Shown one piece after another: positions 1-64,000 of a stretch of DNA of 64,000 bases (positions within the stretch are counted from its first letter, which is position 1; each line of letters opens with the position of its first letter). Under the pieces are notes generated by a model that searched no databases, was not told where the DNA came from, and was given only the letters and a program-made list of their open reading frames with translations. Source of the stretch: Tautonia plasticadhaerens (GTDB taxonomy: Bacteria; Planctomycetota; Planctomycetia; Isosphaerales; Isosphaeraceae). The stretch is taken from contig NZ_CP036426.1 of the NCBI RefSeq assembly GCF_007752535.1, positions 496,001-560,000 on the forward strand, in the 5' to 3' direction. The position numbers and the translations under genes are program-made.

Positions 1-4
1 CGGC

Positions 5-1261
5 TCAGCCCACCAGGATCGGCGGATCCGGGGCGTGCGGGTATTCGACCGGCGAATAGGCGATCGCCAGTTCGGGCGTCTCGACGCGGCGTCCCCCCCG
101 GGACCGGGACGTGAGCATGCGGTCGAGGATGCCGGAGGTCAGGAGCGTGCGTTCGACCGGATAGGTGGGCGCCCCCGAGTGGATCATGCGCTCGATCGCC
201 CGCAGCAGGAAGGCGAAGTGGGGGTAATGGGGCTCGTCGCGAAGCTCGATCTCGCAGGCGGTGGGTGACGAGTCTCCGGCGGCCTTGAAGGCGACGCTGA
301 ACCCGGTGGCGAAGCCCGGGAGCATGAGGACCCCGGCCCGGAACCCGTCCTCGTATTCGAACCGGATGAGCGCGGACTCTCGGCGGCCGCTCTCCCGCCA
401 ATCGGCCCCCGGTCGCGAGGGGGTGACCCGGAGTGCCGCCTCGATCAGGTCGGCCGGCACCTCGTGACCGTCGATGGCCTCCCAGAGGGCCTCACCCTCC
501 AGGCACTCGACCCATCGGACGCCGACCTCGCCCCCCCGACGGCGTTCCACGAAGGCCTGGAGCGCCTCGATCGCGTGGTAGCCGTAGTCCTCGAGCGGCC
601 CGTAGCCGATCGCCAGCGCCCCCTTCAGGTCGCTGCCCATCGGCACCGATACGTCGGGCTTCCGGTAGGTGACGGGCAGCGACGAGCCGGCCATCAGCGG
701 GATGCCCCGATCCCTGGCGGTCTCGTACATGAAGAGCGCATCATCCCAGGCGGGGCCGAGGTGCTTGTCGTTGAAGACGGGGACGACCCGGCCGTGGGCC
801 CGGAACGCATCGGCGACCTCCTCGAAGAATCGGCGACGCGGGTAGAGGCGCTGGCCCTTCGTGTTTAGGGGATAGTCGCCGTGCTCGCCGACGCAGAGGA
901 CGCCGTCGATCGCGACGGATCCTGTCCCGAGGGTAATCGCCTCCTCGATCGTCCCTACGACCGGCACCCCGTGGCGGGCGGCCAGCTCGACGCCGAAGTC
1001 GCTGGCCTCGGGCTGATCGATGAAGAGGGAGCCGAGGCGGAGGTCGGGGCCCGGGCCGCCCTCGTGCCGCCAGCCTTCGAGGATCCGGCCGACGAGGACA
1101 TCGGCATGGCTGTTCGGCCGGTAGACGGTGACAACCGCCGCCACCGTCTTCGGCTCCCGGCCCGACCGGGCGGCGACTCCGAGTGTGCCCGCCCCCAGGA
1201 GCGGGATGCCGGCCATCCCGCCCAGCCAGGCCCGTCGCGAGAGCTGATCCGATCGACTCAT
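5..1261 (-). CDS. Secreted protein of unknown function (Tat-like signal)
   Basis: The protein is about 418 residues from the chosen ATG at 1261. That ATG has a good ribosome site (AGAGGAAA) about 5 nt upstream; an upstream in-frame start would add only nine residues. The N-terminus (SRRAWLGGMAGIPLLGAG) combines a twin-arginine-like RR with a hydrophobic stretch, so export is likely. The mature part has repeated GHxVP/VxVPVFNDKH-like stretches and no catalytic motif that I recognise. It resembles large secreted proteins that are common and unannotated in planctomycetes. It is the third gene after two selenoprotein genes on the same strand (49 nt gap), so it is probably co-transcribed and may work in the same extracytoplasmic process. 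Its function is unknown. Confidence 0.8.
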   Translation of the reverse strand: MSRSDQLSRRAWLGGMAGIPLLGAGTLGVAARSGREPKTVAAVVTVYRPNSHADVLVGRILEGWRHEGGPGPDLRLGSLFIDQPEASDFGVELAARHGVPVVGTIEEAITLGTGSVAIDGVLCVGEHGDYPLNTKGQRLYPRRRFFEEVADAFRAHGRVVPVFNDKHLGPAWDDALFMYETARDRGIPLMAGSSLPVTYRKPDVSVPMGSDLKGALAIGYGPLEDYGYHAIEALQAFVERRRGGEVGVRWVECLEGEALWEAIDGHEVPADLIEAALRVTPSRPGADWRESGRRESALIRFEYEDGFRAGVLMLPGFATGFSVAFKAAGDSSPTACEIELRDEPHYPHFAFLLRAIERMIHSGAPTYPVERTLLTSGILDRMLTSRSRGGRRVETPELAIAYSPVEYPHAPDPPILVG

Positions 1262-1310
1262 GAACTTTCCTCTCGACCCGGGCGCCATCGCGGGTGACCG
1301 GGAGCGGACC

Positions 1311-2729
1311 TCAGCGTCCCTCGCTCCCGATCGGGATCTCGATCGTCAGGTCCTTGCGGAGGAACAGGCAGGTGCCGCCGGCCTGCTCGCAGACGTTGTA
1401 GAGGGCGAAGGCGTCCAGGCGGGCCGTCCCCGAGGTTGAGGGGGGGATCCGCACCTCGAAGTCGAGGTGGCGGGTCTCGCTCGACTCGGCGCCGACCCCC
1501 GGCTCGGCCTCCATCAGCGGAGTGTCGACCGTCCATCCCTCGGGCGCCGATGTCCACAATTGCAGCGGGGTCGATTCGTTGTTCCAGTACGCCGATCGAG
1601 TCGAACTCGGCCGGAAATAGACATGGACGCGGGCGGCCTCGCCGGGACGGACCCGGGGGGGGATGACCACCACCTCGGCCTCGATGAGTCTGGTCGCGTC
1701 CCGGTTGATCCGGCCGTCTGGGTCCGGATTCACCGGGGGAGCACCCTCGACGATGACTTCGCGGACCGGGGCGGCGATCTCCGAGCCCGAGGGCTCCTCC
1801 GAGAGCGCGATCGGCGTCTCCCCCCGGGCCGAGATCTCCGCCCTGGCCTGCACGACCCAGTCGTAGAACGGATACGGCTTGGCGAGCCGGGGCCCGTACT
1901 GCTCGATCCGCCTCCGCCAGACGTATTGATTCGGGTCGATCGACAGGGCCCGGCTCCAGGAGTCGACCGCCGCCTGGAAGTCGCCGTCCCTCCGGCCGGG
2001 GGACTCGTGCCGCATCCGGAGCGCGACCCCCAGGCGGAACCATGCATACTTGTCCTCCGGGTCGATCTCGATCGCCTTCCCATAGGCCTCGACGGCCTCG
2101 TCCACCCGCCCGATACCGCCCCAGATCGCCAGGGCATCACCGGCCGATCGCCAGGCGTCTGCGTCCCCCGAACCCTCGGCCGATCGGAGCAGCGCATCGG
2201 CGTCGGGCATGCCGGGGGCATGGTCGTCCTCCGAAGGGGGGCCGTCATCGGTGAAGGAGTTGTCCAGGAAGTCCTCCTCGAAGGTCTCCGGCCGAGGCCC
2301 CTGGAGTCGGACGATCCCATGCTCGTCGACCGCCCGGACGATCGGCACGGCCTCGGATTTCAGGAGGTTGATCGGATCGTGGAGGATCGGCCAGCCGAAC
2401 TCCTTCCACTGCGCGAACAGCCGGCAGCGGTCGGCGTGCTGCTCCTGGGTCACGCCCAGCAGCACCAGGCGGCCGTCCTCCACCCACTGCTTAGTCCGTT
2501 CGTGCCAGACCGGCACGTGCGTGCGGCAGCCCGCTCACCACGAGGCGAACTGGATGAGCAGGACCTTCTTGCCCCGGAGGTCGGACAGGGAGACCGGCGA
2601 GCGGCCGTCGATCCTCGGCAGGGTGAAGTCGGGGTGGCGGCGGCCGACCCGCACGTCGTCGGCCCGGGCCGACGTCGAGGTGCCGAGCACCATCCCGAGG
2701 AACGTCATGGCGAGGGTCCAGATCCGCAT
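1311..2729 (-). CDS. Selenoprotein: TlpA/redoxin-like domain (UAGC) with TPR and DsbD-alpha-like domains
   Basis: The frame is open from ATG 2729 to the stop at 1311 except for one TGA at 2535-2537, codon 65, giving 472 residues if it is read as selenocysteine. The order is a signal peptide (about 1-25), a redoxin domain (VGRRHPDFTLPRIDG, then LIQFASW-U65-A-G-C68), TPR-like helices (about 185-290) and a C-terminal domain (about 320-470) with C447 and C454 in YNVCEQAGGTCLF, resembling the DsbD N-terminal domain. The TGA replaces the N-terminal cysteine of the CxxC site, and homology continues in frame after it (THVPVWHERTKQW). A SECIS-like hairpin follows. The likely role is periplasmic thiol-disulfide chemistry. 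It lies 28 nt downstream of a second TGA-containing redoxin gene. The alternative, a nonsense mutation, is less likely because both genes share the feature. Confidence 0.86.
2501..2537 (-). promoter_or_regulatory. Sec UGA codon and bacterial SECIS-like hairpin (TlpA-like gene)
   Basis: The TGA is at 2537-2535 on the minus strand. Beginning 18 nt after it is the hairpin CGTGCC-GGTCT-GGCACG (2517-2501), six perfect pairs around a 5-nt loop at 2511-2507. The loop begins 24 nt after the TGA, inside the usual window for bacterial SECIS elements. The GGUCU loop matches what I recall of the E. coli fdhF SECIS apical loop, in which the G and U bases are contacted by SelB. A weaker lower stem (CTGC with GCAG) can be drawn. 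The element lies inside the coding sequence, as expected for bacteria. Confidence 0.8.
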
Positions 2730-2757
2730 CGTCGGTCTCCCATTCGGGTCATCCGGT

Positions 2758-3393
2758 TCAGTCGAAGGCCCCGGCGGCCTCGATCAGGGCGTCAGTCGTG
2801 TGGCGGTCCCGGTAGCCTTCGAGGAAGAGCTTGGCGCGGATCACGCCATCCTCGTCGAGGATGAACGTCCCGGGCCGGGGGATCCCCTCCAGCCGCCCCG
2901 TTCCCTCCTCATTGAGGACGTTGTACGCGACGATCGTCTCGCTCTCGGGGTCGGAGAGCAGCGGGAACGTGATCTCCGAACGGCCGGAGAACCGTTCGAG
3001 GATCGCCACGTCGTCATAGCTGATGCCGATCACCTGGATGCCGGCGTCTTCGATCTCTTTCAGGTCACCTTGCAGCTGGACCAGCTGCCTCTGGCAGAAC
3101 GGTCACCAGTCGGCCGATCGATAGAAGACCAGGGCGACCTTCTTCCCCTCGCCGAGGAACTCGTCGAGCGAACGCCGCTCGCCCGACTGATCCGAGAGCG
3201 TGAACCTCGGGGCCTGGCTGCCGACCGCCAGGCCGGTCTCCTCCCCCTCGACGCCGGCCGGGACCGGAGCCTCGATCGGGCCCGGGGACTCGGCCGCCGG
3301 GGATGCCTCCGCATCCCGATGCTGCCCGCAGGCGCCCCCCGTGGCCACCGCCAGGATCCCCGCCAGGCCGGCGGGCACGATCCGTCCGATCAT
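2758..3393 (-). CDS. Selenoprotein: peroxiredoxin-like (AhpC/TSA family) with UPFC active site
   Basis: The frame runs from ATG 3393 (ribosome site GAGGGGAGA) to the stop at 2758, with one in-frame TGA at 3103-3105, codon 97, giving 211 residues. The N-terminus is a signal sequence with a possible weak lipobox (GGAC at about 22). The redoxin domain starts at VGSQAPRFTLSDQSG. The active site reads FYRSADW-U97-P-F-C100-QRQL; family members normally have C at the U position (ADWCPFC). After the TGA the domain continues normally through VIGISYDD, FPLLSDPES and GIPRPGTFILDEDGVI. It probably reduces peroxides or thiols outside the cytoplasm. It is the first gene of a likely operon with the TlpA-like selenoprotein. 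A sequencing error would have to have hit the same position in both genes. Confidence 0.88.
3072..3105 (-). promoter_or_regulatory. Sec UGA codon and bacterial SECIS-like hairpin (peroxiredoxin-like gene)
   Basis: The TGA is at 3105-3103. It is followed by GCAGCT-GGTCC-AGCTGC (3088-3072), a perfect six-pair stem whose 5-nt loop (3082-3078) starts 21 nt after the TGA; the outer G and C of the loop could add a seventh pair. The loop core GGTC is the same as in the hairpin of the neighbouring gene, although the stem sequences differ, so the shared loop is not a trivial duplication. A lower helix between GGTGACC around the TGA and GGTGACC downstream is also possible with one mismatch. Confidence 0.78.
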
Positions 3394-3417
3394 TCGAATC
3401 TCCCCTCGGATAGGTGC

Positions 3418-3447
3418 GAGCGGAGGGATCGTCGGCTCCCTCCGCTC
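3418..3447. terminator. Perfect 11-bp hairpin between S46 peptidase and selenoprotein genes
   Basis: GAGCGGAGGGA and TCCCTCCGCTC form a perfect 11-bp stem with an 8-nt loop. It sits after the stop of the S46 peptidase gene and ends 25 nt before the start codon of the peroxiredoxin-like selenoprotein, both on the minus strand. There is no T-tract, so it could be a GC-type terminator for the upstream gene, a 5'-leader structure of the selenoprotein operon, or an RNA-processing site. Confidence 0.45.
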
Positions 3448-3505
3448 AGGATAGACCGACCGGTACAGTGACGCCAGGAGTCGCCCGGCAATTCGAAGCG
3501 GGGGA

Positions 3506-5575
3506 TCATCGACCGCCGGTCAACTCCCGGAGCAGGGCCTCGGCCCGGTAGACCGAGCCCAGCGCCTCGGCGATCACCCGGGAGTCGACCGAGACGGCCC
3601 GGGCGAGGGAGTCGTCGTAGCCGAAGTCGAGGATCAGGGAGTGGATGTTGCCGTCGAAGATCAGGCCGACCACCTCGCCGTCGCGGTCGACGACGGGGCT
3701 GCCGGAGTTGCCGCCGATGATGTCGGCCGTGGAGACGAAGTTCATGGGCGTGTCGAGGCCCAGTCGTCCGGAGTCCCTGGCCTCGATCCAGGACTCGGGG
3801 ACGTGGTACGGCTCGACGTCCCCCTCCGATCGGGACTTCTCGAACAGCCCTTCGACGACGGTGTACGGCGGGATTGACTCGCCGTCCTCCTCCCAGCCCT
3901 TGACGGTGCCGAAGGCGAGCCTGAGCGTGAAGGTGGCGTCGGGATAGACGGCGTCCCCCTGCGCCCGGAAGAGGGCCTCGGCGATCCGGCCGTACTGGGC
4001 CGATTCGACGCCCTCGACCTGGTCCTCCCAGACCTTGCGGACGGCCCGGGACTCGGGGTCGACGGCCAGGGCGAGCGCGATCATCGGGTCGTCGGTCGCT
4101 TTGATGGCCTCCGGGCCGCCCTCGACGAGTTGCTTGCGGACGGAGACGTCGGCGAGCCTGGTCCCTTCGACCAGCTCCCGGGCCACCTCCTCGGGCGATC
4201 GACCCTTGAGGACGAGCTGCACGACCGGGTCGTCGGCGCCGACGGTCGCTCGCCAGTAGTCGAGCGAGTTGGCGAGCTTGGCGGCCTCGAATCGCGGGTA
4301 GATGGGGGCCTCGGAGTAGAGCGCCAGGTCCAGCGAGGCGAGGGCCGACTCCCGGTACTCCCGGAGGCGGTCCTCATTCGGCGTCTTCTGTTCGGCGACG
4401 AGGCGGGCGATGGTGCGGGCGATCTGGAAGAGGCGGGACTCGAAGGCCTGGCCGCGCTCCAGGAAGTTGTAGGCGGCGAGGTTCTCGGCCGCGACGGCCC
4501 GGGAGGCGGCGATCCTGTCCCAGGCGTCGGCGTACTCGGGGGCCTGAGCCCGGAGGGAGCGCTCGGCCTCGGCCTTCCGGGCCATGAATGCCTCGTTCTG
4601 CAAGCCTTCATGGCCGCCGAGGCGGGCCTTGCGGCTGTTCTGGTAGCCGAAGAGGTCCTCCTTGGCCTGCCGGGCCTGCTCCTCGCCGAGTGCGCCGTAC
4701 TCGTTGAGGAAGGACTCCCGGTTTCGGATCAGGTCGAGCAGGAAGGGGAATCCGGTGTCACGGAAGTATTCCAGGTGCGCCATCGTGTTCAGGCGGCTGG
4801 TGCGCCCGGGATGCCCGGCGACGAAGACGAGGTCGCCGGCCTCCGAGCCGTCCGCGCTCCAGGGGAGGAAGTGCTCGGGCCGGGCGGGCTCGCCGTCCTC
4901 GTAGGCGCGGAAGAAGGCGACGTCGAGGCAGTAGCGGGGGTACTCGAAGTTGTCCTCGTCGCCGCCGAAGAAAGCGATCTCGAACTCGGGGGCGAAGACG
5001 AGCCGGACGTCGGTGTACTTCTTGTAGGTGTAGAGGTGATATTGCCCGCCTTGATAGAGCGTGACCACGTCGTTGCGCAGGCCGTTCTCCTTCGACGCCT
5101 CCTGCTCGATGGCGGCCATGGCGGAGCGTCGGGCCTGGGCGGCTTCGGCGTCGGGCATGCCGTCCTCGACGGCGGCATTCACCCGGTCGGTCACGTCCGC
5201 GATGGCGACGGTGACGTTCAGCTCGAGGTCGGGCGCGGGCAGCTCGGCCTCGCGCGACCCGGCCAGGAAGCCGACGCGATAGTAGTCGGCCTCGGCGGTG
5301 CTGAGCTTCTGGAGCGTGTCGGCGGCGACGTGGTGGTTGGTCATCACCAGCCCGTCCGGGGAGACGAACGAACCGGATCCGCCGTTGTTGAAGCGGACGG
5401 CCGACGAGCGGAGGCGGGCGATCCATTCCTCGGTCGGCTCGAAGCCGTACTTCGCCTCGAGTCGCTCCAGCGGCAGGTTGTTGAAGGCCCACATGCCCTC
5501 GTCGGCGAGGAGCCTGGGTGTGGTCGTCATGAGGGTGAGCAGGCCGATCAGGGCCGTCCTTCGGATCGGGGTCAT
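3506..5575 (-). CDS. S46 family dipeptidyl-peptidase (DPP7/DPP11-like)
   Basis: The protein is about 689 residues from ATG 5575 (AGGAG about 12 nt upstream); the frame extends 29 codons further but without a ribosome site. It has a signal peptide ending near LLADEGMW, a sequence typical of S46 mature N-termini. The catalytic His lies in MTNHHV (81-82) and the nucleophile Ser624 in IIGGNSGSPV, the two halves of the chymotrypsin-like fold being separated by the long helical insertion of this family. S46 enzymes release dipeptides from peptide N-termini in the periplasm. Specificity (hydrophobic or acidic P1) cannot be assigned by eye. It is 112 nt upstream of the selenoprotein genes on the same strand, with a strong hairpin between. 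Confidence 0.92.
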   Translation of the reverse strand: MTPIRRTALIGLLTLMTTTPRLLADEGMWAFNNLPLERLEAKYGFEPTEEWIARLRSSAVRFNNGGSGSFVSPDGLVMTNHHVAADTLQKLSTAEADYYRVGFLAGSREAELPAPDLELNVTVAIADVTDRVNAAVEDGMPDAEAAQARRSAMAAIEQEASKENGLRNDVVTLYQGGQYHLYTYKKYTDVRLVFAPEFEIAFFGGDEDNFEYPRYCLDVAFFRAYEDGEPARPEHFLPWSADGSEAGDLVFVAGHPGRTSRLNTMAHLEYFRDTGFPFLLDLIRNRESFLNEYGALGEEQARQAKEDLFGYQNSRKARLGGHEGLQNEAFMARKAEAERSLRAQAPEYADAWDRIAASRAVAAENLAAYNFLERGQAFESRLFQIARTIARLVAEQKTPNEDRLREYRESALASLDLALYSEAPIYPRFEAAKLANSLDYWRATVGADDPVVQLVLKGRSPEEVARELVEGTRLADVSVRKQLVEGGPEAIKATDDPMIALALAVDPESRAVRKVWEDQVEGVESAQYGRIAEALFRAQGDAVYPDATFTLRLAFGTVKGWEEDGESIPPYTVVEGLFEKSRSEGDVEPYHVPESWIEARDSGRLGLDTPMNFVSTADIIGGNSGSPVVDRDGEVVGLIFDGNIHSLILDFGYDDSLARAVSVDSRVIAEALGSVYRAEALLRELTGGR

Positions 5576-5711
5576 CGTCGGATCCACTCCTGCGGGGTGT
5601 CGCGTCGCGTCGATCGCGGGGCGGTCGGGCGAAGCCCGCCCGGGCGGGCTCGATTGTCTCAAGTGGGTGGGAGGGGCGCGAAGGGCGCGGGGACCGAACC
5701 CCTGCCCCGGT

Positions 5712-6212
5712 TCAGCGTCTCGCCGGATGCGCTCGCCGGTCGGATGCCAGGGCGAACACCACGCCGGCGCCGGCGAGCAGGAGCGTGCAGAGGGAGAGGC
5801 CGATGGCCTCGAAGTTCCTCGGGGGCTGATTCCCCGGGACGGGCCGGATCAGGTCGAGCACCAGCGACGTGACGAGGAATCGCTCATAGTTGTAGAGATA
5901 GCCGTTCAGGCTCAGCAGGAAGTACGGCCAGCCGACCGTCGCGAAGCCGATCCAGGCACGCCTCGCTCGGCCCCGCCCCAAAGCGATCCCCGGTCCCGAG
6001 GCCAGCAGCAGGCCGACCGTGGTCGAGAACAATGCGGTCGCCCAGAGTTCCGTCTGCTGGCTCAACGCCGCCAGGGCGATCGCCAGCAGGGCGAGCAGGG
6101 CCATCGACGCCGCCAGGGGGATCCGGGCCCCGGTCATCACCTTCTTCCGCCGGTGGGACTCGGACCCGAGTCGGGACGGGGCCGGCCCGGGCGAGTTGGG
6201 CAGGTCACTCAT
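5712..6212 (-). CDS. Small integral membrane protein, function unknown
   Basis: The protein has 166 residues: about 30 polar N-terminal residues, then about four hydrophobic segments (LAASMALLALLAIALAAL, ALFSTTVGLLLASG, a GWPYFLLSLNGYLY segment, LSLCTLLLAGAGVVFALA). There is no recognisable domain. Its ATG overlaps the stop of the upstream OPT transporter by 8 nt (ATGAGTGA), which implies translational coupling and suggests a role linked to the transporter, although small membrane proteins of this kind are common and often unrelated. It ends with a basic tail (DRRAHPARR). Confidence 0.75.
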   Translation of the reverse strand: MSDLPNSPGPAPSRLGSESHRRKKVMTGARIPLAASMALLALLAIALAALSQQTELWATALFSTTVGLLLASGPGIALGRGRARRAWIGFATVGWPYFLLSLNGYLYNYERFLVTSLVLDLIRPVPGNQPPRNFEAIGLSLCTLLLAGAGVVFALASDRRAHPARR

Positions 6213-8487
6213 CGGGGGCCTCGTAGTGTCCCGTCGTGCCCTCCTCGACCGCCTTCGGCTCCCGGTCCTTCAGGATCACTCCCAGGCCGACGAGCACCAG
6301 CAGGGCCGCCATCACGCCGAACGCCCCGAGGCCGATCCAGGGGTTTTCGGCCCAGGGGGGTGGCGAGGGGAACCGGCCCGGCACGTCCAGCAGGTCGGCC
6401 AGGGCCGGGACGAAGGTGAGGAGGATGGTCACCAGGATGGCCGTGATCGTCCCGCCGGCGATGTAGCCGCTGGACATGAGCACGGCCGGGCTGCTGTCCG
6501 ACTCCTCGGGGGACGCCCCGCGGAGCCGGTCGACCAGGCCCCGGGCCATGCCGCCGACGAAGATGGGCGCCGAGGCCGCCAGCGGCAGGTACACGCCCAC
6601 CGCGAACGGCAGGGCCGGAACCCCGGCCAGTTGGAGCACCACCGCGATGAAGACGCCGATCAGCACCAGGCCCCAGGGCAGCGTATTTCCCATGATGCCG
6701 TCGATGATCGTGGCCATCAGCGTGGCCTTCGGGGCGTTGTACTTGGAGACCCGACGGCCGTCGTCGGTCTCCTGCACCCGGCCGTTGATGGCGGGGTCGA
6801 CGTAGACGCGGGTCGAGTCGCCCCGCTTCGCATCCATCGGGACGAGATACTTGCCCCCCTGGATGCCGTCCCGGAGGCGCCAGACCCGATACTCGGTGCC
6901 GTCCCGGGTGGTGGTCTCGGTCAGGGTCTCGGGGTCGACGGTGATCGGCCGCTGGTACTCGGCCTTGGTGGTGTAGATCGTCCCGGCGTCGTTGAGCAGC
7001 AGCAGGGTGCCGCCGATGACCATCGCCGAGGTCAGGGCGCCGACGAGGATGGCCCACTGCTGCTTGCTCGGGGTGCCGCCGACGAGGAACCCCGTCTTCA
7101 GGTCCTGGGAGGTCGTCCCGCCGTTGGAGGCGGCGATGCAGACGACCGCCGCGATCGACAGGGCGGCGAACTGGTACTCCGGCCCGACCCAGCCCCGGAG
7201 GACGAACACCAGGCAGGTCAGCAGCAGGGTCGCCACCGTCATCCCCGAGATCGGGTTCGACGACGAGCCGATCTCCCCCGTCAGCCGCGACGACACCGTG
7301 ACGAACAGGAACCCGAACAGGACGACCAGGATCGCCCCGGCGACCCGGCCGAGGGCGTCCGTCGGGATCAGGGTCGACCCGGCGATGGCCGCGACCAGGC
7401 CGATCGAGCCGAGCAGGACGAACGACAGGGGCAGGTCGCGCTCGGTCCTCGTCCGCCCGGACTTCGGCTCGCCGTCCCCCCCGGCCGACCGGCCCCGGGA
7501 GGAGAGGTCCCGGAAGGCGGAGCCGGCCGAGGCCAGGATCATCGGCAAGACCTGGAAGACGCTGATGATGCCCCCCGTCGCCACCGCCCCGGCGCCGATG
7601 TAGAGGATGTAGTCGCGCTGGATGTCGTCCGGGCCCATCTCGCCGATCGGGGCGACCGCCGGGGCGATCGCCGCCGGGGCGTCGGCCCCGAAGTAGGCGA
7701 TCGTCGGCGTCAGGACCAGGGCCGAGAGCACGCCGCCGGCCACCATGATGCTGGAGATCCTCGGGCCGATGATGTAGCCGACCCCGAGCAGCGCCGGCGA
7801 CACCTCCACCGCCACCACCGCCCCCTTGAAGCCGGCGATCGCCCGACTCGGGATGTCGACCCAGAGCCTCATCGCCTGCATCAGGAACTGGTACGCCGCC
7901 GCCAGGCCGAAGCCGGCGAAGACGGTCCGGGCGCTGGCTCCCCCCTGCTCCCCCACGATCAGGACCTTGGCGCAGGCCGTCCCCTCGGGATACTTCAGCT
8001 CCCGGTGCTTGCGGACGATGAACGCCCGGCGCAGCGGGATCATCATCAGGATGCCGAGCAGCCCTCCCAGCCCGGCCACGAGCATGACGTGGGCCAGTTC
8101 CATGTCGTAGCCGAGGATCAAGAGCGCCGGCATCGTCACCCCGACGCCGAAGGCGATCGACTCGCCGGCCGAGCCGGCCGTCTGCACCACGTTGTTCTCC
8201 AGGATCGTCGCCCGGCGGGTGCCGAAGGCGCCGGAGAAGGCCCGGAAGAGGGTGATCGAGAGCACGGCCACCGGGATCGAGGCCGAGACCGTCATGCCGA
8301 CCCGGAGCACCAGGTAGAGCGACGAGGCGCCGAAGACGATCCCCAGCACCGCCCCGAGCAGGACGGCCGACCAGGTCAGCTCGGGCATCGAGGCCGAGTC
8401 GGGGACGTACGGCCGGACGCCGTCGCCGTCGCCGTCGGCGCCGGTCGCCCCGATCGGGGAGGACTCGGGGGGGGGCTGGACCGCCAT
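6205..8487 (-). CDS. OPT family oligopeptide transporter
   Basis: The protein is about 760 residues from ATG 8487. Longer starts at 8532 and 8619 are in frame but have no ribosome site and would add arginine/proline-rich sequence. It has many hydrophobic segments (at least 14). Family-typical stretches include ELTWSAVLLGAVLGIVFGASSLYLVLRVGMT, followed by FGTRRATILENNVVQTAGSAGES and the KYPEGTACAKVL segment that marks bacterial OPT proteins. A soluble insert of about 70 residues lies before APKATLMATIIDGI. OPT transporters import oligopeptides or metal chelates across the inner membrane. The downstream small membrane protein overlaps its stop codon. With the nearby S46 dipeptidyl-peptidase it could form a peptide-scavenging route, but this is inference from proximity only. 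Confidence 0.9.
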   Translation of the reverse strand: MAVQPPPESSPIGATGADGDGDGVRPYVPDSASMPELTWSAVLLGAVLGIVFGASSLYLVLRVGMTVSASIPVAVLSITLFRAFSGAFGTRRATILENNVVQTAGSAGESIAFGVGVTMPALLILGYDMELAHVMLVAGLGGLLGILMMIPLRRAFIVRKHRELKYPEGTACAKVLIVGEQGGASARTVFAGFGLAAAYQFLMQAMRLWVDIPSRAIAGFKGAVVAVEVSPALLGVGYIIGPRISSIMVAGGVLSALVLTPTIAYFGADAPAAIAPAVAPIGEMGPDDIQRDYILYIGAGAVATGGIISVFQVLPMILASAGSAFRDLSSRGRSAGGDGEPKSGRTRTERDLPLSFVLLGSIGLVAAIAGSTLIPTDALGRVAGAILVVLFGFLFVTVSSRLTGEIGSSSNPISGMTVATLLLTCLVFVLRGWVGPEYQFAALSIAAVVCIAASNGGTTSQDLKTGFLVGGTPSKQQWAILVGALTSAMVIGGTLLLLNDAGTIYTTKAEYQRPITVDPETLTETTTRDGTEYRVWRLRDGIQGGKYLVPMDAKRGDSTRVYVDPAINGRVQETDDGRRVSKYNAPKATLMATIIDGIMGNTLPWGLVLIGVFIAVVLQLAGVPALPFAVGVYLPLAASAPIFVGGMARGLVDRLRGASPEESDSSPAVLMSSGYIAGGTITAILVTILLTFVPALADLLDVPGRFPSPPPWAENPWIGLGAFGVMAALLVLVGLGVILKDREPKAVEEGTTGHYEAPDE

Positions 8488-8817
8488 GGGGGTGGCTCCG
8501 GGGTCGGATCGGATCAGGTACGGGGTCGCCATCCCGGTCGGGAGGGCGAGCGGCCGTCCGGCCCGGCGGGGGAGAGGTGCCGGGTGGGCCTTCCGGGCCG
8601 GAGCGAGTCTATCCGGCACCTCCCGAGGCCGGGAAGGCCTCCGGGGCGCATCGGACGCCCAAGGGGGATTCCCAAGGGCGATGGATGCGAGTACGATAAC
8701 CTATCCACACGGTCATCCCGACTCGACGACGATCTGAGGTCGTGCGGGCCGGGTCGACCCCCGGGGCCTGAGCGCCCGGCTCCCTTCACCTCACCCTGAT
8801 CATGAGCGCCGACGCCC

Positions 8818-10458
8818 ATGGAGGGTACACCCGCCCCCCTCGACAAGGCCCGCCAACCGATGCCGGCGACCACCGAGATGATCCGAGGACGCAGCTACAC
8901 GGCGGTCGGCGAGGCCATCGCCCGGGACGCCGAGTCGATCATCGAGGCCTGGGCCGATCGGGCCCGGGCCCAGGGGCACGGCCGGCCCGGCTCGCACCGG
9001 GCCGAGTTGCGCGACCACCTGCCCTCCTTCCTCCGCTGCCTCGGGGACGAGCTGGCCACCCCCGGGCCGCCCGACGAGGACGGCCCCCGCCGACGGGCCT
9101 CCGAGCATGGCCGGTTCCGCTGGCAGGTCGGCTGGGATCTGGCCTCGGTCGTGGTCGACTACCAGTTGCTGCAGGTCGTCCTCCTGGAGCACCTCCGGTC
9201 GACCCTGGGCCGGGACCCCAGCGCCGACGAGGTCATCGCCCTGGGGGTCCACCTCGACGACGCCGTCTCGGCCGCGGTCGTCGCCTTCGTCGAGCACCAG
9301 GAGGGGCAACTCGACCAGGCGCACCGCAGGCTCAACGAATTCCTCGGCGTGCTCGGCCACGAGCTGCGGAACCCGCTGGGCACCATCTCCGTCGCCCTGC
9401 AGCTGGCCCGGATGGGGGGCCCCGCCGACGAGGACCTGGCCGACGCCCTGGAGGTCATCGGCCGGAGCGTCGGCACCATGTCCCGGCTCATGGACGACAT
9501 GCTCGACGTCGCCCGGATCACCCGGGGGGATCTGGAACTCCGCCCCGACCGGGTCCGGCTGGCGGACGTGGTCTCCGCCGCGGTCGAGGCCACCCGGCCG
9601 ATCGTCGAGGAGCGGCGGCACACCCTGACGGTCTCCGGGCCTCCTCCCGAGCTGACCGTGGAGGCCGACCCGACCCGGCTCCAGCAGGTGATTGTCAACC
9701 TGCTGACCAACGCCGCCAAGTACACCCCGCCGGGGGGGGCGATCGAGCTGCTCTCCGACCGGGACGGGGCCTCGGCCGTGGTCCGGGTCCGGGACACTGG
9801 CGCCGGCATCGCCCCGGAGTTCCTCCCGCAGCTGTTCGAGCTGTTCAGCCAGGCCCCGGAGCACAACGGCAAGGGCCTCGGGATCGGCCTGGCGCTGGTC
9901 CGGTCCCTGGTCGAGCAGCACGGCGGGACGATCTCCGCCCAGAGCGACGGCCCCGGCTCGGGCAGCACCTTCGTCGTCCGCCTCCCCCTGGCCGACCCGA
10001 TCGCCGGGGACGGGGGACGGGCCCCGGCCCCCCCGGCTCCCGGGATCGGGGCGACCCCCCGCCGCATCCTCATCGTCGACGACGAGCGGGACGCGGCCCG
10101 CATCCTCTCGACGTTGCTGGAGCAGGACGGCCACGCGGTCCGGGTCGCCCTCGACGGCGCCTCGGCCCTGGTCGAGGCCGCCGACGTCGCGCCGGACCTC
10201 GTCCTGCTCGATTTGGCCTTGCCCGACCTCGACGGCTCCGAGGTCGCCCGGAGGCTCCGAGACGGCCGCGCCGACGGCGCGTCGGGCCCGATGATCGTCG
10301 CCCTCACCGGCTACGGGCCCGGCCAGCGGCCCGGCGACGACCCGGCCACCGAGGGGGACGGCTTCGACCTGTTCCTGACCAAGCCCGTCGGGCCCGACGC
10401 CCTGGCCCGGGTCTTCGCCCTGCTCGACCACCAGGCCGGCGACGATTCCCGGCGGTGA
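8818..10458 (+). CDS. Hybrid sensor histidine kinase / response regulator
   Basis: The protein has 546 residues. Residues about 25-160 resemble an RsbRD-type helical sensor domain. A HisKA domain has its phospho-accepting H181 in FLGVLGHELRNPLG. The HATPase domain has an N-box (LLTNAAKYTPP), DTGAGI and GKGLGIGLALV. A proline/alanine linker (about 390-414) leads to a receiver domain with D421/D422, phospho-acceptor D465 (LVLLD) and K522 (LTKP). There is no membrane segment, so it is a cytoplasmic sensor. No separate output domain is fused, and no regulator gene adjoins it. The start is uncertain: 8818 lacks a clear ribosome site, and ATGs at 8860 and 8878 are alternatives. Confidence 0.9.
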   Translation: MEGTPAPLDKARQPMPATTEMIRGRSYTAVGEAIARDAESIIEAWADRARAQGHGRPGSHRAELRDHLPSFLRCLGDELATPGPPDEDGPRRRASEHGRFRWQVGWDLASVVVDYQLLQVVLLEHLRSTLGRDPSADEVIALGVHLDDAVSAAVVAFVEHQEGQLDQAHRRLNEFLGVLGHELRNPLGTISVALQLARMGGPADEDLADALEVIGRSVGTMSRLMDDMLDVARITRGDLELRPDRVRLADVVSAAVEATRPIVEERRHTLTVSGPPPELTVEADPTRLQQVIVNLLTNAAKYTPPGGAIELLSDRDGASAVVRVRDTGAGIAPEFLPQLFELFSQAPEHNGKGLGIGLALVRSLVEQHGGTISAQSDGPGSGSTFVVRLPLADPIAGDGGRAPAPPAPGIGATPRRILIVDDERDAARILSTLLEQDGHAVRVALDGASALVEAADVAPDLVLLDLALPDLDGSEVARRLRDGRADGASGPMIVALTGYGPGQRPGDDPATEGDGFDLFLTKPVGPDALARVFALLDHQAGDDSRR

Positions 10459-10482
10459 GCGACCGACCGGCCGGTCTCACCG
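10453..10482. terminator. Candidate bidirectional terminator between convergent genes
   Basis: CGGTGA pairs with TCACCG, followed after a 2-nt bulge by GACCG pairing with CGGTC, closing a 6-nt loop. The structure spans the stop codons of the convergent histidine kinase and small membrane protein genes. There is no T-tract on either side, so factor-independent activity is not certain. Confidence 0.4.
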
Positions 10483-10851
10483 GGAGAGGCGGAGGATCCA
10501 GTCGGTCAACGTCCCGGTCCAGAGGCCCATGCAGGCGATCGCGGCGATCAGCCCCAGGGTCACCGCCAGCCTCGCCCGCAGGGCGATCATGGCCGACCGG
10601 TGCTCCACCCGCCTCAGTTCCCGGGCGAGGGCGGCCAGTTGGGCCTCCAGCGAGTCGAAGCGCTCGGTCAGCAACTCCGTAGGCATGGCGGCCTGCCCCG
10701 GGCCGTCGGAGTCCCTCGAATTCGCCGTCAGCGCGTTCCGGGTGCTGTCCCAGCGGCGTCTCCGCTCGTGCAGCGCCAGCCGCTGCAGTCGCTCGAACAC
10801 CTCGGGTTCCCTGTCGTTGCTGCGCTCGGCCATCTCCGCGCGACTCCGCAT
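10477..10851 (-). CDS. Small protein with coiled coil and C-terminal membrane anchor
   Basis: The protein has 124 residues. The N-terminal half is highly charged and arginine-rich. Residues about 60-85 (LTERFDSLEAQLAALARELRRVEHR) look like a short coiled coil, and a single hydrophobic segment near the C-terminus (LAVTLGLIAAIACMGLWTG) suggests a tail-anchored protein. No family is recognised. An overlapping ORF on the other strand (10529-10894) has less plausible composition. It is convergent with the histidine kinase. It is probably real, but supported only by its architecture and codon usage. Confidence 0.55.
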   Translation of the reverse strand: MRSRAEMAERSNDREPEVFERLQRLALHERRRRWDSTRNALTANSRDSDGPGQAAMPTELLTERFDSLEAQLAALARELRRVEHRSAMIALRARLAVTLGLIAAIACMGLWTGTLTDWILRLSR

Positions 10852-11252
10852 GCCGGTCCGGACCTGGAGCGATCGCCCCCCCCGACAACCCTAGGTCATG
10901 CTTCCCCGGCCGTCCGCCGCTCCCTCCCCGACGGCCCGATGCCCCGGCGTCCCGAGGAGCGTCGGGGACTCGGGCCCCGATCGGCACGGCCCGCGCGAGC
11001 CGGCGGCTCGGTCCCGATCCGATTGGCTGGGAACGAGTTGGGCCGCACCCCGGGGTCGATGATGCGGCCCCAGGCCGGCGCCGGTCGGCCTCAGGGCGAG
11101 GTCGGTTCGGGTCCAGGACCTCGGGGCGAGGGGGCCGAATCGGTCGCGAATTCCGGTCCTGGATCGGGAGGGATCGCGTCGTCCCTGGTACAATGCCCGG
11201 CCGGAGGGGCGGGAGGGCGGGGCCGACCGGGCGGGATCAGGGACGAGCGGCG
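10852..11252. other. Gene-free upstream region
   Basis: About 400 nt lie between two divergent genes, the small membrane protein (-) and the TPR kinase (+). It presumably holds both promoters. I see no convincing ORF, RNA gene or strong inverted repeat in it. Confidence 0.5.
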
Positions 11253-14096
11253 ATGACCGGATCGGGGTCGGGGGATGAGGACGGGCTGATCCGGGCGGCC
11301 CGGGCGTTCCGGGACGGCCGGATCGATCGCCGGGCGTTGCTCGACTTCGTCGAGACCTGGGCCTCGGTCGATCCGGCCGCCGACGGTGGCGACGCCCGGG
11401 CCGGTGCCGGTGCCGGGCCCGGGCCCGACCCGAATGAGACCATCGCCCTCGATGAGACGACCGCCTTCCCCGGCGGGGTCCGGGGGCCCGACGCGGGCCC
11501 CGACGCGCCTACGCAGGGGGGCACCGGGACCCGGTTCGAGGTGCTCGACCTCCACGCCGAGGGGGGCCTGGGGTCGGTCTACCGGGCGATCGACGCGGAA
11601 CTCGGGCGTGAAGTGGCCCTGAAGCAGATCCGGCCCGAGCGGGCCGACGACCCGGAGAGCCGGGCCCGTTTCGAGCGCGAGGGCACGATCACCGGCGCCC
11701 TGGAGCACCCCGGGATCGTGCCCGTCTACGGCCGGGGCCGGTTCGACGACGGCCGCCCGTTCTTCGCCATGCGGCTCGTCCGGGGGCGGAGCCTCCGCGA
11801 GGCGATCGCCGACCTCCACCGCAACGGCTCCCCCGGCCCGGCCGGTCCCCACGCCGGCTCGACGCTCCGATCGCTGGTCGGCCGGCTCGTCCAGGCGTGC
11901 CTCGCCGTCGAGTACGCCCACAGCCGGGGGGTCGTGCACCGCGACCTGAAGCCCGAGAACATCCTGCTCGGCCCCTTCGGCGAGACCCTGGTCGTCGACT
12001 GGGGCCTGGCCCGATCGGGGGCGACGGGGGCCCCGGATCCCATCGGCCCGGGGCCGACGGCCCCGCCCCCCCCGGCCGGCCGGCCGGGGCCGGATCCGGC
12101 GTCTTCCCCCGTCCATGGGGCGTCGGGCGGGCGGATCCCGGCGGGGGGGACCCCGGCCGGCCCCCCCGGCCCGGCGTCGGACCCGTCTCCCCCCCGCCCC
12201 GAGCCCGGGGGGCGGGGGACGGAGCATGACCCCCCGGCCCGGCGGGCGGCCCCGCACCCGGCCGACGACCCGACCGAGCCCGACGGCGGCACCGCGCCCT
12301 GGGCCGCGGGGCCGGGCGTGGTCGAGGCCTCCGAGGCGGATTCCTGGGCGACCCGGGCCGGGCACGTCCGGGGGACGATCGGCTACATGAGCCCCGAGCA
12401 GGCCCGGGGGGACCACCGGGCCGTCGGCCGCCGGAGCGACGTGTTCGGGCTCGGCGCCTCGCTCTATTGCCTGCTCGCCGGGCGGGCCCCCATCTCCGGG
12501 GCCGACGGGATGTACGCCTCGCTCTCCCGGGCCATCCGGGGCGAGGTCGAGCCGCCCGGGGCCCTCCGGGACGGCGTCGACCCGGACCTCGAACGCATCT
12601 GCCTCAAGGCCATCGACCCCGACCCGGCTCGCCGCTACCCGACCGCCCGGGCCCTGGCCGAGGCCCTCGACGAGTGGCTCGCCGAGGAGCGGGCCCGCAC
12701 CGCCCGGGCCCTGTTCACCTCCGCCCTGGAGGCGTATGCGGCGTTGGTCACGACCGTCGAGGACCGGCTCGGCTCGCTCCCCGCCGCCCGGGAGGCCCGG
12801 GAGGAACTGCTCTCGACCGCCGTCAGCGGCCTGGAGGGGCTGATCGAGCACGCCGAGCGCGGCCAGTCGGCCGAGGTCGAGCGGGCCCTGGCCGAGGCCC
12901 ACCGCCAGCTCGGCGAGATCGCCCTGCGGCTGGGCCGGTCGGCCGAGGCCCACGGGCACTTCGAGCGGAGCCTCCGCGCCTTCGAGGCGCTGGTCGGCTC
13001 GGGGCGGCCGGAGCCGGGGGACCGTCGGGGGTACTCCGTCGTCCTGGGACGGCTCGGCGACGTCAGCCGGCGGCGGGGGGACACCGCCTCGGCCCTGCGA
13101 TTCTATCGCCGGGGGCTGGTGGCCGCCCGGGCGCTGGCGGCCGTCGAGACCCGAAGCGGGAGGGCCCAGCGCGGCCTGGCGATCGCCTACGGCAAGCTCG
13201 GCGACCTGGCCCGGCAGTCGGGCGACCCGGCCCGGGCCCGCACCTACATCCGACGCAGCCTCGCCATCGCCGAGTCGCTCGCCCGGCTCGCCCCCGAGGC
13301 CGGGGAGGCGACCCGGGGCGTCGCCATGGCCCTGGACAAGCTCGGCGACGTGGAGCGCCAGCTCGGCGCCCTCGACGCCGCCCTCGACTACTACCGCCGC
13401 GCCCTGTCCGTCGCCGAGTCCCTAGCCTCCTCCCGCCCCGACGACCCGGCGTCCTCCCGAGGGGTGATCATCTCCGGCAACAAGCTCGGCTCGCTGCTGC
13501 GGCTCTCCGGCGACCTCGACGGAGCGAGGGCGGCATTCGGGCGGTCGATGTCCCTCGCCGAGGCGAGGGCCGAGGCCGACCCCCAGGACGTCGACGCCCG
13601 GCGGGACCTCGCCATCTGCTGCGACCGCCTGGGCGACGTCTGCCGACGCTCAGGGGACCTCCCGGCCGCCTCGGCCCACTACGGCCGGGGCCTTTCCCTG
13701 GCCAGGTCGCTGCTCGACGCCGACCCCGACAGCGCCCAGGCCCGCCGGGGCACGGCGATCGCCCTGAACAAGCTCGGCGAGCTGCACCGGCTCTCCGGCG
13801 ACCTCGACGGCGCCGCCCGGGTCCACCGAGAGGCCCTCGCCCTGATCGGGCCCCTCGCCGATTCCTCCCCCGACGACGTGCAGGTCCAGCTCGACGCGGC
13901 CCACGCCTGCCAGCGGCTGGGCGACCTCGACGCCTCCTCCGGCCGACCCGACGCCGCCCGCACCTGGTATGACCTCGCCCTGGCCCGACTCCGCCCCCTC
14001 GCCGCCCGGGGCATCCTGCCGCCGTCGTGCGAGGGGTGGATCGAGGCGCTGGAGGGGCCGATGCCCGGCGGGGGAGGCCCTCGTCCCTCGTCCTGA
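11253..14096 (+). CDS. Hanks-type Ser/Thr protein kinase with TPR array
   Basis: The protein is 947 residues from ATG 11253; an upstream in-frame start would add 20 glycine/arginine-rich residues. The kinase domain (about 93-480) has a glycine loop (AEGGLGSVYRA), K124 in VALKQI, HRDLKPEN at 229-236, DWG at 249-251 instead of DFG, and SPE at 380-382 instead of APE. Between DWG and SPE is an insertion of about 110 residues, almost entirely Pro/Gly/Ala, far longer than a normal activation loop. The C-terminal 450 residues are repeated TPR-like units (RGVAMALDKLGDVERQLGALDAALDYYRRAL and similar). There is no membrane segment, so it is likely a cytoplasmic kinase with a TPR docking platform. The core catalytic residues are intact. 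Confidence 0.93.
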   Translation: MTGSGSGDEDGLIRAARAFRDGRIDRRALLDFVETWASVDPAADGGDARAGAGAGPGPDPNETIALDETTAFPGGVRGPDAGPDAPTQGGTGTRFEVLDLHAEGGLGSVYRAIDAELGREVALKQIRPERADDPESRARFEREGTITGALEHPGIVPVYGRGRFDDGRPFFAMRLVRGRSLREAIADLHRNGSPGPAGPHAGSTLRSLVGRLVQACLAVEYAHSRGVVHRDLKPENILLGPFGETLVVDWGLARSGATGAPDPIGPGPTAPPPPAGRPGPDPASSPVHGASGGRIPAGGTPAGPPGPASDPSPPRPEPGGRGTEHDPPARRAAPHPADDPTEPDGGTAPWAAGPGVVEASEADSWATRAGHVRGTIGYMSPEQARGDHRAVGRRSDVFGLGASLYCLLAGRAPISGADGMYASLSRAIRGEVEPPGALRDGVDPDLERICLKAIDPDPARRYPTARALAEALDEWLAEERARTARALFTSALEAYAALVTTVEDRLGSLPAAREAREELLSTAVSGLEGLIEHAERGQSAEVERALAEAHRQLGEIALRLGRSAEAHGHFERSLRAFEALVGSGRPEPGDRRGYSVVLGRLGDVSRRRGDTASALRFYRRGLVAARALAAVETRSGRAQRGLAIAYGKLGDLARQSGDPARARTYIRRSLAIAESLARLAPEAGEATRGVAMALDKLGDVERQLGALDAALDYYRRALSVAESLASSRPDDPASSRGVIISGNKLGSLLRLSGDLDGARAAFGRSMSLAEARAEADPQDVDARRDLAICCDRLGDVCRRSGDLPAASAHYGRGLSLARSLLDADPDSAQARRGTAIALNKLGELHRLSGDLDGAARVHREALALIGPLADSSPDDVQVQLDAAHACQRLGDLDASSGRPDAARTWYDLALARLRPLAARGILPPSCEGWIEALEGPMPGGGGPRPSS

Positions 14097-14385
14097 TCGT
14101 CGCGACCGGGAGGAGCCGGGATCCCGCCCCCGGCGGCCGACGCGCCCGGACCCGTCCGACCCCGCCCGGCCCGAGGGGGCGTCGGCCGCGTGGGCGGAAG
14201 ACCGATCGGGCCCCCCCGGCTTGTCGTCGAGGGCCGTCCCGAGGGCCCGGGGCGCGCCCCTTGCGTCCGCCGGGGGGCTGGCGCACCATGCGGGTCGAAC
14301 CCCCCGCTCGGGGGCCATCGAGACCCCATCGGCCCTGGTGGGCCCGGCCCCGATCGCCGGCCCCCTACCCCATTGAGGATAGCTC

Positions 14386-15537
14386 ATGAATCGTCGCAAC
14401 CCGGTTGTCGCCCGGCTGGCCCTCGGCGTCCTCGTGGCCTCGGCGTGGACCGACCCGTCCGCGGCCCGGCAGGGGGATGGGGAGGACTGGGCCCGGGTGG
14501 TCGAGGACGACCGGGCCATCACCATCGAGACGGACCTGATCGAGGCGGTCATCCCCAAGAACAGCCCGAAGCACTGGATGACCGGGATCGAGAAGGGCAC
14601 CTTCCTCGACAAGACCACCGGCTTCCGGGAGGCCGGCGACGGCCTGATGGTGATCGACTGGCTGATGGAGCCCGGCAGCGACGCCGAGTGGCAGGAGCAG
14701 GTCTTCGCCCCCGACGGCGACGGCGTGGGCCGGTACACCTGGTTCGAGAACGAGACCGACCCCGCCCGTCGCGAGTACGCGCTAATGGCCCACGGCAGCA
14801 GCCACCGCAAGCGGATGGTCGAGGGGCCGCAGCTCTGCCACCGGATGAAGCCGGTCGAGCCGGAGGTCATCCGGGGGGACGACTTCGTCGCGGTCCGGAC
14901 GACCTACCGATTCGAGTACGCCGCCCCCGGCCGCACGCCGGGCTCGCGCTGGACGCAGCTGATCGTCTTCCCAAAGGGGGAACGGTACTTCGTCCTGATG
15001 GACCGGGTCGACAGCGTGAACGACTCCCCCGAGCTGTTCCTCCGCAACGACACGCCGGGGTGCGTCCGCCACGAGCAGGGGGACACGTTCAGCGAGATGT
15101 ACCTCAGCTATCTCGGCGGGCCGGACGGGGTCCGGATCCCCTCCGGCGAGTTCTTCAACCCCTTCCCCCCCGACCTGAAGTTCGGCTACCGGCGGGACAC
15201 GCACCGCGTCCCCGAGCACTTCATCCGGGCCTACCACCTCCGAGACCCCGAGACCGGCGCCGACGGCCCCTGGCTGGCGGGCCTGACTCTGGACCCGTCG
15301 GTCGTCTACGAGGCCTGGTGCAGCCAGCGACCGGGGGGGATCATCGTCATGATCGAGGAGATCCACGGCCGCCCGACGAAGGCCGGCGAATCCTTCAGCG
15401 CCGCCCACGTCGTCGGCTACTTCGACGACATCGAGGCCATGCACGAGGTCTACGACCGGTATGAGGGCCACACCGGCCTGGTCGTCGACGAGGGGGGCTG
15501 GCGGCTGGTGGGGTCGACGCCGACCCCGGGGGAGTGA
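14386..15537 (+). CDS. Secreted protein of unknown function
   Basis: The protein has 383 residues with a signal peptide (about 1-27, ending SAARQ). The mature part is rich in Trp, Tyr and acidic residues and has a beta-sandwich-like composition (KHWMTGIEKGTFLDKTTGF, RYTWFENETDPARREYALMAHGSSHRKR). I recognise no catalytic motif. Such proteins are frequent in planctomycetes beside sugar-degradation genes, but none is adjacent here. It follows the TPR kinase after 289 nt and is convergent with accA. Confidence 0.8.
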   Translation: MNRRNPVVARLALGVLVASAWTDPSAARQGDGEDWARVVEDDRAITIETDLIEAVIPKNSPKHWMTGIEKGTFLDKTTGFREAGDGLMVIDWLMEPGSDAEWQEQVFAPDGDGVGRYTWFENETDPARREYALMAHGSSHRKRMVEGPQLCHRMKPVEPEVIRGDDFVAVRTTYRFEYAAPGRTPGSRWTQLIVFPKGERYFVLMDRVDSVNDSPELFLRNDTPGCVRHEQGDTFSEMYLSYLGGPDGVRIPSGEFFNPFPPDLKFGYRRDTHRVPEHFIRAYHLRDPETGADGPWLAGLTLDPSVVYEAWCSQRPGGIIVMIEEIHGRPTKAGESFSAAHVVGYFDDIEAMHEVYDRYEGHTGLVVDEGGWRLVGSTPTPGE

Positions 15538-15540
15538 CGG

Positions 15541-15554
15541 GGGCCGGCCGGCCC
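15541..15554. terminator. Palindrome between convergent genes (candidate terminator)
   Basis: GGGCCGGCCGGCCC is a perfect 14-bp palindrome flanked by G5 and C5 runs (15539-15543 and 15557-15561). It fills the 28-nt gap between the stop codons of the secreted protein and accA. It is very stable as RNA but has no T-tract. Confidence 0.35.
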
Positions 15555-15565
15555 GACCCCCCGGG

Positions 15566-16666
15566 TCAGGAGGGGGTCGGGGTGCCGTTGATCGGGGCCG
15601 GCGGTGGCCCCGATTCGGGCCCGATCCCGGGCTCAGGGTCGGGCTCGATCGGGGCGGGGGGCTCCTCGAAGAAGGCGCCGATGCGGCGGAACTTCTGGTA
15701 GCGGTGGTCGAGCAGCCGGTCGGGGGGGATCTCGGCGAGCTTGCGGAGCGACCGGGTGAGGAAGCCCTTCAGGGCGACGGCGGCCCCCCGGGGGTCGCGG
15801 TGGGCGCCGCCGGGGGGCTCCTCGACGACCTCGTCGATGATCTCGAAGCGGAGCAGGTCGCGCGAGGTCATCTTCAAGGCCTCGGCGGCGCGGTCCTTGC
15901 GCTCGGCGGTCTTCCAGAGGATGGTGGCGCAGCCTTCGGGGCTGATGACGGAATAATAGGCGTGCTCCATCATGCCGACCCGGTCGCCGATGCCGATGCC
16001 CAGGGCGCCGCCGGATCCCCCCTCGCCGATGACGACGCAGACGATCGGGGTGTCGATCTGGCTCATCGCCATCAGGTTTTCGGCGATGATGGCGGCCTGG
16101 CCCCGCTCCTCGGCCTCGATGCCGGGGTAGGCGCCGGGGGTGTCGATCAGGCAGATGATGGGCAGGCGGTGGCGTTCGGCCAGCCGCATGGCCCGGAGGG
16201 CCTTGCGATAGCCCTCGGGGTGGGCGCAGCCGAAGTTGCAGGAGGTGCGTTCGGCCAGATCCCGTCCCTTCTGGTGGCCGACGAACATGACCTTCTGCTC
16301 GCCGAGGTGGGCGAAGCCGGTGACCAGCGCCGGGTCGTCGCCGACGGCCCGGTCGCCGTGCAATTCGAGGAACTGGTCGAAGATCAGTTCCAGGTAGTCT
16401 CGGGACTGGGGCCGGAGCTGGTGCCGGGAGACCTGGACCGTCTCCCAGGGGGAGAGGTTGGCGAAGATGGCCCGCTTCAGGCCGACCAGCTCCCGGCGGA
16501 CGGTGCGGATCTGGTCGGTCAGCCCGGCGGCATCGCCGCCGCCTCCGGCCTGGCGGGCCTCCAGCTCCAGCAGGCGGGCCTCCATCTCGAAGATGGGGGC
16601 CTCGAAGGGGAGGCGATACTGGTTGGCGGGCCGGGTGTTGGTGTTCGGGTTGGTGGCGGGGGGCAT
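15566..16666 (-). CDS. accA: Acetyl-CoA carboxylase carboxyltransferase, alpha subunit
   Basis: The protein has 366 residues. It catalyses carboxyl transfer from carboxybiotin to acetyl-CoA, with AccD, in fatty acid synthesis. The N-terminal helical region (FEAPIFEMEARLLELEARQ) precedes the crotonase-like core with typical AccA stretches: HRPQ-type LSPWETVQVSRH, ELHGDRAVGDD, GHQKGRD, NFGCAHPEGYRKALR, TPGAYPGIEAEERGQ, and VIGEGGSGGALGIGIGDRV. The C-terminus carries a Pro/Glu-rich extension. The start at 16666 has AGGAGG nearby. It is the last of three minus-strand genes (glgC, kinase, accA). No accD is visible in the window. Confidence 0.96.
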   Translation of the reverse strand: MPPATNPNTNTRPANQYRLPFEAPIFEMEARLLELEARQAGGGGDAAGLTDQIRTVRRELVGLKRAIFANLSPWETVQVSRHQLRPQSRDYLELIFDQFLELHGDRAVGDDPALVTGFAHLGEQKVMFVGHQKGRDLAERTSCNFGCAHPEGYRKALRAMRLAERHRLPIICLIDTPGAYPGIEAEERGQAAIIAENLMAMSQIDTPIVCVVIGEGGSGGALGIGIGDRVGMMEHAYYSVISPEGCATILWKTAERKDRAAEALKMTSRDLLRFEIIDEVVEEPPGGAHRDPRGAAVALKGFLTRSLRKLAEIPPDRLLDHRYQKFRRIGAFFEEPPAPIEPDPEPGIGPESGPPPAPINGTPTPS

Positions 16667-16760
16667 GGTCGGCCGCCTCCTCCTGGCGCGGGCCGTCGGC
16701 CGGGCGGGGCCGGCGCGAGTGCGGGTGGTGGCTGATGTCGGATGGTCGAGGCCGGTGGGG

Positions 16761-17651
16761 TCAGAAGGACATGCGGTCGGCCATCGGATCGGGGTCGTCC
16801 TTGAAGATTTTGATGCGGTTGAAGGCGGCGAGGAACTCGCGGAGGTCCTTGATCCGGTCGGCGGGCTTCTTGACGAGCATCCTCATGACGAGGTCGGAAT
16901 ATTCCTTGGTGATCTGCTTGTTGTGCGAGGTCGGCGGGATCGGCCGCTCCTTCATGTGCTTGTTGAGCAAGTCCATCGGCGAGTTGGCCCGGAAGGGCTG
17001 GCGGCCGGTGGCGAGCTCGTAGCAGGTGATGCCGAAGCTGTAGATGTCGGAGACGCCCGAGGGGGGCATGCGGCTGATCACGTCCGGGGAGATGTAGCTG
17101 TACGTCCCCTCCCTCGGCGGCTTGCCGGCGAACAACTTGCCCAGGCCGGTGGGGATTTTCTTGGCCAGGGCGTAGTCGATCACCCGGACCTCCCCCGACC
17201 GGTTGAGCAGGATGTTCTCCGGCTTCACGTCGCGGTGGGCCCAGCCCTTCTCGTGCATGTAGGCCAGGGCCTCGGCGGCCTGCCGGAGCACCGTGTGGGG
17301 GCGGCCGGCGGGCAGGGCGTGCTCCTGGGGCTTGCCGATGACCAGCCTCAGGGTGATCCCCGGGAAGTAGTCCATCACGAAGTACGGCGAGGGCTTGGCG
17401 TTGACGAATTCATGCACCCGGATCAGGCTCGGGTGCGTGAACATCTGGCCGAGCTTGGCCTCGAAGGCCAGGGCCCGGCGCTCCTCGCCGTCGGAGGCCC
17501 GGCTCTCCAGCAGCTCCTTCAGGGCGAACCGGCGCCCGGAGCCCTCCTGGGCCACCTCCATGATCACGGAGTTCTGCCCCATCTGGAGCACTCGGACGAT
17601 GCGGTAATTGCCGATCCGGTCTTCACCGGCGGTCGCGGTTCCGGTGGCCAC
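16761..17651 (-). CDS. Ser/Thr protein kinase, soluble, with atypical DYA motif
   Basis: The protein is 296 residues from a GTG start at 17651 (GAGGAG upstream). It is little more than a kinase domain. K45 is in FALKELLE, the catalytic loop is HRDVKPEN (139-146), and the metal-binding motif reads DYA (159-161, VIDYALAKK) instead of DFG. The glycine-rich loop is degenerate (LQMGQNSVIMEV, only one glycine). The conserved Asp of subdomain IX is present (SDIYSFG). The catalytic Lys and both Asp residues remain, so activity is plausible. It has no membrane anchor or sensor domain, so the signal must come from partners. It lies between glgC and accA, 94 nt before accA. Confidence 0.92.
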   Translation of the reverse strand: MATGTATAGEDRIGNYRIVRVLQMGQNSVIMEVAQEGSGRRFALKELLESRASDGEERRALAFEAKLGQMFTHPSLIRVHEFVNAKPSPYFVMDYFPGITLRLVIGKPQEHALPAGRPHTVLRQAAEALAYMHEKGWAHRDVKPENILLNRSGEVRVIDYALAKKIPTGLGKLFAGKPPREGTYSYISPDVISRMPPSGVSDIYSFGITCYELATGRQPFRANSPMDLLNKHMKERPIPPTSHNKQITKEYSDLVMRMLVKKPADRIKDLREFLAAFNRIKIFKDDPDPMADRMSF

Positions 17652-17796
17652 GGGCGCTCCTCGGGGGCGGGGCCCCGGGCCTGGGGTGGGGAGGGGCGGC
17701 CCGGGGCGAGACTGCTCGGCGCGATCCTTACGATCTTACCAAACCGGCGGCCGGGCACAACGCGCGTCGGGCCGGCCGCCGGGGCGCGGGGCCCGC

Positions 17797-19095
17797 TCAG
17801 ATCTCCGTCCCGTCGGGGATGACCGAGAATTTCGGCACGACCACCACGCCGTCCCGGATCACGAACAGGCCGTGGTCGTCCGAGTCCTGCACCCGATCCC
17901 GGTTGAGGATCTTCACCCCCCGGCCGATCCGGGCGTTCTTGTCGATGATCGCGTTCTCGATGATCGTGTCGGAGCCGATGCCGATGTTCGGCCGCCCCTC
18001 CCGGCGGTTCTCCTGGATCCGGCGGTCCCCCTCGAACACGTCGGCCCCCATGATGTACGACTCCCGGATCGTCACGTTGTCGCCGATCTGGGAGCGCAGG
18101 CCGATGACCGACCGCTCCAGCACCGAGCCCCGGCCGATCGCCGCGCCGTCGGCGATCAGGCAGTCGCTCAGCGAGGAGCCGGCGATCTTCGACGGGGCCA
18201 TGTAGCGCGGCCGGGTGAAGATGGTCTTGTTGTCGGCCGCGAAGTCGAAGGGGGCGTCCATCCGGGTCAGGTCGATGTTGGCCTTGTGGAAGGCGCCGAT
18301 GGTGCCGATGTCCTCCCAGTAGCCGTCGAAGGGGTAGATCTGCACCCGGGTCTGCGGGTCGGAGATGGCGGACGGGAAGACCCCCTTGCCGAAGTCGTCG
18401 GCCTCGATCCGCGAGAGCAGGTCGACGAGCACCTTGCGGTCGAACAGGTAGATGCCCATGCTCGCCAGGTACGGGCGATTGCCGGCCCGGATGCCGCGCT
18501 GCTCCAGCCAGTCCGGGTCGGTCCGCACCGCCTCGAGGGCGTCCCGGGTCTTGGGCTTCTCGACGAAGTTGCGCACCTGGCCGTCGTGCTCGATCTGCAT
18601 GATGCCGCAGGCGGTCGCCTCCTTCTCGTCCACCGGCAGGGCGGCGATGGTGGCCGCGGACTTCGTCTCGCGGTGCAGCCGGATCATGTCCCGGAAGTCC
18701 ATCCGGTAGAGCTGGTCCCCGGAGAGGATCAGGATCAGGTCGCTGGGCTCGTGCTCGATGAGGCCCAGGTTCTGGCGGACCGCGTCGGCGGTCCCCTGGT
18801 ACCACTCCTGGTTCTCCATCGTCTGCTGGGCCGCCAGGATCTCGACGAAGCCGCCGCCGAAGGAGTCGAACTTGTAGGTGTTGGAGATGTGCCGGTGCAG
18901 GCTCAGCGAGTTGAACTGCGTGAGCACGAACATCCGGTTCAGCCCGGAGTAGATGCAGTTGGAGATCGGGATGTCGATGAGCCGGTACTTGCCGGCGATC
19001 GGCACCGCAGGCTTGCTCCGGGAGGCGGTCAGCGGGAACAGTCGGGTGCCCCGGCCGCCGCCGAGGATGAGGCAGGTGACGCTCTCTCGGGACAT
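17797..19095 (-). CDS. glgC: Glucose-1-phosphate adenylyltransferase (ADP-glucose pyrophosphorylase)
   Basis: The protein is 432 residues from ATG 19095 (AGGGGAG ribosome site). It makes ADP-glucose from ATP and glucose-1-phosphate, the committed step of bacterial glycogen synthesis. The nucleotidyltransferase signature CLILGGGRGTRLFPLT and the allosteric-site stretch SRSKPAVPIAGKYRLIDIPISNC are present. The C-terminal left-handed beta-helix is seen in repeated hexads (IADGAAIGRGSVLERSVIGLRSQIGDNVTI). The next gene downstream, after 145 nt, is a soluble Ser/Thr kinase. No glgA or glgB is near. Confidence 0.96.
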   Translation of the reverse strand: MSRESVTCLILGGGRGTRLFPLTASRSKPAVPIAGKYRLIDIPISNCIYSGLNRMFVLTQFNSLSLHRHISNTYKFDSFGGGFVEILAAQQTMENQEWYQGTADAVRQNLGLIEHEPSDLILILSGDQLYRMDFRDMIRLHRETKSAATIAALPVDEKEATACGIMQIEHDGQVRNFVEKPKTRDALEAVRTDPDWLEQRGIRAGNRPYLASMGIYLFDRKVLVDLLSRIEADDFGKGVFPSAISDPQTRVQIYPFDGYWEDIGTIGAFHKANIDLTRMDAPFDFAADNKTIFTRPRYMAPSKIAGSSLSDCLIADGAAIGRGSVLERSVIGLRSQIGDNVTIRESYIMGADVFEGDRRIQENRREGRPNIGIGSDTIIENAIIDKNARIGRGVKILNRDRVQDSDDHGLFVIRDGVVVVPKFSVIPDGTEI

Positions 19096-19279
19096 GGTTC
19101 GCTCCCCTGTGGCCGGGCCGGGCCTCGCCGCTCGGGCGGGCCGGCGCGGTGAACTCGTCTCGGATGCCGACCCATGCATCCGCCGCGCCGCACGTCCAGT
19201 CAGTCGATCCGGCCGGGAGGCCCGGGACCGGCCCGTCGACCCCGGCGGGGCCCGAGGTCCGGGCCGGCGAGCCCCCCTC

Positions 19280-19301
19280 GGCCCGCCCCCCGGGCGGGGC
19301 C
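19280..19301. terminator. GC-rich hairpin downstream of a small conserved gene
   Basis: GGCCCGCCC and GGGCGGGGCC can pair with one bulged G around a CCC loop. It lies about 50 nt past the stop of the minus-strand 107-residue protein gene and ahead of glgC. It has no T-tract; in sequence this GC-rich, chance hairpins are common. Confidence 0.3.
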
Positions 19302-19348
19302 GACGGCCCTCGCCCTCGGCCCAGCTCCGCCCCGAGGCGCCCCCGCCC

Positions 19349-19672
19349 TCACCAGCCGAGCGACATGTTCGACTCGATCACCCGACGGGCCTGGTCCAGG
19401 TCGGTCCCGGTCTGCTGCATGTACAGGCGGACGGCATGAAGCTTATCACCCCGGGCGCTGGACAGGCACTCCCGGGCCTTCGTACACGGGTCGATCCCGC
19501 CCTCGATCCCCAGCAACCGTTTCGAGATCACCCAGGCGTCCCGGGGCCGATGCGTCACCCGGAGGACCTCCTCGCCCGGGTAATTCGACTCGGCGAAGGT
19601 CCGCGCGGCCGACTCATTGTCGACACACGCGATCATGATATGGGAAGTGGTCTCGACCTCGAAGAGAGGCAT
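19349..19672 (-). CDS. Small conserved protein of unknown function
   Basis: The protein has 107 residues, with a composition less GC-driven than the shadows around it. It begins MPLFEVETTSHIMIACVDNESAARTFAESNYPGEEV, which resembles a small alpha/beta domain, and the second half is helical (GDKLHAVRLYMQQTGTDLDQARRVIES). It has two cysteines (C16, and C63/C69 in DPCTKAREC) but no clear metal site. It has no signal peptide. The family is not recognised. Its upstream region carries a 22-bp direct repeat that could be an operator. Confidence 0.75.
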   Translation of the reverse strand: MPLFEVETTSHIMIACVDNESAARTFAESNYPGEEVLRVTHRPRDAWVISKRLLGIEGGIDPCTKARECLSSARGDKLHAVRLYMQQTGTDLDQARRVIESNMSLGW

Positions 19673-20081
19673 GGCGACAGCCCCCGTTCATGACGAGTCG
19701 GGCGGACGGCCGCAGGACGTGACGTGTCGGGCGGACGGCCGCGGGGCTCGACGGAAGGTGATGGGAATGGGTATTCCGCCGTCTGGCATCCTAAGAGTCG
19801 CCCCCGGGGCGGTCAAACCCCCAACGCCGGGAAATGGCGAGGGGGCGCCGGTCGTCGGGCCGGGGTCGGATGGTGGGATTCCCGAGGATCAAACCGACAT
19901 CCCGGGAGGGGGCGGTCGTGCGACGGGCCCCCGGCCGTGCCTCCCGGGGGGCGGGCACCCGCTCGCGACGGGCGGCCGGTCTGCTACGATGGCGAGGATC
20001 AGGCGTCCGGCCCGGGATGCGGGGCCCTCGGGCCGGTCCGGGGTCGGCCCGGTGCCAGCAACCACCGAGGGGGAGTCGAGG
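19673..20081. other. Divergent intergenic region with direct repeat
   Basis: About 410 nt separate the 107-residue protein (-) and the PVC cytochrome (+). Apart from the direct repeat near the left end I see no gene. An upstream-extended frame of the cytochrome gene crosses it, but its Arg/Gly-rich translation and lack of a ribosome site argue against use. Confidence 0.5.
19692..19742. repeat. 22-bp direct repeat, two copies 29 bp apart
   Basis: Copies at 19692-19713 and 19721-19742 read GACG(A/T)GTCGGGCGGACGGCCGC, with one mismatch and a 7-nt spacer. The 12-bp core GCGGACGGCCGC is itself nearly palindromic (10 of 12 positions). The repeat lies 20-70 nt upstream of the start of the minus-strand 107-residue protein, where an operator would lie. 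A recent small duplication is the other explanation. Confidence 0.6.
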
Positions 20082-23075
20082 ATGACGGGACGCGATCGGA
20101 GGCCGATTGGCCGGACCGGGGCGCGGTGGCGAGGGCTGGCGGCGGTCGGGCTGATGTCCCTGGCGGTCGACCCTTCGGCCCTCGCCCGCCAGGACGAGGG
20201 GCGCGGGCCCCGGGGGCCGGAGGAATCCGCGGCGCAGGTGCAGCCCGACCCCGGCCTGCGCGTCGAGCTGGTCGCCGCCGAGCCCGACGTCACCAGCCCG
20301 GTGGCGATGGCCTTCGACGAGCGCGGCCGGCTCTGGGTCGTCGAGATGCGCGACTACCCCAACGGCCCCGCCGAGGGCCGGCCCCCCGAGGGCCGCATCG
20401 CCCTCCTCGACGACCCCGACGGCGACGGCCGCTTCGAACGGATCTCGACCTTCGCCGACGGCCTCCTGTTCGCCAACGGCATCCTCCCCTGGAAGGACGG
20501 CGCGGTCGTCACCGCCGCCCCCCACGTCGTCTGGCTGAGGGACACCGACGGCGACGACAGGGCCGACCGCCGCGAGGTCCTCTACGAGGGCTTCGCCGTC
20601 GAGAACCCCCAGCTCCGGGTCAGCCACCCGACGCTCGGCCTCGACGGCTGGATTTACGTCGCCAACGGCCTCCGGGGGGGCCAGGTCCGCCGCGCCGGCG
20701 ACCCCGACGCCGAGCCCGTCGACCTCTCCGGCCGCGATTTCCGCTTCGACCCGATCCACGACCGCGCCGAGGCCGTCGCCGGCATGGGCCAATACGGCCT
20801 GACCTTCGACGACTGGGGCCGACGCTTCGTCTGCACCAATCGCAACCACCTCGTCCCGATCATCCTGGAAGACCGATACGCCCGCCGGAACCCGTACCTC
20901 GCCGCCCCGGATCCCGCCTCCGACAACCAGGCCGCCGGGGGCGCCGCGTCGGTCTTCCCGCTGGTCGACCAGTTCACCACCTCGTCCCTCCACATCGGCA
21001 GCTTCAGCGCCGCCTGCGGCGTGACGATCTACCGGGGCGACCTCCTCCCCGACCCCTACCGGGGCTCCGCCTTCACCTGCGAGCCCACCGGGAGCCTCGT
21101 CCACCAGGAAGTCCTCTCCCCCGACGGCGCCGGGTTCGACTGGCACCCGCCCCGAGAGGGGGTCGAGTTCCTCGCCAGCACCGACCCCTGGACCCGCCCC
21201 GTCTCCCTCGCCCACGGCCCCGACGGCGCCCTGTACGTCGTCGACATGTACCGCGCCGTCATCGAGCACCCCCAGTGGATGCCGCCGGAACTCCGGGACC
21301 GCCCCGACCTGCTCGACGGCAAGGACCGCGGCCGGATCTGGCGGATCGTCCCCGAGGATCGATCCGAGCAGCCGCGGCGCCCCGACCTGGCCTCCGCCTC
21401 GACCCCCGACCTCGTCGAGGCACTCTCCCACCCCGACGCCTGGCACCGGACCACCGCCCAGCGTCTCCTCCTCCAGAATCAGGATCCCGACGCCGTCTCC
21501 CCCCTCCGGGAGGCCGCCCGGGGCTCCGACTCCCCCCTCGCTCGGGTCCACGCCTCCTGGCTGCTCGACCACGCCGGGGACCTGGACGACGAGACCATCC
21601 TCGGCCTCCTCCGGGCCGACCACCCCCGCCTCCGGGAGCAGGGCGCCCTGCTCGCCGAGCGTCGGGTCGCCGACTCTCCCCCGCTCCAGGAGGCCCTGAT
21701 CGCCCTGGCCGACGACCCCGACCCCCGGGTCCGCTTCCAGGCCGCCCTGGGGCTCGGATTCTGGGACTCCGACCGCATCCTCGACCCCCTGGCGACTATT
21801 GCCCTCCTGGGCGCCGATGACCGCTGGACTAGGGCCGCCGTCGCCAGCGCCGTCCCCGACCGGGCCGGGTCACTCGTCCTCACCCTCCTCTCCCCGGCCC
21901 ACGACCTCGCCGACGATCCCGACCCCGGCCGCCTCGAACTCCTCCGGGAGCTGCTCGCCCTGGTCGGGGCCCGACGAGACCCCGACGAGTGCGCCTCCGT
22001 GCTCTCCGCCCTCTGGGCGATCGACCCGGATTCCAACCCCGATCGCTGGATCCTCGCCGGGCTCGACGGCCTCTCGGAGGGCCTCTCGCGGCGTGGCACC
22101 CGCCTCGACGCCTTCCTCGGCCAGCTCCCCGAATCCATCGCCGACCGCACGGCCGCCGCGCTCACCGGGTTCGCCGAGATCGCCGCCGACCCCGACCGCC
22201 CGGTCGAGGCCCGCACCGACGCCCTCCGGCTCCTCGCCCATGCCCCCTGGGACGTGGCCGCCCCCACCCTCTCCTCGATCCTCCTCGACGAGCCGATCCA
22301 GGACCTCCGGATCGCTTCGGCCCGCGCGCTTTCCTCCCGGACGGAGCCGGAGGTCGCCGCGATCCTGCTCGGACCCTGGCGGGCCCTCACCCCCGCCGTC
22401 CGCCGGGAGGTCGCCACCGCCCTGCTATCCCGCCCCGAGCGGGCCTCGGCGCTGCTCGACGCCCTCGACGCCGGGCTGCTCTCCCCCGGCGACCTCGACG
22501 CGACCCAGTCCCGTCGCCTGACCGACCACCGCTCCCCCGAGATCCGGGACCGGGCCCGATCCCTGCTCGCCTCCCGCCTCCCCGGCGACCGCGCCGAGGC
22601 GCTCGAACGCTACCGGGCCGCCCTCACACTCCCCGCCGACCCGCACCGGGGCCGGGAGGTCTTCCGAAGGGCCTGCGCCGCCTGCCACGTCATCGAGGGC
22701 GTCGGCACCGCCGTCGGCCCCGACGTCGGCGACACCCGCACCAAGACCAAGGAACAGCTCCTCTCCGACATCATCAACCCCAATGGGGCGATTGATGCGA
22801 ATTACGTCACCTACACCGTCGCTACCGTCGACGGCCAGGTCCTCGGCGGCCTGATCGCCTCCGAGACGGCCTCCGCCCTCACCCTCCTCCGCGCCGAGGG
22901 CCAGTCCGACACCGTCCTGAAGCAGGACATCGAGGAGATGCGTTCCGACGGCATCTCCCTCATGCCCGAGGGCATCGAGAAGGACATCACCGTCGACCAG
23001 ATGGCCGACCTGCTCGACTACCTCAAGGACTGGCGCTACATGGACGGCGCCGTCCCCGTGGGGGATGGGGGTTGA
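20082..23075 (+). CDS. PVC-type heme-binding CxxCH protein with beta-propeller and HEAT repeats
   Basis: The protein is 997 residues from ATG 20082 (GAGGGGGAG upstream). It has a signal peptide (about 1-36). The N-terminal half is the NHL/beta-propeller-like domain of these proteins (VELVAAEPDVTSPVAMAFDERGRLWVVEMRDYP, DDPDGDGRFERISTFADGL). The middle has HEAT-like repeats (about 430-800). The C-terminal cytochrome c domain has C865-A-A-C868-H869 with GPDVG further on and LMPEGIE near the end, where the axial Met is expected. Such proteins are abundant in Planctomycetes and Verrucomicrobia and are thought to be periplasmic redox or sugar-oxidising enzymes. The substrate is unknown. A paralogue is encoded at 48.9 kb. 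Confidence 0.94.
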   Translation: MTGRDRRPIGRTGARWRGLAAVGLMSLAVDPSALARQDEGRGPRGPEESAAQVQPDPGLRVELVAAEPDVTSPVAMAFDERGRLWVVEMRDYPNGPAEGRPPEGRIALLDDPDGDGRFERISTFADGLLFANGILPWKDGAVVTAAPHVVWLRDTDGDDRADRREVLYEGFAVENPQLRVSHPTLGLDGWIYVANGLRGGQVRRAGDPDAEPVDLSGRDFRFDPIHDRAEAVAGMGQYGLTFDDWGRRFVCTNRNHLVPIILEDRYARRNPYLAAPDPASDNQAAGGAASVFPLVDQFTTSSLHIGSFSAACGVTIYRGDLLPDPYRGSAFTCEPTGSLVHQEVLSPDGAGFDWHPPREGVEFLASTDPWTRPVSLAHGPDGALYVVDMYRAVIEHPQWMPPELRDRPDLLDGKDRGRIWRIVPEDRSEQPRRPDLASASTPDLVEALSHPDAWHRTTAQRLLLQNQDPDAVSPLREAARGSDSPLARVHASWLLDHAGDLDDETILGLLRADHPRLREQGALLAERRVADSPPLQEALIALADDPDPRVRFQAALGLGFWDSDRILDPLATIALLGADDRWTRAAVASAVPDRAGSLVLTLLSPAHDLADDPDPGRLELLRELLALVGARRDPDECASVLSALWAIDPDSNPDRWILAGLDGLSEGLSRRGTRLDAFLGQLPESIADRTAAALTGFAEIAADPDRPVEARTDALRLLAHAPWDVAAPTLSSILLDEPIQDLRIASARALSSRTEPEVAAILLGPWRALTPAVRREVATALLSRPERASALLDALDAGLLSPGDLDATQSRRLTDHRSPEIRDRARSLLASRLPGDRAEALERYRAALTLPADPHRGREVFRRACAACHVIEGVGTAVGPDVGDTRTKTKEQLLSDIINPNGAIDANYVTYTVATVDGQVLGGLIASETASALTLLRAEGQSDTVLKQDIEEMRSDGISLMPEGIEKDITVDQMADLLDYLKDWRYMDGAVPVGDGG

Positions 23076-23176
23076 GCCTGATAGGATGGCGGTCGACTGC
23101 CGGCCCATTACAATCGGGGAGGGAGCCCCTGAATGTCTCAGTGCCGGGGATCGACCATTGGGAGTCGACGTCGCCG

Positions 23177-23668
23177 ATGGGAATCACCGACTTCCTGGGG
23201 GGGAGGGGCGAGGCGATTGCCTTCGCCAGGCTCACGCGAATATGCCGGACAGACGCCGACCTGCCATTCTTCTGGCCGCATTTTCTGGGTGAGAAATGCG
23301 AGACCTTCGACTTCCTGGTGGAACTTGTCGACGCGGGGGAAAGAACGCCGTTCTTCTTCGTTCAAGTGAAGACCACACGCAAGAGCTTCACCACGACCCA
23401 GTCGCCGCCCCGGCTCCGGGTCGAGGTCGCCGAGAAAGACATCCGCCGGATGGCCTCATATCCGGCGCCGACCTACATCATCGGCGTCCAGGAAGTCGAG
23501 GAGCGAGCCTTCATCGTGTCGGTCCTCGGAACCATGTCGGACGCGATTTCGTCGATCTCGACGGCCCACGAGCTCACCGGTGAGACCCTTTGGCTGTTGT
23601 GGGACGAGGTCCGCGATTACTGGCGGGAACACGAGATGAGTCATCTGGCCTCGTCATTCCTGAACTGA
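23177..23668 (+). CDS. DUF4365-like protein (PD-(D/E)XK nuclease-fold candidate)
   Basis: The protein is about 163 residues from ATG 23177; the frame stays open back to a TTG at 23072 but homology-like sequence starts at MGITDFLGGRGEAIAFARL. Key features are FWPHFLGEKCETFDFLVELVD followed by TPFFFVQVKTTRKS; the acidic residue and the QVK segment are placed as in the DUF4365 domain, which is related to PD-(D/E)XK nucleases. The sequence is visibly less GC-rich than its neighbours, hinting at acquisition. It is followed 9 nt later by a gene of similar design. It could be a nuclease-like effector or defence component; I cannot assign a role. Confidence 0.72.
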   Translation: MGITDFLGGRGEAIAFARLTRICRTDADLPFFWPHFLGEKCETFDFLVELVDAGERTPFFFVQVKTTRKSFTTTQSPPRLRVEVAEKDIRRMASYPAPTYIIGVQEVEERAFIVSVLGTMSDAISSISTAHELTGETLWLLWDEVRDYWREHEMSHLASSFLN

Positions 23669-23677
23669 GGTGACGCC

Positions 23678-24154
23678 GTGACGGAGGATGCAATCGCTCG
23701 GCTGATGGAGGATCGGGCACGGGCATTGGCCGCGATCATCCTGACCCGCAGGGGCGACCTGACGATCTCGGAGACCAGCCAGGAGGCCGGCCTGGATTTT
23801 CACGTCACCATCGCTCGCGAAGACAAGCCAATGCGGCTCATCTTCGGTGTCCTCATCAAGGGGATCCCCTCGCCCCTGACGATCGAACAGGCCGACCGGG
23901 TCCTCGGGCCGACGATGGGGCAGTTCCAGGGGATGAGGAAGTTCACCTACCCGGTCTGCCTGTTCTTCTTCACCCTCCGCGAGGACCAGGCGTTCTTCTC
24001 CTGGCTCGCCGAGCCGGCCCTGATCGGCGACGCCCCCAAGCTCGTCCACCATCGCGAGCCCCATTGCGTCCAACTGACCGATGAGCTCCTCGGGCGGGTC
24101 GTCGATCGGATTGTCGGCTGGTACGACGCGGTCGAGGCCGTGCTAATCGTCTAG
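23678..24154 (+). CDS. Partner protein of the DUF4365-like gene, unknown function
   Basis: The protein is 158 residues from a GTG start at 23678 (TGAGGTGA upstream), 9 nt after the preceding stop, so the pair is surely co-translated. GLDFHVTIA followed by RLIFGVLIKGI has the same spacing logic as the D...FxVQxK core of the first protein, so it may be a diverged member of the same fold, with the catalytic Gln/Thr context lost. The C-terminal half contains FTYPVCLFFFTLREDQAFFSWLAEPAL. There is no signal peptide. The family is not recognised with confidence. Confidence 0.7.
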   Translation: MTEDAIARLMEDRARALAAIILTRRGDLTISETSQEAGLDFHVTIAREDKPMRLIFGVLIKGIPSPLTIEQADRVLGPTMGQFQGMRKFTYPVCLFFFTLREDQAFFSWLAEPALIGDAPKLVHHREPHCVQLTDELLGRVVDRIVGWYDAVEAVLIV

Positions 24155-24223
24155 CAGCGCCCTTCGTGTCGAGTCTCGACCGAGTCCGATCGTCCCCTCC
24201 ATCGCCCGGAGCCCCACCCTCCC

Positions 24224-24889
24224 ATGAGCGCCGCCCCGACCCCCGACCCGATCGCCCTGGCCGACCGCCTCGCCGCCCTGTACACGCCGGTCGTCGCCGA
24301 CGTGCTCGACCGCATCGGCTACCGGGACCAGTGCCCCCGGGCCGACGTCCGGCCGCTGGCCCCCGACATGCGCTGCGCGGGAGTCGCCCGGACGGTGCAC
24401 ACGGTCGTCTCCCCGACCCTCGACCCCCCCGAGCCCTACAAGGGGGAGATGGAGGCCGTGGACGCGCTGAAGGCCGGCGACGTGATGGTCGTCTCCCGGT
24501 GCGAGTGGAGCTTCTGGGGCGAACTGCTCTCGACCGCCGCCCGGTACCGGGGCTGCCGGGGCGTCCTGATCGACGGCTTCACCCGGGACACGAAGGCGAT
24601 CATGGAGATGGGCTACCCCGTCTTCTGTCGGGGCATCCACCCGGCCGACAGCCTCGGCCGGCTCGACGTCGACGCCTTCGACGTGCCCATCGAGTTCGGC
24701 GGCGTCTCCGTCCGCCCCGGCGACCTCGTCCTCGCCGACCACGACGGCATCGTCTTCGTCCCCGCCGTCGCCGCCGAGGAGGCGATCTCGAGGGCCGAGG
24801 AGAAGGTCCGGGGCGAGAACCTCGTCCGGGACAAGCTCGCCGAAGGGATGACCGTCACCGAGGCCTTCCGACGCTTCGGGGTGCTCTGA
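24224..24889 (+). CDS. RraA family protein (aldolase / regulator-of-RNase-like fold)
   Basis: The protein has 221 residues. The diagnostic stretch RGCRGVLIDGFTRDTKAI contains the Arg-Asp pair used for metal and substrate binding in the HMG/CHA aldolase-like members. Other typical parts are TPVVADVLDRIGYRDQCP, GDVMVVS and FGGVSVRPGDLVLADHDGIVFVPA. The family includes both RNase E inhibitors and 4-hydroxy-4-methyl-2-oxoglutarate aldolases. Retention of the R/D pair and the free-living context favour an enzyme, but the substrate is unknown. It stands alone downstream of the DUF4365-like pair. Confidence 0.88.
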   Translation: MSAAPTPDPIALADRLAALYTPVVADVLDRIGYRDQCPRADVRPLAPDMRCAGVARTVHTVVSPTLDPPEPYKGEMEAVDALKAGDVMVVSRCEWSFWGELLSTAARYRGCRGVLIDGFTRDTKAIMEMGYPVFCRGIHPADSLGRLDVDAFDVPIEFGGVSVRPGDLVLADHDGIVFVPAVAAEEAISRAEEKVRGENLVRDKLAEGMTVTEAFRRFGVL

Positions 24890-25880
24890 TCCCGCGCCGA
24901 TGCGAGTCGGTCGGCCCTCCGATCGACTGCCCCGCCCGAAAACCGCCCGATTCGAGTGACTGCCCCGCCCCGATTCCGCGATGATATAGGCATGGGACGG
25001 CCCCCTGTCCGTCCCCGGCGGTCACCTTCCTCGCCCCGGGGGAGACACGGCCGGGCCCCGTTCGTTGGAAATCCGGATGCTCGACGAGGCCGGACCCTCG
25101 GCTCGCGAGGCCGGCCCACGCGCCCGGTCGAGTCGATGCTCCTCCGGTGGCCCGGCCTCGGCGACGATGGACCGCTCGGTGTCCCGAATCCGCATCGGGT
25201 CGGGACCGGGAAGGCGCCGATCAAACCCGCCTGCCGATTTGGCGGTCGCCGCCCCGGTGCCTCGGGCCCCCTCGATCCCCGAGGCGAGGCCGGAGCCGTT
25301 CCCGAAACGGACGGGCTACCTTCGGCGTAAGTTCTTTCGGGGAAACGAGGGACCGAATGTTGCCTCCTGCTCGCTGAGGCGCACCGCCCGCCCCGGGGTC
25401 CGTCCCGGTGGATCTCGGGCGCGCATCCGCGAGGGGCGCGACTCTCGCAGGCCCGGGAAAGATTTCGGCGCCGAACGAAGCCACCTGCCGATCCGGCAGG
25501 CGGCATCCCCTCCTCCGCTCGGCCCGATTCGGGGGCCTGGCGGAGGCGCCTCGATTCCCGAAACGACGGCGGAAGGGAGGACGCAACTCCTTGCCACGAA
25601 TGGGCGAATCGCCCCAGGACACCGGCACGCCGGGGCGCACCGTTCGCGTCCGAGGGGACAGAGCCCGCCCCGCCCCGGACGCTCGACTCGCGGCCGACCT
25701 CGGTTCCGCCGACGGGGACCGGTCGACCCGGAAGACCGGCTCCGATTTCCCGGAACGAACCGAACGGCGATGGCGTAACCCGTTCTCAGACAAGAATAAA
25801 CCCGGTGTCGCCCCCGCTCCTCTCGGGCGCACCGGGCCGATGGGGATGGGATCGCATCCTCAAGCCCGGCCGGGCTGACT
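24890..25880. other. Gene-free stretch of about 1 kb
   Basis: It lies between the convergent RraA-like and M81 genes. Every ORF in it has random-looking Arg/Pro/Gly-rich translations and no start context. It holds a perfect small hairpin (CCTGCCG-ATC-CGGCAGG, 25484-25500) and two diverged copies of an approximately 80-bp element (listed separately). It looks like decayed or repeat-derived sequence. Confidence 0.5.
25230..25565. repeat. Two diverged copies of an approximately 80-bp element
   Basis: Copies run from 25230 to 25309 and from 25484 to 25565. Both begin with CCTGCCGAT and end with TTCCCGAAACG, with 60 and 62 nt between these anchors, so length is conserved while the interior has diverged. 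A third, isolated TTCCCGGAACG occurs at 25747-25757. A dispersed repeat family in gene-free DNA is the simplest reading. It was matched by eye only. Confidence 0.35.
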
Positions 25881-27350
25881 TCAGGCGTCCGGGTCGATCG
25901 GGAACATGGGCCGACGGATGCGGAGATAGGAGAAGCGTCTCGGGTCGATCGCGGTCAGGCCCGGGGTGTCGACCTCGATGATCTCCCCGGCGATCGGCCC
26001 GTAGGCGGCCTTGTAGGCGACGGCGGCCTTGGCGACGAGGATCGACCGGGAGGCCGCGTCGATGCCCAGGCTGGTGAGCTGGCCCAGGCTGAACGGGGGC
26101 GTCCGCAAGGTGTTCAGCACCAGCAGGATCGGGCCGGGCAGCTCGACCACCGCCGTCGGCCCCTGGTCGTTCAGACGGCGGCCGCCGTGCCGGGCCTGTT
26201 CTTCCACCCAGGTCCCCTCGTGCAGGGATCGGACGACCCCCGACACCGACACCGGCCCGCCGTACTCGGCGCCCCCCCGGCCTCCCACGGGCCGCTCGAA
26301 GCGGGCCCCGGGGCCGATCGCACGGGCCTCGGCGACGGCCTCGGGGTCGTGGATCACGACGACGGCGTCCCGGGCCCCCTGTCGGATCAGCTCGGAGAGC
26401 AGCAGGGTGCCGTCCCCCGGCGTCCCGCCGCCGATGTTGTCCCCCAGGTCGACCAGGACGACGGGCGATCGGTCGGAGGCGATCGCCCGGCGGACGGCCT
26501 CGGCTGCCTCGGGGCGTCGGACATCCAGCTCGTGGCGGATCTCCCACATCCGGGCGGCCAGTTCGTCGGCCACGGCCCGGGCAAGCCCGCGGTCGCCGTC
26601 GGCCACGGCGATCACCGACGGACCCATCTCCGGCACGTCGGCATACGGGAACCCGGCCATCAGGCTGACCGAGATCATCCCCGGCCGGCGCTCGGCCTGC
26701 CGGGCCATGCCGAGCAGCGACCGCATCGGCTCCCGGTCGGTCTCCTGCCCCAGCAGGTTGATGATCAGGGGGGGGCTGGCGACCTCGGTCACCGGGCGGG
26801 ATTCCCCCCGGACTGCCGAGGCGACGACCCGGGCGGCGATCAGGCCCCGCTCGCGTTGGTCGACGTGGGGGTAGGTCTGATAGCCGACCAGGGCGTCGGC
26901 GTGCCGGGCCATCGCGGGGGAGACGTTGGCGTGGTAGTCCAGCGAGGCGACGATGGGGCGATCGGCCCCGATCGCCGCCCGGAGGCGTCGGAGGACCTCG
27001 CCGTCGGCGTCGGGGTGCCCGGGGGTGACCATCGCCCCGTGGAGTGCCAGCAGCAGGCCGTCGACCGGAGCCCGGCGGAGGGCGTCGATGATCCGGGTGA
27101 CGACCTCGTCGAGGACCGAGTCTTCGACCGGCCCGCCCGGGGTGGCCCAGGCCATGGTGGTCGGCACCGCCTCGAGGCCGAACCGGGAGACCCCCTCCAG
27201 GAACCCGCCGACCTCGTGGTGGGCGTCTCGCCAGACGGGGAGCAGGTCCGCCCCGTCGGCCAGGCTGCCGGCCCGGAAGTCGTCCAGCCCGGTGGCCGTC
27301 CCGGAGAAGGTGTTCGACTCGTGCATCAGGCCGCCGACCGCGATCCGCAT
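25881..27350 (-). CDS. M81 family (MlrC-like) metallopeptidase
   Basis: The protein has 489 residues. MRIAVGGLMHESNTFSG at the N-terminus, LHGAMVTPGHPDADGEVLRRLR, SLDYHANVSP, YQTYPHVDQRERG and VLVDLGDNIGGGTPGDGT are all typical of the MlrC family, named for the last enzyme of microcystin degradation. Asp, His and His in these stretches are the likely zinc ligands. There is no signal peptide, so it is cytoplasmic. Most MlrC homologues have unknown substrates, and nothing here suggests microcystin. It is divergent from the DinB-like gene across a 258-nt region that must hold both promoters. Confidence 0.93.
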   Translation of the reverse strand: MRIAVGGLMHESNTFSGTATGLDDFRAGSLADGADLLPVWRDAHHEVGGFLEGVSRFGLEAVPTTMAWATPGGPVEDSVLDEVVTRIIDALRRAPVDGLLLALHGAMVTPGHPDADGEVLRRLRAAIGADRPIVASLDYHANVSPAMARHADALVGYQTYPHVDQRERGLIAARVVASAVRGESRPVTEVASPPLIINLLGQETDREPMRSLLGMARQAERRPGMISVSLMAGFPYADVPEMGPSVIAVADGDRGLARAVADELAARMWEIRHELDVRRPEAAEAVRRAIASDRSPVVLVDLGDNIGGGTPGDGTLLLSELIRQGARDAVVVIHDPEAVAEARAIGPGARFERPVGGRGGAEYGGPVSVSGVVRSLHEGTWVEEQARHGGRRLNDQGPTAVVELPGPILLVLNTLRTPPFSLGQLTSLGIDAASRSILVAKAAVAYKAAYGPIAGEIIEVDTPGLTAIDPRRFSYLRIRRPMFPIDPDA

Positions 27351-27608
27351 GGGGATCCACCTCCGGTTCCTCGGATTCCTGCGGGGCGTCGACTCCCGCC
27401 CGGTCGTCGGCCTCGATCGAGCCCCTATCCTCTCGGGGGAGCCCCGACCTGTCGAGGAGGCAGCGGCGGACGACGCCCGTGATCCCCATCAACGACCGAC
27501 CTCCCGCTCGACGCATTCCCCCGAGAAATCGGTTCCTGACGACCCGGGGACCTGCTCCCTTGCGACCGGCCCCGTGGCCGGGCATCATCGCCGCCGGAGA
27601 CCGCCCCC

Positions 27609-28100
27609 ATGTGCATCGCCCACCCCCCCGCCGCGATCCGGATCCTGCTCGACCTGCTCGACCGCGCCTACGACCACAAGTCCTGGCACGGCCCGAACTT
27701 CAGGGGGGCGGTCCGACGCGTCTCCGCCGAGGTCGCCCGATGGGGGCCGGGCCCGGGTCGGCACTCCATCGCCGAGCAGGTCCTGCATGCCTCCTACTGG
27801 AAATACACCGTGAGGCGTCGGATCCGGGGCGACCGCCGGGGGTCGTTCGCGATCCGGGGGAGCAACTGGTTCCCCGTCGGCCCCGACCTGGACGACGAAC
27901 GGTGGCGGGACCATCTCCGGTTGCTGGCGGAGGAACACCGGAGGCTGAGGCTCACCGTGGCCGAACTGACGCCCGATCGCCTGGCCGAGGTGCCCGAAGG
28001 GGGCCGGTCGGACCTCGAAGGGCTGATCTCGGGCATCGCCGCCCACGACGTCTACCACGCGGGCCAGATCCAGCTCCTGAAACGCTTGCACGCAAACTGA
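27609..28100 (+). CDS. DinB family protein
   Basis: The protein has 163 residues and looks like a four-helix bundle. The pattern HSIAEQVLHASYWKYTVRR followed near the C-terminus by IAAHDVYHAGQIQLLK supplies the three histidines that bind metal in DinB/YfiT-like proteins. Members are often thiol-dependent transferases or uncharacterised damage-response proteins. The N-terminal sequence (ILLDLLDRAYDHKSWHGPNFRGAV) is usual for the planctomycete and acidobacterial branch. It is a single gene; a GC-rich hairpin follows its stop. Confidence 0.87.
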   Translation: MCIAHPPAAIRILLDLLDRAYDHKSWHGPNFRGAVRRVSAEVARWGPGPGRHSIAEQVLHASYWKYTVRRRIRGDRRGSFAIRGSNWFPVGPDLDDERWRDHLRLLAEEHRRLRLTVAELTPDRLAEVPEGGRSDLEGLISGIAAHDVYHAGQIQLLKRLHAN

Positions 28101-28121
28101 TAAGAAGGGATGAGAGGCCCC

Positions 28122-28141
28122 GGCGGCCGGGACCGGCCGCC
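28122..28141. terminator. Hairpin downstream of the DinB-like gene
   Basis: GGCGGCC-GGGACC-GGCCGCC, a perfect 7-bp stem, begins 21 nt after the DinB-like stop codon and precedes the next gene cluster. No T-tract follows. Confidence 0.4.
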
Positions 28142-28201
28142 TCCTCGACCCACCCGGAGCCCGGCCGGATCAGGCCGAACCCGACCCGGACGGAGAGACT
28201 C

Positions 28202-29680
28202 ATGCATCGACGCCGATGGCTCCAGGCCTCGACCGCCCTCGCCGCCTCTCCCCTGATGTCGCTTGCCCGGGCCGGTGCCCCACTCCGGGCCGAGGCCGGC
28301 GACGGCGAGGGGGTGATCGACCTCGGATCCCGACGCGAGCTGTTCGTCGACCGGTACCTGATCGACCGCCTCGACGGGGATGCCCGTATCGCCCTAGAGC
28401 GGCCGAGGGACGAGGGGATTGTCCACCGCTTCGACCGCCCCTACGAGGGCCCCTTCTGCGGCTACGCGACGGTCATCCACGACGGCCCCCTGTACCGCCT
28501 CTATTACCGGGGCCTGCCCCGGGCAGGGGTCGACGGTAGCGCCGCCGAGGTCACCTGCTACGCCGAGTCGACCGACGGCATCCGCTGGGACCGCCCCGAG
28601 TTGGGCTTCTTCGAGTACGACGGGAGTAAGGCGAACAACATCGTCCTCGCCGGCATGCCCCCCTTCTCGCACAACTTCTGCCCGATGCTCGACCCCCGGC
28701 CCGGCGTGCCCGGCGACCGGCGCTACAAGGCCCTCGCCGGCACCGGTAAGTCTGGTTTGCACGCCTTCGCCTCCGACGACGGCATCCGCTGGCGACGGCT
28801 CGGAGACGGCCCCGTGATCGCGCAAGGGGCGTTCGATTCCCAGAACGTCCCCCTCTGGTCGGAGCACGAGGGGAGATATCTTTGCTACTTCCGGGTCTTC
28901 GTCGACGGCGACCGCCGGATCGCCCGGACGACCTCGGAGGACTTCCTCCGCTGGACCGAGCCCGAGCTGATGTCCTACGGCGACCGGCCGGTCGAGCACC
29001 TCTACACGAACCAGACGAGCCCGTACTTCCGGGCTCCCCACCTGCTGATCGGCATTGCCGCCCGGTTCATGCCCGGCCGCCGGGTCATCTCCGCAGAGCA
29101 GGCCGAGGCGATCGGCGTCGACCCGGGCTACTTCGGCGACTGCTCCGACGCCGTCCTGATCAGCTCCCGGGGGGGCGACCACTATGATCGCACCTATATG
29201 GAAGGGTTCATCGTCCCCGGGATCGGCCCCGAGAACTGGGTCTCCCGGACGAACTACCCGGCCCTGAACGTCGTGCCGACGGGCCCGGCCGAGATGTCGG
29301 TCTACGTCAACCAGAACTACGGGCAGGCCACCGCCCACCTCCGCCGCTACTCGATGAGGCTCGACGGCTTCGCCCGGGTCCGGGCCGGGTACGACGGGGG
29401 CGAACTCGTCTCGAAGCCGTTGACCTTCGACGGCCGCCGCCTGGAGCTGAACTTCGAGACCTCCGCCGCGGGCGGGATCCGGGTCGAAGTCCGGGATCCC
29501 GAGGGGGGCCCGATCCCCGGCTATTCGCTCGCCGAGTCGGTCGAGACGATCGGAAACGAGGTCGGACGGGCCGTCTCCTGGCGGGGCGGCGAGGACGTCT
29601 CCCCGCTGGCCGGGCGGCCGGCCCGCCTGAGGTTCATGCTCAAGGACGCGAGCATCTACGCGCTCCAATTCACCTCCTGA
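28202..29680 (+). CDS. Secreted beta-propeller protein, glycoside hydrolase-like
   Basis: The protein is 492 residues from ATG 28202 (GGAGAG upstream); the frame is open far upstream but those residues are low-complexity. The N-terminus HRRRWLQASTALAASPLMSLA is a Tat- or Sec-like signal. The mature part begins IDLGSRRELFVDRYLIDRLDG and contains repeated YRLYYRG, ITCYAESTDGIRWDRPELGFFEYDG-like and LCYFRVFVDGDRRIARTTSEDF strands, the pattern of five-bladed GH32/GH43/GH130-type propellers. Catalytic acids cannot be assigned by eye. It is the first gene of a tight five-gene cluster with sugar-acid and amide-cleaving enzymes. Confidence 0.85.
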   Translation: MHRRRWLQASTALAASPLMSLARAGAPLRAEAGDGEGVIDLGSRRELFVDRYLIDRLDGDARIALERPRDEGIVHRFDRPYEGPFCGYATVIHDGPLYRLYYRGLPRAGVDGSAAEVTCYAESTDGIRWDRPELGFFEYDGSKANNIVLAGMPPFSHNFCPMLDPRPGVPGDRRYKALAGTGKSGLHAFASDDGIRWRRLGDGPVIAQGAFDSQNVPLWSEHEGRYLCYFRVFVDGDRRIARTTSEDFLRWTEPELMSYGDRPVEHLYTNQTSPYFRAPHLLIGIAARFMPGRRVISAEQAEAIGVDPGYFGDCSDAVLISSRGGDHYDRTYMEGFIVPGIGPENWVSRTNYPALNVVPTGPAEMSVYVNQNYGQATAHLRRYSMRLDGFARVRAGYDGGELVSKPLTFDGRRLELNFETSAAGGIRVEVRDPEGGPIPGYSLAESVETIGNEVGRAVSWRGGEDVSPLAGRPARLRFMLKDASIYALQFTS

Positions 29681-29700
29681 CCCGACGACGGGGGACCGAC

Positions 29701-30840
29701 GTGGCGATCGTGGAACTGGAAATCTGCCCGCTGACCGGGGCGACCGTCGACGGCGGCTGGCCGCAGGGGCACGAGCCGCAGGAGAACCTGCACACCCTGC
29801 TCATCCTCCGAGACGACGACGGGAGGGAGGGCTACGGGAGCTGCTTCACCTCGGGATCGCTCGTGGCCGGGGCGGTGGGGTTGCTCTGGCCGATGCTCCG
29901 GGGGGAGTCGTCGGTGGAGCCGGAACGGGTCTCGGAGACGCTCCGCCAGTCCTCCTTCTGGCAAGGGCGAGGGGGGGCCGTCGAGCACGCGATCAGCGGG
30001 ATCGACCTCGCCCTCTGGGATCTCATGGGCAAGGCCTGCGGCCAGCCCGTCTCCCGGCTCCTGGGGGGCGACTACCGGCGCTCGATCAAGCCGTATGGGT
30101 CGATCCTCTTCGATGAACCCGAGCCCCTCCGGCGGACCCTGTCGAGCGTGATCGATCGCGGGTTCCGGGCGATCAAGCTCGGCTGGCGGCCGTTCGGCCG
30201 CCGGGACCGGGCGTTCGACGAGCTGATCGTCAGGACGGCCCGGCAGGAGGTGGGGGACGGGGTCGAGCTGATGGTCGACGCCGGCGGCAGCGAGCAGTTC
30301 TGGCCGCACGGCACCAACTGGGCCCGGAACACCGCCGAGATGTTGGCGGACCACGGCATCACCTGGTTCGAGGAGCCCCTGCCCCCCGACGACCTGGAGG
30401 GTTACGTCGAGCTGACCCGGGTCTCCCCTGTGCCGATCGCCGGGGGTGAGGTCCTCACGCGTCGGCAGTCGTTCCGGCCCTGGATCGAGCGCCGGGCCGT
30501 CGACATCCTCCAGCCGGACTGCACCAAGAACGGCGGCCTGACCGAGTCCCGCCGGATCGCCTGGCTGGCGAGCGAGCACAACATCCAGGTCGTCCCCCAC
30601 GGGTGGAACACGGCGGTCGGCCTGGCGGCCGACCTCCAGTTCTCGGCCTCGATCCCGGTGGCCCGGTACGTCGAGTACCTCACGCCCTGCGCCTACATCG
30701 AGGAGATCGCCGCCCGGCCCTTCCGGCTCGACGACCGGGGGTTCCTGGAAATCCCCTCGGGGCCGGGGCTCGGGATCGAGCTGGATGCCGATACCCTCAA
30801 GCGATTCTCGCCGGATCGGACCGTGTTCCGGTCCCAATAG
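29701..30840 (+). CDS. Enolase superfamily, mandelate racemase subgroup (acid-sugar dehydratase-like)
   Basis: The protein is 379 residues from a GTG start, 20 nt after the preceding stop. Metal ligands are D193 (LMVDAGG), E224 (WFEEP) and E250 (AGGE). D273 (QPDCTKNGG) and H300 (VVPHGWN) form the His-Asp dyad of mandelate racemase-type enzymes. The usual KxK motif reads K159-L-G, so the second lysine base is missing, as in several acid-sugar dehydratases that use only the His side. It most likely dehydrates an aldonate or uronate-derived acid. The nearby MFS transporter of the anion-cation symporter type fits such a substrate. Confidence 0.9.
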   Translation: MAIVELEICPLTGATVDGGWPQGHEPQENLHTLLILRDDDGREGYGSCFTSGSLVAGAVGLLWPMLRGESSVEPERVSETLRQSSFWQGRGGAVEHAISGIDLALWDLMGKACGQPVSRLLGGDYRRSIKPYGSILFDEPEPLRRTLSSVIDRGFRAIKLGWRPFGRRDRAFDELIVRTARQEVGDGVELMVDAGGSEQFWPHGTNWARNTAEMLADHGITWFEEPLPPDDLEGYVELTRVSPVPIAGGEVLTRRQSFRPWIERRAVDILQPDCTKNGGLTESRRIAWLASEHNIQVVPHGWNTAVGLAADLQFSASIPVARYVEYLTPCAYIEEIAARPFRLDDRGFLEIPSGPGLGIELDADTLKRFSPDRTVFRSQ

Positions 30841-30861
30841 TCCTTCCCGAGGAAGTCGCCG

Positions 30862-31896
30862 ATGGCCACCCGATCCGTCGTCCTGCCCGACGACCTCGAC
30901 CTCGAGACGCCCGGACGCCGCGACTACTGGGTCGCGCTGGAGCACGACACGATGTGGGGGGCCCATCTCATCCCCCTCACCGTGTTCGTCGGCCCGAGGG
31001 CCGAGCCGGGCCGGGGCCTCGTGGCCTTCGGATCCACCCACGGGAACGAATATGAGGGGCCGTCGGCGATCAAGGGGCTGCTCGGCGAGATCGACCCCGC
31101 CCGGGTGCTCGGCCGGATCGTCCTGGTCCCGGTGCTGAATGTCGAGGCGTTCCGGACCGGCACGAGGGACAGCGTCGGTGCCGACGGGGTGAACCTGAAC
31201 CGGGCGTTCGTCGAGGGGGCGGGCCGGGGGGCGCCGCTCGGGGGGATCACGCACCGCATCGCCGACCTCGTCCGCCGGCAGATCTGGCCCTACGTGCATG
31301 TCGTGCTCGACCTGCATTCCGGCGGGCAGCAGATCCGGTTCGCCCCGTGTGCCAGCTTCCACCCGATCGACGACCCCGAGTTGGCCCGGTCGACCCGGGA
31401 GACGGCCCGGTGGTTCGGCACGCCGCTGGTGATGCTCTACCAGAATCGGACCCCGGGGCTGCTGACCAGCGAGGCCGAGCGCCTGGGCAAGGTCACCGTC
31501 GGCACCGAGCTGGGCTGGGGGGAGGCGGTCCTGGCCGAAGGGGTCCGCTACGGCCGCCAGGGGATCCTCGCCGCGGCGGTCCGGCACGGGCAGCTCGACG
31601 GGGAGGTGGAGCCGATCGGCCACCATGCCTCGGGGACCCAGTTCTGTGCGGCCATCGTCGACTTCGACTGCTACGTGCCGGCCCCCTTCGAGGGCCACTA
31701 CGAGGAGGTCCTGCCCTGCGGCTCCCGGGTCGCGAAGGGGGTGCTCGTCGGCAGGCTGCACGACTTCGGGCGGATCGACGAGCCCGGCTGGCCCGTAGAG
31801 GCGCCAGTCGAAGGGATCGTGGTCGGTCAGGCCTGGGGGGCCCGGGTCCGCCAGGGGCAGTTCATCCTCTGCGTCGGCGTCGAGCAATCCTGGTGA
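30862..31896 (+). CDS. Succinylglutamate desuccinylase/aspartoacylase family zinc hydrolase
   Basis: The protein has 344 residues. H60 and E63 (STHGNEYEG) and H152 (LDLHSGG) are the expected zinc ligands of this M14-related family, and NLNRAF (111-116) is its usual substrate-binding stretch. The C-terminal third is a small beta domain (EGIVVGQAWGARVRQGQFILCVG). The family cleaves N-acyl groups from amino acids or similar amides. It is 21 nt after the enolase-superfamily gene, so co-transcribed. Its presence suggests that the cluster handles an N-acylated or amide-linked compound, but this is inference. Confidence 0.9.
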   Translation: MATRSVVLPDDLDLETPGRRDYWVALEHDTMWGAHLIPLTVFVGPRAEPGRGLVAFGSTHGNEYEGPSAIKGLLGEIDPARVLGRIVLVPVLNVEAFRTGTRDSVGADGVNLNRAFVEGAGRGAPLGGITHRIADLVRRQIWPYVHVVLDLHSGGQQIRFAPCASFHPIDDPELARSTRETARWFGTPLVMLYQNRTPGLLTSEAERLGKVTVGTELGWGEAVLAEGVRYGRQGILAAAVRHGQLDGEVEPIGHHASGTQFCAAIVDFDCYVPAPFEGHYEEVLPCGSRVAKGVLVGRLHDFGRIDEPGWPVEAPVEGIVVGQAWGARVRQGQFILCVGVEQSW

Positions 31897-31915
31897 CGGA
31901 GGGGGTCGTAAGCCC

Positions 31916-33268
31916 ATGATCGGAGGCAGCCCGGACCGCCCCACCAACGTCCGCTGGGGCGTCTTCGCCTTGGCCTGCGGGATGTCCTTCCTGCTGTACC
32001 TGCACCGCTACACCTGGAACATCGTCGGGCCGAAGCTGCAGGAGGAATACGGGTTCTCGAACACGCAGGCGGGGCTCCTGTTCTCGTTGTTCTACTACAC
32101 CTACGCCCTCGGGCAGATCCCCAGCGGCGTGGTCGTCGACCGCTTCGGGCCGCATCGGTTCCTGTCGGCGATCGTCGTCCTCTGGTCGCTGTCGCTGGCC
32201 GCGCTGGGGCAGACGGCGATGCTCTGGCTGCTGGGGGCCTGGCGGCTCGTCTTCGGAGCGGCCCAGGCGGGCTGCTACCCCGCCCTGACCAAGGTGACCC
32301 GCAGCTGGTTCCCGGCCGGGCGCCGGACGGTCCTCCAGGGGTGGATCGCCACCACCTTCGGGAGAGGGGGCGGGGCGCTCTCGCCGATCCTCCTGGGGAC
32401 GCTGCTGATGGGGGGCCTGGGCCTCTCCTGGGAGACGTCGCTGATCATCCTGGGGGGACTCGGCCTCGCCTACGGCCTGGTCTTCTTCGTCACGTTCCGA
32501 AACTCCCCCGACGAGCACCCCGGCGTGAACGAACGGGAGCGGGCGCTGATCGGCGAGGGGTCGACCGGGTCGGGGCCGAAGTCCCGCGCCGTCCTCCCGG
32601 CCGGCCGCACCTTCCGGAGCCGGAGCATGCGCTTCTTCGTGCTCCAGCAGTTCCTCGACGCCGGGTCCGACGTGGTCTTCGTCTCGCTGATCGGCACCTA
32701 CTTCCTGAGGGCGAGGGGCTTCGACATCGCCCAGACCGGCTGGCTGGCGAGCCTCCCGCTCTGGGGAGGGGCGCTCGGCGGGATCGCCGGGGGCTGGCTG
32801 AACGACCGCCTGATCGCCGCGACGGGGAGCCGTCGGTGGTCCCGGAGCGGGGTCGGCTTCGTCGGCAAGCTGATCGGCTGCGTCATGCTCGCCCTGGTCG
32901 TCCGGCAGCCGGGCGGGGTGGCGGCGGCCTGGGTGCTGATGGTGGCGAAGTTCTTCAGTGACTGGAGCCAGCCGACCGTCTGGGGGACCTGCACCGACCT
33001 CGGCGGCCGCTTCAGCGCCACCGTCTTCAGCGTCATCAACACGGCCGGCACGCTCGGCGGCGTGGTGATGCCATTGGTCTTCGGCGTCGTGCTCGATGCC
33101 TTCACCACCGGGACCGGGCCCGACGTCATCTCGACCGACTGGGGCCCCCTGTTCGTGATGCTCTCGGCCATGTACCTGGGGAGCGGGCTCTGCTGGCTCC
33201 TGATCGACTGCACCCGATCGCTCGACGTCGAGGAGAAGCCGACGGCCCTCGACCCGGAATCGATCTGA
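31916..33268 (+). CDS. MFS transporter, anion:cation symporter-like
   Basis: The protein has 450 residues with about 12 membrane segments. CGMSFLLYLHRYTWNIVGPKLQEEYGFSNTQAGLLFSLFYYTYALGQIPSGVVVDRFGPH is the N-terminal signature of the ACS family (hexuronate, glucarate and galactonate transporters), including the RFG(P/R) loop motif. A strong ribosome site (GGAGGGGG) lies upstream. It is probably the uptake system for the acidic substrate processed by the neighbouring dehydratase-like enzyme. Confidence 0.93.
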   Translation: MIGGSPDRPTNVRWGVFALACGMSFLLYLHRYTWNIVGPKLQEEYGFSNTQAGLLFSLFYYTYALGQIPSGVVVDRFGPHRFLSAIVVLWSLSLAALGQTAMLWLLGAWRLVFGAAQAGCYPALTKVTRSWFPAGRRTVLQGWIATTFGRGGGALSPILLGTLLMGGLGLSWETSLIILGGLGLAYGLVFFVTFRNSPDEHPGVNERERALIGEGSTGSGPKSRAVLPAGRTFRSRSMRFFVLQQFLDAGSDVVFVSLIGTYFLRARGFDIAQTGWLASLPLWGGALGGIAGGWLNDRLIAATGSRRWSRSGVGFVGKLIGCVMLALVVRQPGGVAAAWVLMVAKFFSDWSQPTVWGTCTDLGGRFSATVFSVINTAGTLGGVVMPLVFGVVLDAFTTGTGPDVISTDWGPLFVMLSAMYLGSGLCWLLIDCTRSLDVEEKPTALDPESI

Positions 33269-33291
33269 ACCGAAACACCGAGGTCCACCCG

Positions 33292-34116
33292 ATGTCCCGA
33301 GCCTCGACCGAGTACCGCTACAACCGGCTCACCTGGCCGGAGATGAACGAGGCGATCGCGCGGCAGAAGCTCGTCATCCTGCCCACCGGCTCGACCGAGC
33401 AGCACGGGCACCACCTGCCCCTCGACGTGGACCTGTTCCTCTGCGAGTCGGTCTGCCAGGAGGTCGGCCGGCGGGCGCCGGACAGGGTGCTGGTGCTCCC
33501 GCCGATCCCCTACGGCCTGAACCTGCACCACATCGACTTCCCGGGCACGATCCACGTCGAGCCCGACGTCTTCATCAACTTCTGCCTGAACGTCACCAAG
33601 AGCGTCGCTTACCACGGATTCCGGAAGATCCTGGTCGTGAACGGCCACGGCTCGAACGCCCCGCTGATCGACCTGGTCGCCCGGAAGACGGTGCTGGAGA
33701 CGGAGTCGCTCTGCTTCGCGACGACGTACTTCTGGTTCCTGATGGAGGCGTTCAAGGAGGTCCGGGAGTCGGAGGTGATCGCGCACGCCGACGAGTTCGA
33801 GACCTCGCTCTACCTGCACCTGGCCGGCGACCGGGTCCAGATGGACAAGGCGGTCGAGGACAACGACCGCATGGGGGAGTTCGTCAGCAGCGACAGCACC
33901 ATGAACTACTTCGTCCGCTTCAACGACTACTGGGGCCGCTGGACCCAGACCGGCGTGCACGGCGACCCCACCAAGGCCACCGCCGAGAAGGGTCGGATCA
34001 TCTTCGAGGCGGCGGTCGACGGCCTCGTCCGCCTGGTCGACGAGCTGCGCGACTGGCCGATCGAGCGTCGGGCCGACATGCATGCGGGACCGGTCCAGTC
34101 CCAGATCCGCTGGTAG
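33292..34116 (+). CDS. Creatininase family amidohydrolase
   Basis: The protein has 274 residues. E36, H38 and D47 (STEQHGHHLPLDVD), the His of VVNGHGSN and the Glu of ADEFETS match the two-metal site of creatininase-like enzymes. The family opens cyclic or linear amides (creatinine, and formamides in cofactor pathways). Last in the five-gene cluster, it adds a second amide-cleaving activity next to the aspartoacylase-like protein. It has no signal peptide, so it is cytoplasmic. Confidence 0.92.
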   Translation: MSRASTEYRYNRLTWPEMNEAIARQKLVILPTGSTEQHGHHLPLDVDLFLCESVCQEVGRRAPDRVLVLPPIPYGLNLHHIDFPGTIHVEPDVFINFCLNVTKSVAYHGFRKILVVNGHGSNAPLIDLVARKTVLETESLCFATTYFWFLMEAFKEVRESEVIAHADEFETSLYLHLAGDRVQMDKAVEDNDRMGEFVSSDSTMNYFVRFNDYWGRWTQTGVHGDPTKATAEKGRIIFEAAVDGLVRLVDELRDWPIERRADMHAGPVQSQIRW

Positions 34117-34260
34117 CCGCGAATCGGCCGGATCGGGAGCGGGTGGGTCGGTCGAGGAGGTTGTGATCGGGCGTCGGGCCCCGCTATGATTAACATCCTT
34201 GGGATTCCGGTTCAACCGAGCGTCCCCGCGACATCGATTCCCTCGCCCGCCCGGGATGCC

Positions 34261-37200
34261 ATGAGACGCGATCACCTTCCGATCCGATCCGGGATCCTCG
34301 TCCTGACGATACTCGGGGCCGGGGCTCGGGCCGAGGATCGCCCGGCCGAGGAGTTCTTCGAGGCGACGATCCGGCCGATCCTGGTCGAGAAGTGCGGGTC
34401 GTGCCACGACGACGACGGCCCGAAGGGCGGGCTTTCCCTGACCTCCCGGGGGGCGATCCTCGCCGGGGGCGACAGCGGACCTGCGGCCGAGTCGGGCGAG
34501 CCGGGGGCGAGCCTCCTGGTCGAGGTCGTCCGCTACGACTCCGAACCGAGGATGCCCCCGGGGGGCAAGCTCTCCGATGGGGAGATCGAGGCGCTGACCC
34601 GCTGGATCGAGCTCGGCCTGCCCTGGCCCGGCTCGGATGCCGGCACGCCGCCGCAGCAGGAGGGTCGCGGGGGGATGGCGGTCGATCGGGGCGACCACTG
34701 GGCCTTCCGGCCGGTCGAGGAGGTCGAGCCGCCCGGGGTCGAGGACGAGGACCGGGTCCGGACCCCTATCGATCGCTTCGTGATCTCCCGGCTGGAGGCC
34801 GAGGGGCTCGGCCTCTCGCCCGAGGCCGATCGGCGGATCCTGATCCGTCGCCTCTCCTTCGACCTGACCGGCCTGCCCCCCACCCCCGAGGACGCGGACG
34901 CCTTCGTCGCCGACGAGTCGCCCGACGCGTACGACCGGCTCGTCGATCGGCTGCTCGACTCCCCCCACCATGGCGAACATTGGGCGCGGCACTGGCTCGA
35001 CGTGGCCCGGTATTCGGACACAAAAGGGTATGTGTATGCCCGTGAGGAGTCGTCCTGGGTCCACGCCCGGGCCTACCGGGACTGGGTGGTGCGTTCCCTG
35101 AACGAGGACATGCCTTACGACCGGTTCCTCCTGCTCCAGGTGGCCGCCGACCAGGCCGCCGACGAACCTGAGGACCTGGCCGCGATGGGGTTCCTGACCC
35201 TCGGCCGGCGGTTTTTGGGGGTGAAGCACGACATCATCGACGACCGGATCGACGTTGTCTCCCGGGGGATGCTCGGGCTGACCGTCGCCTGCGCCCGCTG
35301 CCACGACCATAAGTATGACCCGATCCCGACGTCCGATTACTATGCCCTCTACGGCGTCTTCCGGAACTCCGAGGAGGCGCTCGTCCCCGCCGTCGGCGAG
35401 TCGCGATGGGCCGCCGCGGATGAGGCGTTCCTGGCCGAGTTGGAGACCCGCCAGGCCGCCCTGCGGGGGCGGCTGTCGGCCGAGCGAGGGGCGGCTTCGG
35501 GCCGCGTCCGGGGACGGGTCGAGGACTACCTGCTCGCGCAGTTCTCGCCGGAGAAGTATCCCGGCGAGGCCTTCAGTCAGATCCTGACGGCGGCCGACCT
35601 GATCCCCGCTTCCGTCCATCGTTGGCGGGAGGCGATCGATCGGGGGGAGCGGCTCGGCGATCCGGTCCTGAGGGCCTGGATCGACTATGCCCGGATCCCG
35701 CCCGACGAGTTCCGGGGCCGGGCCGAGCAGGTGCATCGGTCCCTCGCAGACGCCCCGCCGTCGGTCGTCAACCCGGCCGTGGCCGCGGCCTTCCCCTCGC
35801 CGCCGGCGAGTCGCGAGGAGGTCGCCCGCCGATACGGCGCCGTGTTCCGCGACGTGATCGCATGCTGGGAGCGCCGGATCGAGGAGGCGAAGTCCGAGGG
35901 GACGCCCCCCCCCGACCGGCTCCCCGACCCCGACCTCGAGGCGATCCGGCGGCTGCTCTATGGCGAAGCGTCGCCGTGCGAGGTGCCCGACGAGGCGCTC
36001 GTGAACATCGAGTTCTTCTTCCCGACGTCGACGGTCGTCGAATTGTGGCAGCTCCAGGGGGAGGTCGACCGCTGGCTGATCCGATCGCCCGAGGCGCCGC
36101 CCCATGCGTTGATTCTGGCCGACCGCGACCCCGAGGCGATGATCGAGCCCCGAGTCTTCCGGCGGGGGAACGCGGCGAATCCCGGTGAGGTGGTGCCGAG
36201 GAGGTCCCTCCGGGTCCTCTCCGGCCCGGACGACGGGCCGTTCCGGCTCGGGAGCGGCCGGCTGGAACTGGCGAGGTCGATCGTCGACCCGACCAACCCG
36301 CTCACGGCCCGGGTGGCGGTCAATCGCGCCTGGATGCACCATTTCGGGGCGGGCCTCGTCGACTCACCAGGCGACTTCGGGACGAGGGCCGGCTCGCCGA
36401 GCCATCCCGAGCTGCTCGATTGGCTGGCCGCTCGCTTCGTGGCCGAGGGATGGAGCCTGAAGTGGCTGCATCGGGAGATCGTCCGATCGGCCACCTATCG
36501 CCAGGCGGCCGCCGGACCTGCCGACCTCGAGCGATCGGAGCGGGCAAGTCGGCTGGATCCCGAGAACCGACTCCTCTGGCGGATGCCGGTCCACCGGCTC
36601 TCGTTCGAGGAATTGCGCGACGCGCTGCTCGCCGCGTCGGGGCGGCTCGACCGGAGGATCGGCGGCCCGTCCGGGCCGCTCTTCGGCCCCTCCGAGGCGG
36701 CCCGACGCACCCTCTACGGGACGGTCGACCGTCAGGAACTTCCCACCGTCCTCCGGGTCTTCGACTTCGCCAACCCCGACCTGCTCATCCCCCAACGCTC
36801 GGCGACCTCGGTCCCGCAACAGGCCCTCTTCTTCCTGAATCACCCGTTCATGCGAACGTGTGCTCGCGCGCTGGTCGACCGGGACGAGGTGGCGAAGGCG
36901 GCGAATGACGAGGAGCGGGTGCGGAGACTCTACCGGGCCGTCTATCAGCGAGAGCCCACGCCGGCGCAGATCGGATCGGCGATCGCCCTGGTCCGGGCTT
37001 CGGCGGCGGAACCCGAGGTCGGCCCGCCGCCGACGGCCGGGGACTGGTCGTACGGTTACGGCCGGTTCGAGGAATCCTCGGGAAGGGTGACGAACTTCCG
37101 GCCGCTCCCCTTCTTCTCCGGGGAGGGCTGGCAGGGTGGGCCCTCGTGGCCCGACCCCGGACTGGGATGGGCCAGGCTGACGGCCGAGGGCGGGCATCCC

Positions 37201-37620
37201 GGGAATGACCGCGATCACGCCGTCATCCGGAGATGGGTGGCCCCGAGCGACGGGAGGATCCGAGTCGAGTCCACCGTGACCCACGACGTCGCCCGGGGGG
37301 ACGGGATCCGGGCCTTCCTCTGCGGCGGCCGGCACGGGCTGATCCGATCGGTCGAGGTGCACGACGACCGGGCCTCGATCGGCGTCGAATCGCTGCAAGT
37401 CCGGGCCGGGGATGTGATCGACTTCGTCGTCGACCTCCGAGACGGGCTGGACAGCGATCAGTTCCGATGGGCGCCGGTCATCACCGGGCTGGGCACCGGG
37501 GGGGCGACGACCTGGGATGCCCGCGACGACTTCGCCGGGGACTCGACACCGACGCTCGGGCCCTGGGAGCAGCTGGCCCAGGTGCTGCTCATGTCCAATG
37601 AGTTCTCCTTCGTCGAATAA
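34261..37620 (+). CDS. PSCyt1 / DUF1549 / DUF1553 planctomycete protein
   Basis: The protein is 1119 residues from ATG 34261; the frame is open to 34186, but the ribosome site is weak at both. It has a signal peptide (about 1-25), then a cytochrome-like domain with C45-G-S-C48-H49 (KCGSCHDDDGPKGGLSL) and MPPGGKL as the likely distal side. DUF1549 follows (IDRFVISRLEAEGLGLSPEADRR, ARHWLDVARYSDTKGY), then DUF1553 (NPLTARVAVNRAWMHHFGAGLVDSPGDFG, RSATYRQ, DRQELPTVLRVFDFANPD). An extra C-terminal beta domain follows from about 930. The family is planctomycete-specific, periplasmic and of unknown substrate. It always pairs with DUF1501, as here. Confidence 0.95.
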   Translation: MRRDHLPIRSGILVLTILGAGARAEDRPAEEFFEATIRPILVEKCGSCHDDDGPKGGLSLTSRGAILAGGDSGPAAESGEPGASLLVEVVRYDSEPRMPPGGKLSDGEIEALTRWIELGLPWPGSDAGTPPQQEGRGGMAVDRGDHWAFRPVEEVEPPGVEDEDRVRTPIDRFVISRLEAEGLGLSPEADRRILIRRLSFDLTGLPPTPEDADAFVADESPDAYDRLVDRLLDSPHHGEHWARHWLDVARYSDTKGYVYAREESSWVHARAYRDWVVRSLNEDMPYDRFLLLQVAADQAADEPEDLAAMGFLTLGRRFLGVKHDIIDDRIDVVSRGMLGLTVACARCHDHKYDPIPTSDYYALYGVFRNSEEALVPAVGESRWAAADEAFLAELETRQAALRGRLSAERGAASGRVRGRVEDYLLAQFSPEKYPGEAFSQILTAADLIPASVHRWREAIDRGERLGDPVLRAWIDYARIPPDEFRGRAEQVHRSLADAPPSVVNPAVAAAFPSPPASREEVARRYGAVFRDVIACWERRIEEAKSEGTPPPDRLPDPDLEAIRRLLYGEASPCEVPDEALVNIEFFFPTSTVVELWQLQGEVDRWLIRSPEAPPHALILADRDPEAMIEPRVFRRGNAANPGEVVPRRSLRVLSGPDDGPFRLGSGRLELARSIVDPTNPLTARVAVNRAWMHHFGAGLVDSPGDFGTRAGSPSHPELLDWLAARFVAEGWSLKWLHREIVRSATYRQAAAGPADLERSERASRLDPENRLLWRMPVHRLSFEELRDALLAASGRLDRRIGGPSGPLFGPSEAARRTLYGTVDRQELPTVLRVFDFANPDLLIPQRSATSVPQQALFFLNHPFMRTCARALVDRDEVAKAANDEERVRRLYRAVYQREPTPAQIGSAIALVRASAAEPEVGPPPTAGDWSYGYGRFEESSGRVTNFRPLPFFSGEGWQGGPSWPDPGLGWARLTAEGGHPGNDRDHAVIRRWVAPSDGRIRVESTVTHDVARGDGIRAFLCGGRHGLIRSVEVHDDRASIGVESLQVRAGDVIDFVVDLRDGLDSDQFRWAPVITGLGTGGATTWDARDDFAGDSTPTLGPWEQLAQVLLMSNEFSFVE

Positions 37621-37668
37621 TCGCCGATGCATCGACACGGACCGGACCATCGAGACGGGGGGCTCGCC

Positions 37669-39099
37669 ATGGATCACCCAGGACCGGCTCGGCCGGGCCT
37701 CACGCGCCGGGAACTGCTCTCGCGTTCCGGGATGGGCCTCGGGGCGCTCGGGGCGCTCGGCGTGCTCGCCGATGCCGGGGACCTGCTCGCCTCGCCGTCC
37801 CCCGGCCGGTCGGGAGGACTGGAGCCACAGCGACCCCACTTCCCGGGCAAGGCGAAGCGGGTCATACACATCTTCCTCAACGGCGGCCCCTCGCACGTCG
37901 ACACCTTCGACCCGAAGCCGGCCCTGGCGAGATACGCCGGCAGGACGCTGCCCGAGACCTTACTCACCGAGCGGAAGACCGGCTCGGCGTTCCCCTCGCC
38001 GTTCCGGTTCCGACGATACGGCGAGAGCGGCATCGAGGTCAGCGACCTGTTCGCCGAGACCGCTCGGCACATCGACGACATCGCCGTCATCCGGTCGATG
38101 TATGCCCAGGTGCCGAATCATGAGCCTTCCCTCATGCTCATGAACTGCGGGGACTCGGTGCAGTCTCGCCCCAGCGTTGGCTCCTGGGCCCTCTACGGCC
38201 TGGGGACGGAGAACCAGAACCTGCCCGGATTCATCGCCCTCTGCCCCGGCGGCTACCCGATCAAGGGGATCGAGAACTGGCAGGCCGGGTTCCTCCCCGG
38301 CGCCTACCAGGGCACCTACATCGACTCGCAGCACGAGCGGATCGATCGGTTGATCGAGAACATCGAGCACCCCCACGTCAGCACCGATGCCCAGCGTCGG
38401 CAACTCGACCTGCTCCGGACACTGAACGCCGAGCACGGCGAGGGGCTGGGCGACGACCGGCTCGACGCACGGGTCCAATCCTTCGAGCTCGCCTTCCGGA
38501 TGCAGGTCGAGGCGTCGGAGGCGTTCGACCTCTCGGGCGAGCCGGCCTCGATCCGGGCGCTCTACGGCGACGGGGTCCACGGGAGGCAGACGCTGATCGC
38601 CCGGAGGCTGGTCGAACGCGGCGTCCGCTATGTCCAGCTCTGGCACGGCGCGGGCCAGCCCTGGGATAACCACGACCAGATCGAGGCCAACCACCGCAGG
38701 CTGGCCGCCGAGATCGATCGGCCCATCGCCGCGCTGCTCACCGACCTCAAGGCCCGGGGACTGCTGGAGGAGACGCTCGTGCTCTGGGGCGGGGAGTTCG
38801 GCCGGACGCCGACGGTCGAGCTGACCGCGGAGGGGAAGTCGATGCTGGGGCGGGACCACAACCACTACGGGTTCAGCGTCTGGATGGCCGGCGGCGGCGT
38901 CAAGGGCGGCACCGTCCACGGCGCGACCGACGAGTTCGGCTTCAAGGCCGAGCGGGACCCGGTCAGCGTCCATGACCTGCACGCCACGATGCTCCACCTC
39001 CTCGGGTTCGACCATGAACGTTTGACCTTCCGGTACGCCGGCCGTGACTTCCGCCTCACCGACGTGCACGGCCGGGTCCTCCGCGACGTGATCGCCTGA
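37669..39099 (+). CDS. DUF1501 domain protein (secreted, sulfatase-like fold)
   Basis: The protein is 476 residues from ATG 37669 with GGGGGG before it; an in-frame ATG at 37627 is the alternative. TRRELLSRSGMGLGALGALG is a Tat signal. KRVIHIFLNGGPSHVDTFDPKP, RSMYAQVPNHEPSLMLMNCG, GSWALYGLGTENQNLPGFIAL and LVLWGGEFGRTPTVE are DUF1501 landmarks; the fold is related to alkaline phosphatase/sulfatase enzymes. It is about 50 nt downstream of the DUF1549/1553 gene, the canonical pairing. Its substrate is unknown. Confidence 0.95.
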   Translation: MDHPGPARPGLTRRELLSRSGMGLGALGALGVLADAGDLLASPSPGRSGGLEPQRPHFPGKAKRVIHIFLNGGPSHVDTFDPKPALARYAGRTLPETLLTERKTGSAFPSPFRFRRYGESGIEVSDLFAETARHIDDIAVIRSMYAQVPNHEPSLMLMNCGDSVQSRPSVGSWALYGLGTENQNLPGFIALCPGGYPIKGIENWQAGFLPGAYQGTYIDSQHERIDRLIENIEHPHVSTDAQRRQLDLLRTLNAEHGEGLGDDRLDARVQSFELAFRMQVEASEAFDLSGEPASIRALYGDGVHGRQTLIARRLVERGVRYVQLWHGAGQPWDNHDQIEANHRRLAAEIDRPIAALLTDLKARGLLEETLVLWGGEFGRTPTVELTAEGKSMLGRDHNHYGFSVWMAGGGVKGGTVHGATDEFGFKAERDPVSVHDLHATMLHLLGFDHERLTFRYAGRDFRLTDVHGRVLRDVIA

Positions 39100-39126
39100 T
39101 GACTCGACCCCCCGCCCCCTGCCCGA

Positions 39127-42100
39127 TCAGGGCTCCCAGTCCCGGAGCCGGCCGACGAGTTCCACGACCTCCCCCCTCCGCCTCTCGAATAGGGCGAATG
39201 CGGCCAGGATCAGGATGCCGGCGATGATCCCGCTGGCGGCCCAGAGCCAGGTCTGGCGGAGGTCGACGGCGGCGTACCAGATGATCGCGAAGATCGAGAG
39301 GCCGAGGAACCCGACCCCCAGCAGCAGGAACCCCCGGACCCGGAGCGCGATGCCCGCGAAGATGCCGAGCAGCGACAGGCCCCCGAGGACCAGGGGGAGC
39401 CAGGGATCCTCGCCCACTCCGTTCAGGACCAGATCCGTCGTCGATGAGAGATAGACCGCCCCGGAGGCGGCGTACCTCATCGCCACGGACCGCCCCTCGC
39501 CCAATCGATCCCGGTTCATGAATACACCTGCAAGGATGCAGAGGGCCGGCGGCACGACCCAGAATTGCGGGTGTTCCAGCAGCCCGAACCCCTCGCGACG
39601 GCCCAGCACGGTCCAGAGGCCGGCGTTGAATGCCAACGCGGCCATCGCGCCGAATCCGGCGGAGGATCGGAGGAGCGAGAGCGTCGCGTACAGGCCGCCG
39701 GCCAGCACGAGGAAGAGGGTGTCCTCTCCCGGCCTCGGCTCGAGCCAGGACGCCCCCAGCAGCGGGAGGATCGGCAGCAGGGCCCCGGTACGCTCCAGGG
39801 GGTCGGCCAGCACGAGCCGACCCTGGCGGCGGAACACCTCTCCCAGGCCGACGCCGGCGAAGGCGATCCCGAGGACGATGACCGGCCAGTACCGGGCGAA
39901 GATGCCGGAGAACAGCCAGGGCATCGTCAGGCCCAGGTGCATCGCCAGCAGGGCGAGGAGCGCCTCGGCGCCGTAGACGTAGATCGTCCGCCGGCGCTCC
40001 GGGAGCCGGAGGGGGTCGCGCCCGGGGACGACCGCCGCCACCAGCGCGGCCGCCACGGCCCCGAGCATGGTCGCGGCCGAGGCCACCAGGGCCGGTGCCG
40101 ACATCGCCACGGGCCTCCCTCCCGCCGTGGCGGCCAGCTCCGCCCCAATCACCGCGAGCATGGCGAAGCCCGCCAACCCGAGCAGCGACGGCACGAGCCG
40201 GCGCGCCGCCCGGCCCCATCGCGTCGCCCTCGGGGCGAGCGAGACCAGGCCGAGCCCGAAGCCGGCGGCGGTCGCCGTCAGGGCGACCATCGTCGCGGCG
40301 GCGCGGTCCAGCGTGGCCGTCGGCGACCCGGGGTCGATCCAGGCCCACCCCCAGGCCAACGCTCCCGCGGCCCCGAAGCCGAGGGCAGTCGCCCGAAGCA
40401 GGGAGCGACGCTCCCCCCTGGCGAGCAGGCCGATCGCCAACGCGGTCGCGAGGCCCGCCTTCGCCGCCGAGAAACGGGGGAGCATGTCCCCATTCGTCAG
40501 CGTGACGACGAACGCCAGGGCGACGATCCCCGCCGAGAGCGTGAGATTCGCAGGCACCAGCCAGCCGAGGCCGTGCTCGGGGTCGAGGTCGGCGGACGAC
40601 CGCGGGACGCCCAGGCGGTCGGCGATGCGCCGGAGGGCGTCCCGGGCACTCCAAAGCGCCCCGGCGACGACCGCGTGGCAGGCCAGCACCACGGCGCCGA
40701 CCCAGGCCATCATCCCCGGGTCCGGGTCGAACCCGGCGACGAGCCACCCGGCGGCACTCAGGCCCAGCAGGTACAAGCCGGCCACCTCGCCCCGGGATCG
40801 GTCATCCCAGAGGCCGACCGCCAGGGCGAGGGCGACCGAGCCGATCGCCAGCACCGCCCCGAGCCCGATCTCGGGCCCCGCCCACCCCCCCGCCGCGTCG
40901 CCGATCAGCCAGGCGGAAACCATCGACGTCAGCGCGATCATCGCCACCCAGGCGGCGACCCGGTGGAATGGCGGAAGCCTCCTAAGTCGGCCTGTGACGG
41001 GCCGGATCGCCTTCAATTCGATCCAGAGCCAGGCCGGGGCGGGGGCTGCCAGGGCGATGACGTTCAGGACCAGGAGGTTTACCGACGCCCCCCGGAGCCA
41101 CCCCCCGGGGTCGTCGAACCAGCAGGACGACGCGGCCAGGTTGATCAGGACGCCCGCCAGGTAGAGGGGCCAACGGCCGGCCGACCACGCGGCGAGCGAC
41201 GCCCAGAGGATCGCCGCGACGAGCAGGCCGCCGACGCCCCACCAGGGCGATTGGCCGGGGGCGGGGCCGGATGCGTTCAGGGCGTACGCCGTGACGACGA
41301 GCGTCGCCAGGGAGGACCATCGAGTGATCGCATTGTCACCCTCCGATCGGACCTCGACCCTCATGCCCCGTCGATTCCAGCCGAACAGGATGAGCCCGCC
41401 GGCGGCGACCGATTGGAGGGCCATCATCGCGTGGTACGTGCGCCAATCGCCCTGGTCCCGGGCCGCCGCCCCGAAGGCGAGCATCGCGGCGATCCCGACC
41501 ACGGCGGCGCAGCCGATGTGGCCCGGCCGGATCGTCCCGGGGCGTCTCCGCAGCAGTCCCGACGCCCCGGCGGTGAGCAGGAAGGCGACCCATCCGAACG
41601 GGTCGGCGATCGCCGATCGGGGAGGCGTCGGGCCCGGCTCCAGGAACAGGTCGAGGACGCCGCCGATCAGGATCAACCCGATCAGGGAGACCGGGATCGC
41701 CACCTGAACCATCAGCGCAGGGCCCCTCGCCCCTCCCGGAACACCCGCTCGGCGACGAGCCCAAATCTCGACGCATCCCATCCAGGCGAGGGCGAACGCC
41801 GAGCCGACGATCGCGTTGAGCTGGGCGAGTCGAATCCAGAGCGTCGGGTCGCCCGGCCGGGCGGCGATCGCCCCGGAGAGAAGCCAGCCCACCGTCGCCC
41901 CGAAACCGAGCAACAGTCCGCTCGCCAGCGCGAAGCCGGCAGACCGCTCCCGGATCGCGTAGCCGACGAGGGTCAGGGCGGCGAGCACGATCGGGATCGC
42001 GTAGGATCCCGCCGGCCCGATCCGGTCGAAGAACGATCCCGGCTCCGGGCCGACCACCGGGTCTCCCGAGAGGGACGCCCCCACGACCAGGGCCGACACC

Positions 42101-45100
42101 GCCACGATCGCCAGTGCGCCCAGGGCAACGACCAGGCCCCCCGCCACCCGGGAGGCGCCCGTCCGTCCGCCGGGATCATCGATCCCCCCCGACCGGGCCA
42201 GGATCAGCGTCCCGGCGGTCCCCATCGCGACGAACGCGATGCCCGACCATCGCCAGGCGGTCGCGAGGTCCGGGCGAATCGGATGGGCATCGAAGGCCGC
42301 CCCGGCGACGAATCCGATCATCGACAGGAGCGGGATCGCCGCGAGCGCGACGACCAGCCCGATCGCCATCGGCCGGAGTCCCTCGGTCCGGCCGGGGCCC
42401 ATTTCCCAACCGATCCGACGGGCGAGTCGGCAGAGCCTGCCTCGGGCCCAGATGGGGGCCGAGAGCGCCACCGCGCCGATCGCCCCTCCCCACCGCATCG
42501 CCGAAGCGACCGCGACATCCTCTTCCCATCGTCCCGCCGCCAGCGGCACGGTGGCCGCCGCCACCACCATCGCCCCCAGCAGATCCAGCCTCCGGAATCG
42601 TTCCCACTGGCCCGCGAGGAGCGTCGCCAGCGCCGAGGCGAGCAACAACCACGACCCGATCCCGAGTGCCGGCTCGTGGGGCAGGCCGAGGAGTTCGAAC
42701 GCGGAGGAGGGTGGGACCGGCCGTCCGGTCGTCCCCGATGCGGACGCCGGGGCGTACTCCGCGGCGAAGCTCCGGGGGGAGAGTTCCTGGGCCGCCCCGG
42801 GGATCGCCCCGTAGGCCGCCAGGCCCACGAGCACGAGCACCGCCGCCCAGGTCGAATAGCGATCGAAGGTCGGCCACGGTGGCTCCATCAGGCGCCGAGA
42901 CGCTTCGATCCGACCGTCCTTCGGTCGAGCCTCCCCCAGGGCCTTCGCCCCGAGCCGGACGCCTATCCATGCCAGCCCGAGCAGGGCCAGGGCGATCGAC
43001 TCGGCCTGCAGGATCCTCGGGTCGAGCCAGGGCTTACGACCCTCCCCGAACCACGGCCGGCCCGAGGCCCACCCCGCCACCGCGAACCCGACCGACGCGG
43101 TCAGCGCGGCCTGGAACGCCCAGAAGAGGCGACGAGAGGCCGTGAATCCGGCGAGGAACAACCACACTGCCGACAGCCAAAGCAGGTAAACGGCCAGGTC
43201 CGAGGGCGCCGAGACCGGGACCCGCCAGGCGAGCAGGAGGGCCGCGACGGACGAGGTCAACAAAGCCGACCCGGACAGGACGCCGCGGATCGCCCCGAAT
43301 TCCCCCTCGCCCGGAGCCCGTCGCGAGCGGCCCATTCGGGCCAGGCCGGCCGAGATCGTCGCGTGCCCGAGGAGGGCCGAGGACCAGGGGAGCGACAGGC
43401 CCCACGACTCGGCCTGCCGGAAGACGAACCCCTGGACCAGCGCCGCCAGTAGCAAAGCCGATCCGGCCCAGGCCAGGCCGGCCGGCTCGGGGGGAGATCC
43501 CTCGGCGTCGAACAGCGGCGTCCGGGCCGTCGCGGCCGAACCCGCGAGCGTCGCCGCCGCGAGGACGGCGTAGACCCAGGTGGCGCCGACCGGGTCCCCG
43601 GGCTGGGCGAAGCCGTGCCAGCTCACCAGCGCCAGGGAGGCGATCCCGGCCAGGCCGGCGACCAGTGAAAGGGCCCTCGCCTCCTCCCGCCGGCCGGCCC
43701 GAAGGACCGCGAGCGTCGCGCCCTGGAACAGCAACGCGATGGGCAGGAGGCCCACCCCGCTCCGGGAGGAGACGAGCGCCTCGGCCAGCCCGGTCGAGGT
43801 GGTCGTGCCCCAGGGGAGGGCGCCGATCACGCCGAGCAGGGTCACCAGGCAGCCGAGGGCCAGGCAGACGCCGCCGATCGCGATCGCCGCCGGCAGCTCG
43901 AAGGCCAGCGCGACGGCGATGAGCGCGAGCCCGTCGAACGTGGCGACGGCGACGATCCGGGCCGGTCCCGGCCAGGCACATGCGACCCCGGCGAGCATCA
44001 CCATCGTCCCGGCCGAGGCGATCGCCCCCCCGGCCACCCGATGGGTCGGCAGCGTCGCGCCCGCCCGCCTCCAGATCGTCAGCCCCGCCGCGAGGGCCGG
44101 CGTCCCCGCCAGCGGCGCCAGGGACGCCCATTGCCTCAGGGTGTCCGCCGGATCCCCGAACCGGCCCAGCATCGCTCCCAGCGCGACGGCCGCCGCGAAC
44201 GCGGTCGTCCCGAGGGTCCGGAGCAGGTCATCGGCCTCGGGCTCGCCCATCTCGCCGACGCGATGCGCGATGACGCCCCGGAGCGTCGCGGCGGCATGGG
44301 CCAGCAGGGGGAGCACGCCGAGCGCGATCCGCGTGGCCTCGCCCGCTCCGGGGACGGCCCATCGCCCGGCGGCGAGGAGCGCCGCCGAGGGGAGGACGAC
44401 GCCGGCGGCCGTCGTCCACGGGGAGATCGAGGCCATCGATCGCCCCGATCGACCGATCAGCGCGAAGAAGGCAGCCAGGGCGATCGCCTCCCCGACGAGG
44501 AGACGGATCCCACCGGCCGAGTCCCCGCCGACCGAGATCATCGACAGCACGCCGAGCGGGACGAGCAGGGTGGCGACCAGGATCAGGCCGTGCGCCGTCG
44601 TCGGCAATCGCCATCGGCGTTCGGCGTGCAGCCCGACCGCGAAGAACGCGGCGATCACCCCGTTGGCCAGGCCGAACCGCAGGATCGGCCGCTCGGCGAT
44701 CCGGTCCCAGTAGCCCAACACCAGCGCGAGCGAGCAGCCGACGATCAGGAGGCCGCCGACGAGTTCCCCCCATCGGAGGTTCCGCTCCTCCATGAACCTG
44801 CCCAGGACGCTCCCGAGGCTCGCCCGCGGGCCGGGTTCGGCCGCCTCGGGGAGGGTGCGGGGGGAAGGGCCCGCCTCCCGGGCGGCCTCGTCGGAGATCG
44901 ACTGCGCGGCGAGGGCGTCCCGGGGCGCCTTCGGACGCCGGGGCTCCGGGCCCGCGGGGGAGGGCTCGGGTCGGGGGGTCGGCCGGGGGGGCGGTTGCGA
45001 GGGGGCAGCCGAGACCGCCGGATCGCGAGGCGAGACTCCCACCCGATCCCGCTCGGCGATGATCGCCTCGGCGATCCGACGGCTGATCGGCTCGGCGAGG

Positions 45101-45402
45101 AGCCCCGACTCCCGATATCGCTCGATCCGCTGGAGGAGTATCCCGACTGCCGCCCGGGCACGCCGGGCATCCCCCCTGGCCCTCGGCCCCGGCCAGTTGC
45201 ACGCGGGACATTGGCGGACGCCGGATGCAATCGGCCAGGCCTCGCCGCAATCCGGGCACATCACCGCGTCGATTCCCCGCGGCCCATCGGGGGCCGCGAG
45301 GCCCCGGATGGCCTTGAGGGCCGCCCGGATGATCACCCAGATTCCGTGGCCGATCAGGGTGATCAGCGTCAGCACGAAGAAAAGCCCGAGCAACCCCGCC
45401 AT
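39127..45402 (-). CDS. Giant polytopic membrane protein with zinc ribbon
   Basis: The protein is 2091 residues from ATG 45402 (GGGAGG upstream); the open frame extends 155 codons further but the extension is Arg-rich and overlaps the divergent gene. It begins with one membrane helix ([23 protein letters not shown]), then a zinc ribbon with C49, C52, C65 and C68 ([16 protein letters not shown]), a Pro/Ala-rich linker (about 140-190) and a conserved block ([32 protein letters not shown]) resembling DUF2157-type membrane proteins. The remaining 1850 or so residues are a long series of hydrophobic helices, probably several dozen. I know of similar large unannotated proteins in planctomycetes. Function unknown; transport or membrane remodelling are guesses. 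Confidence 0.9.
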
Positions 45403-45688
45403 CGCCCTCGCCTCCCGGATCCCGGCCCCGAGCCTCGGGCCCGAGTCGGCCCATCCCCGGCTCGCAGGTGCTCCGCCCTGCACGAAACCTCCCCTTCCTC
45501 GGGGGACCCCACGGATCGTACCTGCGAATCGGCGTGCCTGCCGTGCCCCTCCAGCCGAGCTCGGGGAGGATTCTCCGGGTTGGGGATGCTGGAGACGCTT
45601 GCACTCCCCGGCGGTCGGTCGCATCCTGGATCGGGCCGCGACGCGGCTCCCCGCCCCCCCCCTTTCCAGAGCCCGGGTAGGATGCGTC

Positions 45689-46621
45689 ATGCGAACGTGT
45701 TGCGCGATGATCGCCCTCGGCCTCGGACTGCCGATCGGACCGGCCCGATCGGCCGAGGAGACGCGATACCTCATCATCCACGCCGACGACGCCGGGATGT
45801 GCCATTCGGTGAATCGGGCGACCATCGACGCCATGGAGCGGGGCGTCGTCTCGTCGTGCAGCATCATGATCCCCTGCCCCTGGGTGGAGGAGTTCGCCGC
45901 CTACGCCCGCGCGAACCCGGAGAAGGATTACGGGATCCATCTGACGCTCAACTCCGAGTGGGACCACTACCGCTGGGGACCGGTCGCCGGCCGCGATTGC
46001 GTGCCCAGCCTGGTCGACGACGCCGGCTACCTGCACGACAACGTCCCGGACGTGGTCCGACTGGCGAACGCGGGCGAGGTGGAACTCGAATTGAGGGCGC
46101 AGGTCGAGCGGGCCAAGCAGCTCGGCATCCCCGTCAGCCACCTCGACACCCACATGGGGGCGCTGGTGAGCCGGCCGGACCTGCTCGAGGTCTACGTCAA
46201 ACTCGGCCTGGAATACGACCTGCCGATCCTGTTCGTCCGGTCCATCGACGGCCCCGTCGTCCAGGCATATCCGGCGATGCGGGAGCGGGGTCGGGAACTG
46301 CTCGCCGCCCTGGACGGTCGGAAGCTCCCCGTGCTCGACGGCCTGGCCCAGTTCTACGGCGGCGATGCCCACGACGAGCGCGTCGAGAACTACCGGGAGA
46401 CGATCCGGACCCTGCCCCCGGGCGTCTCGCAGCTCATCATCCATTGCGGCTACGACGATGCGGAACTGCGTGCCATCACCGACAGCGCCGCGCGCCGGGA
46501 CGGCGATCGACGCATCTTCATGGACCCCGCCATCGCCGATGAGATCGAGCGACTCGGCATCGAGGTCATCACCTGGACCCAATTCCGCGAGATGGCCGAG
46601 GCGGGCGAAGCCCCTCTTTGA
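45689..46621 (+). CDS. ChbG/YdjC-like polysaccharide deacetylase family protein, secreted
   Basis: The protein is 310 residues from ATG 45689, with a short signal peptide (to about ARSAEE). [26 protein letters not shown] has the double Asp metal ligands of the YdjC family; [26 protein letters not shown] and LIIHCGYDD contain the remaining His ligands. The family deacetylates chito-oligosaccharides. The exported location suggests it acts on incoming polymer fragments. It starts a run of four secreted or periplasmic proteins and is divergent from the giant membrane protein. Confidence 0.9.
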
Positions 46622-46700
46622 GCCCCGGCCCCCTCGGCCATCCTGACAATCCCCATGCCCGGGACAACGCCCCGACGATCCGGCGGAGGAGGATTCTGCC

Positions 46701-47543
46701 ATGCTGGTCCGGTCGATCGCGTCGGTCCTGATCCTGTTCGTGGGCGCACCCGCCGCCCCCGGTCCACCACCGGGAAGGGACGAGGGCGGGTGGAGCCGCC
46801 TGTTCAACGGCCGGGATCTCGACGGCTGGTACACGTTCCTCCAGGAGCACGGCAAGGACCGAGACCCGGACGGGATCATCGCCATCGAGGACGGCGCGAT
46901 CCACCTCTATCGCGACGTGCCCGACGGCCGGGAGGTCGTCATGGGGTACATCGCGACCGAGCACGAGTACGGCGACTACCACCTGCGATGGCGGTATCGC
47001 TGGGGCGAGAAGAAGTTCGAGCCCCGGTATGCGTTGAAGCGGGACGCGGGCCTGTATTATCACCTCCTGGGAGAAGACGCGGTCTGGCCCCGGGCGCTCC
47101 AGTTCCAGGTGCAGGAGACCGACGTGGGCGACCTGCTCGCGCTCTACGGCCTCCGACTCGACACCTGGATCGACCCGGAGACCGCCGGGGAGCCGATCCC
47201 GACGTTCCTCGCGCCGGATCGGGGCGGCCGCCCCTCCGTGCTGGGCGGAGAGGGGATCGGCTACGCGAAACGGCTGCCCGGCCCGTTCGAGGTGGAGGGC
47301 TGGAACACCGCCGAGGTCGTCGCCCGGGGCGATTCGACGACCCATGTGCTCAACGGCCATGTCGTCGCCCGGGGCGATCACATCCGGCTCGTCGACCCGG
47401 ACCGTCCGGGAGAGTCGAGGCCGATCTCCCGGGGCCGGATCGCCCTGGAAATCGAGGCCGCCGAGATCGAGTTCCGCGACGTCGAAATCCGGATGCTGGG
47501 CGAGGGCGACGGCCAGGCGCCCCGAACCGACGGGGGGGGATGA
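46701..47543 (+). CDS. DUF1080 (3-keto-disaccharide hydrolase-like) secreted protein
   Basis: The protein has 280 residues with an N-terminal signal. GGWSRLFNGRDLDGWYTFLQ is the characteristic start of DUF1080, a concanavalin-like beta-sandwich. YHLRWRYRWGEKKFEPR, GLYYHLLG and WNTAEVVARGDSTTHVLNGHVV continue the pattern. Characterised members hydrolyse 3-keto-glucosides. It follows the YdjC-like gene after 79 nt and precedes the ceramidase-like gene by one nucleotide, so it is co-transcribed. Confidence 0.93.
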   Translation: MLVRSIASVLILFVGAPAAPGPPPGRDEGGWSRLFNGRDLDGWYTFLQEHGKDRDPDGIIAIEDGAIHLYRDVPDGREVVMGYIATEHEYGDYHLRWRYRWGEKKFEPRYALKRDAGLYYHLLGEDAVWPRALQFQVQETDVGDLLALYGLRLDTWIDPETAGEPIPTFLAPDRGGRPSVLGGEGIGYAKRLPGPFEVEGWNTAEVVARGDSTTHVLNGHVVARGDHIRLVDPDRPGESRPISRGRIALEIEAAEIEFRDVEIRMLGEGDGQAPRTDGGG

Positions 47544-47544
47544 C

Positions 47545-48918
47545 ATGCGTTCGATCTCGATTCGGGGCGTGACCGGGGTCGCCTTCGGGTTGCTGGGGAT
47601 CGCGTCGCTCTCCGGCCGACCCGCAGTCTCGGGCGAGTTGGAGGTCGGTGCGGCGTCGGCCATCTTCGAGGCGACCGACGACATGGTCATCGGCGGCAGC
47701 ATCGGCCCCGGCCGGGCCCACGGCCAGGAGGGCGACCTCCGGGCGTCGGCCGTGGTGATCCGGGGGCCGGACGGGCGGAAGGCATGCCTCATCGCGTGCG
47801 ACGTGCTGATGCTCGGCCGCGACATCCTCGACGAGTCCGCCCGGCGGATCGAGGAGCGGCTCGGCATCCCGACCGACCGCATCCTGATCAACGCCACGCA
47901 CACGCACTCGGCCCCGACGACGGTCACCATCCATGGGTACCGGCGCGAGGAGGAGTTCGCGCGACAGGTCGGCGAGAAGGCGGTCGAGGCCGCCGTCGCG
48001 GCCGACGCCCGGCTCGCGCCGGCGGGACTCCGGTTCCGTCTCGGGGAGGAGTCGTCGGTCGGCCAGAACAGCCGGCTCCTGCTGCAAGACGGCGCGATCT
48101 ACTGGGTCGGCCCCCGTGACGATGTGGTCCGTCCCACCGGGCCATTCGACCCGGAGCTCCCCGTGCTCAGCTTCGTCCGCCCCGACGGGACGCCGGAGGC
48201 CGTCCTGTTCAACCACTCGACCCATACCATCGGCACCCTCGAACCCGGGGTCCGCTCCCCCAGCTTCTACGGCCTGGCCGCCCAGCAGCTGGAACGCGAG
48301 CGGGGGGGGACCGTCCTGTTTTTCGAAGGGGCCTCCGGATCGACCCACAACCTCTCCCTCTCCGCCGCTGAGGCGCTCCATCGCATCAAGGCGGCCGTGT
48401 CCGACGCGATGGATCGGTCCCGGCCGAGGCCGGTCGATCGGGTCGCCGGGATCCGGAAGGAGATCACCCTCCGCGTCCGAGCGTTCGACGAGCAGGCGGA
48501 CGACGCGGCCGTCGTCGCCTATTGCACCGGGCGGATGCCGCCGGAATGGGCCGAGAAGACGATCGGCATCTTCCGGGAGATGCGCCGAGAACTCGCGCCG
48601 CGGAAGGGGGAGGAGCTCCGGACCTGGGTCCAGGCGATCGTCCTCGGCGACATCGCCTTGGTGGGCGTCCCGGCGGAGTTCTTCACCACGCTCGGTCAGG
48701 AAATCAAGCGGCTGTCGCCCTATCGAGACACCTACGTCTTCGAACTGGCGAATGACTATGTCGGGTATGTCCCCGACGAGGCCGCTTACGACCTCGGCGG
48801 CTACCAGGTCTGGACCGGCCTGCACAGCTACCTCGAGCGGGGATCGGGGGAGGCGATCGTCTCCGCCGCAGTCGACCTGCTGCACCGGCTCCGCGAGGGC
48901 GAGGGGGGCGGCCCGTGA
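47545..48918 (+). CDS. Secreted neutral-ceramidase-like protein
   Basis: The protein is 457 residues from ATG 47545, one nucleotide after the previous stop. It has a signal peptide (to about SGELEVG). LEVGAASAIFEATDDMVIGGSIGPGRAHG, CLIACDVLMLGRDILDE, ILINATHTHSAPTTV (His ligands), FNHSTHTIG and LFFEGASGSTHNLS match the N-terminal domain of neutral/alkaline non-lysosomal ceramidase family proteins. The C-terminal immunoglobulin-like domain of true ceramidases is absent, so it is a short form. The likely activity is zinc-dependent amide or ester hydrolysis outside the cytoplasm. The true substrate is unknown. Confidence 0.88.
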   Translation: MRSISIRGVTGVAFGLLGIASLSGRPAVSGELEVGAASAIFEATDDMVIGGSIGPGRAHGQEGDLRASAVVIRGPDGRKACLIACDVLMLGRDILDESARRIEERLGIPTDRILINATHTHSAPTTVTIHGYRREEEFARQVGEKAVEAAVAADARLAPAGLRFRLGEESSVGQNSRLLLQDGAIYWVGPRDDVVRPTGPFDPELPVLSFVRPDGTPEAVLFNHSTHTIGTLEPGVRSPSFYGLAAQQLERERGGTVLFFEGASGSTHNLSLSAAEALHRIKAAVSDAMDRSRPRPVDRVAGIRKEITLRVRAFDEQADDAAVVAYCTGRMPPEWAEKTIGIFREMRRELAPRKGEELRTWVQAIVLGDIALVGVPAEFFTTLGQEIKRLSPYRDTYVFELANDYVGYVPDEAAYDLGGYQVWTGLHSYLERGSGEAIVSAAVDLLHRLREGEGGGP

Positions 48919-51770
48919 CCCGGTCGATCGCCCTCCTTTGCCTGGCGGCGGCGATCGGGGCGGACCGGCCGCCGACGCTGGAGGAATCCCGGGCGGCGCT
49001 GAGCCTCGCTGATCCCTCGCTCACCGTCGAGCTGGTCGCCTGCGAGCCCGACGTGATGGACCCCGTCGCCATCGCCTGGGATGAATTCGGCCGGCTGTTT
49101 GTGGCCGAGATGGGCGATTACCCCGTCGGATCGGCGGGGGGGCGGATCAAGCGGATGGTCGATCACGACGGTGACGGCCAATATGAGGATGTCTCGGTGT
49201 TCGCCGAGGGGCTGCCGTACCCGAGCGGGGTGCTCCCCTGGGCGGGCGGGCTCCTCGTCACCGCCGCGCCCGACCTGCTCCACCTCAAGGACACCGACGA
49301 CGACGGCCGTGCCGACACCCGGGAGGTCATCCTCACCGGCTTCGGCGAGGGCAACCAGCAGTTGCGGGTCAACAGCCCGACCTGGGGGATCGACAATCGG
49401 GTCTACCTCGCCAACGGCCGCAGTGGGGGCCTCGTCCGCCGCCCGGGCGATCCCCCGGCGTCCGCGGTCCCCATCCCCCGGAACGACCTCCGGGTCCGGC
49501 CGGAGACGGGCGAGTTCGAGCCGATCACCGGATTCAGCCAGTTCGGCCTGCCCCGGGACGACTGGGGGGATCGGTTTCCGTCGTGGAACACGGTCCCGTT
49601 GCGGCATGTCGTCCTCGACGCCGGGACTCCCGGGGGAGTGGCCGACATCCTCGACCTGGAGGACGGCGGACGCATCTTCTCCCTCGCCCCTACCCAGCAG
49701 CGGTTCAATGCCGAATCCGTCTCGTTCTTCAACGCCTCCTGCGGCCCGGTCATCGAACGCGGCGGACGGCTCGGAGACGAGTACCTCGGCGATGCCTTCG
49801 TCTGCGAGCCCCTGACCGGGGTCGTCCACCGACGGCAGCTCGATCCGGTGGGCCCGACCTATGTGGCCCGTCGAGTCGAACAGGGCCGGGAGTTCCTGGC
49901 GTCCTCGCACCGCTGGTTCCGCCCCGTCAACCTGGCCAACGGCCCCGACGGTGCGCTCTATGTGGTCGATTTCTGCAGGGCATGGGTCGAGCATCCGGAC
50001 TTCGTCCCCGAGGATCGCCGCGCCTCCGTCGACTTCGCCGAGGGGCGTGACCGGGGCCGGATCTGGAGAATCGTCCCGAAGGAGCTGATCGATCGTCCCA
50101 CGGCCGACCTGCCCGGGACGCATCCCACCCCCGGCCTCGTCGCCGACCTGGGCCATCCGATCGGATGGATCCGGGACACCGCCCAGCGGTTGCTGGCCGA
50201 GCGGGACGACCCTGCGTCCATCGCACCGCTCCGGGAGCTGGCACGGCAAGGTCCGGGGCCCCTTGCACGAGTCCTCGCCCTCTGGACGCTCGAGAGCCTG
50301 GGGGCCCTCGATTCCGAGACAGTCCAGCAGGCCCTCGTCGATCCGGAGCTCCGCGTCCGGGAGGCGGCGGCCCGGCTCGCATCGAAACGAGGTGACCTCG
50401 TCCCCGAATTGATCGAGCTGGCCGAGGACCCCGATGACCGCGTGCGTCTCCGGGTTGCCGGTTCGCTGGGGGGACTGACGGGCGACCCTGCGCGCCAGGC
50501 GCTGGCCCGGCTCGCGAGCATCGACGCCGGGTCGCGTTGGATGGTCGAGGCGGTAATCGTCGGGATCGGCGAGGATCCCCTCGCGTTCCTCGAATCCCTG
50601 TTCCGCCTCGATCCGGGCTGGCGAGGGGAGTCCGATCCCGACCGGGCTCGGTTCCTGACCGAGGCGGCGGAACTCGTCGGGGTCAGGGACCTCGAACCCG
50701 AGGTCGAGCGGCTGTTACGGCTCATCCCCGGCCCGCCCGGCCGCCCTGCCGGCCTCGCGTTACTGCTCGGCCTGGCCCGGGGCCAGGGCCGGGTCGAGAC
50801 GCCGACGCTCGACTGGTCCGGGACGCCTCCCGAGTCGCTTCGGACGGCCCTTGAGCAGGTCGAGGAGGTCCGGGGGTCCGCCTTGAGGGCGGCGGCGGAC
50901 CCCGGGAATCCGGCCTGGATCCGGGCGCTCGCGCTCGAGGCGGCGATCGCGACCCGGGTGCCCGAGGTCGGGGATCGACTCACCGGATTCCTCGGTCCCG
51001 TGATGCCACCCGAGGTGCAGGCGGTCGCGGCTCGGGGCATCGGGCGGATCGGCACGCCCGATCAGGCCTCCCTCCTGCTCGAGGGGTGGGACCGCTCTTC
51101 CCTGGCGACCCGACGGCTTCTGCTCGGGGCGCTGGCGACCCGGGCCGAGCTGGCCGGCCGCCTGCTCGAAGGCGTCGAGGACGGCACGGTCTCCCAGGCC
51201 GAGCTGGACCCGATGACCGTCGAGCTGATCCGCCTCCTGGATTCGGCGGCGCTGGATCGGAAGCTCCGGGAGATCCTCGGCGGCGGGCCCGGCACTGACC
51301 GGGATGACGTCGTCCGGCGATTCGCCCCGGCGATCGGACGGCCGGCGGACCCGCCCCGGGGCCGATCCCTCTTCTCCCAGCACTGTCGGGGTTGCCACGC
51401 CCGGGACGGCCAGGGGGCGGACCTCGGCCCCGACCTGGGCGGCCTCGTCGGCCGGCCGGCGGACGAGATCCTTCTCTCCATCCTCGACCCGAGCCGGGAC
51501 GTCCCGCCCGACGGGGCCGGGGTGATCGTGGCGACCCTGGACGGGCAGGTCCGGAGCGGGCTGGTCGTCGAGGAAGGGCCCGAAATCCTCCGCCTCCGGA
51601 TGCCCGAGGGGGTCGAGGAGGTCATCCCCCGGGGCGAACTCGAAGCCCTCCGCCCGACGGGTCGGTCCCTGATGCCCGAGGGGTTCGAGCGGGTGCTTTC
51701 CCCCCAGGATCTGGCCGACCTGATCGCCTACCTCCGAGGACCGTCCCGCCCCCCGGGAAGCCCCCGGTGA
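48915..51770 (+). CDS. PVC-type heme-binding CxxCH protein (second copy)
   Basis: The protein is 951 residues from a GTG start overlapping the upstream stop by 4 nt (GTGA), a sign of coupling. It has a signal peptide and an N-terminal beta-propeller (VELVACEPDVMDPVAIAWDEFGRLFVAEMGDYP), HEAT-like repeats (about 400-780) and a C-terminal cytochrome c with C824-R-G-C827-H828 and LMPEGFE towards the end. Its layout is the same as that of the protein at 20.1 kb, but with many substitutions, so they are not recent duplicates. As part of the operon with deacetylase, DUF1080 and ceramidase-like proteins it probably supplies an oxidative step in extracytoplasmic degradation. Confidence 0.93.
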   Translation: MTRSIALLCLAAAIGADRPPTLEESRAALSLADPSLTVELVACEPDVMDPVAIAWDEFGRLFVAEMGDYPVGSAGGRIKRMVDHDGDGQYEDVSVFAEGLPYPSGVLPWAGGLLVTAAPDLLHLKDTDDDGRADTREVILTGFGEGNQQLRVNSPTWGIDNRVYLANGRSGGLVRRPGDPPASAVPIPRNDLRVRPETGEFEPITGFSQFGLPRDDWGDRFPSWNTVPLRHVVLDAGTPGGVADILDLEDGGRIFSLAPTQQRFNAESVSFFNASCGPVIERGGRLGDEYLGDAFVCEPLTGVVHRRQLDPVGPTYVARRVEQGREFLASSHRWFRPVNLANGPDGALYVVDFCRAWVEHPDFVPEDRRASVDFAEGRDRGRIWRIVPKELIDRPTADLPGTHPTPGLVADLGHPIGWIRDTAQRLLAERDDPASIAPLRELARQGPGPLARVLALWTLESLGALDSETVQQALVDPELRVREAAARLASKRGDLVPELIELAEDPDDRVRLRVAGSLGGLTGDPARQALARLASIDAGSRWMVEAVIVGIGEDPLAFLESLFRLDPGWRGESDPDRARFLTEAAELVGVRDLEPEVERLLRLIPGPPGRPAGLALLLGLARGQGRVETPTLDWSGTPPESLRTALEQVEEVRGSALRAAADPGNPAWIRALALEAAIATRVPEVGDRLTGFLGPVMPPEVQAVAARGIGRIGTPDQASLLLEGWDRSSLATRRLLLGALATRAELAGRLLEGVEDGTVSQAELDPMTVELIRLLDSAALDRKLREILGGGPGTDRDDVVRRFAPAIGRPADPPRGRSLFSQHCRGCHARDGQGADLGPDLGGLVGRPADEILLSILDPSRDVPPDGAGVIVATLDGQVRSGLVVEEGPEILRLRMPEGVEEVIPRGELEALRPTGRSLMPEGFERVLSPQDLADLIAYLRGPSRPPGSPR

Positions 51771-51777
51771 CGGCTCG

Positions 51778-52875
51778 TCACTGGAGCATCCCCCGGCCCG
51801 AGAGGGTCCAGCACGCCTCGACTCGGTCTCCCCGATGGGCGAGGATGCGGTCGTGTAGCACGAACGTGAAGTCGCTGTAACCGGGGATCACGCGGACCTT
51901 GTCCCCGATCGAGAGCCGATCTCCGGGCCGGACCTCGAAGGTGGCGTGCTCGGCCGAGAGGCCGAGGAACGTGCAGCCCGGGTGATCGGGGATGACCGGC
52001 GGCGTCTTGTAGTCGCTGATCGACTTGCGCCCGAGGTCGAGGATCGCCCGATCCTCGGCCGGCCGGCCGACGACCGTCGCGAGCACCGAGATCGCCGGGA
52101 GATGGCCGACGACGCCGCAAACCTCGGTGTAATAGCGGCAGGCGAAGACGCCGCCGCCCGCCTGCAGCTCGGTCACCCCCGGGAGGTCGGCCGTGAACTG
52201 GTAGGATCCCGAACCGCCGGCCGAGACGATCCGGCAGGGAAGCCCGGCCCCCTCGACCGCGTCCTTCGCCTCGATCAGCCGGCCGATCGCCTCCCCGATC
52301 GCCCGGCGTTTCTCCTTGGGGTCCGGGATGAACAGCGTGTGCCCCTCGTAACCCATCAGGCCGTCGAAGCGCAGGCCGGATGCCCCCGCGACCCGCCGGG
52401 CCAGCTCGACCGCCGCCCCCGTCGACCGGGCCCCGTTGCGGCCCATCCCGAGATCGACGTCGACGAGGACGCCGACCTCGACGCCCGCCTCCCGGGCGGC
52501 CTCGGCCATGGGGCCGATGTGGTCCGGGTGGTCGACCGTGGCCTTCACGTCGGCCGTGCGCCGCAGGGCGGCCAGGCGGGCGACCTTGGGCGGGCCGACG
52601 ACGAGGTGGGCGATCAGGATGTCGTCGATCCCGGCGGCGGCCATCACCTCCGCCTCCGAGACCTTGGCCACCGTCACGCCGATCGCCCCCGCACGCCTCA
52701 GCCGGTGGGCGATGGCCGGGCACTTGAACGCCTTCGCGTGGGGCCTCCAGGCCACCCCCCTCGACGACAGGTGCCCGGCCATCGTCCGGACGTTCGCCTC
52801 GAATGGTTCCAGATCCAGCAGCAGTGCCGGAGTGTCGAGATCGGCGATCGATCGCCCGACGGGACTCAGGATCAT
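51778..52875 (-). CDS. D-threonine aldolase-like PLP enzyme (alanine racemase N-terminal fold)
   Basis: The protein is 365 residues from ATG 52875; a TTG three codons earlier is possible. TPALLLDLEPFEANVRTMAGHL leads to WRPHAKAFKCPAIA, where K48 (HAK) is the expected pyridoxal phosphate lysine. VLVDVDLGMGRNG, GYEGH and SAGGSGSYQF provide the phosphate-binding site. C-terminal EVCGVVGHLP and FLGLSAEHATF with H and D contribute the metal site of the D-threonine aldolase/D-serine dehydratase family. It cleaves or dehydrates a beta-hydroxy D-amino acid; the substrate is not predicted. It is tail-to-tail with the PVC cytochrome, with 7 nt between. Confidence 0.9.
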   Translation of the reverse strand: MILSPVGRSIADLDTPALLLDLEPFEANVRTMAGHLSSRGVAWRPHAKAFKCPAIAHRLRRAGAIGVTVAKVSEAEVMAAAGIDDILIAHLVVGPPKVARLAALRRTADVKATVDHPDHIGPMAEAAREAGVEVGVLVDVDLGMGRNGARSTGAAVELARRVAGASGLRFDGLMGYEGHTLFIPDPKEKRRAIGEAIGRLIEAKDAVEGAGLPCRIVSAGGSGSYQFTADLPGVTELQAGGGVFACRYYTEVCGVVGHLPAISVLATVVGRPAEDRAILDLGRKSISDYKTPPVIPDHPGCTFLGLSAEHATFEVRPGDRLSIGDKVRVIPGYSDFTFVLHDRILAHRGDRVEACWTLSGRGMLQ

Positions 52876-53197
52876 GGCGCCCAACCTTCGATCCGCTCAT
52901 TTCCCGCGGCCCGGCCCCCCTCGATGTGGCCCCTCGACCCGGGCCCTCGATCATAGTCGAGGGTCCCCAGCCGGGCCACCGGACGCCCCCGTTTCTCGTC
53001 GCCGTCCTCGTGCGAAGCGATCGAGGGCCTGGCCTCGCCGGGGCGCGGGGGGGACAGCGACGTTGTCCTCCGGGAGTTGGGGGTCGACATCACGTGGTCG
53101 ATACGACCGGATTCACCCCGGGGACGGGAGGGCACCCAGGGGCGCGGGCAACGGGTCGAGGTCGGGACTCGACACCCGGACGGTGGTCGCCCCGGCT
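52876..53197. other. Gene-free region
   Basis: About 320 nt separate two minus-strand genes. It should hold the promoter of the D-threonine aldolase-like gene. The small ORFs in it have no start context and Arg-rich translations, so I do not call them. Confidence 0.45.
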
Positions 53198-53911
53198 TCA
53201 CTCGATCGCGAGCAGTTCGACCTCGTAGACGAGCACCGCATTGGGAGGTACCGGTCCCCCGGCGGGGGGATCGGGGCCATAGGCGAGGTCGGGGGGGATG
53301 AACAGCTCCCACTTCGAGCCGACCTCCATGAGGAGCAACGCCTCACGCCAACCGGGGATGACGCGTTCGAGGGGAACGGAAATCACCCCGCCCATCTCCG
53401 CGGAATCCTCGATCAAGGTGCCGTCGGTCAGCGTGCCCTTGTACCTGACGAACACCGTATCCCCGGCCCGGGGGCTCGGCCCGGAGCCCTCGCGGACGAC
53501 CTTGTACTGGAGCCCGCTGGGCAGCCGGGTCACGCCGGGCCTCGTGGCGTTGAGCTGCAGGAACGCCCGGCCTTCCCGGGAGAGGCGGGCGCCGACCTCC
53601 CGGATCAGCTGCTCTTGCTTGAGCATCAGTTGCTGCTGGAACGCCAGCAGGGCCTCGGAGAGCTGCTCCTCGGTGTAGGGCGGCTCCCCGCCGGAGAGCC
53701 CGTCGCGGAGGCCCCGGGCGAAGGCCTCGGGGTCGACCTCGATCCCCTGTTGCTTGCTGACGCGACCGGCGTTCAGGCCGAGGCCGTAGCTGGCCCGGGT
53801 CCGCAACTCGTCGGGGGGGACCGGGGCGGCCTCGGGTCCCTGGGGCGGTCCCCCCGCGATCGTCAGGGCCGCGGCGCAGCCGGCGAGCAGTCCGATCGAT
53901 CGGCGGCTCAT
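53198..53911 (-). CDS. FKBP-type peptidyl-prolyl cis-trans isomerase, exported
   Basis: The protein has 237 residues with a signal sequence (to about GPEAA). An N-terminal helical domain like that of FkpA/Mip (about 35-120: RASYGLGLNAGRVSKQQGIEVD, FARGLRDGLSGGEPPYTEEQL) supports dimerisation. The FKBP domain follows (LPSGLQYKVVREGSG, DTVFVRYKGTLTDGTLIEDS, VIPGWREALLLMEVGSKWELFIPPDLAYG, LVYEVELLAIE), with the active-site Tyr, Asp, Trp, Val and Tyr positions mostly kept. It helps proteins fold in the periplasm. Its ATG overlaps the stop of the upstream glycine-rich protein gene by 4 nt. Confidence 0.93.
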   Translation of the reverse strand: MSRRSIGLLAGCAAALTIAGGPPQGPEAAPVPPDELRTRASYGLGLNAGRVSKQQGIEVDPEAFARGLRDGLSGGEPPYTEEQLSEALLAFQQQLMLKQEQLIREVGARLSREGRAFLQLNATRPGVTRLPSGLQYKVVREGSGPSPRAGDTVFVRYKGTLTDGTLIEDSAEMGGVISVPLERVIPGWREALLLMEVGSKWELFIPPDLAYGPDPPAGGPVPPNAVLVYEVELLAIE

Positions 53912-55062
53912 CGGGGCTCCTCCGGGACGGGCTGGATCCGATCGATCAGCATGGACGATTCGATCGGTTCCAGCACGTCATTCAGTTCGTTCCGCTGCTC
54001 GGAGAGGACGAAATAGAGCGTGCCGTAGAGTTCCCGCTCCTCGGGGGTCCGGGCCGGGGCGAAGCGGAGTCCGAACCGCTCCATGAAGTCGACGAGTTCG
54101 AAGACGGTCGTGCCGTGGAACCCGTCGAGCTCGGCGATCGCCACCGTGGTGGCGGCGGCCTGGAGCGTCCGGGCCGAGGTCTCCAGCTGATTCAGGAAGA
54201 CCTGGGCCTGGTAGAACGCGGCCTGTTCGGCCCCCGGCTCGACCCGGGGCATCCCGGAACGGAGGGAGCGGATCGCCTCCCGGATCCCCCGGATGTCCTC
54301 CAGGCCCAGCCGGCCATGGCGGGCGAGCAGCAATGCGTCCTGGACGGCCCGGTCGTAGGCCAGTCGCCTCGACGCCAGCGGCTCCCCCCGCAGGAGGACC
54401 GGCCAGTCCTCGGGCTCCGGGAGCATCCGTCCCAGCGAGATCACCCCGCCGATGGAGGGGTAATGGTACGGGACCCCCTGGATGAGTTCGACCGGGAGGG
54501 CCTGCGCCCTCGACCGCAGGATCGACGGGGCGATGCGATAGCCGGAGAGGTCCTCGAGGATCCTGTTCAGCGCGGCACCGTCCATGATGTCCCGCTCGTT
54601 CGGCCTGGTGTTGATCCGGTCGGCGACCGCCTCCCTCCGCTCCCGGTTCCGCTCCCGCTCCGCCGCGACCTTCCTCGCGTAGCGTTCCCGGGCGACCAGG
54701 CGAGACCGATAGAGGTACTCATTCAGGGTTGCTGCCCTGGCGGTCTCCACGGCGTTGGCCTTGGCCGTCTCCAGGTTGAATTGCCCGAGCCCGCTGAAGA
54801 ACTGGCCGAGCCCCGCGTTGTAGACCCCAAGCCCGCGGCCCACGTCTCCCTGCACGGTCGAGCCGGCCGCCAGCCCCATATCCGACCCGAAGCCGCCGCC
54901 TCCGAAGCCCTGGTTCCCGAAGCCGCCGCCCCCGAAGCCCTGGTTCCCGAAGCCGCCCCCGACCCCATCGAGCAGCGGCTGCGAGGCTGCCGATCCGGGC
55001 CAGGCGACCGTCGCCAGGGCAGCTACGAGGAACATCGGGACCAGATTCGATGCGATGGGCAT
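53908..55062 (-). CDS. Secreted protein with glycine-rich repeat, function unknown
   Basis: The protein has 384 residues with a signal peptide (about 1-28). Just behind it is a repeated GGFGNQGFGG unit, then a long helical region rich in Arg and Glu (RSRLVARERYARKVAAERERNRERREAV, about 115-145). The rest includes RTLQAAATTVAIAELDGFHGTTVFELVDFMERFGL. No enzyme signature is visible. It is translationally coupled to the FKBP isomerase, which may act on it or share its export pathway. An unstructured or surface-layer-associated role is possible but unproven. Confidence 0.82.
   Translation of the reverse strand: MPIASNLVPMFLVAALATVAWPGSAASQPLLDGVGGGFGNQGFGGGGFGNQGFGGGGFGSDMGLAAGSTVQGDVGRGLGVYNAGLGQFFSGLGQFNLETAKANAVETARAATLNEYLYRSRLVARERYARKVAAERERNRERREAVADRINTRPNERDIMDGAALNRILEDLSGYRIAPSILRSRAQALPVELIQGVPYHYPSIGGVISLGRMLPEPEDWPVLLRGEPLASRRLAYDRAVQDALLLARHGRLGLEDIRGIREAIRSLRSGMPRVEPGAEQAAFYQAQVFLNQLETSARTLQAAATTVAIAELDGFHGTTVFELVDFMERFGLRFAPARTPEERELYGTLYFVLSEQRNELNDVLEPIESSMLIDRIQPVPEEPR
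54903..54962. repeat. 30-bp tandem repeat within a coding sequence
   Basis: Two near-identical 30-bp units (54903-54932 and 54933-54962), with a partial unit on the left, encode GGFGNQGFGG repeats on the minus strand. The copy number is likely to vary between strains by slippage. Confidence 0.75.
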
Positions 55063-55224
55063 GGGGCAACACCTCCTCCCCCGTCACCTCGACGGTGCCG
55101 GGCCCGGGGCGATCGTCTCGTCCACCGGGACCCGAGCCGGGGCGCCGATTATAGTGGGGAGGCGGGATCTCGGGCCAGCACCCAGGAGGTCCCGGGCGGG
55201 CCGGCGTGATTGGGGGACATCCGG

Positions 55225-56394
55225 ATGAAAATCCTCGTGCGATCGGTCGCGTTGGTCTGCCTCGGCGGGGCGGCCATCCTCGTTCGCATCGAAGGCGACC
55301 GCCACCGGCATCGTTACGCCTCGCCCCGGGCACTGGCCGGTCGGGAGGCGAGGCTCGTCGCCGCGACCGGGACGGAGACCGATCGCGGCCCGGAGGTCGC
55401 CGAGGCCGGACCGGTGGGATCGACGCCCGGGGTCGGCGGGGTGCCGAGCGGGCCGATCCGCCCGGACCAGCCCGTAGCCGGGACTGAGGCCCCGGGGCGC
55501 TCCTCGGCGGTCCCCGGCCGGGACTCCCCCTCGCACGGGCCCGTGGCCCTCCCGGGCGTCCCGGCCCCGGGTCCTCCCGGCGCCTCGGTACGTGGCCCCT
55601 CGGGCCTCGCCGTCGAGACGAGGGCCGACGACGCGGCCCCGATCGTCCCGGAGGGGGCCATTCCCCTCCCCTTCGAGCCGAGGAATGCGGGGGAGGTGGC
55701 CGTGGTCAACCCGCCCGGCGACCGGCCGGAGTTCTCCTCGATCAACCCCGCCACCCTGATGAGCGACGGCGAACGGGACGCCCTCGGCCGGGCGGTCCAC
55801 GCCCTGGTCCTCGAATCCCTCCTGGTTTTCCGGGGCGGCCCGCTCCAGGACCGCGTCGAGCGGCTCGCCGCGCCGCTCGTGACGTCCACGGAACGAAATG
55901 GACCCGGTATTCGGATCTTCCTGGTCGAGTCCGACGGGGTCTTCGCCTTCGCTCACGTTGGAGGATATCTCTACGTGAGCCGAGGCGTGTTCGCCCTGGC
56001 GGCGAGCGACTCGGAGTTGCAGTTCGTCGTCGGCCACGAGCTGGGGCATCTGGAACTCGGCCACTGCCTGGGAGCGGTCGATCGCAGCAAGGACGGACCG
56101 GGACCGGCCGGACGAGCGTTCTCGGGCCTCGTCGACGCGGGGTCGGTCGCCGAGGAGCGGGAGGCCGACCGCTGGGCGTACGACGCCCTCCTCGGGCTGG
56201 GGCGGTCGAGGCGGGAATGCCTCGGGTTCCTGATGCGGCTGGAGGGCTACGCCCGGTCCCGGGGGATCGGGCTGGACCCCGGTGATCCCGAGGCCAACGG
56301 GTCGCCCGGGCCCCGGGCCTTCGAGGAGGCGTATTGCCCCGCACCGGGGGTCTCCGATCGGGTCCGAAGCCTCCTGCACCGGCCGTCGGGATGA
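55225..56394 (+). CDS. M48-like metalloprotease, membrane or secreted
   Basis: The protein is 389 residues from ATG 55225 (GGGGGA 8 nt upstream); a TTG at 55210 is an alternative. A short N-terminal hydrophobic segment (ILVRSVALVCLGGAAILV) anchors or exports it. About 110 Pro/Gly-rich residues follow. The protease domain holds HELGH at 271-275, with the third zinc ligand Glu in EEREAD (E313). YLYVSRGVFALAASDSELQFVVGHELGHLELGH matches the M48 (HtpX/Oma1/BepA-like) family. Such proteases handle misfolded or outer-membrane proteins. It is alone on its strand and convergent with the FHA-ABC fusion. Confidence 0.88.
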   Translation: MKILVRSVALVCLGGAAILVRIEGDRHRHRYASPRALAGREARLVAATGTETDRGPEVAEAGPVGSTPGVGGVPSGPIRPDQPVAGTEAPGRSSAVPGRDSPSHGPVALPGVPAPGPPGASVRGPSGLAVETRADDAAPIVPEGAIPLPFEPRNAGEVAVVNPPGDRPEFSSINPATLMSDGERDALGRAVHALVLESLLVFRGGPLQDRVERLAAPLVTSTERNGPGIRIFLVESDGVFAFAHVGGYLYVSRGVFALAASDSELQFVVGHELGHLELGHCLGAVDRSKDGPGPAGRAFSGLVDAGSVAEEREADRWAYDALLGLGRSRRECLGFLMRLEGYARSRGIGLDPGDPEANGSPGPRAFEEAYCPAPGVSDRVRSLLHRPSG

Positions 56395-56411
56395 ACCGAT
56401 TCGTCCTCGCC

Positions 56412-59072
56412 TCATGCTCCGTCCCGGGATCGGAGGATGAGGGCGATGAGGCCGCAGAGGGCCACCAGCATCGTCGCCAACGCGAGCGCCGAGGCCCGGG
56501 GGCCCATGCGTTCCGTCCGGCCCGGGAAGGAATGTTCGGCCATGTCCCGGATCTCGGGCGTGGGGCCCGGACGTCGGCCGGGAAGGTCGACGGATGCGGG
56601 AGGCCTCCAGGTCGGTCGGCGCCCGGCTTCGAGCGTCAGCAGGCCCTCATAGGCCCATCGGGCGGGGATCAGGTCGGAGGCCTGCCGGATCGGCGTCGGG
56701 AGGTCGTGCCGGGGACGGAGCGAGCCGCCGAGCAGCAGGAGCGGCAGGAGGATCAGCGGCACCAGGGCGATCGCCACCTCGGTCGTCCGGCTCGCGGCCG
56801 AGATCGCCAGCCCGATCGCCACCCCGACCAGGGCCGAGAGCAGCAAGAGCCCGAACATCGGGAGCAACGGCCCCCGGAGCCCGCTCCCCGCGTGGACGAC
56901 GGCCAGCAGCACCACGCTCTGCACCAGGCCGATCGCCCCGAGGACGGTGAACTTCGAGGCGAGATACGGGCCGAGTCCCAGCCCGGACATCCGCTCTCGA
57001 CGATAGACCGCCCGCTCGCCGACGATCTCCCGGATCGCCCCGGAGCAGCCGAACCAGAGGGCCGAGAGGCCGAGGACGAAGGTCGTCGATCCGACCATCT
57101 TCGAGACCTCCGGCCAGGATTCCCCGGTCGTCTCGGCCGCCGCCCCCCGGCCGAACACCAGGACGATCAGGATGGCGATGACCGGGGCCTGGGTCAGCAA
57201 GGCCAGGGTGTTCCCGCGGTCGGCGGCCTTGATCGCCAGATTCCGGCATACGAGCGTGTACCACTGTGAGGCCGCGTGCCGGAGGCGATCGGCTGCCGTC
57301 GGGGGCACCCCCGGGGGCTCGGGCGGTCTCCCGGACGGGGATGAGGCGAATTCGACCGGGGGGACGGATCGGGCGAATCGGTCGGCCCAGGCGTCGGCCG
57401 GCTGCCGGGGCAGGGCGCGGAGGATCTCGTCCGACGAAGGGGGGACGCCGGGCTTCGCGTCCGGCTCGAAGAATTCGAGGGCCCCGGGGTAGGCTGGGCC
57501 GTAGTAGGCCAGCCGCCCGGGGCGGCCGGATCCGGCGTCCCGGGCGATCACGGCGAGGTCGTCCAGCAGTCGGAAGGCGTCGAGCCCGGGCTGGTGGATC
57601 GTCAGGAAGACCGTCCTCCCCTCGTCGGCCAGTCGGCGCAGGAGTCGCATGACCATCAACGCGTCCTCGGATGACAGCCCCGAGGTCGGCTCGTCCAGCA
57701 TCAAGGCGGCCGGGTCGGCGAGCAGCTCGATCGCCAGGTTGACCCGCTTGCGTTGCCCCCCGCTGATCCCCCCTCCCTCGGCAGGGCCGATGGGCACGCG
57801 CTCCGTGTCCGAGAGGCCGAGCCGGCCGAGGACCGACCGGACCCGACGCTCGACCTCCGGCCCGTTCGCCCCGCCCGGCATCCGGAGCCGGCCCGAGAAG
57901 CGGAGGGCCTGGCCCACGGTCAGCTCGCGGTGGACGACATCGTCCTGGGGGACATATCCGATCCCCCGGCGGGCCCCCCCGTCGTGCTCGTGCACGTCGA
58001 CGCCATTGTAGAGGACCGCCCCCCTCGACGGCCGGGTGTCGCCGACCAGAGCCCGGAGCAGGGTCGTCTTGCCCGAGCCGCTGGGGCCCATCAGGCCGAC
58101 GAGCGCGGAGGGGCCGAGCCGCATCGAGACCCCGTCGATCACGGTCGAGCGGCCGAGGTCGACGCCTACGCCTCGGGCCTCCACGACGACCCGGCCGGGC
58201 GACGATCGCCGGGCCGGGTCGTGCTCGATCGACGCGGCGAACTCGCAGCTCCCCAGGCCGATCACGTCGCCGGTCCGGACCGTCACCGGCCTCCGGCCGA
58301 GCCGCCGACCGTTGAGGAAGGTGCCGTTCGAGGAGCCGAGATCCTCCAGGTAGGCCGAGCCCCCCGACCGCCAGATCCGGGCGTGGTGCTCGGAGATCGT
58401 CGGCTCGTCGAGCACCCGGTCGCAGTCCGATCCCCGGCCGAGCACCATCGCGGGCGCCGACAGGGTGAGCCGGGGGCGGTCTGCCCCGCCCGGCTCCCCG
58501 ATCGGCGGCGGCCCCGAGCTTAGCAGTCGGGCGGCGGGGACGGCGAGGGACCCGAAGTAGACCACGTCGGATGCGGAGAGCGGCGCCCGGTCGATCCGGC
58601 GGCCCGGGGCATTGAGCGAGGTGCCGTTGGAGGAGCCGAGATCCTCGATCACGGCCCCTCGGCCGCCGAGGAGGATCCGGGCGTGCCGGCCGGAGACGAC
58701 CGCCTCGTCGAGGACGACGTCGTTGTCCGGGTCCCTCCCGATCCGGATGACGGACCGGGCGTCGTCCTCCCTCTCGTCGACCGGCCAGGGCATGGGGACC
58801 CCCAGCCCGAGCGTGATCGCGTCGGGCATTGAGACGGGGGTGAGGCGATTGATGAGCCGGCCGTTGACGAACGTCCCGTTGGTCGAGCCCAGGTCCTCGA
58901 CCCGGTAGCCGCCGCCGATCCGTTCGAGGCGGCAGTGCCGGCCGGAGACGGTCGGGCGGTCGACCACGAGGTCGCAACCGGGGTCGGCGCCGATGATCCA
59001 GGAGCGGTCGGGGGCCACCGTCTCGCCCGCCTTTCTCAGGGGATCCGCACGAGGAAGCGCTGCTCGCCGCAC
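56412..59072 (-). CDS. Triple FHA domain - ABC ATPase - ABC-2 permease fusion
   Basis: The protein is 886 residues from 59072; a GTG at 59018 would clear the overlap with the upstream gene but cut the first FHA strand. Three FHA domains come first (PTVSGRHCRLERI...DLGSTNGTFVNG; AVVSGRHARI...DLGSSNGTSLN; PTISEHHARIW...DLGSSNGTFLNG). An ATPase of ABCG type follows with Walker A (GPSGSGKTT), signature ISGGQRKRVNLAIEL and Walker B (ALMLDEPTSGL). The C-terminus has about six membrane segments. FHA domains bind phosphothreonine, so a Ser/Thr kinase, encoded divergently next door, probably controls this exporter. It overlaps the double-FHA gene by 37 nt. Confidence 0.93.
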   Translation of the reverse strand: MRRAALPRADPLRKAGETVAPDRSWIIGADPGCDLVVDRPTVSGRHCRLERIGGGYRVEDLGSTNGTFVNGRLINRLTPVSMPDAITLGLGVPMPWPVDEREDDARSVIRIGRDPDNDVVLDEAVVSGRHARILLGGRGAVIEDLGSSNGTSLNAPGRRIDRAPLSASDVVYFGSLAVPAARLLSSGPPPIGEPGGADRPRLTLSAPAMVLGRGSDCDRVLDEPTISEHHARIWRSGGSAYLEDLGSSNGTFLNGRRLGRRPVTVRTGDVIGLGSCEFAASIEHDPARRSSPGRVVVEARGVGVDLGRSTVIDGVSMRLGPSALVGLMGPSGSGKTTLLRALVGDTRPSRGAVLYNGVDVHEHDGGARRGIGYVPQDDVVHRELTVGQALRFSGRLRMPGGANGPEVERRVRSVLGRLGLSDTERVPIGPAEGGGISGGQRKRVNLAIELLADPAALMLDEPTSGLSSEDALMVMRLLRRLADEGRTVFLTIHQPGLDAFRLLDDLAVIARDAGSGRPGRLAYYGPAYPGALEFFEPDAKPGVPPSSDEILRALPRQPADAWADRFARSVPPVEFASSPSGRPPEPPGVPPTAADRLRHAASQWYTLVCRNLAIKAADRGNTLALLTQAPVIAILIVLVFGRGAAAETTGESWPEVSKMVGSTTFVLGLSALWFGCSGAIREIVGERAVYRRERMSGLGLGPYLASKFTVLGAIGLVQSVVLLAVVHAGSGLRGPLLPMFGLLLLSALVGVAIGLAISAASRTTEVAIALVPLILLPLLLLGGSLRPRHDLPTPIRQASDLIPARWAYEGLLTLEAGRRPTWRPPASVDLPGRRPGPTPEIRDMAEHSFPGRTERMGPRASALALATMLVALCGLIALILRSRDGA

Positions 59073-59899
59073 TGGAACTGCCCGCCCCGAATCAGGTCGA
59101 TCTCCCGGATCCGGAGCCAGAGCCCGTTGAGGGACCGCTCATTGTGGATCGTCCAGCGGCCCCGGGCGTCCCGGGCGACCCGGGCGTGTCGGGGGCTGAC
59201 CATCGGGTCGTCGAGCACGACCGAGCAGGCCGAGGGGTCGCGGCCGATCCACGCCTCGTCCCCCGAGATCGGGAGCCGGGGGCCGTCCCCCCCCGGGGTG
59301 AGCACGACCATCGCGGCGACCGAGGCCGGGGGGCGGCCGGGGGCGTCCCATTTCCGGGTCGCGCCGGGCCGGTCGGCCGCGGTCGACGCGGTCGAGGCCC
59401 CGGGGACTGCCGTCGAGAACCGGAGCCGGATCCCGCCGATGAGCAGCTCCTGGTCGTCCCGGAGCTGGGAATGCGAGACGCGGACGAAGGTGCCGTTGGT
59501 GCTCTGCAGGTCCCGGAGGAGCCAGCGATGCGCCCCGTCCTCGAAGGCCCTGGAGAGCTCGACGTGACGGCCGGAGATGCCTGGGTCGTGGGGGATGAGG
59601 AGGTCCCCCTCCGACCGGCCGATCACGAAGGGCGAGGAGCGGATGCGGAGGTCCTGCCCCTCCTGGTCGCCGTCGTCGAGGACCCGGAGCAGGGCGATCG
59701 GCGGCCGGATCGAGGGGCGGAAGGGACGGGTGTCGTCGCCGGGGGGCTCGGGGATCCGGGGCGGGTCGGGCGGCCCCTCGCGCCGGGTGGCGGGGGGCCG
59801 GCCGCCGAGGATCCGGGCGCGGATCTCCTCGACGGACTCCAGGGTGGTCGCGGCCCGACCCTGGCGGGGTCGGTTTCCCAGGGGATCTCCGTGGTTCAT
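59036..59899 (-). CDS. Double FHA domain protein
   Basis: The protein is 287 residues from ATG 59899 (GGGGAG upstream); the longer frame enters the divergent kinase region and is low-complexity. Two FHA domains are visible: SSPFVIGRSEGDLLIPHDPGISGRHVEL...DLQSTNGTFVRV, and DEAWIGRDPSACSVVLDDPMVSPRHARV...NERSLNGLWLRI. Each keeps the GR, SGRH or SPRH and N-G positions that bind phosphothreonine. There is no membrane segment. It is co-transcribed with the FHA-ABC fusion (overlapping ends) and divergent from a Ser/Thr kinase, so it is likely an adaptor in one phospho-signalling unit. Confidence 0.93.
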   Translation of the reverse strand: MNHGDPLGNRPRQGRAATTLESVEEIRARILGGRPPATRREGPPDPPRIPEPPGDDTRPFRPSIRPPIALLRVLDDGDQEGQDLRIRSSPFVIGRSEGDLLIPHDPGISGRHVELSRAFEDGAHRWLLRDLQSTNGTFVRVSHSQLRDDQELLIGGIRLRFSTAVPGASTASTAADRPGATRKWDAPGRPPASVAAMVVLTPGGDGPRLPISGDEAWIGRDPSACSVVLDDPMVSPRHARVARDARGRWTIHNERSLNGLWLRIREIDLIRGGQFQCGEQRFLVRIP

Positions 59900-60059
59900 C
59901 GGGATCGCTCCCCGCCCAATTGCGTTGCCGATTCGATCGGACCGAGGCCATAATACCATCCCCGGGTGCCATGCCGGACGCGTGTCGTTGGACGGATCCG
60001 GGCGATGGTTCGCGGCGGGCCCGGCCCGGGCCGTCGACCGCTTGTGGCGGAGTGTGACG

Positions 60060-62405
60060 ATGCCTGCGGCTCCCGGCGGCCTGGTCGGCCTGACGCTCTC
60101 GGGCGGTCGGTACGAGGTCCTCGGCCTGCTCGGCGAGGGGGGCATGGGCCAGGTCTATCGCGCCCGGGACGCGAACCTCCAGGCCGACGTGGTCATCAAG
60201 GTGCCGCACCGGGCGATGCAGGACGACCCGGAGTTCGTCCGGCGGTTCCGAGACGAGATCCGGGCGCTGGTCGCGCTGGTCCACCCGCACGTCGTCCGGA
60301 TCACCGACGTCGGCTCGCACGGCGACCTCACCTTCGCGGTGATGCAGTACCTCGCCGGCGGGAGCCTCGACGGGCGATGCCGGGGCGGGCCGGACGGCCG
60401 TCGGCTGCCGCAGCCGGCCGGCGGGGTCGCCTCCTGGATGGGGCCGGTCGCCGAGGCGATCGACCACGTCCACGCCCTGGGGTACATCCACCGAGACGTG
60501 AAGCCGGCGAACATCCTGTTCGACGCCCGGGGGTATCCCTACCTCGGCGACTTCGGGGTGATCAAGGCGGCCGAGTCCGTCTCCCCCGGGGGCGGGGCCG
60601 GGCTGACCGGCACCGGCATGGTGCTCGGGACGCCCCATTACATGGCCCCCGAGCTGATCATGGGGGAGCCGATCGACGGCCGGATCGACCAGTATGCCCT
60701 GGGGATCACCGTGTACGAGGCCCTCGCCGGCCGTCGGCCGTTCGAGGCCGAGGCGGCGACCGCCGTCCTCGTCCAGCAGACCACCCATCAGCCGCCTCCC
60801 CTCCACGGCGCCCGCCCGGACCTGCCCGCCTCGACCTGCGAGGCCGTCCACCGGGCGATGGCCAAGGACCCTTCGGATCGATTCCCGACCTGTTCCGAGT
60901 TCGCCCGGGTCGTCCGGGCTTCCCTGGGCCTCGTCCCCCCGGCCGACTCGGTCCGGCCGGCCCCGGCCGGTCGGGGGCCGCTGAAGGTCTCCTGCCCCTC
61001 GTGCGGCCGTCGCCTGGCCGCCCCGTCGGAGGCGATCGGCCGGAAGGTGCGTTGCCCCTCCTGCCGCCACTCCTACGTGCTCGGCGGGGGGGGCGACGGG
61101 CCGGCCGCCCACCCCGGTCCCCCCCGGGGCGACACGATCGAGATCAGCCCCGCCTCGGCCCGGTGGACCCGCCCGGAGGGTATCGCGGGCTCCTCGCCGG
61201 CGGCGGCCCCAACCGCCGGCTTCCCGGTCGGCGACCGGGACGGGGCCGGCGAGATCGACCTGGAGGTCCCCGCCCCCCCCGGGCCCCCGGGCCGTCCGGG
61301 AGGGCGGGCTCGGGTGCTCATCGGGGCGCTCGTCGCCTCGGCCTGCGTCGCCCTCGCCGCCGGGGCCCTCGTCCTGCGACCGGGGCCCGGCCTCGCCGAG
61401 GACGACCCGGGCGGCCGGGCCTCCGTCCTCCCCGGGGTCCCGGACCCGGTCCCGGATCCGAATCCGGTGCCCCCCCTCGCCCTTCTCCCGACCGTGGAGG
61501 CCCGGCCTATCCCGTCGGGCTCCCCGGCGCAGGAGCGGGCCGGGTCGGGACCGGAGCCGGGACCGGCCGGATCGGAACCGGAGCCCCTTCCGGATCCGGA
61601 GCCGTTCCCCCCTCCTCCACCGCCGGAGTTGGCCGAGCCCCCGGCCGGGGAACCGTCCCCGGAGCCCGTCGGGGCCCCGGACCCGGGGACCGAGCCGGGG
61701 CCTCCGCCGGCCCCCGGGGTCGTCCGGGACGTGCCGATCGGACGGCTCCTCGACGTCCCCGAGTCGTTCGACGGCCTCTCGGTCATCCCGAGCGGTTACT
61801 TCCAGATCGGCCCGACGGTCCGCCGCCGCCCCGACGGGGAGTATGCGACCTACCTGGTCGCCCAGCCCGGCGGCGAGATCTGTTCCCGGGGGGGAGGTCC
61901 CGAGGGCGGGCCGGGCCCCGACTTCGTGCTCGACCCCGGGCTGGCCGACGCGCTGGCCCGGGAGCTGGCCGGTTCGGGACGGACCCCCGCCGCGTGCATC
62001 CCCAGGTTCGAGGTCCGGGAGGCGGGACGGGGCCGGTGGGTGGCCTCGATCGTCCAGCTCACGGTCGCGAGTTTCGGCAGCTTCGAATCCCTCTATTACT
62101 TCGGCGACCTGAATAACACCAATTCGATCGCGCTGAGGGACTCGGTCGACGTGGTCCTGCTCGATCGTTCCCGACGCCTCCAGGGGTCCTCCCCCGCCTC
62201 GGAGTGGGAGGGGAGGATCGGCGAGGTCGCCTCGGGCCGGGCCAAGACCCGGATGCGGCAGCGGCTCCGCGACTACTGGGCCCAACTCAAGAAGATGCAG
62301 CTCGGCGCCGGGGCCCAGCAGGCCCTCCAGCATGGGCTCATCCAGGGGCAGAGGAACCAGCAGGGATACGACAACCTGATCCAGCAGATGTTTGGCGGCC
62401 GTTGA
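60060..62405 (+). CDS. Membrane-anchored Ser/Thr kinase with zinc ribbon and unknown extracytoplasmic domain
   Basis: The protein is 781 residues from ATG 60060 (GGCGGAG upstream). The kinase domain (about 15-290) has GEGGMGQVYRA, K47, HRDVKPANI (D146), DFG (164-166) and MAPEL, all intact. A zinc ribbon follows with C312, C315, C332 and C335 (SCPSCGRRLAAPSEAIGRKVRCPSC). One membrane helix (about 420-441) is followed by a proline-rich stalk (445-560) and a C-terminal domain (about 570-690, beginning VPIGRLLDVPESFDGLSVIPSGYFQIG) unlike any sensor that I know. It is divergent from the FHA genes over 160 nt, which suggests joint control. Confidence 0.94.
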   Translation: MPAAPGGLVGLTLSGGRYEVLGLLGEGGMGQVYRARDANLQADVVIKVPHRAMQDDPEFVRRFRDEIRALVALVHPHVVRITDVGSHGDLTFAVMQYLAGGSLDGRCRGGPDGRRLPQPAGGVASWMGPVAEAIDHVHALGYIHRDVKPANILFDARGYPYLGDFGVIKAAESVSPGGGAGLTGTGMVLGTPHYMAPELIMGEPIDGRIDQYALGITVYEALAGRRPFEAEAATAVLVQQTTHQPPPLHGARPDLPASTCEAVHRAMAKDPSDRFPTCSEFARVVRASLGLVPPADSVRPAPAGRGPLKVSCPSCGRRLAAPSEAIGRKVRCPSCRHSYVLGGGGDGPAAHPGPPRGDTIEISPASARWTRPEGIAGSSPAAAPTAGFPVGDRDGAGEIDLEVPAPPGPPGRPGGRARVLIGALVASACVALAAGALVLRPGPGLAEDDPGGRASVLPGVPDPVPDPNPVPPLALLPTVEARPIPSGSPAQERAGSGPEPGPAGSEPEPLPDPEPFPPPPPPELAEPPAGEPSPEPVGAPDPGTEPGPPPAPGVVRDVPIGRLLDVPESFDGLSVIPSGYFQIGPTVRRRPDGEYATYLVAQPGGEICSRGGGPEGGPGPDFVLDPGLADALARELAGSGRTPAACIPRFEVREAGRGRWVASIVQLTVASFGSFESLYYFGDLNNTNSIALRDSVDVVLLDRSRRLQGSSPASEWEGRIGEVASGRAKTRMRQRLRDYWAQLKKMQLGAGAQQALQHGLIQGQRNQQGYDNLIQQMFGGR

Positions 62406-63336
62406 GCCCTCCGGCCACCTCTCCGCCGTGTCCGGGGTCGGTGCGCCTCCCGGTGCGCCGGGTTGGATTGGTCGATCTGCTTTTCAATTCAGGGGTTGCG
62501 TCGGAGTTGGTGGTGTCGAAATGGGTTCGTTCCGCGCGACGCGCCGCCGGGGGTGATCGGCCCGACCCGGCAGGAGGTCGGGTTCGTTTCTGCGCCGGGC
62601 TTGGGTTCGTTTCTGCGCATGTGCCCGTGGCCGGGAGAGGGTCCGGGACGGGCTCGGTGCGCCTCGGTGCGCCTCGGTTGATTCGCCTCAATTCGTTGAT
62701 TCGCCATGGGTTCGGTGAATGGGATTGGCTTCGCTCCGCGCGGCGTTGCGGAGGCAGATGGGTTCGTTTCGCGTGAACTTCGCCGGGACGAGTTGGGTTC
62801 GTTTTGCGGGAGGTTGGCGTGGCTCCGTTCGGGGAAGGTGGAGGCAGAACGAAGCGAGCGGCGGGAAGTCGATCGGGATCGGGAGGGCGGGCCGACCGGA
62901 GGAGATCGGGGTCATCCATCGACGGGTTCGGGTTGCCAAGGAGCATGCCGGGGCGACGCGGGAGGCCCGGCTCCGGGGCCTGGTCGGGGCGACGATCGGC
63001 GGTCGGGTGGGTGAGGAGGGCCCACCCCTTGTCCTAATATCATCGAGAATTCGCCCTCCGGTAGTCACTCGGACGGTCGATCGAGGGAGATTTCCCGGAG
63101 GAGCACGACCCACGCAATCGGTCGGGAGGTGGCTCCCGGGCCTCGGGTTGGCCGCGGGTTGGCCGTCGGATCTGTCGTGCAGGGAGGCCGGTCCGGCGCA
63201 AGACCCCATCGCCGGCGACAGGCGGGGGGACTCGGGCCGGGGTCGGCGATCGCTCGGGCGGTTGCCCGGCCGACCGGCGAGGGGGTATGATTCGCAAGTG
63301 TCAAACAATTCCGGGATCCCCGGACGGAGGCCCGAG
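62406..63336. other. Gene-free stretch of about 930 bp with short repeats
   Basis: It lies between the kinase gene and the last DUF1501 gene, both on the plus strand. The ORFs here give biased KRT/ETNP/NEP-like translations caused by the repeats and have no start context. The right end (about 63040-63336) is presumably the promoter region of the DUF1501 gene. Confidence 0.55.
62523..62810. repeat. Interspersed GGGTTCGTT repeat array
   Basis: GGGTTCGTT occurs at 62523, 62580, 62603, 62760 and 62795, with a shortened form at 62708. The copies at 62580 and 62603 share the exact 16-mer GGGTTCGTTTCTGCGC at 23-nt spacing. Between them is a tandem 10-mer CTCGGTGCGC (62653 and 62663). On the minus strand this reads as repeated KRT/NP-type codons, a pattern I associate with dispersed intergenic repeats in planctomycete genomes. 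It is not a CRISPR: the units are too short and the spacing too irregular. Confidence 0.6.
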
Positions 63337-64000
63337 ATGCCCGCACCGCCCTGCCCCGGCCCGATCCGGCGACGCGAATTCCTGAGGCTCGGCACGCTGG
63401 CCCTGGGGGGGCTGGGCCTGTCCGACCTGCTCGCCGCCCGGGCGGGATCGGGGGGGGGCGACCCGGACACTTCGGTCATCCTCTTCTGGATGTGGGGAGG
63501 CCCGAGCCAGTTCGAGACGTGGGACCCCAAGCCGGATGCCCCTCTGGAGATCCGGGGGCCGTTCCGGCCGATCCCGACCGACGTGCCGGGGATGGACCTC
63601 TGCGAGCTCTTCCCGAGGCAGGCGAGGCTGGGGGACAGGATCGCGCTGGTGCGGTCGCTGCACCATTCGATGTCGGCCCACAACGACGGCTCGATCGAGC
63701 TGCTCACCGGGAAAACCCCGACCCGGCCCGACCCGACCTCGACCGCCCTCTCGGAGCACCCCGACTTCGGCATGGTGGCCAGCCGGGTGCGTGGGCATCG
63801 GCCCGACGGCATGCCCCGATACGTGGGGATCCCCCGGCAGCCGTTCATGACCCGACCGACGTACCTCGGGGTGTCGCATGGGGCGTTCGGCACGGGGGAC
63901 CCGTCGGCCGAGGACTTCCGCCCCCCTGCCCTGACGCTGGCCGGGGGGCTGGACGGCAGCCGCCTGGAGGACCGAAAGTCCCTGAAGTCGCAGTTCGACC
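63337..64000 (+). CDS. DUF1501 domain protein, 5' part (runs off the window)
   Basis: ATG 63337 has a clear ribosome site (GGAGG). About 221 residues are visible. IRRREFLRLGTLALGGLGLSDLLA is a Tat signal (RRREFL). SVILFWMWGGPSQFETWDPKPDAP and DRIALVRSLHHSMSAHNDGSIELLTGK are DUF1501 landmarks, and the sequence differs from the DUF1501 protein at 37.7 kb in having the WGGPSQFETWDPKPDA form. The stop lies beyond 64000. No DUF1549/1553 gene precedes it here, so its partner, if any, is downstream. Confidence 0.92.
   Translation, partial: MPAPPCPGPIRRREFLRLGTLALGGLGLSDLLAARAGSGGGDPDTSVILFWMWGGPSQFETWDPKPDAPLEIRGPFRPIPTDVPGMDLCELFPRQARLGDRIALVRSLHHSMSAHNDGSIELLTGKTPTRPDPTSTALSEHPDFGMVASRVRGHRPDGMPRYVGIPRQPFMTRPTYLGVSHGAFGTGDPSAEDFRPPALTLAGGLDGSRLEDRKSLKSQFD

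Follow-up and report, generated by a model that had tools for sequence, protein, structure and literature searches.

A putative UPFC selenoprotein with a peroxiredoxin fold, and its TGA-containing neighbour, in the planctomycete Tautonia plasticadhaerens

Peroxiredoxin (Prx)-like thiol:disulfide oxidoreductases are an already known class of selenoproteins. As described, they belong to the AhpC/TSA family and carry selenocysteine (Sec, U) as the first residue of a UxxC motif, with Cys-containing homologues (PMC1794560, PMC2398784, PMC13188914). Eight members with PF00578 and UxxC are given in PMC1794560 and 225 "Prx-like 1" selenoproteins in the GOS survey of PMC2398784, and the class also appears in table 1 of PMC13188914. 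Neighbouring genes for redox-type selenoproteins are known from the SAO and Tso operons (PMC2398784, PMC13188914). For planctomycetes, PMC4807772 lists selenoproteins of two strains associated with algae and reports complete sets of Sec genes in Gemmata obscuriglobus and Isosphaera pallida. Tautonia plasticadhaerens ElP-T is described as aerobic in PMC7716859, the available text of which contains no word starting with selenoc- or selenopro-.

A minus-strand gene in a 64,000-nucleotide stretch of the T. plasticadhaerens genome (the window; contig NZ_CP036426.1) fits this class, and it is assigned to the Prx-like thiol:disulfide oxidoreductase selenoproteins by comparison with the description of published members (PF00578, UxxC) only. 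The product is almost certainly a thiol:disulfide oxidoreductase with a Prx fold, probably exported, in which Sec takes the first position of the active site (U97-P-F-C100). The basis for this reading is computational: conservation of an in-frame TGA, exchange of Sec and Cys, a complete Sec machinery, covariation in a downstream hairpin and a predicted fold. Unlike the published members as described, the gene lies beside a second TGA-containing gene, a hydrophobic N terminus is found in 21 of the 22 TGA forms (with starts picked by a script that itself favours hydrophobic starts), and 21 of the 22 genomes with a TGA form belong to one class. The adjoining pair of TGA genes is the least ordinary part of the finding. 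A pair of a Prx-like UPFC protein and a TlpA-type UAGC-TPR protein is not among the selenoprotein gene pairs considered here from PMC2398784 and PMC13188914. The planctomycete Prx-like branch was not found in the literature searched, and it may be among the supplementary tables of PMC4807772. With this locus the Prx-like selenoproteins gain a planctomycete branch, found in an isolate that is described as aerobic; the locus consists of two adjoining genes that ordinary gene calling would truncate.

Other redox families share parts of this design. The fold and Pfam family of the UPFC protein are common to Sec-peroxiredoxins (TxxU) and PrxU (NF040737), but its Sec opens the UxxC motif instead of occupying the peroxidatic site, and its score against NF040737 is 35.9 bits (cut-off 270). 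SelL has a UxxU motif. The SelL-related redox proteins (NF040769) are also Prx-like, and all 18 rows of alignment A3 match this model at 1e-5; the UPFC protein itself reaches 47.7 bits, below the cut-off of 120 that defines membership. The W-C/U-P-x-C motif aligns with that of the ResA/TlpA CxxC oxidoreductases (3c71), but the score against NF002854 is 54.5 bits (cut-off 170) and solved peroxiredoxins score higher. The UPFC protein matches no curated NCBIfam model at its cut-off.

The UPFC gene (2758-3393, minus strand) starts with an ATG at 3393-3391, which is preceded by the Shine-Dalgarno-like GAGGGGAG (3400-3407, minus strand; GAGG match). It reaches TGA at 3105-3103 as codon 97, continues for 114 codons and ends with a TGA stop at 2760-2758, giving 211 amino acids with Sec97. 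The original prediction had the coordinates exactly and left the strand unstated: translation of the plus strand over 2758-3393 is meaningless, and the protein that was described comes from the minus strand. There, the TGA falls in the context FYRSADW-U-PFCQRQL, at the first Cys of ADW(C)PFC as had been proposed. The expectation that an ordinary gene call would stop at residue 96 also holds, with a plain ORF call giving one piece of 96 amino acids (3393-3103) and a GTG ORF of 91 amino acids (3033-2758). With Cys in place of U, the protein has the conserved domain PF00578 (AhpC-TSA; residues 57-187, profile positions 1-123 of 124; E-value: 3e-33; 114.9 bits, cut-off 26); read through the TGA, the domain is complete, as claimed. 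Among the 38 AhpC-TSA matches in the genome, only the UPFC gene and its neighbour contain an in-frame TGA. The protein has a hydrophobic stretch at its N terminus by a simple hydropathy score; because of this stretch and the GAGG before the ATG, it is likely to be exported.

Homologues were sought in samples of the order (45 genomes; E-value 1e-20), the class (profile search of 397 genomes; 1e-25) and the phylum (392 genomes; 1e-30), scoring in the latter two being limited to the best 7 or 9 candidates per genome. Nine of the 45 order genomes, T. plasticadhaerens included, have a homologue, and all nine homologues contain exactly one TGA, at the same residue. The phylum sample gave T. plasticadhaerens and two further genomes, both with one TGA, and the class sample gave 28 matches, 21 with one TGA and 7 without. 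In total there are 22 distinct TGA homologues in 22 genomes (including G047 from the phylum sample), each with a single TGA at the same codon, so that the TGA noted in the window is present in 21 other genomes. Two of these homologues, both from draft assemblies, are irregular: the reading frame of L026 breaks down past residue 147, close to the end of a contig, and the N terminus of L022 is unusual. G040 and G041, two of the four genomes of the genus, have no UPFC gene at E-value 1e-20.

When U is placed at codon 97 and the protein is aligned with its AhpC/TSA relatives, Cys homologues align at this site. Of the seven class-sample matches without a stop, one is a close Cys form (L129, from G468, with 63% identity) and the other six are distant proteins with RGxWCP(Y/I)C. 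Overall, Cys stands at the Sec site in 15 relatives that were kept: eight RSADWCPFC forms from Opitutales and alphaproteobacteria, one close planctomycete form and the six distant RGxWCP(Y/I)C proteins. A contig scan with DNA patterns yielded 45 relatives, eight of which were kept as Cys rows (L027-L033, L035); the tree does not include the other 37, which are CxxC oxidoreductases, ordinary peroxiredoxins with TxxC, or weak and partial hits. None of the 45 is a TGA form, the patterns having been built with Cys such that TGA forms were reachable only via other patterns. On the tree of 37 rows (22 TGA, 15 Cys), the Sec/Cys state changes at least four times, and therefore neither the TGA nor the Cys forms make up one clade. 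In a plasmid collection, 44 records were matched, all with less than 60% identity; of the 10 that are listed, eight fall in genes annotated Bcp, redoxin or peroxiredoxin and two in unannotated places. One TGA form, L142 (951-1367, G685), is a distant GHW-U-PFC protein with an ambiguous start codon, on a long branch beside Cys relatives.

The proteins and tRNA expected of a Sec-inserting bacterium (SelA, SelB, SelD and tRNA-Sec with anticodon UCA) are all encoded in the T. plasticadhaerens genome (9,395,224 bases, six contigs). tRNA-Sec lies at C1:6016686-6016781 (anticodon TCA). The selA match (C1:2121692-2123047; 513 bits, cut-off 268) and the selB match (C1:2123100-2124998; 348.5 bits, cut-off 242) adjoin, 52 bp apart. 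selD lies far from them (L090, G000:C1:1193090-1194028; 351.8 bits, cut-off 125) and has an in-frame TGA of its own in the context CAG-U-AGK, which matches the UxxK form given for SelD in PMC13188914. A selA match over the cut-off is found in all 22 genomes with a TGA homologue (9 of 9 in the order, where 30 of 45 genomes have one overall, and 13 of 13 outside) and in 23 of the 42 genomes examined that lack such a homologue (21 of 36 from the order, 2 of 6 others). The Fisher p-value of 8.5e-5 for this association is a guide only, as the genomes are related and the six others were chosen for holding a Cys relative. Three more RF01852 matches (L002-L004, G000:C1) score just over the tRNA-Sec cut-off (47.5-50 bits) and are perhaps other long-arm tRNAs. 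An ARAGORN tRNA-Glu call within the window (61194-61289, minus strand), at first suspected to be tRNA-Sec, lies inside an ORF on the other strand that is kinase-like by motifs identified by eye, and is probably spurious.

Downstream of the UPFC TGA, the minus strand can form a bSECIS-type hairpin, GCAGCTG-GTC-CAGCTGC (3072-3088; bases 18-34 if the T of the TGA is base 1). Published limits for the bSECIS are a loop of 3-9 nt with G in its first two positions, a stem of 4-16 bp, a distance of 16-37 nt from the UGA and a minimum free energy of at most -7.5 (PMC13188914). The hairpin lies within all of them, with a 3-nt GTC loop (G first), a 7 bp stem, an apical loop 21 nt past the UGA and -11.2 kcal/mol for the stem stretch. 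When a shorter stretch around the stem is folded, the hairpin forms in all of the first 11 TGA rows. When about 50 nt past the TGA are folded alone, it is part of the lowest-energy structure in 9 of these 11, the exceptions being the window's own sequence and L026, which pair otherwise; among the later 11 rows, L131, L135, L139 and L140 also fold otherwise. The ribosome at the UGA covers the first bases after it, and longer alternative folds would therefore be hindered. No Rfam family reaches its gathering score within the window. RF00031, presumably the eukaryotic SECIS, has no match in the window nor in 14 controls, and so is uninformative here.

The pairing of this stem is conserved. Each of the 77 pair cells in the first 11 TGA rows is Watson-Crick, the seven pairs being kept in 11 of 11, and eight cells, at three pairs, are changed on both sides. 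The covariation score is 0.301, compared with a mean of 0.133 in shuffled alignments (none of 500 reaches the observed score) and a maximum of 0.125 in slid controls; two of five covariation measures say little (23 of 500 shuffles are as high for double-change pairs, and 494 of 500 for further pair types). Of the 22 TGA rows, 18 can form all seven pairs in the register of the window hairpin. In L135 and L138 a 6 bp stem closes a 5-nt loop, L142 makes another 7-bp stem that is shifted downstream by 3 nt (-7.1 kcal/mol, just short of the published -7.5), and L139 alone is without a 6-bp stem, having only 5-bp alternatives. A Watson-Crick stem of at least 6 bp with a G-bearing loop 20-24 nt past the codon is thus found in 21 of 22 TGA forms and in 1 of 15 Cys forms. 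For comparison, a stem of at least 6 bp with a loop at 20-24 nt follows 52 of 6482 in-frame codons in 11 window genes, or 395 of 6482 if the full published spacing is allowed. The hairpin offers a clear example of synonymous covariation linked to Sec. The one Cys form that has it is L129 (1504-1974, G468), in which a TGC codon is followed by a perfect GCAACTG-GTT-CAGTTGC stem and whose genome has selA over the cut-off. This hairpin is probably a fossil, as expected of a recent Sec-to-Cys change; hairpin remnants were reported earlier in FdhA and HesB-like proteins (PMC1794560). Because the hairpin tracks Sec and stays in one close Cys form, Sec-to-Cys reversion and bSECIS function are directly testable.

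The selenoprotein reading is strongly supported, the in-frame UGA standing where homologues have Cys, and has to be weighed against other accounts of the same letters. That the TGA ends a decaying gene, or is a sequencing error, would agree with the ordinary ORF call that splits the gene, but is next to inconceivable. The same TGA recurs across 22 genomes and the matches contain no additional stop, the exceptions to intact frames being L026 and L020, which runs into a remnant of the second gene. The downstream half, in which decay would have told against the original prediction, is under purifying selection in the closer pairs: past the TGA, dN/dS is 0.046/0.576 for L019/L021, 0.024/0.171 for L021/L022, 0.204/1.106 for L018/L019 and 0.211/0.610 for L018/L020. 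Upstream of the TGA, the last pair has dN 0.232 and dS 0.198 over just 50 codons; several other pairs are saturated, and downstream dN is high for L026, whose frame is lost. Chance or a sequencing error at the TGA is excluded, because 9 of 9 order homologues have it at the same site, and 22 do when the class and phylum samples are included. Extremely unlikely, too, is that TGA is reassigned genome-wide (for example to Trp or Cys) or read through without Sec. The TGA does follow a TGG and the frame stays open, but the UPFC gene and the second gene both end in TGA, no stop codon occurs in 36 of the 38 AhpC-TSA matches or in the matches to selA and selB, and the site is that of a redox Cys in relatives, in a genome with complete Sec machinery. 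The hairpin might also be a mere by-product of the QLVQL peptide and high G+C, with no SECIS role. CAGCTG is self-complementary, the hairpin is absent from the lowest-energy fold of the window's 50-nt stretch, and the single-gene codon-shuffle null gives only P 0.03-0.11; this null is weak because QLVQL in G+C-rich codons is nearly self-complementary. This account is nonetheless very unlikely: pairs 21-31 and 22-30 change type at least five times each on the tree while the peptide QLVQLQ stays in 18 of 22 TGA rows (so that most of these changes are compensatory as well as synonymous), the hairpin is missing from 14 of 15 Cys forms, and the distant L142 builds its own 7-bp stem in a shifted position. 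Conservation of the TGA, Cys homologues and downstream purifying selection thus all bear out the proposal that codon 97 is a Sec codon, and Sec is the predicted residue there.

The activity of such a protein can be considered from its predicted fold. The AlphaFold model has a mean pLDDT of 84.9, and most blocks of 10 residues from position 61 onwards exceed 90. The nearest solved folds are the AhpE, Bcp4 and BcpB peroxiredoxins (TM by target 0.86-0.91, ranks 1-9), with ResA lower in the ranking (0.78-0.83). In five profile alignments, U97 stands at the Ser/Thr of (S/T)xxC in four peroxiredoxins and at the Cys of WCPHC in ResA (3c71). C100 aligns with the peroxidatic Cys, which the 3hjp chain replaces by Ser. 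Pro174 takes the position of a catalytic Arg in the Bcp protein 2cx3; the AhpE chain 4xih, titled as an R116A mutant, has Ala at this place. Two marks of peroxiredoxins, a Thr/Ser three residues before the peroxidatic Cys and an Arg before the strand after the cis-Pro loop, are therefore replaced by U97 and Pro174. Because of these placements of U97, C100 and Pro174, the most likely activity is that of a UxxC thiol:disulfide oxidoreductase on a Prx scaffold. A true peroxiredoxin (a peroxidase with Sec as the peroxidatic residue) is unlikely. It would suit the best Pfam family, AhpC-TSA, and the best solved relatives by both sequence and fold, which are Bcp/AhpE peroxiredoxins; the residue placements tell against it, as do the direct match of the ResA motif and the 18-row alignment, in which Cys/Sec at 97 and Cys100 are invariant, likewise W96 and P172. 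Of the term "peroxiredoxin-like" used in the original prediction, the Prx fold with UxxC stands and membership among the true peroxiredoxins does not.

The proposed model for the UPFC thiol:disulfide oxidoreductase is as follows. SelB would bring Sec-tRNA(UCA) to the UGA, aided by the hairpin, the stem of which starts 14 nt past the UGA. After likely export of the protein, U97 would attack a disulfide (or peroxide) substrate and then form a selenenylsulfide with C100, which an envelope thiol donor would reduce. The adjacent gene appears to encode a second selenoprotein, probably co-transcribed and serving the same redox task.

This second TGA gene, which was not part of the original prediction, lies on the same strand (1311-2729, minus; ATG at 2729, stop at 1313-1311), 28 bp downstream of the UPFC gene stop. 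It encodes 472 amino acids comprising a TlpA/redoxin-type domain, which scores 49.2 bits against AhpC-TSA (cut-off 26), as well as TPR repeats and a C-terminal part in which Cys447 and Cys454 are conserved. The in-frame TGA (2535-2537, minus) is codon 65, putatively Sec65, in the context FASW-U-AGCR. At E-value 1e-20, homologues among the 45 order genomes are confined to the genus: G040 and G041 have full-length copies with one TGA each, such that all three full-length copies, the window's included, contain the TGA, and G042 matches residues 382-467 only. A bSECIS-type hairpin, CGTGCC-GGTCT-GGCACG, follows (2501-2517, minus; loop 23 nt past the UGA), and is identical in the three genomes (L074, L075 and L076), even though the proteins are 59-62% identical to the window's. 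Its loop is similar to the one in E. coli fdhF. Identification of the C-terminal part as DsbD-alpha was considered and not confirmed, the sole Pfam match of this part being to another family (E-value: 0.058). The model is of low confidence (pLDDT 56.9), none of the 50 listed fold matches is informative, and the DsbD-alpha hint comes from a sequence pattern seen by eye and from the G047 fusion only.

It is possible, if rather doubtful, that the two genes form a dedicated, selenium-dependent envelope redox relay in which the UPFC protein exchanges electrons with the UAGC-TPR protein, whose C-terminal part would be DsbD-alpha-like. Were this so, gene fusions in other genomes would reflect the same partnership: in G047 between the TGA Prx domain and DsbD_N, and in G042 between the TGA Prx gene and the second gene's C-terminal part. 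In G047 (L072, 1504-2475), a TGA-containing Prx domain is followed by DsbD_N in one frame (34.3 bits, cut-off 25). In G042 (L020, 1645-2358; L080), the TGA-containing Prx gene runs in frame into a C-terminal remnant of the second gene. Both fusions hint at a shared envelope redox role. The simplest reading of the G042 arrangement is an in-frame deletion; by eye, the fused gene sits between genes that resemble the two that flank the pair in the window.
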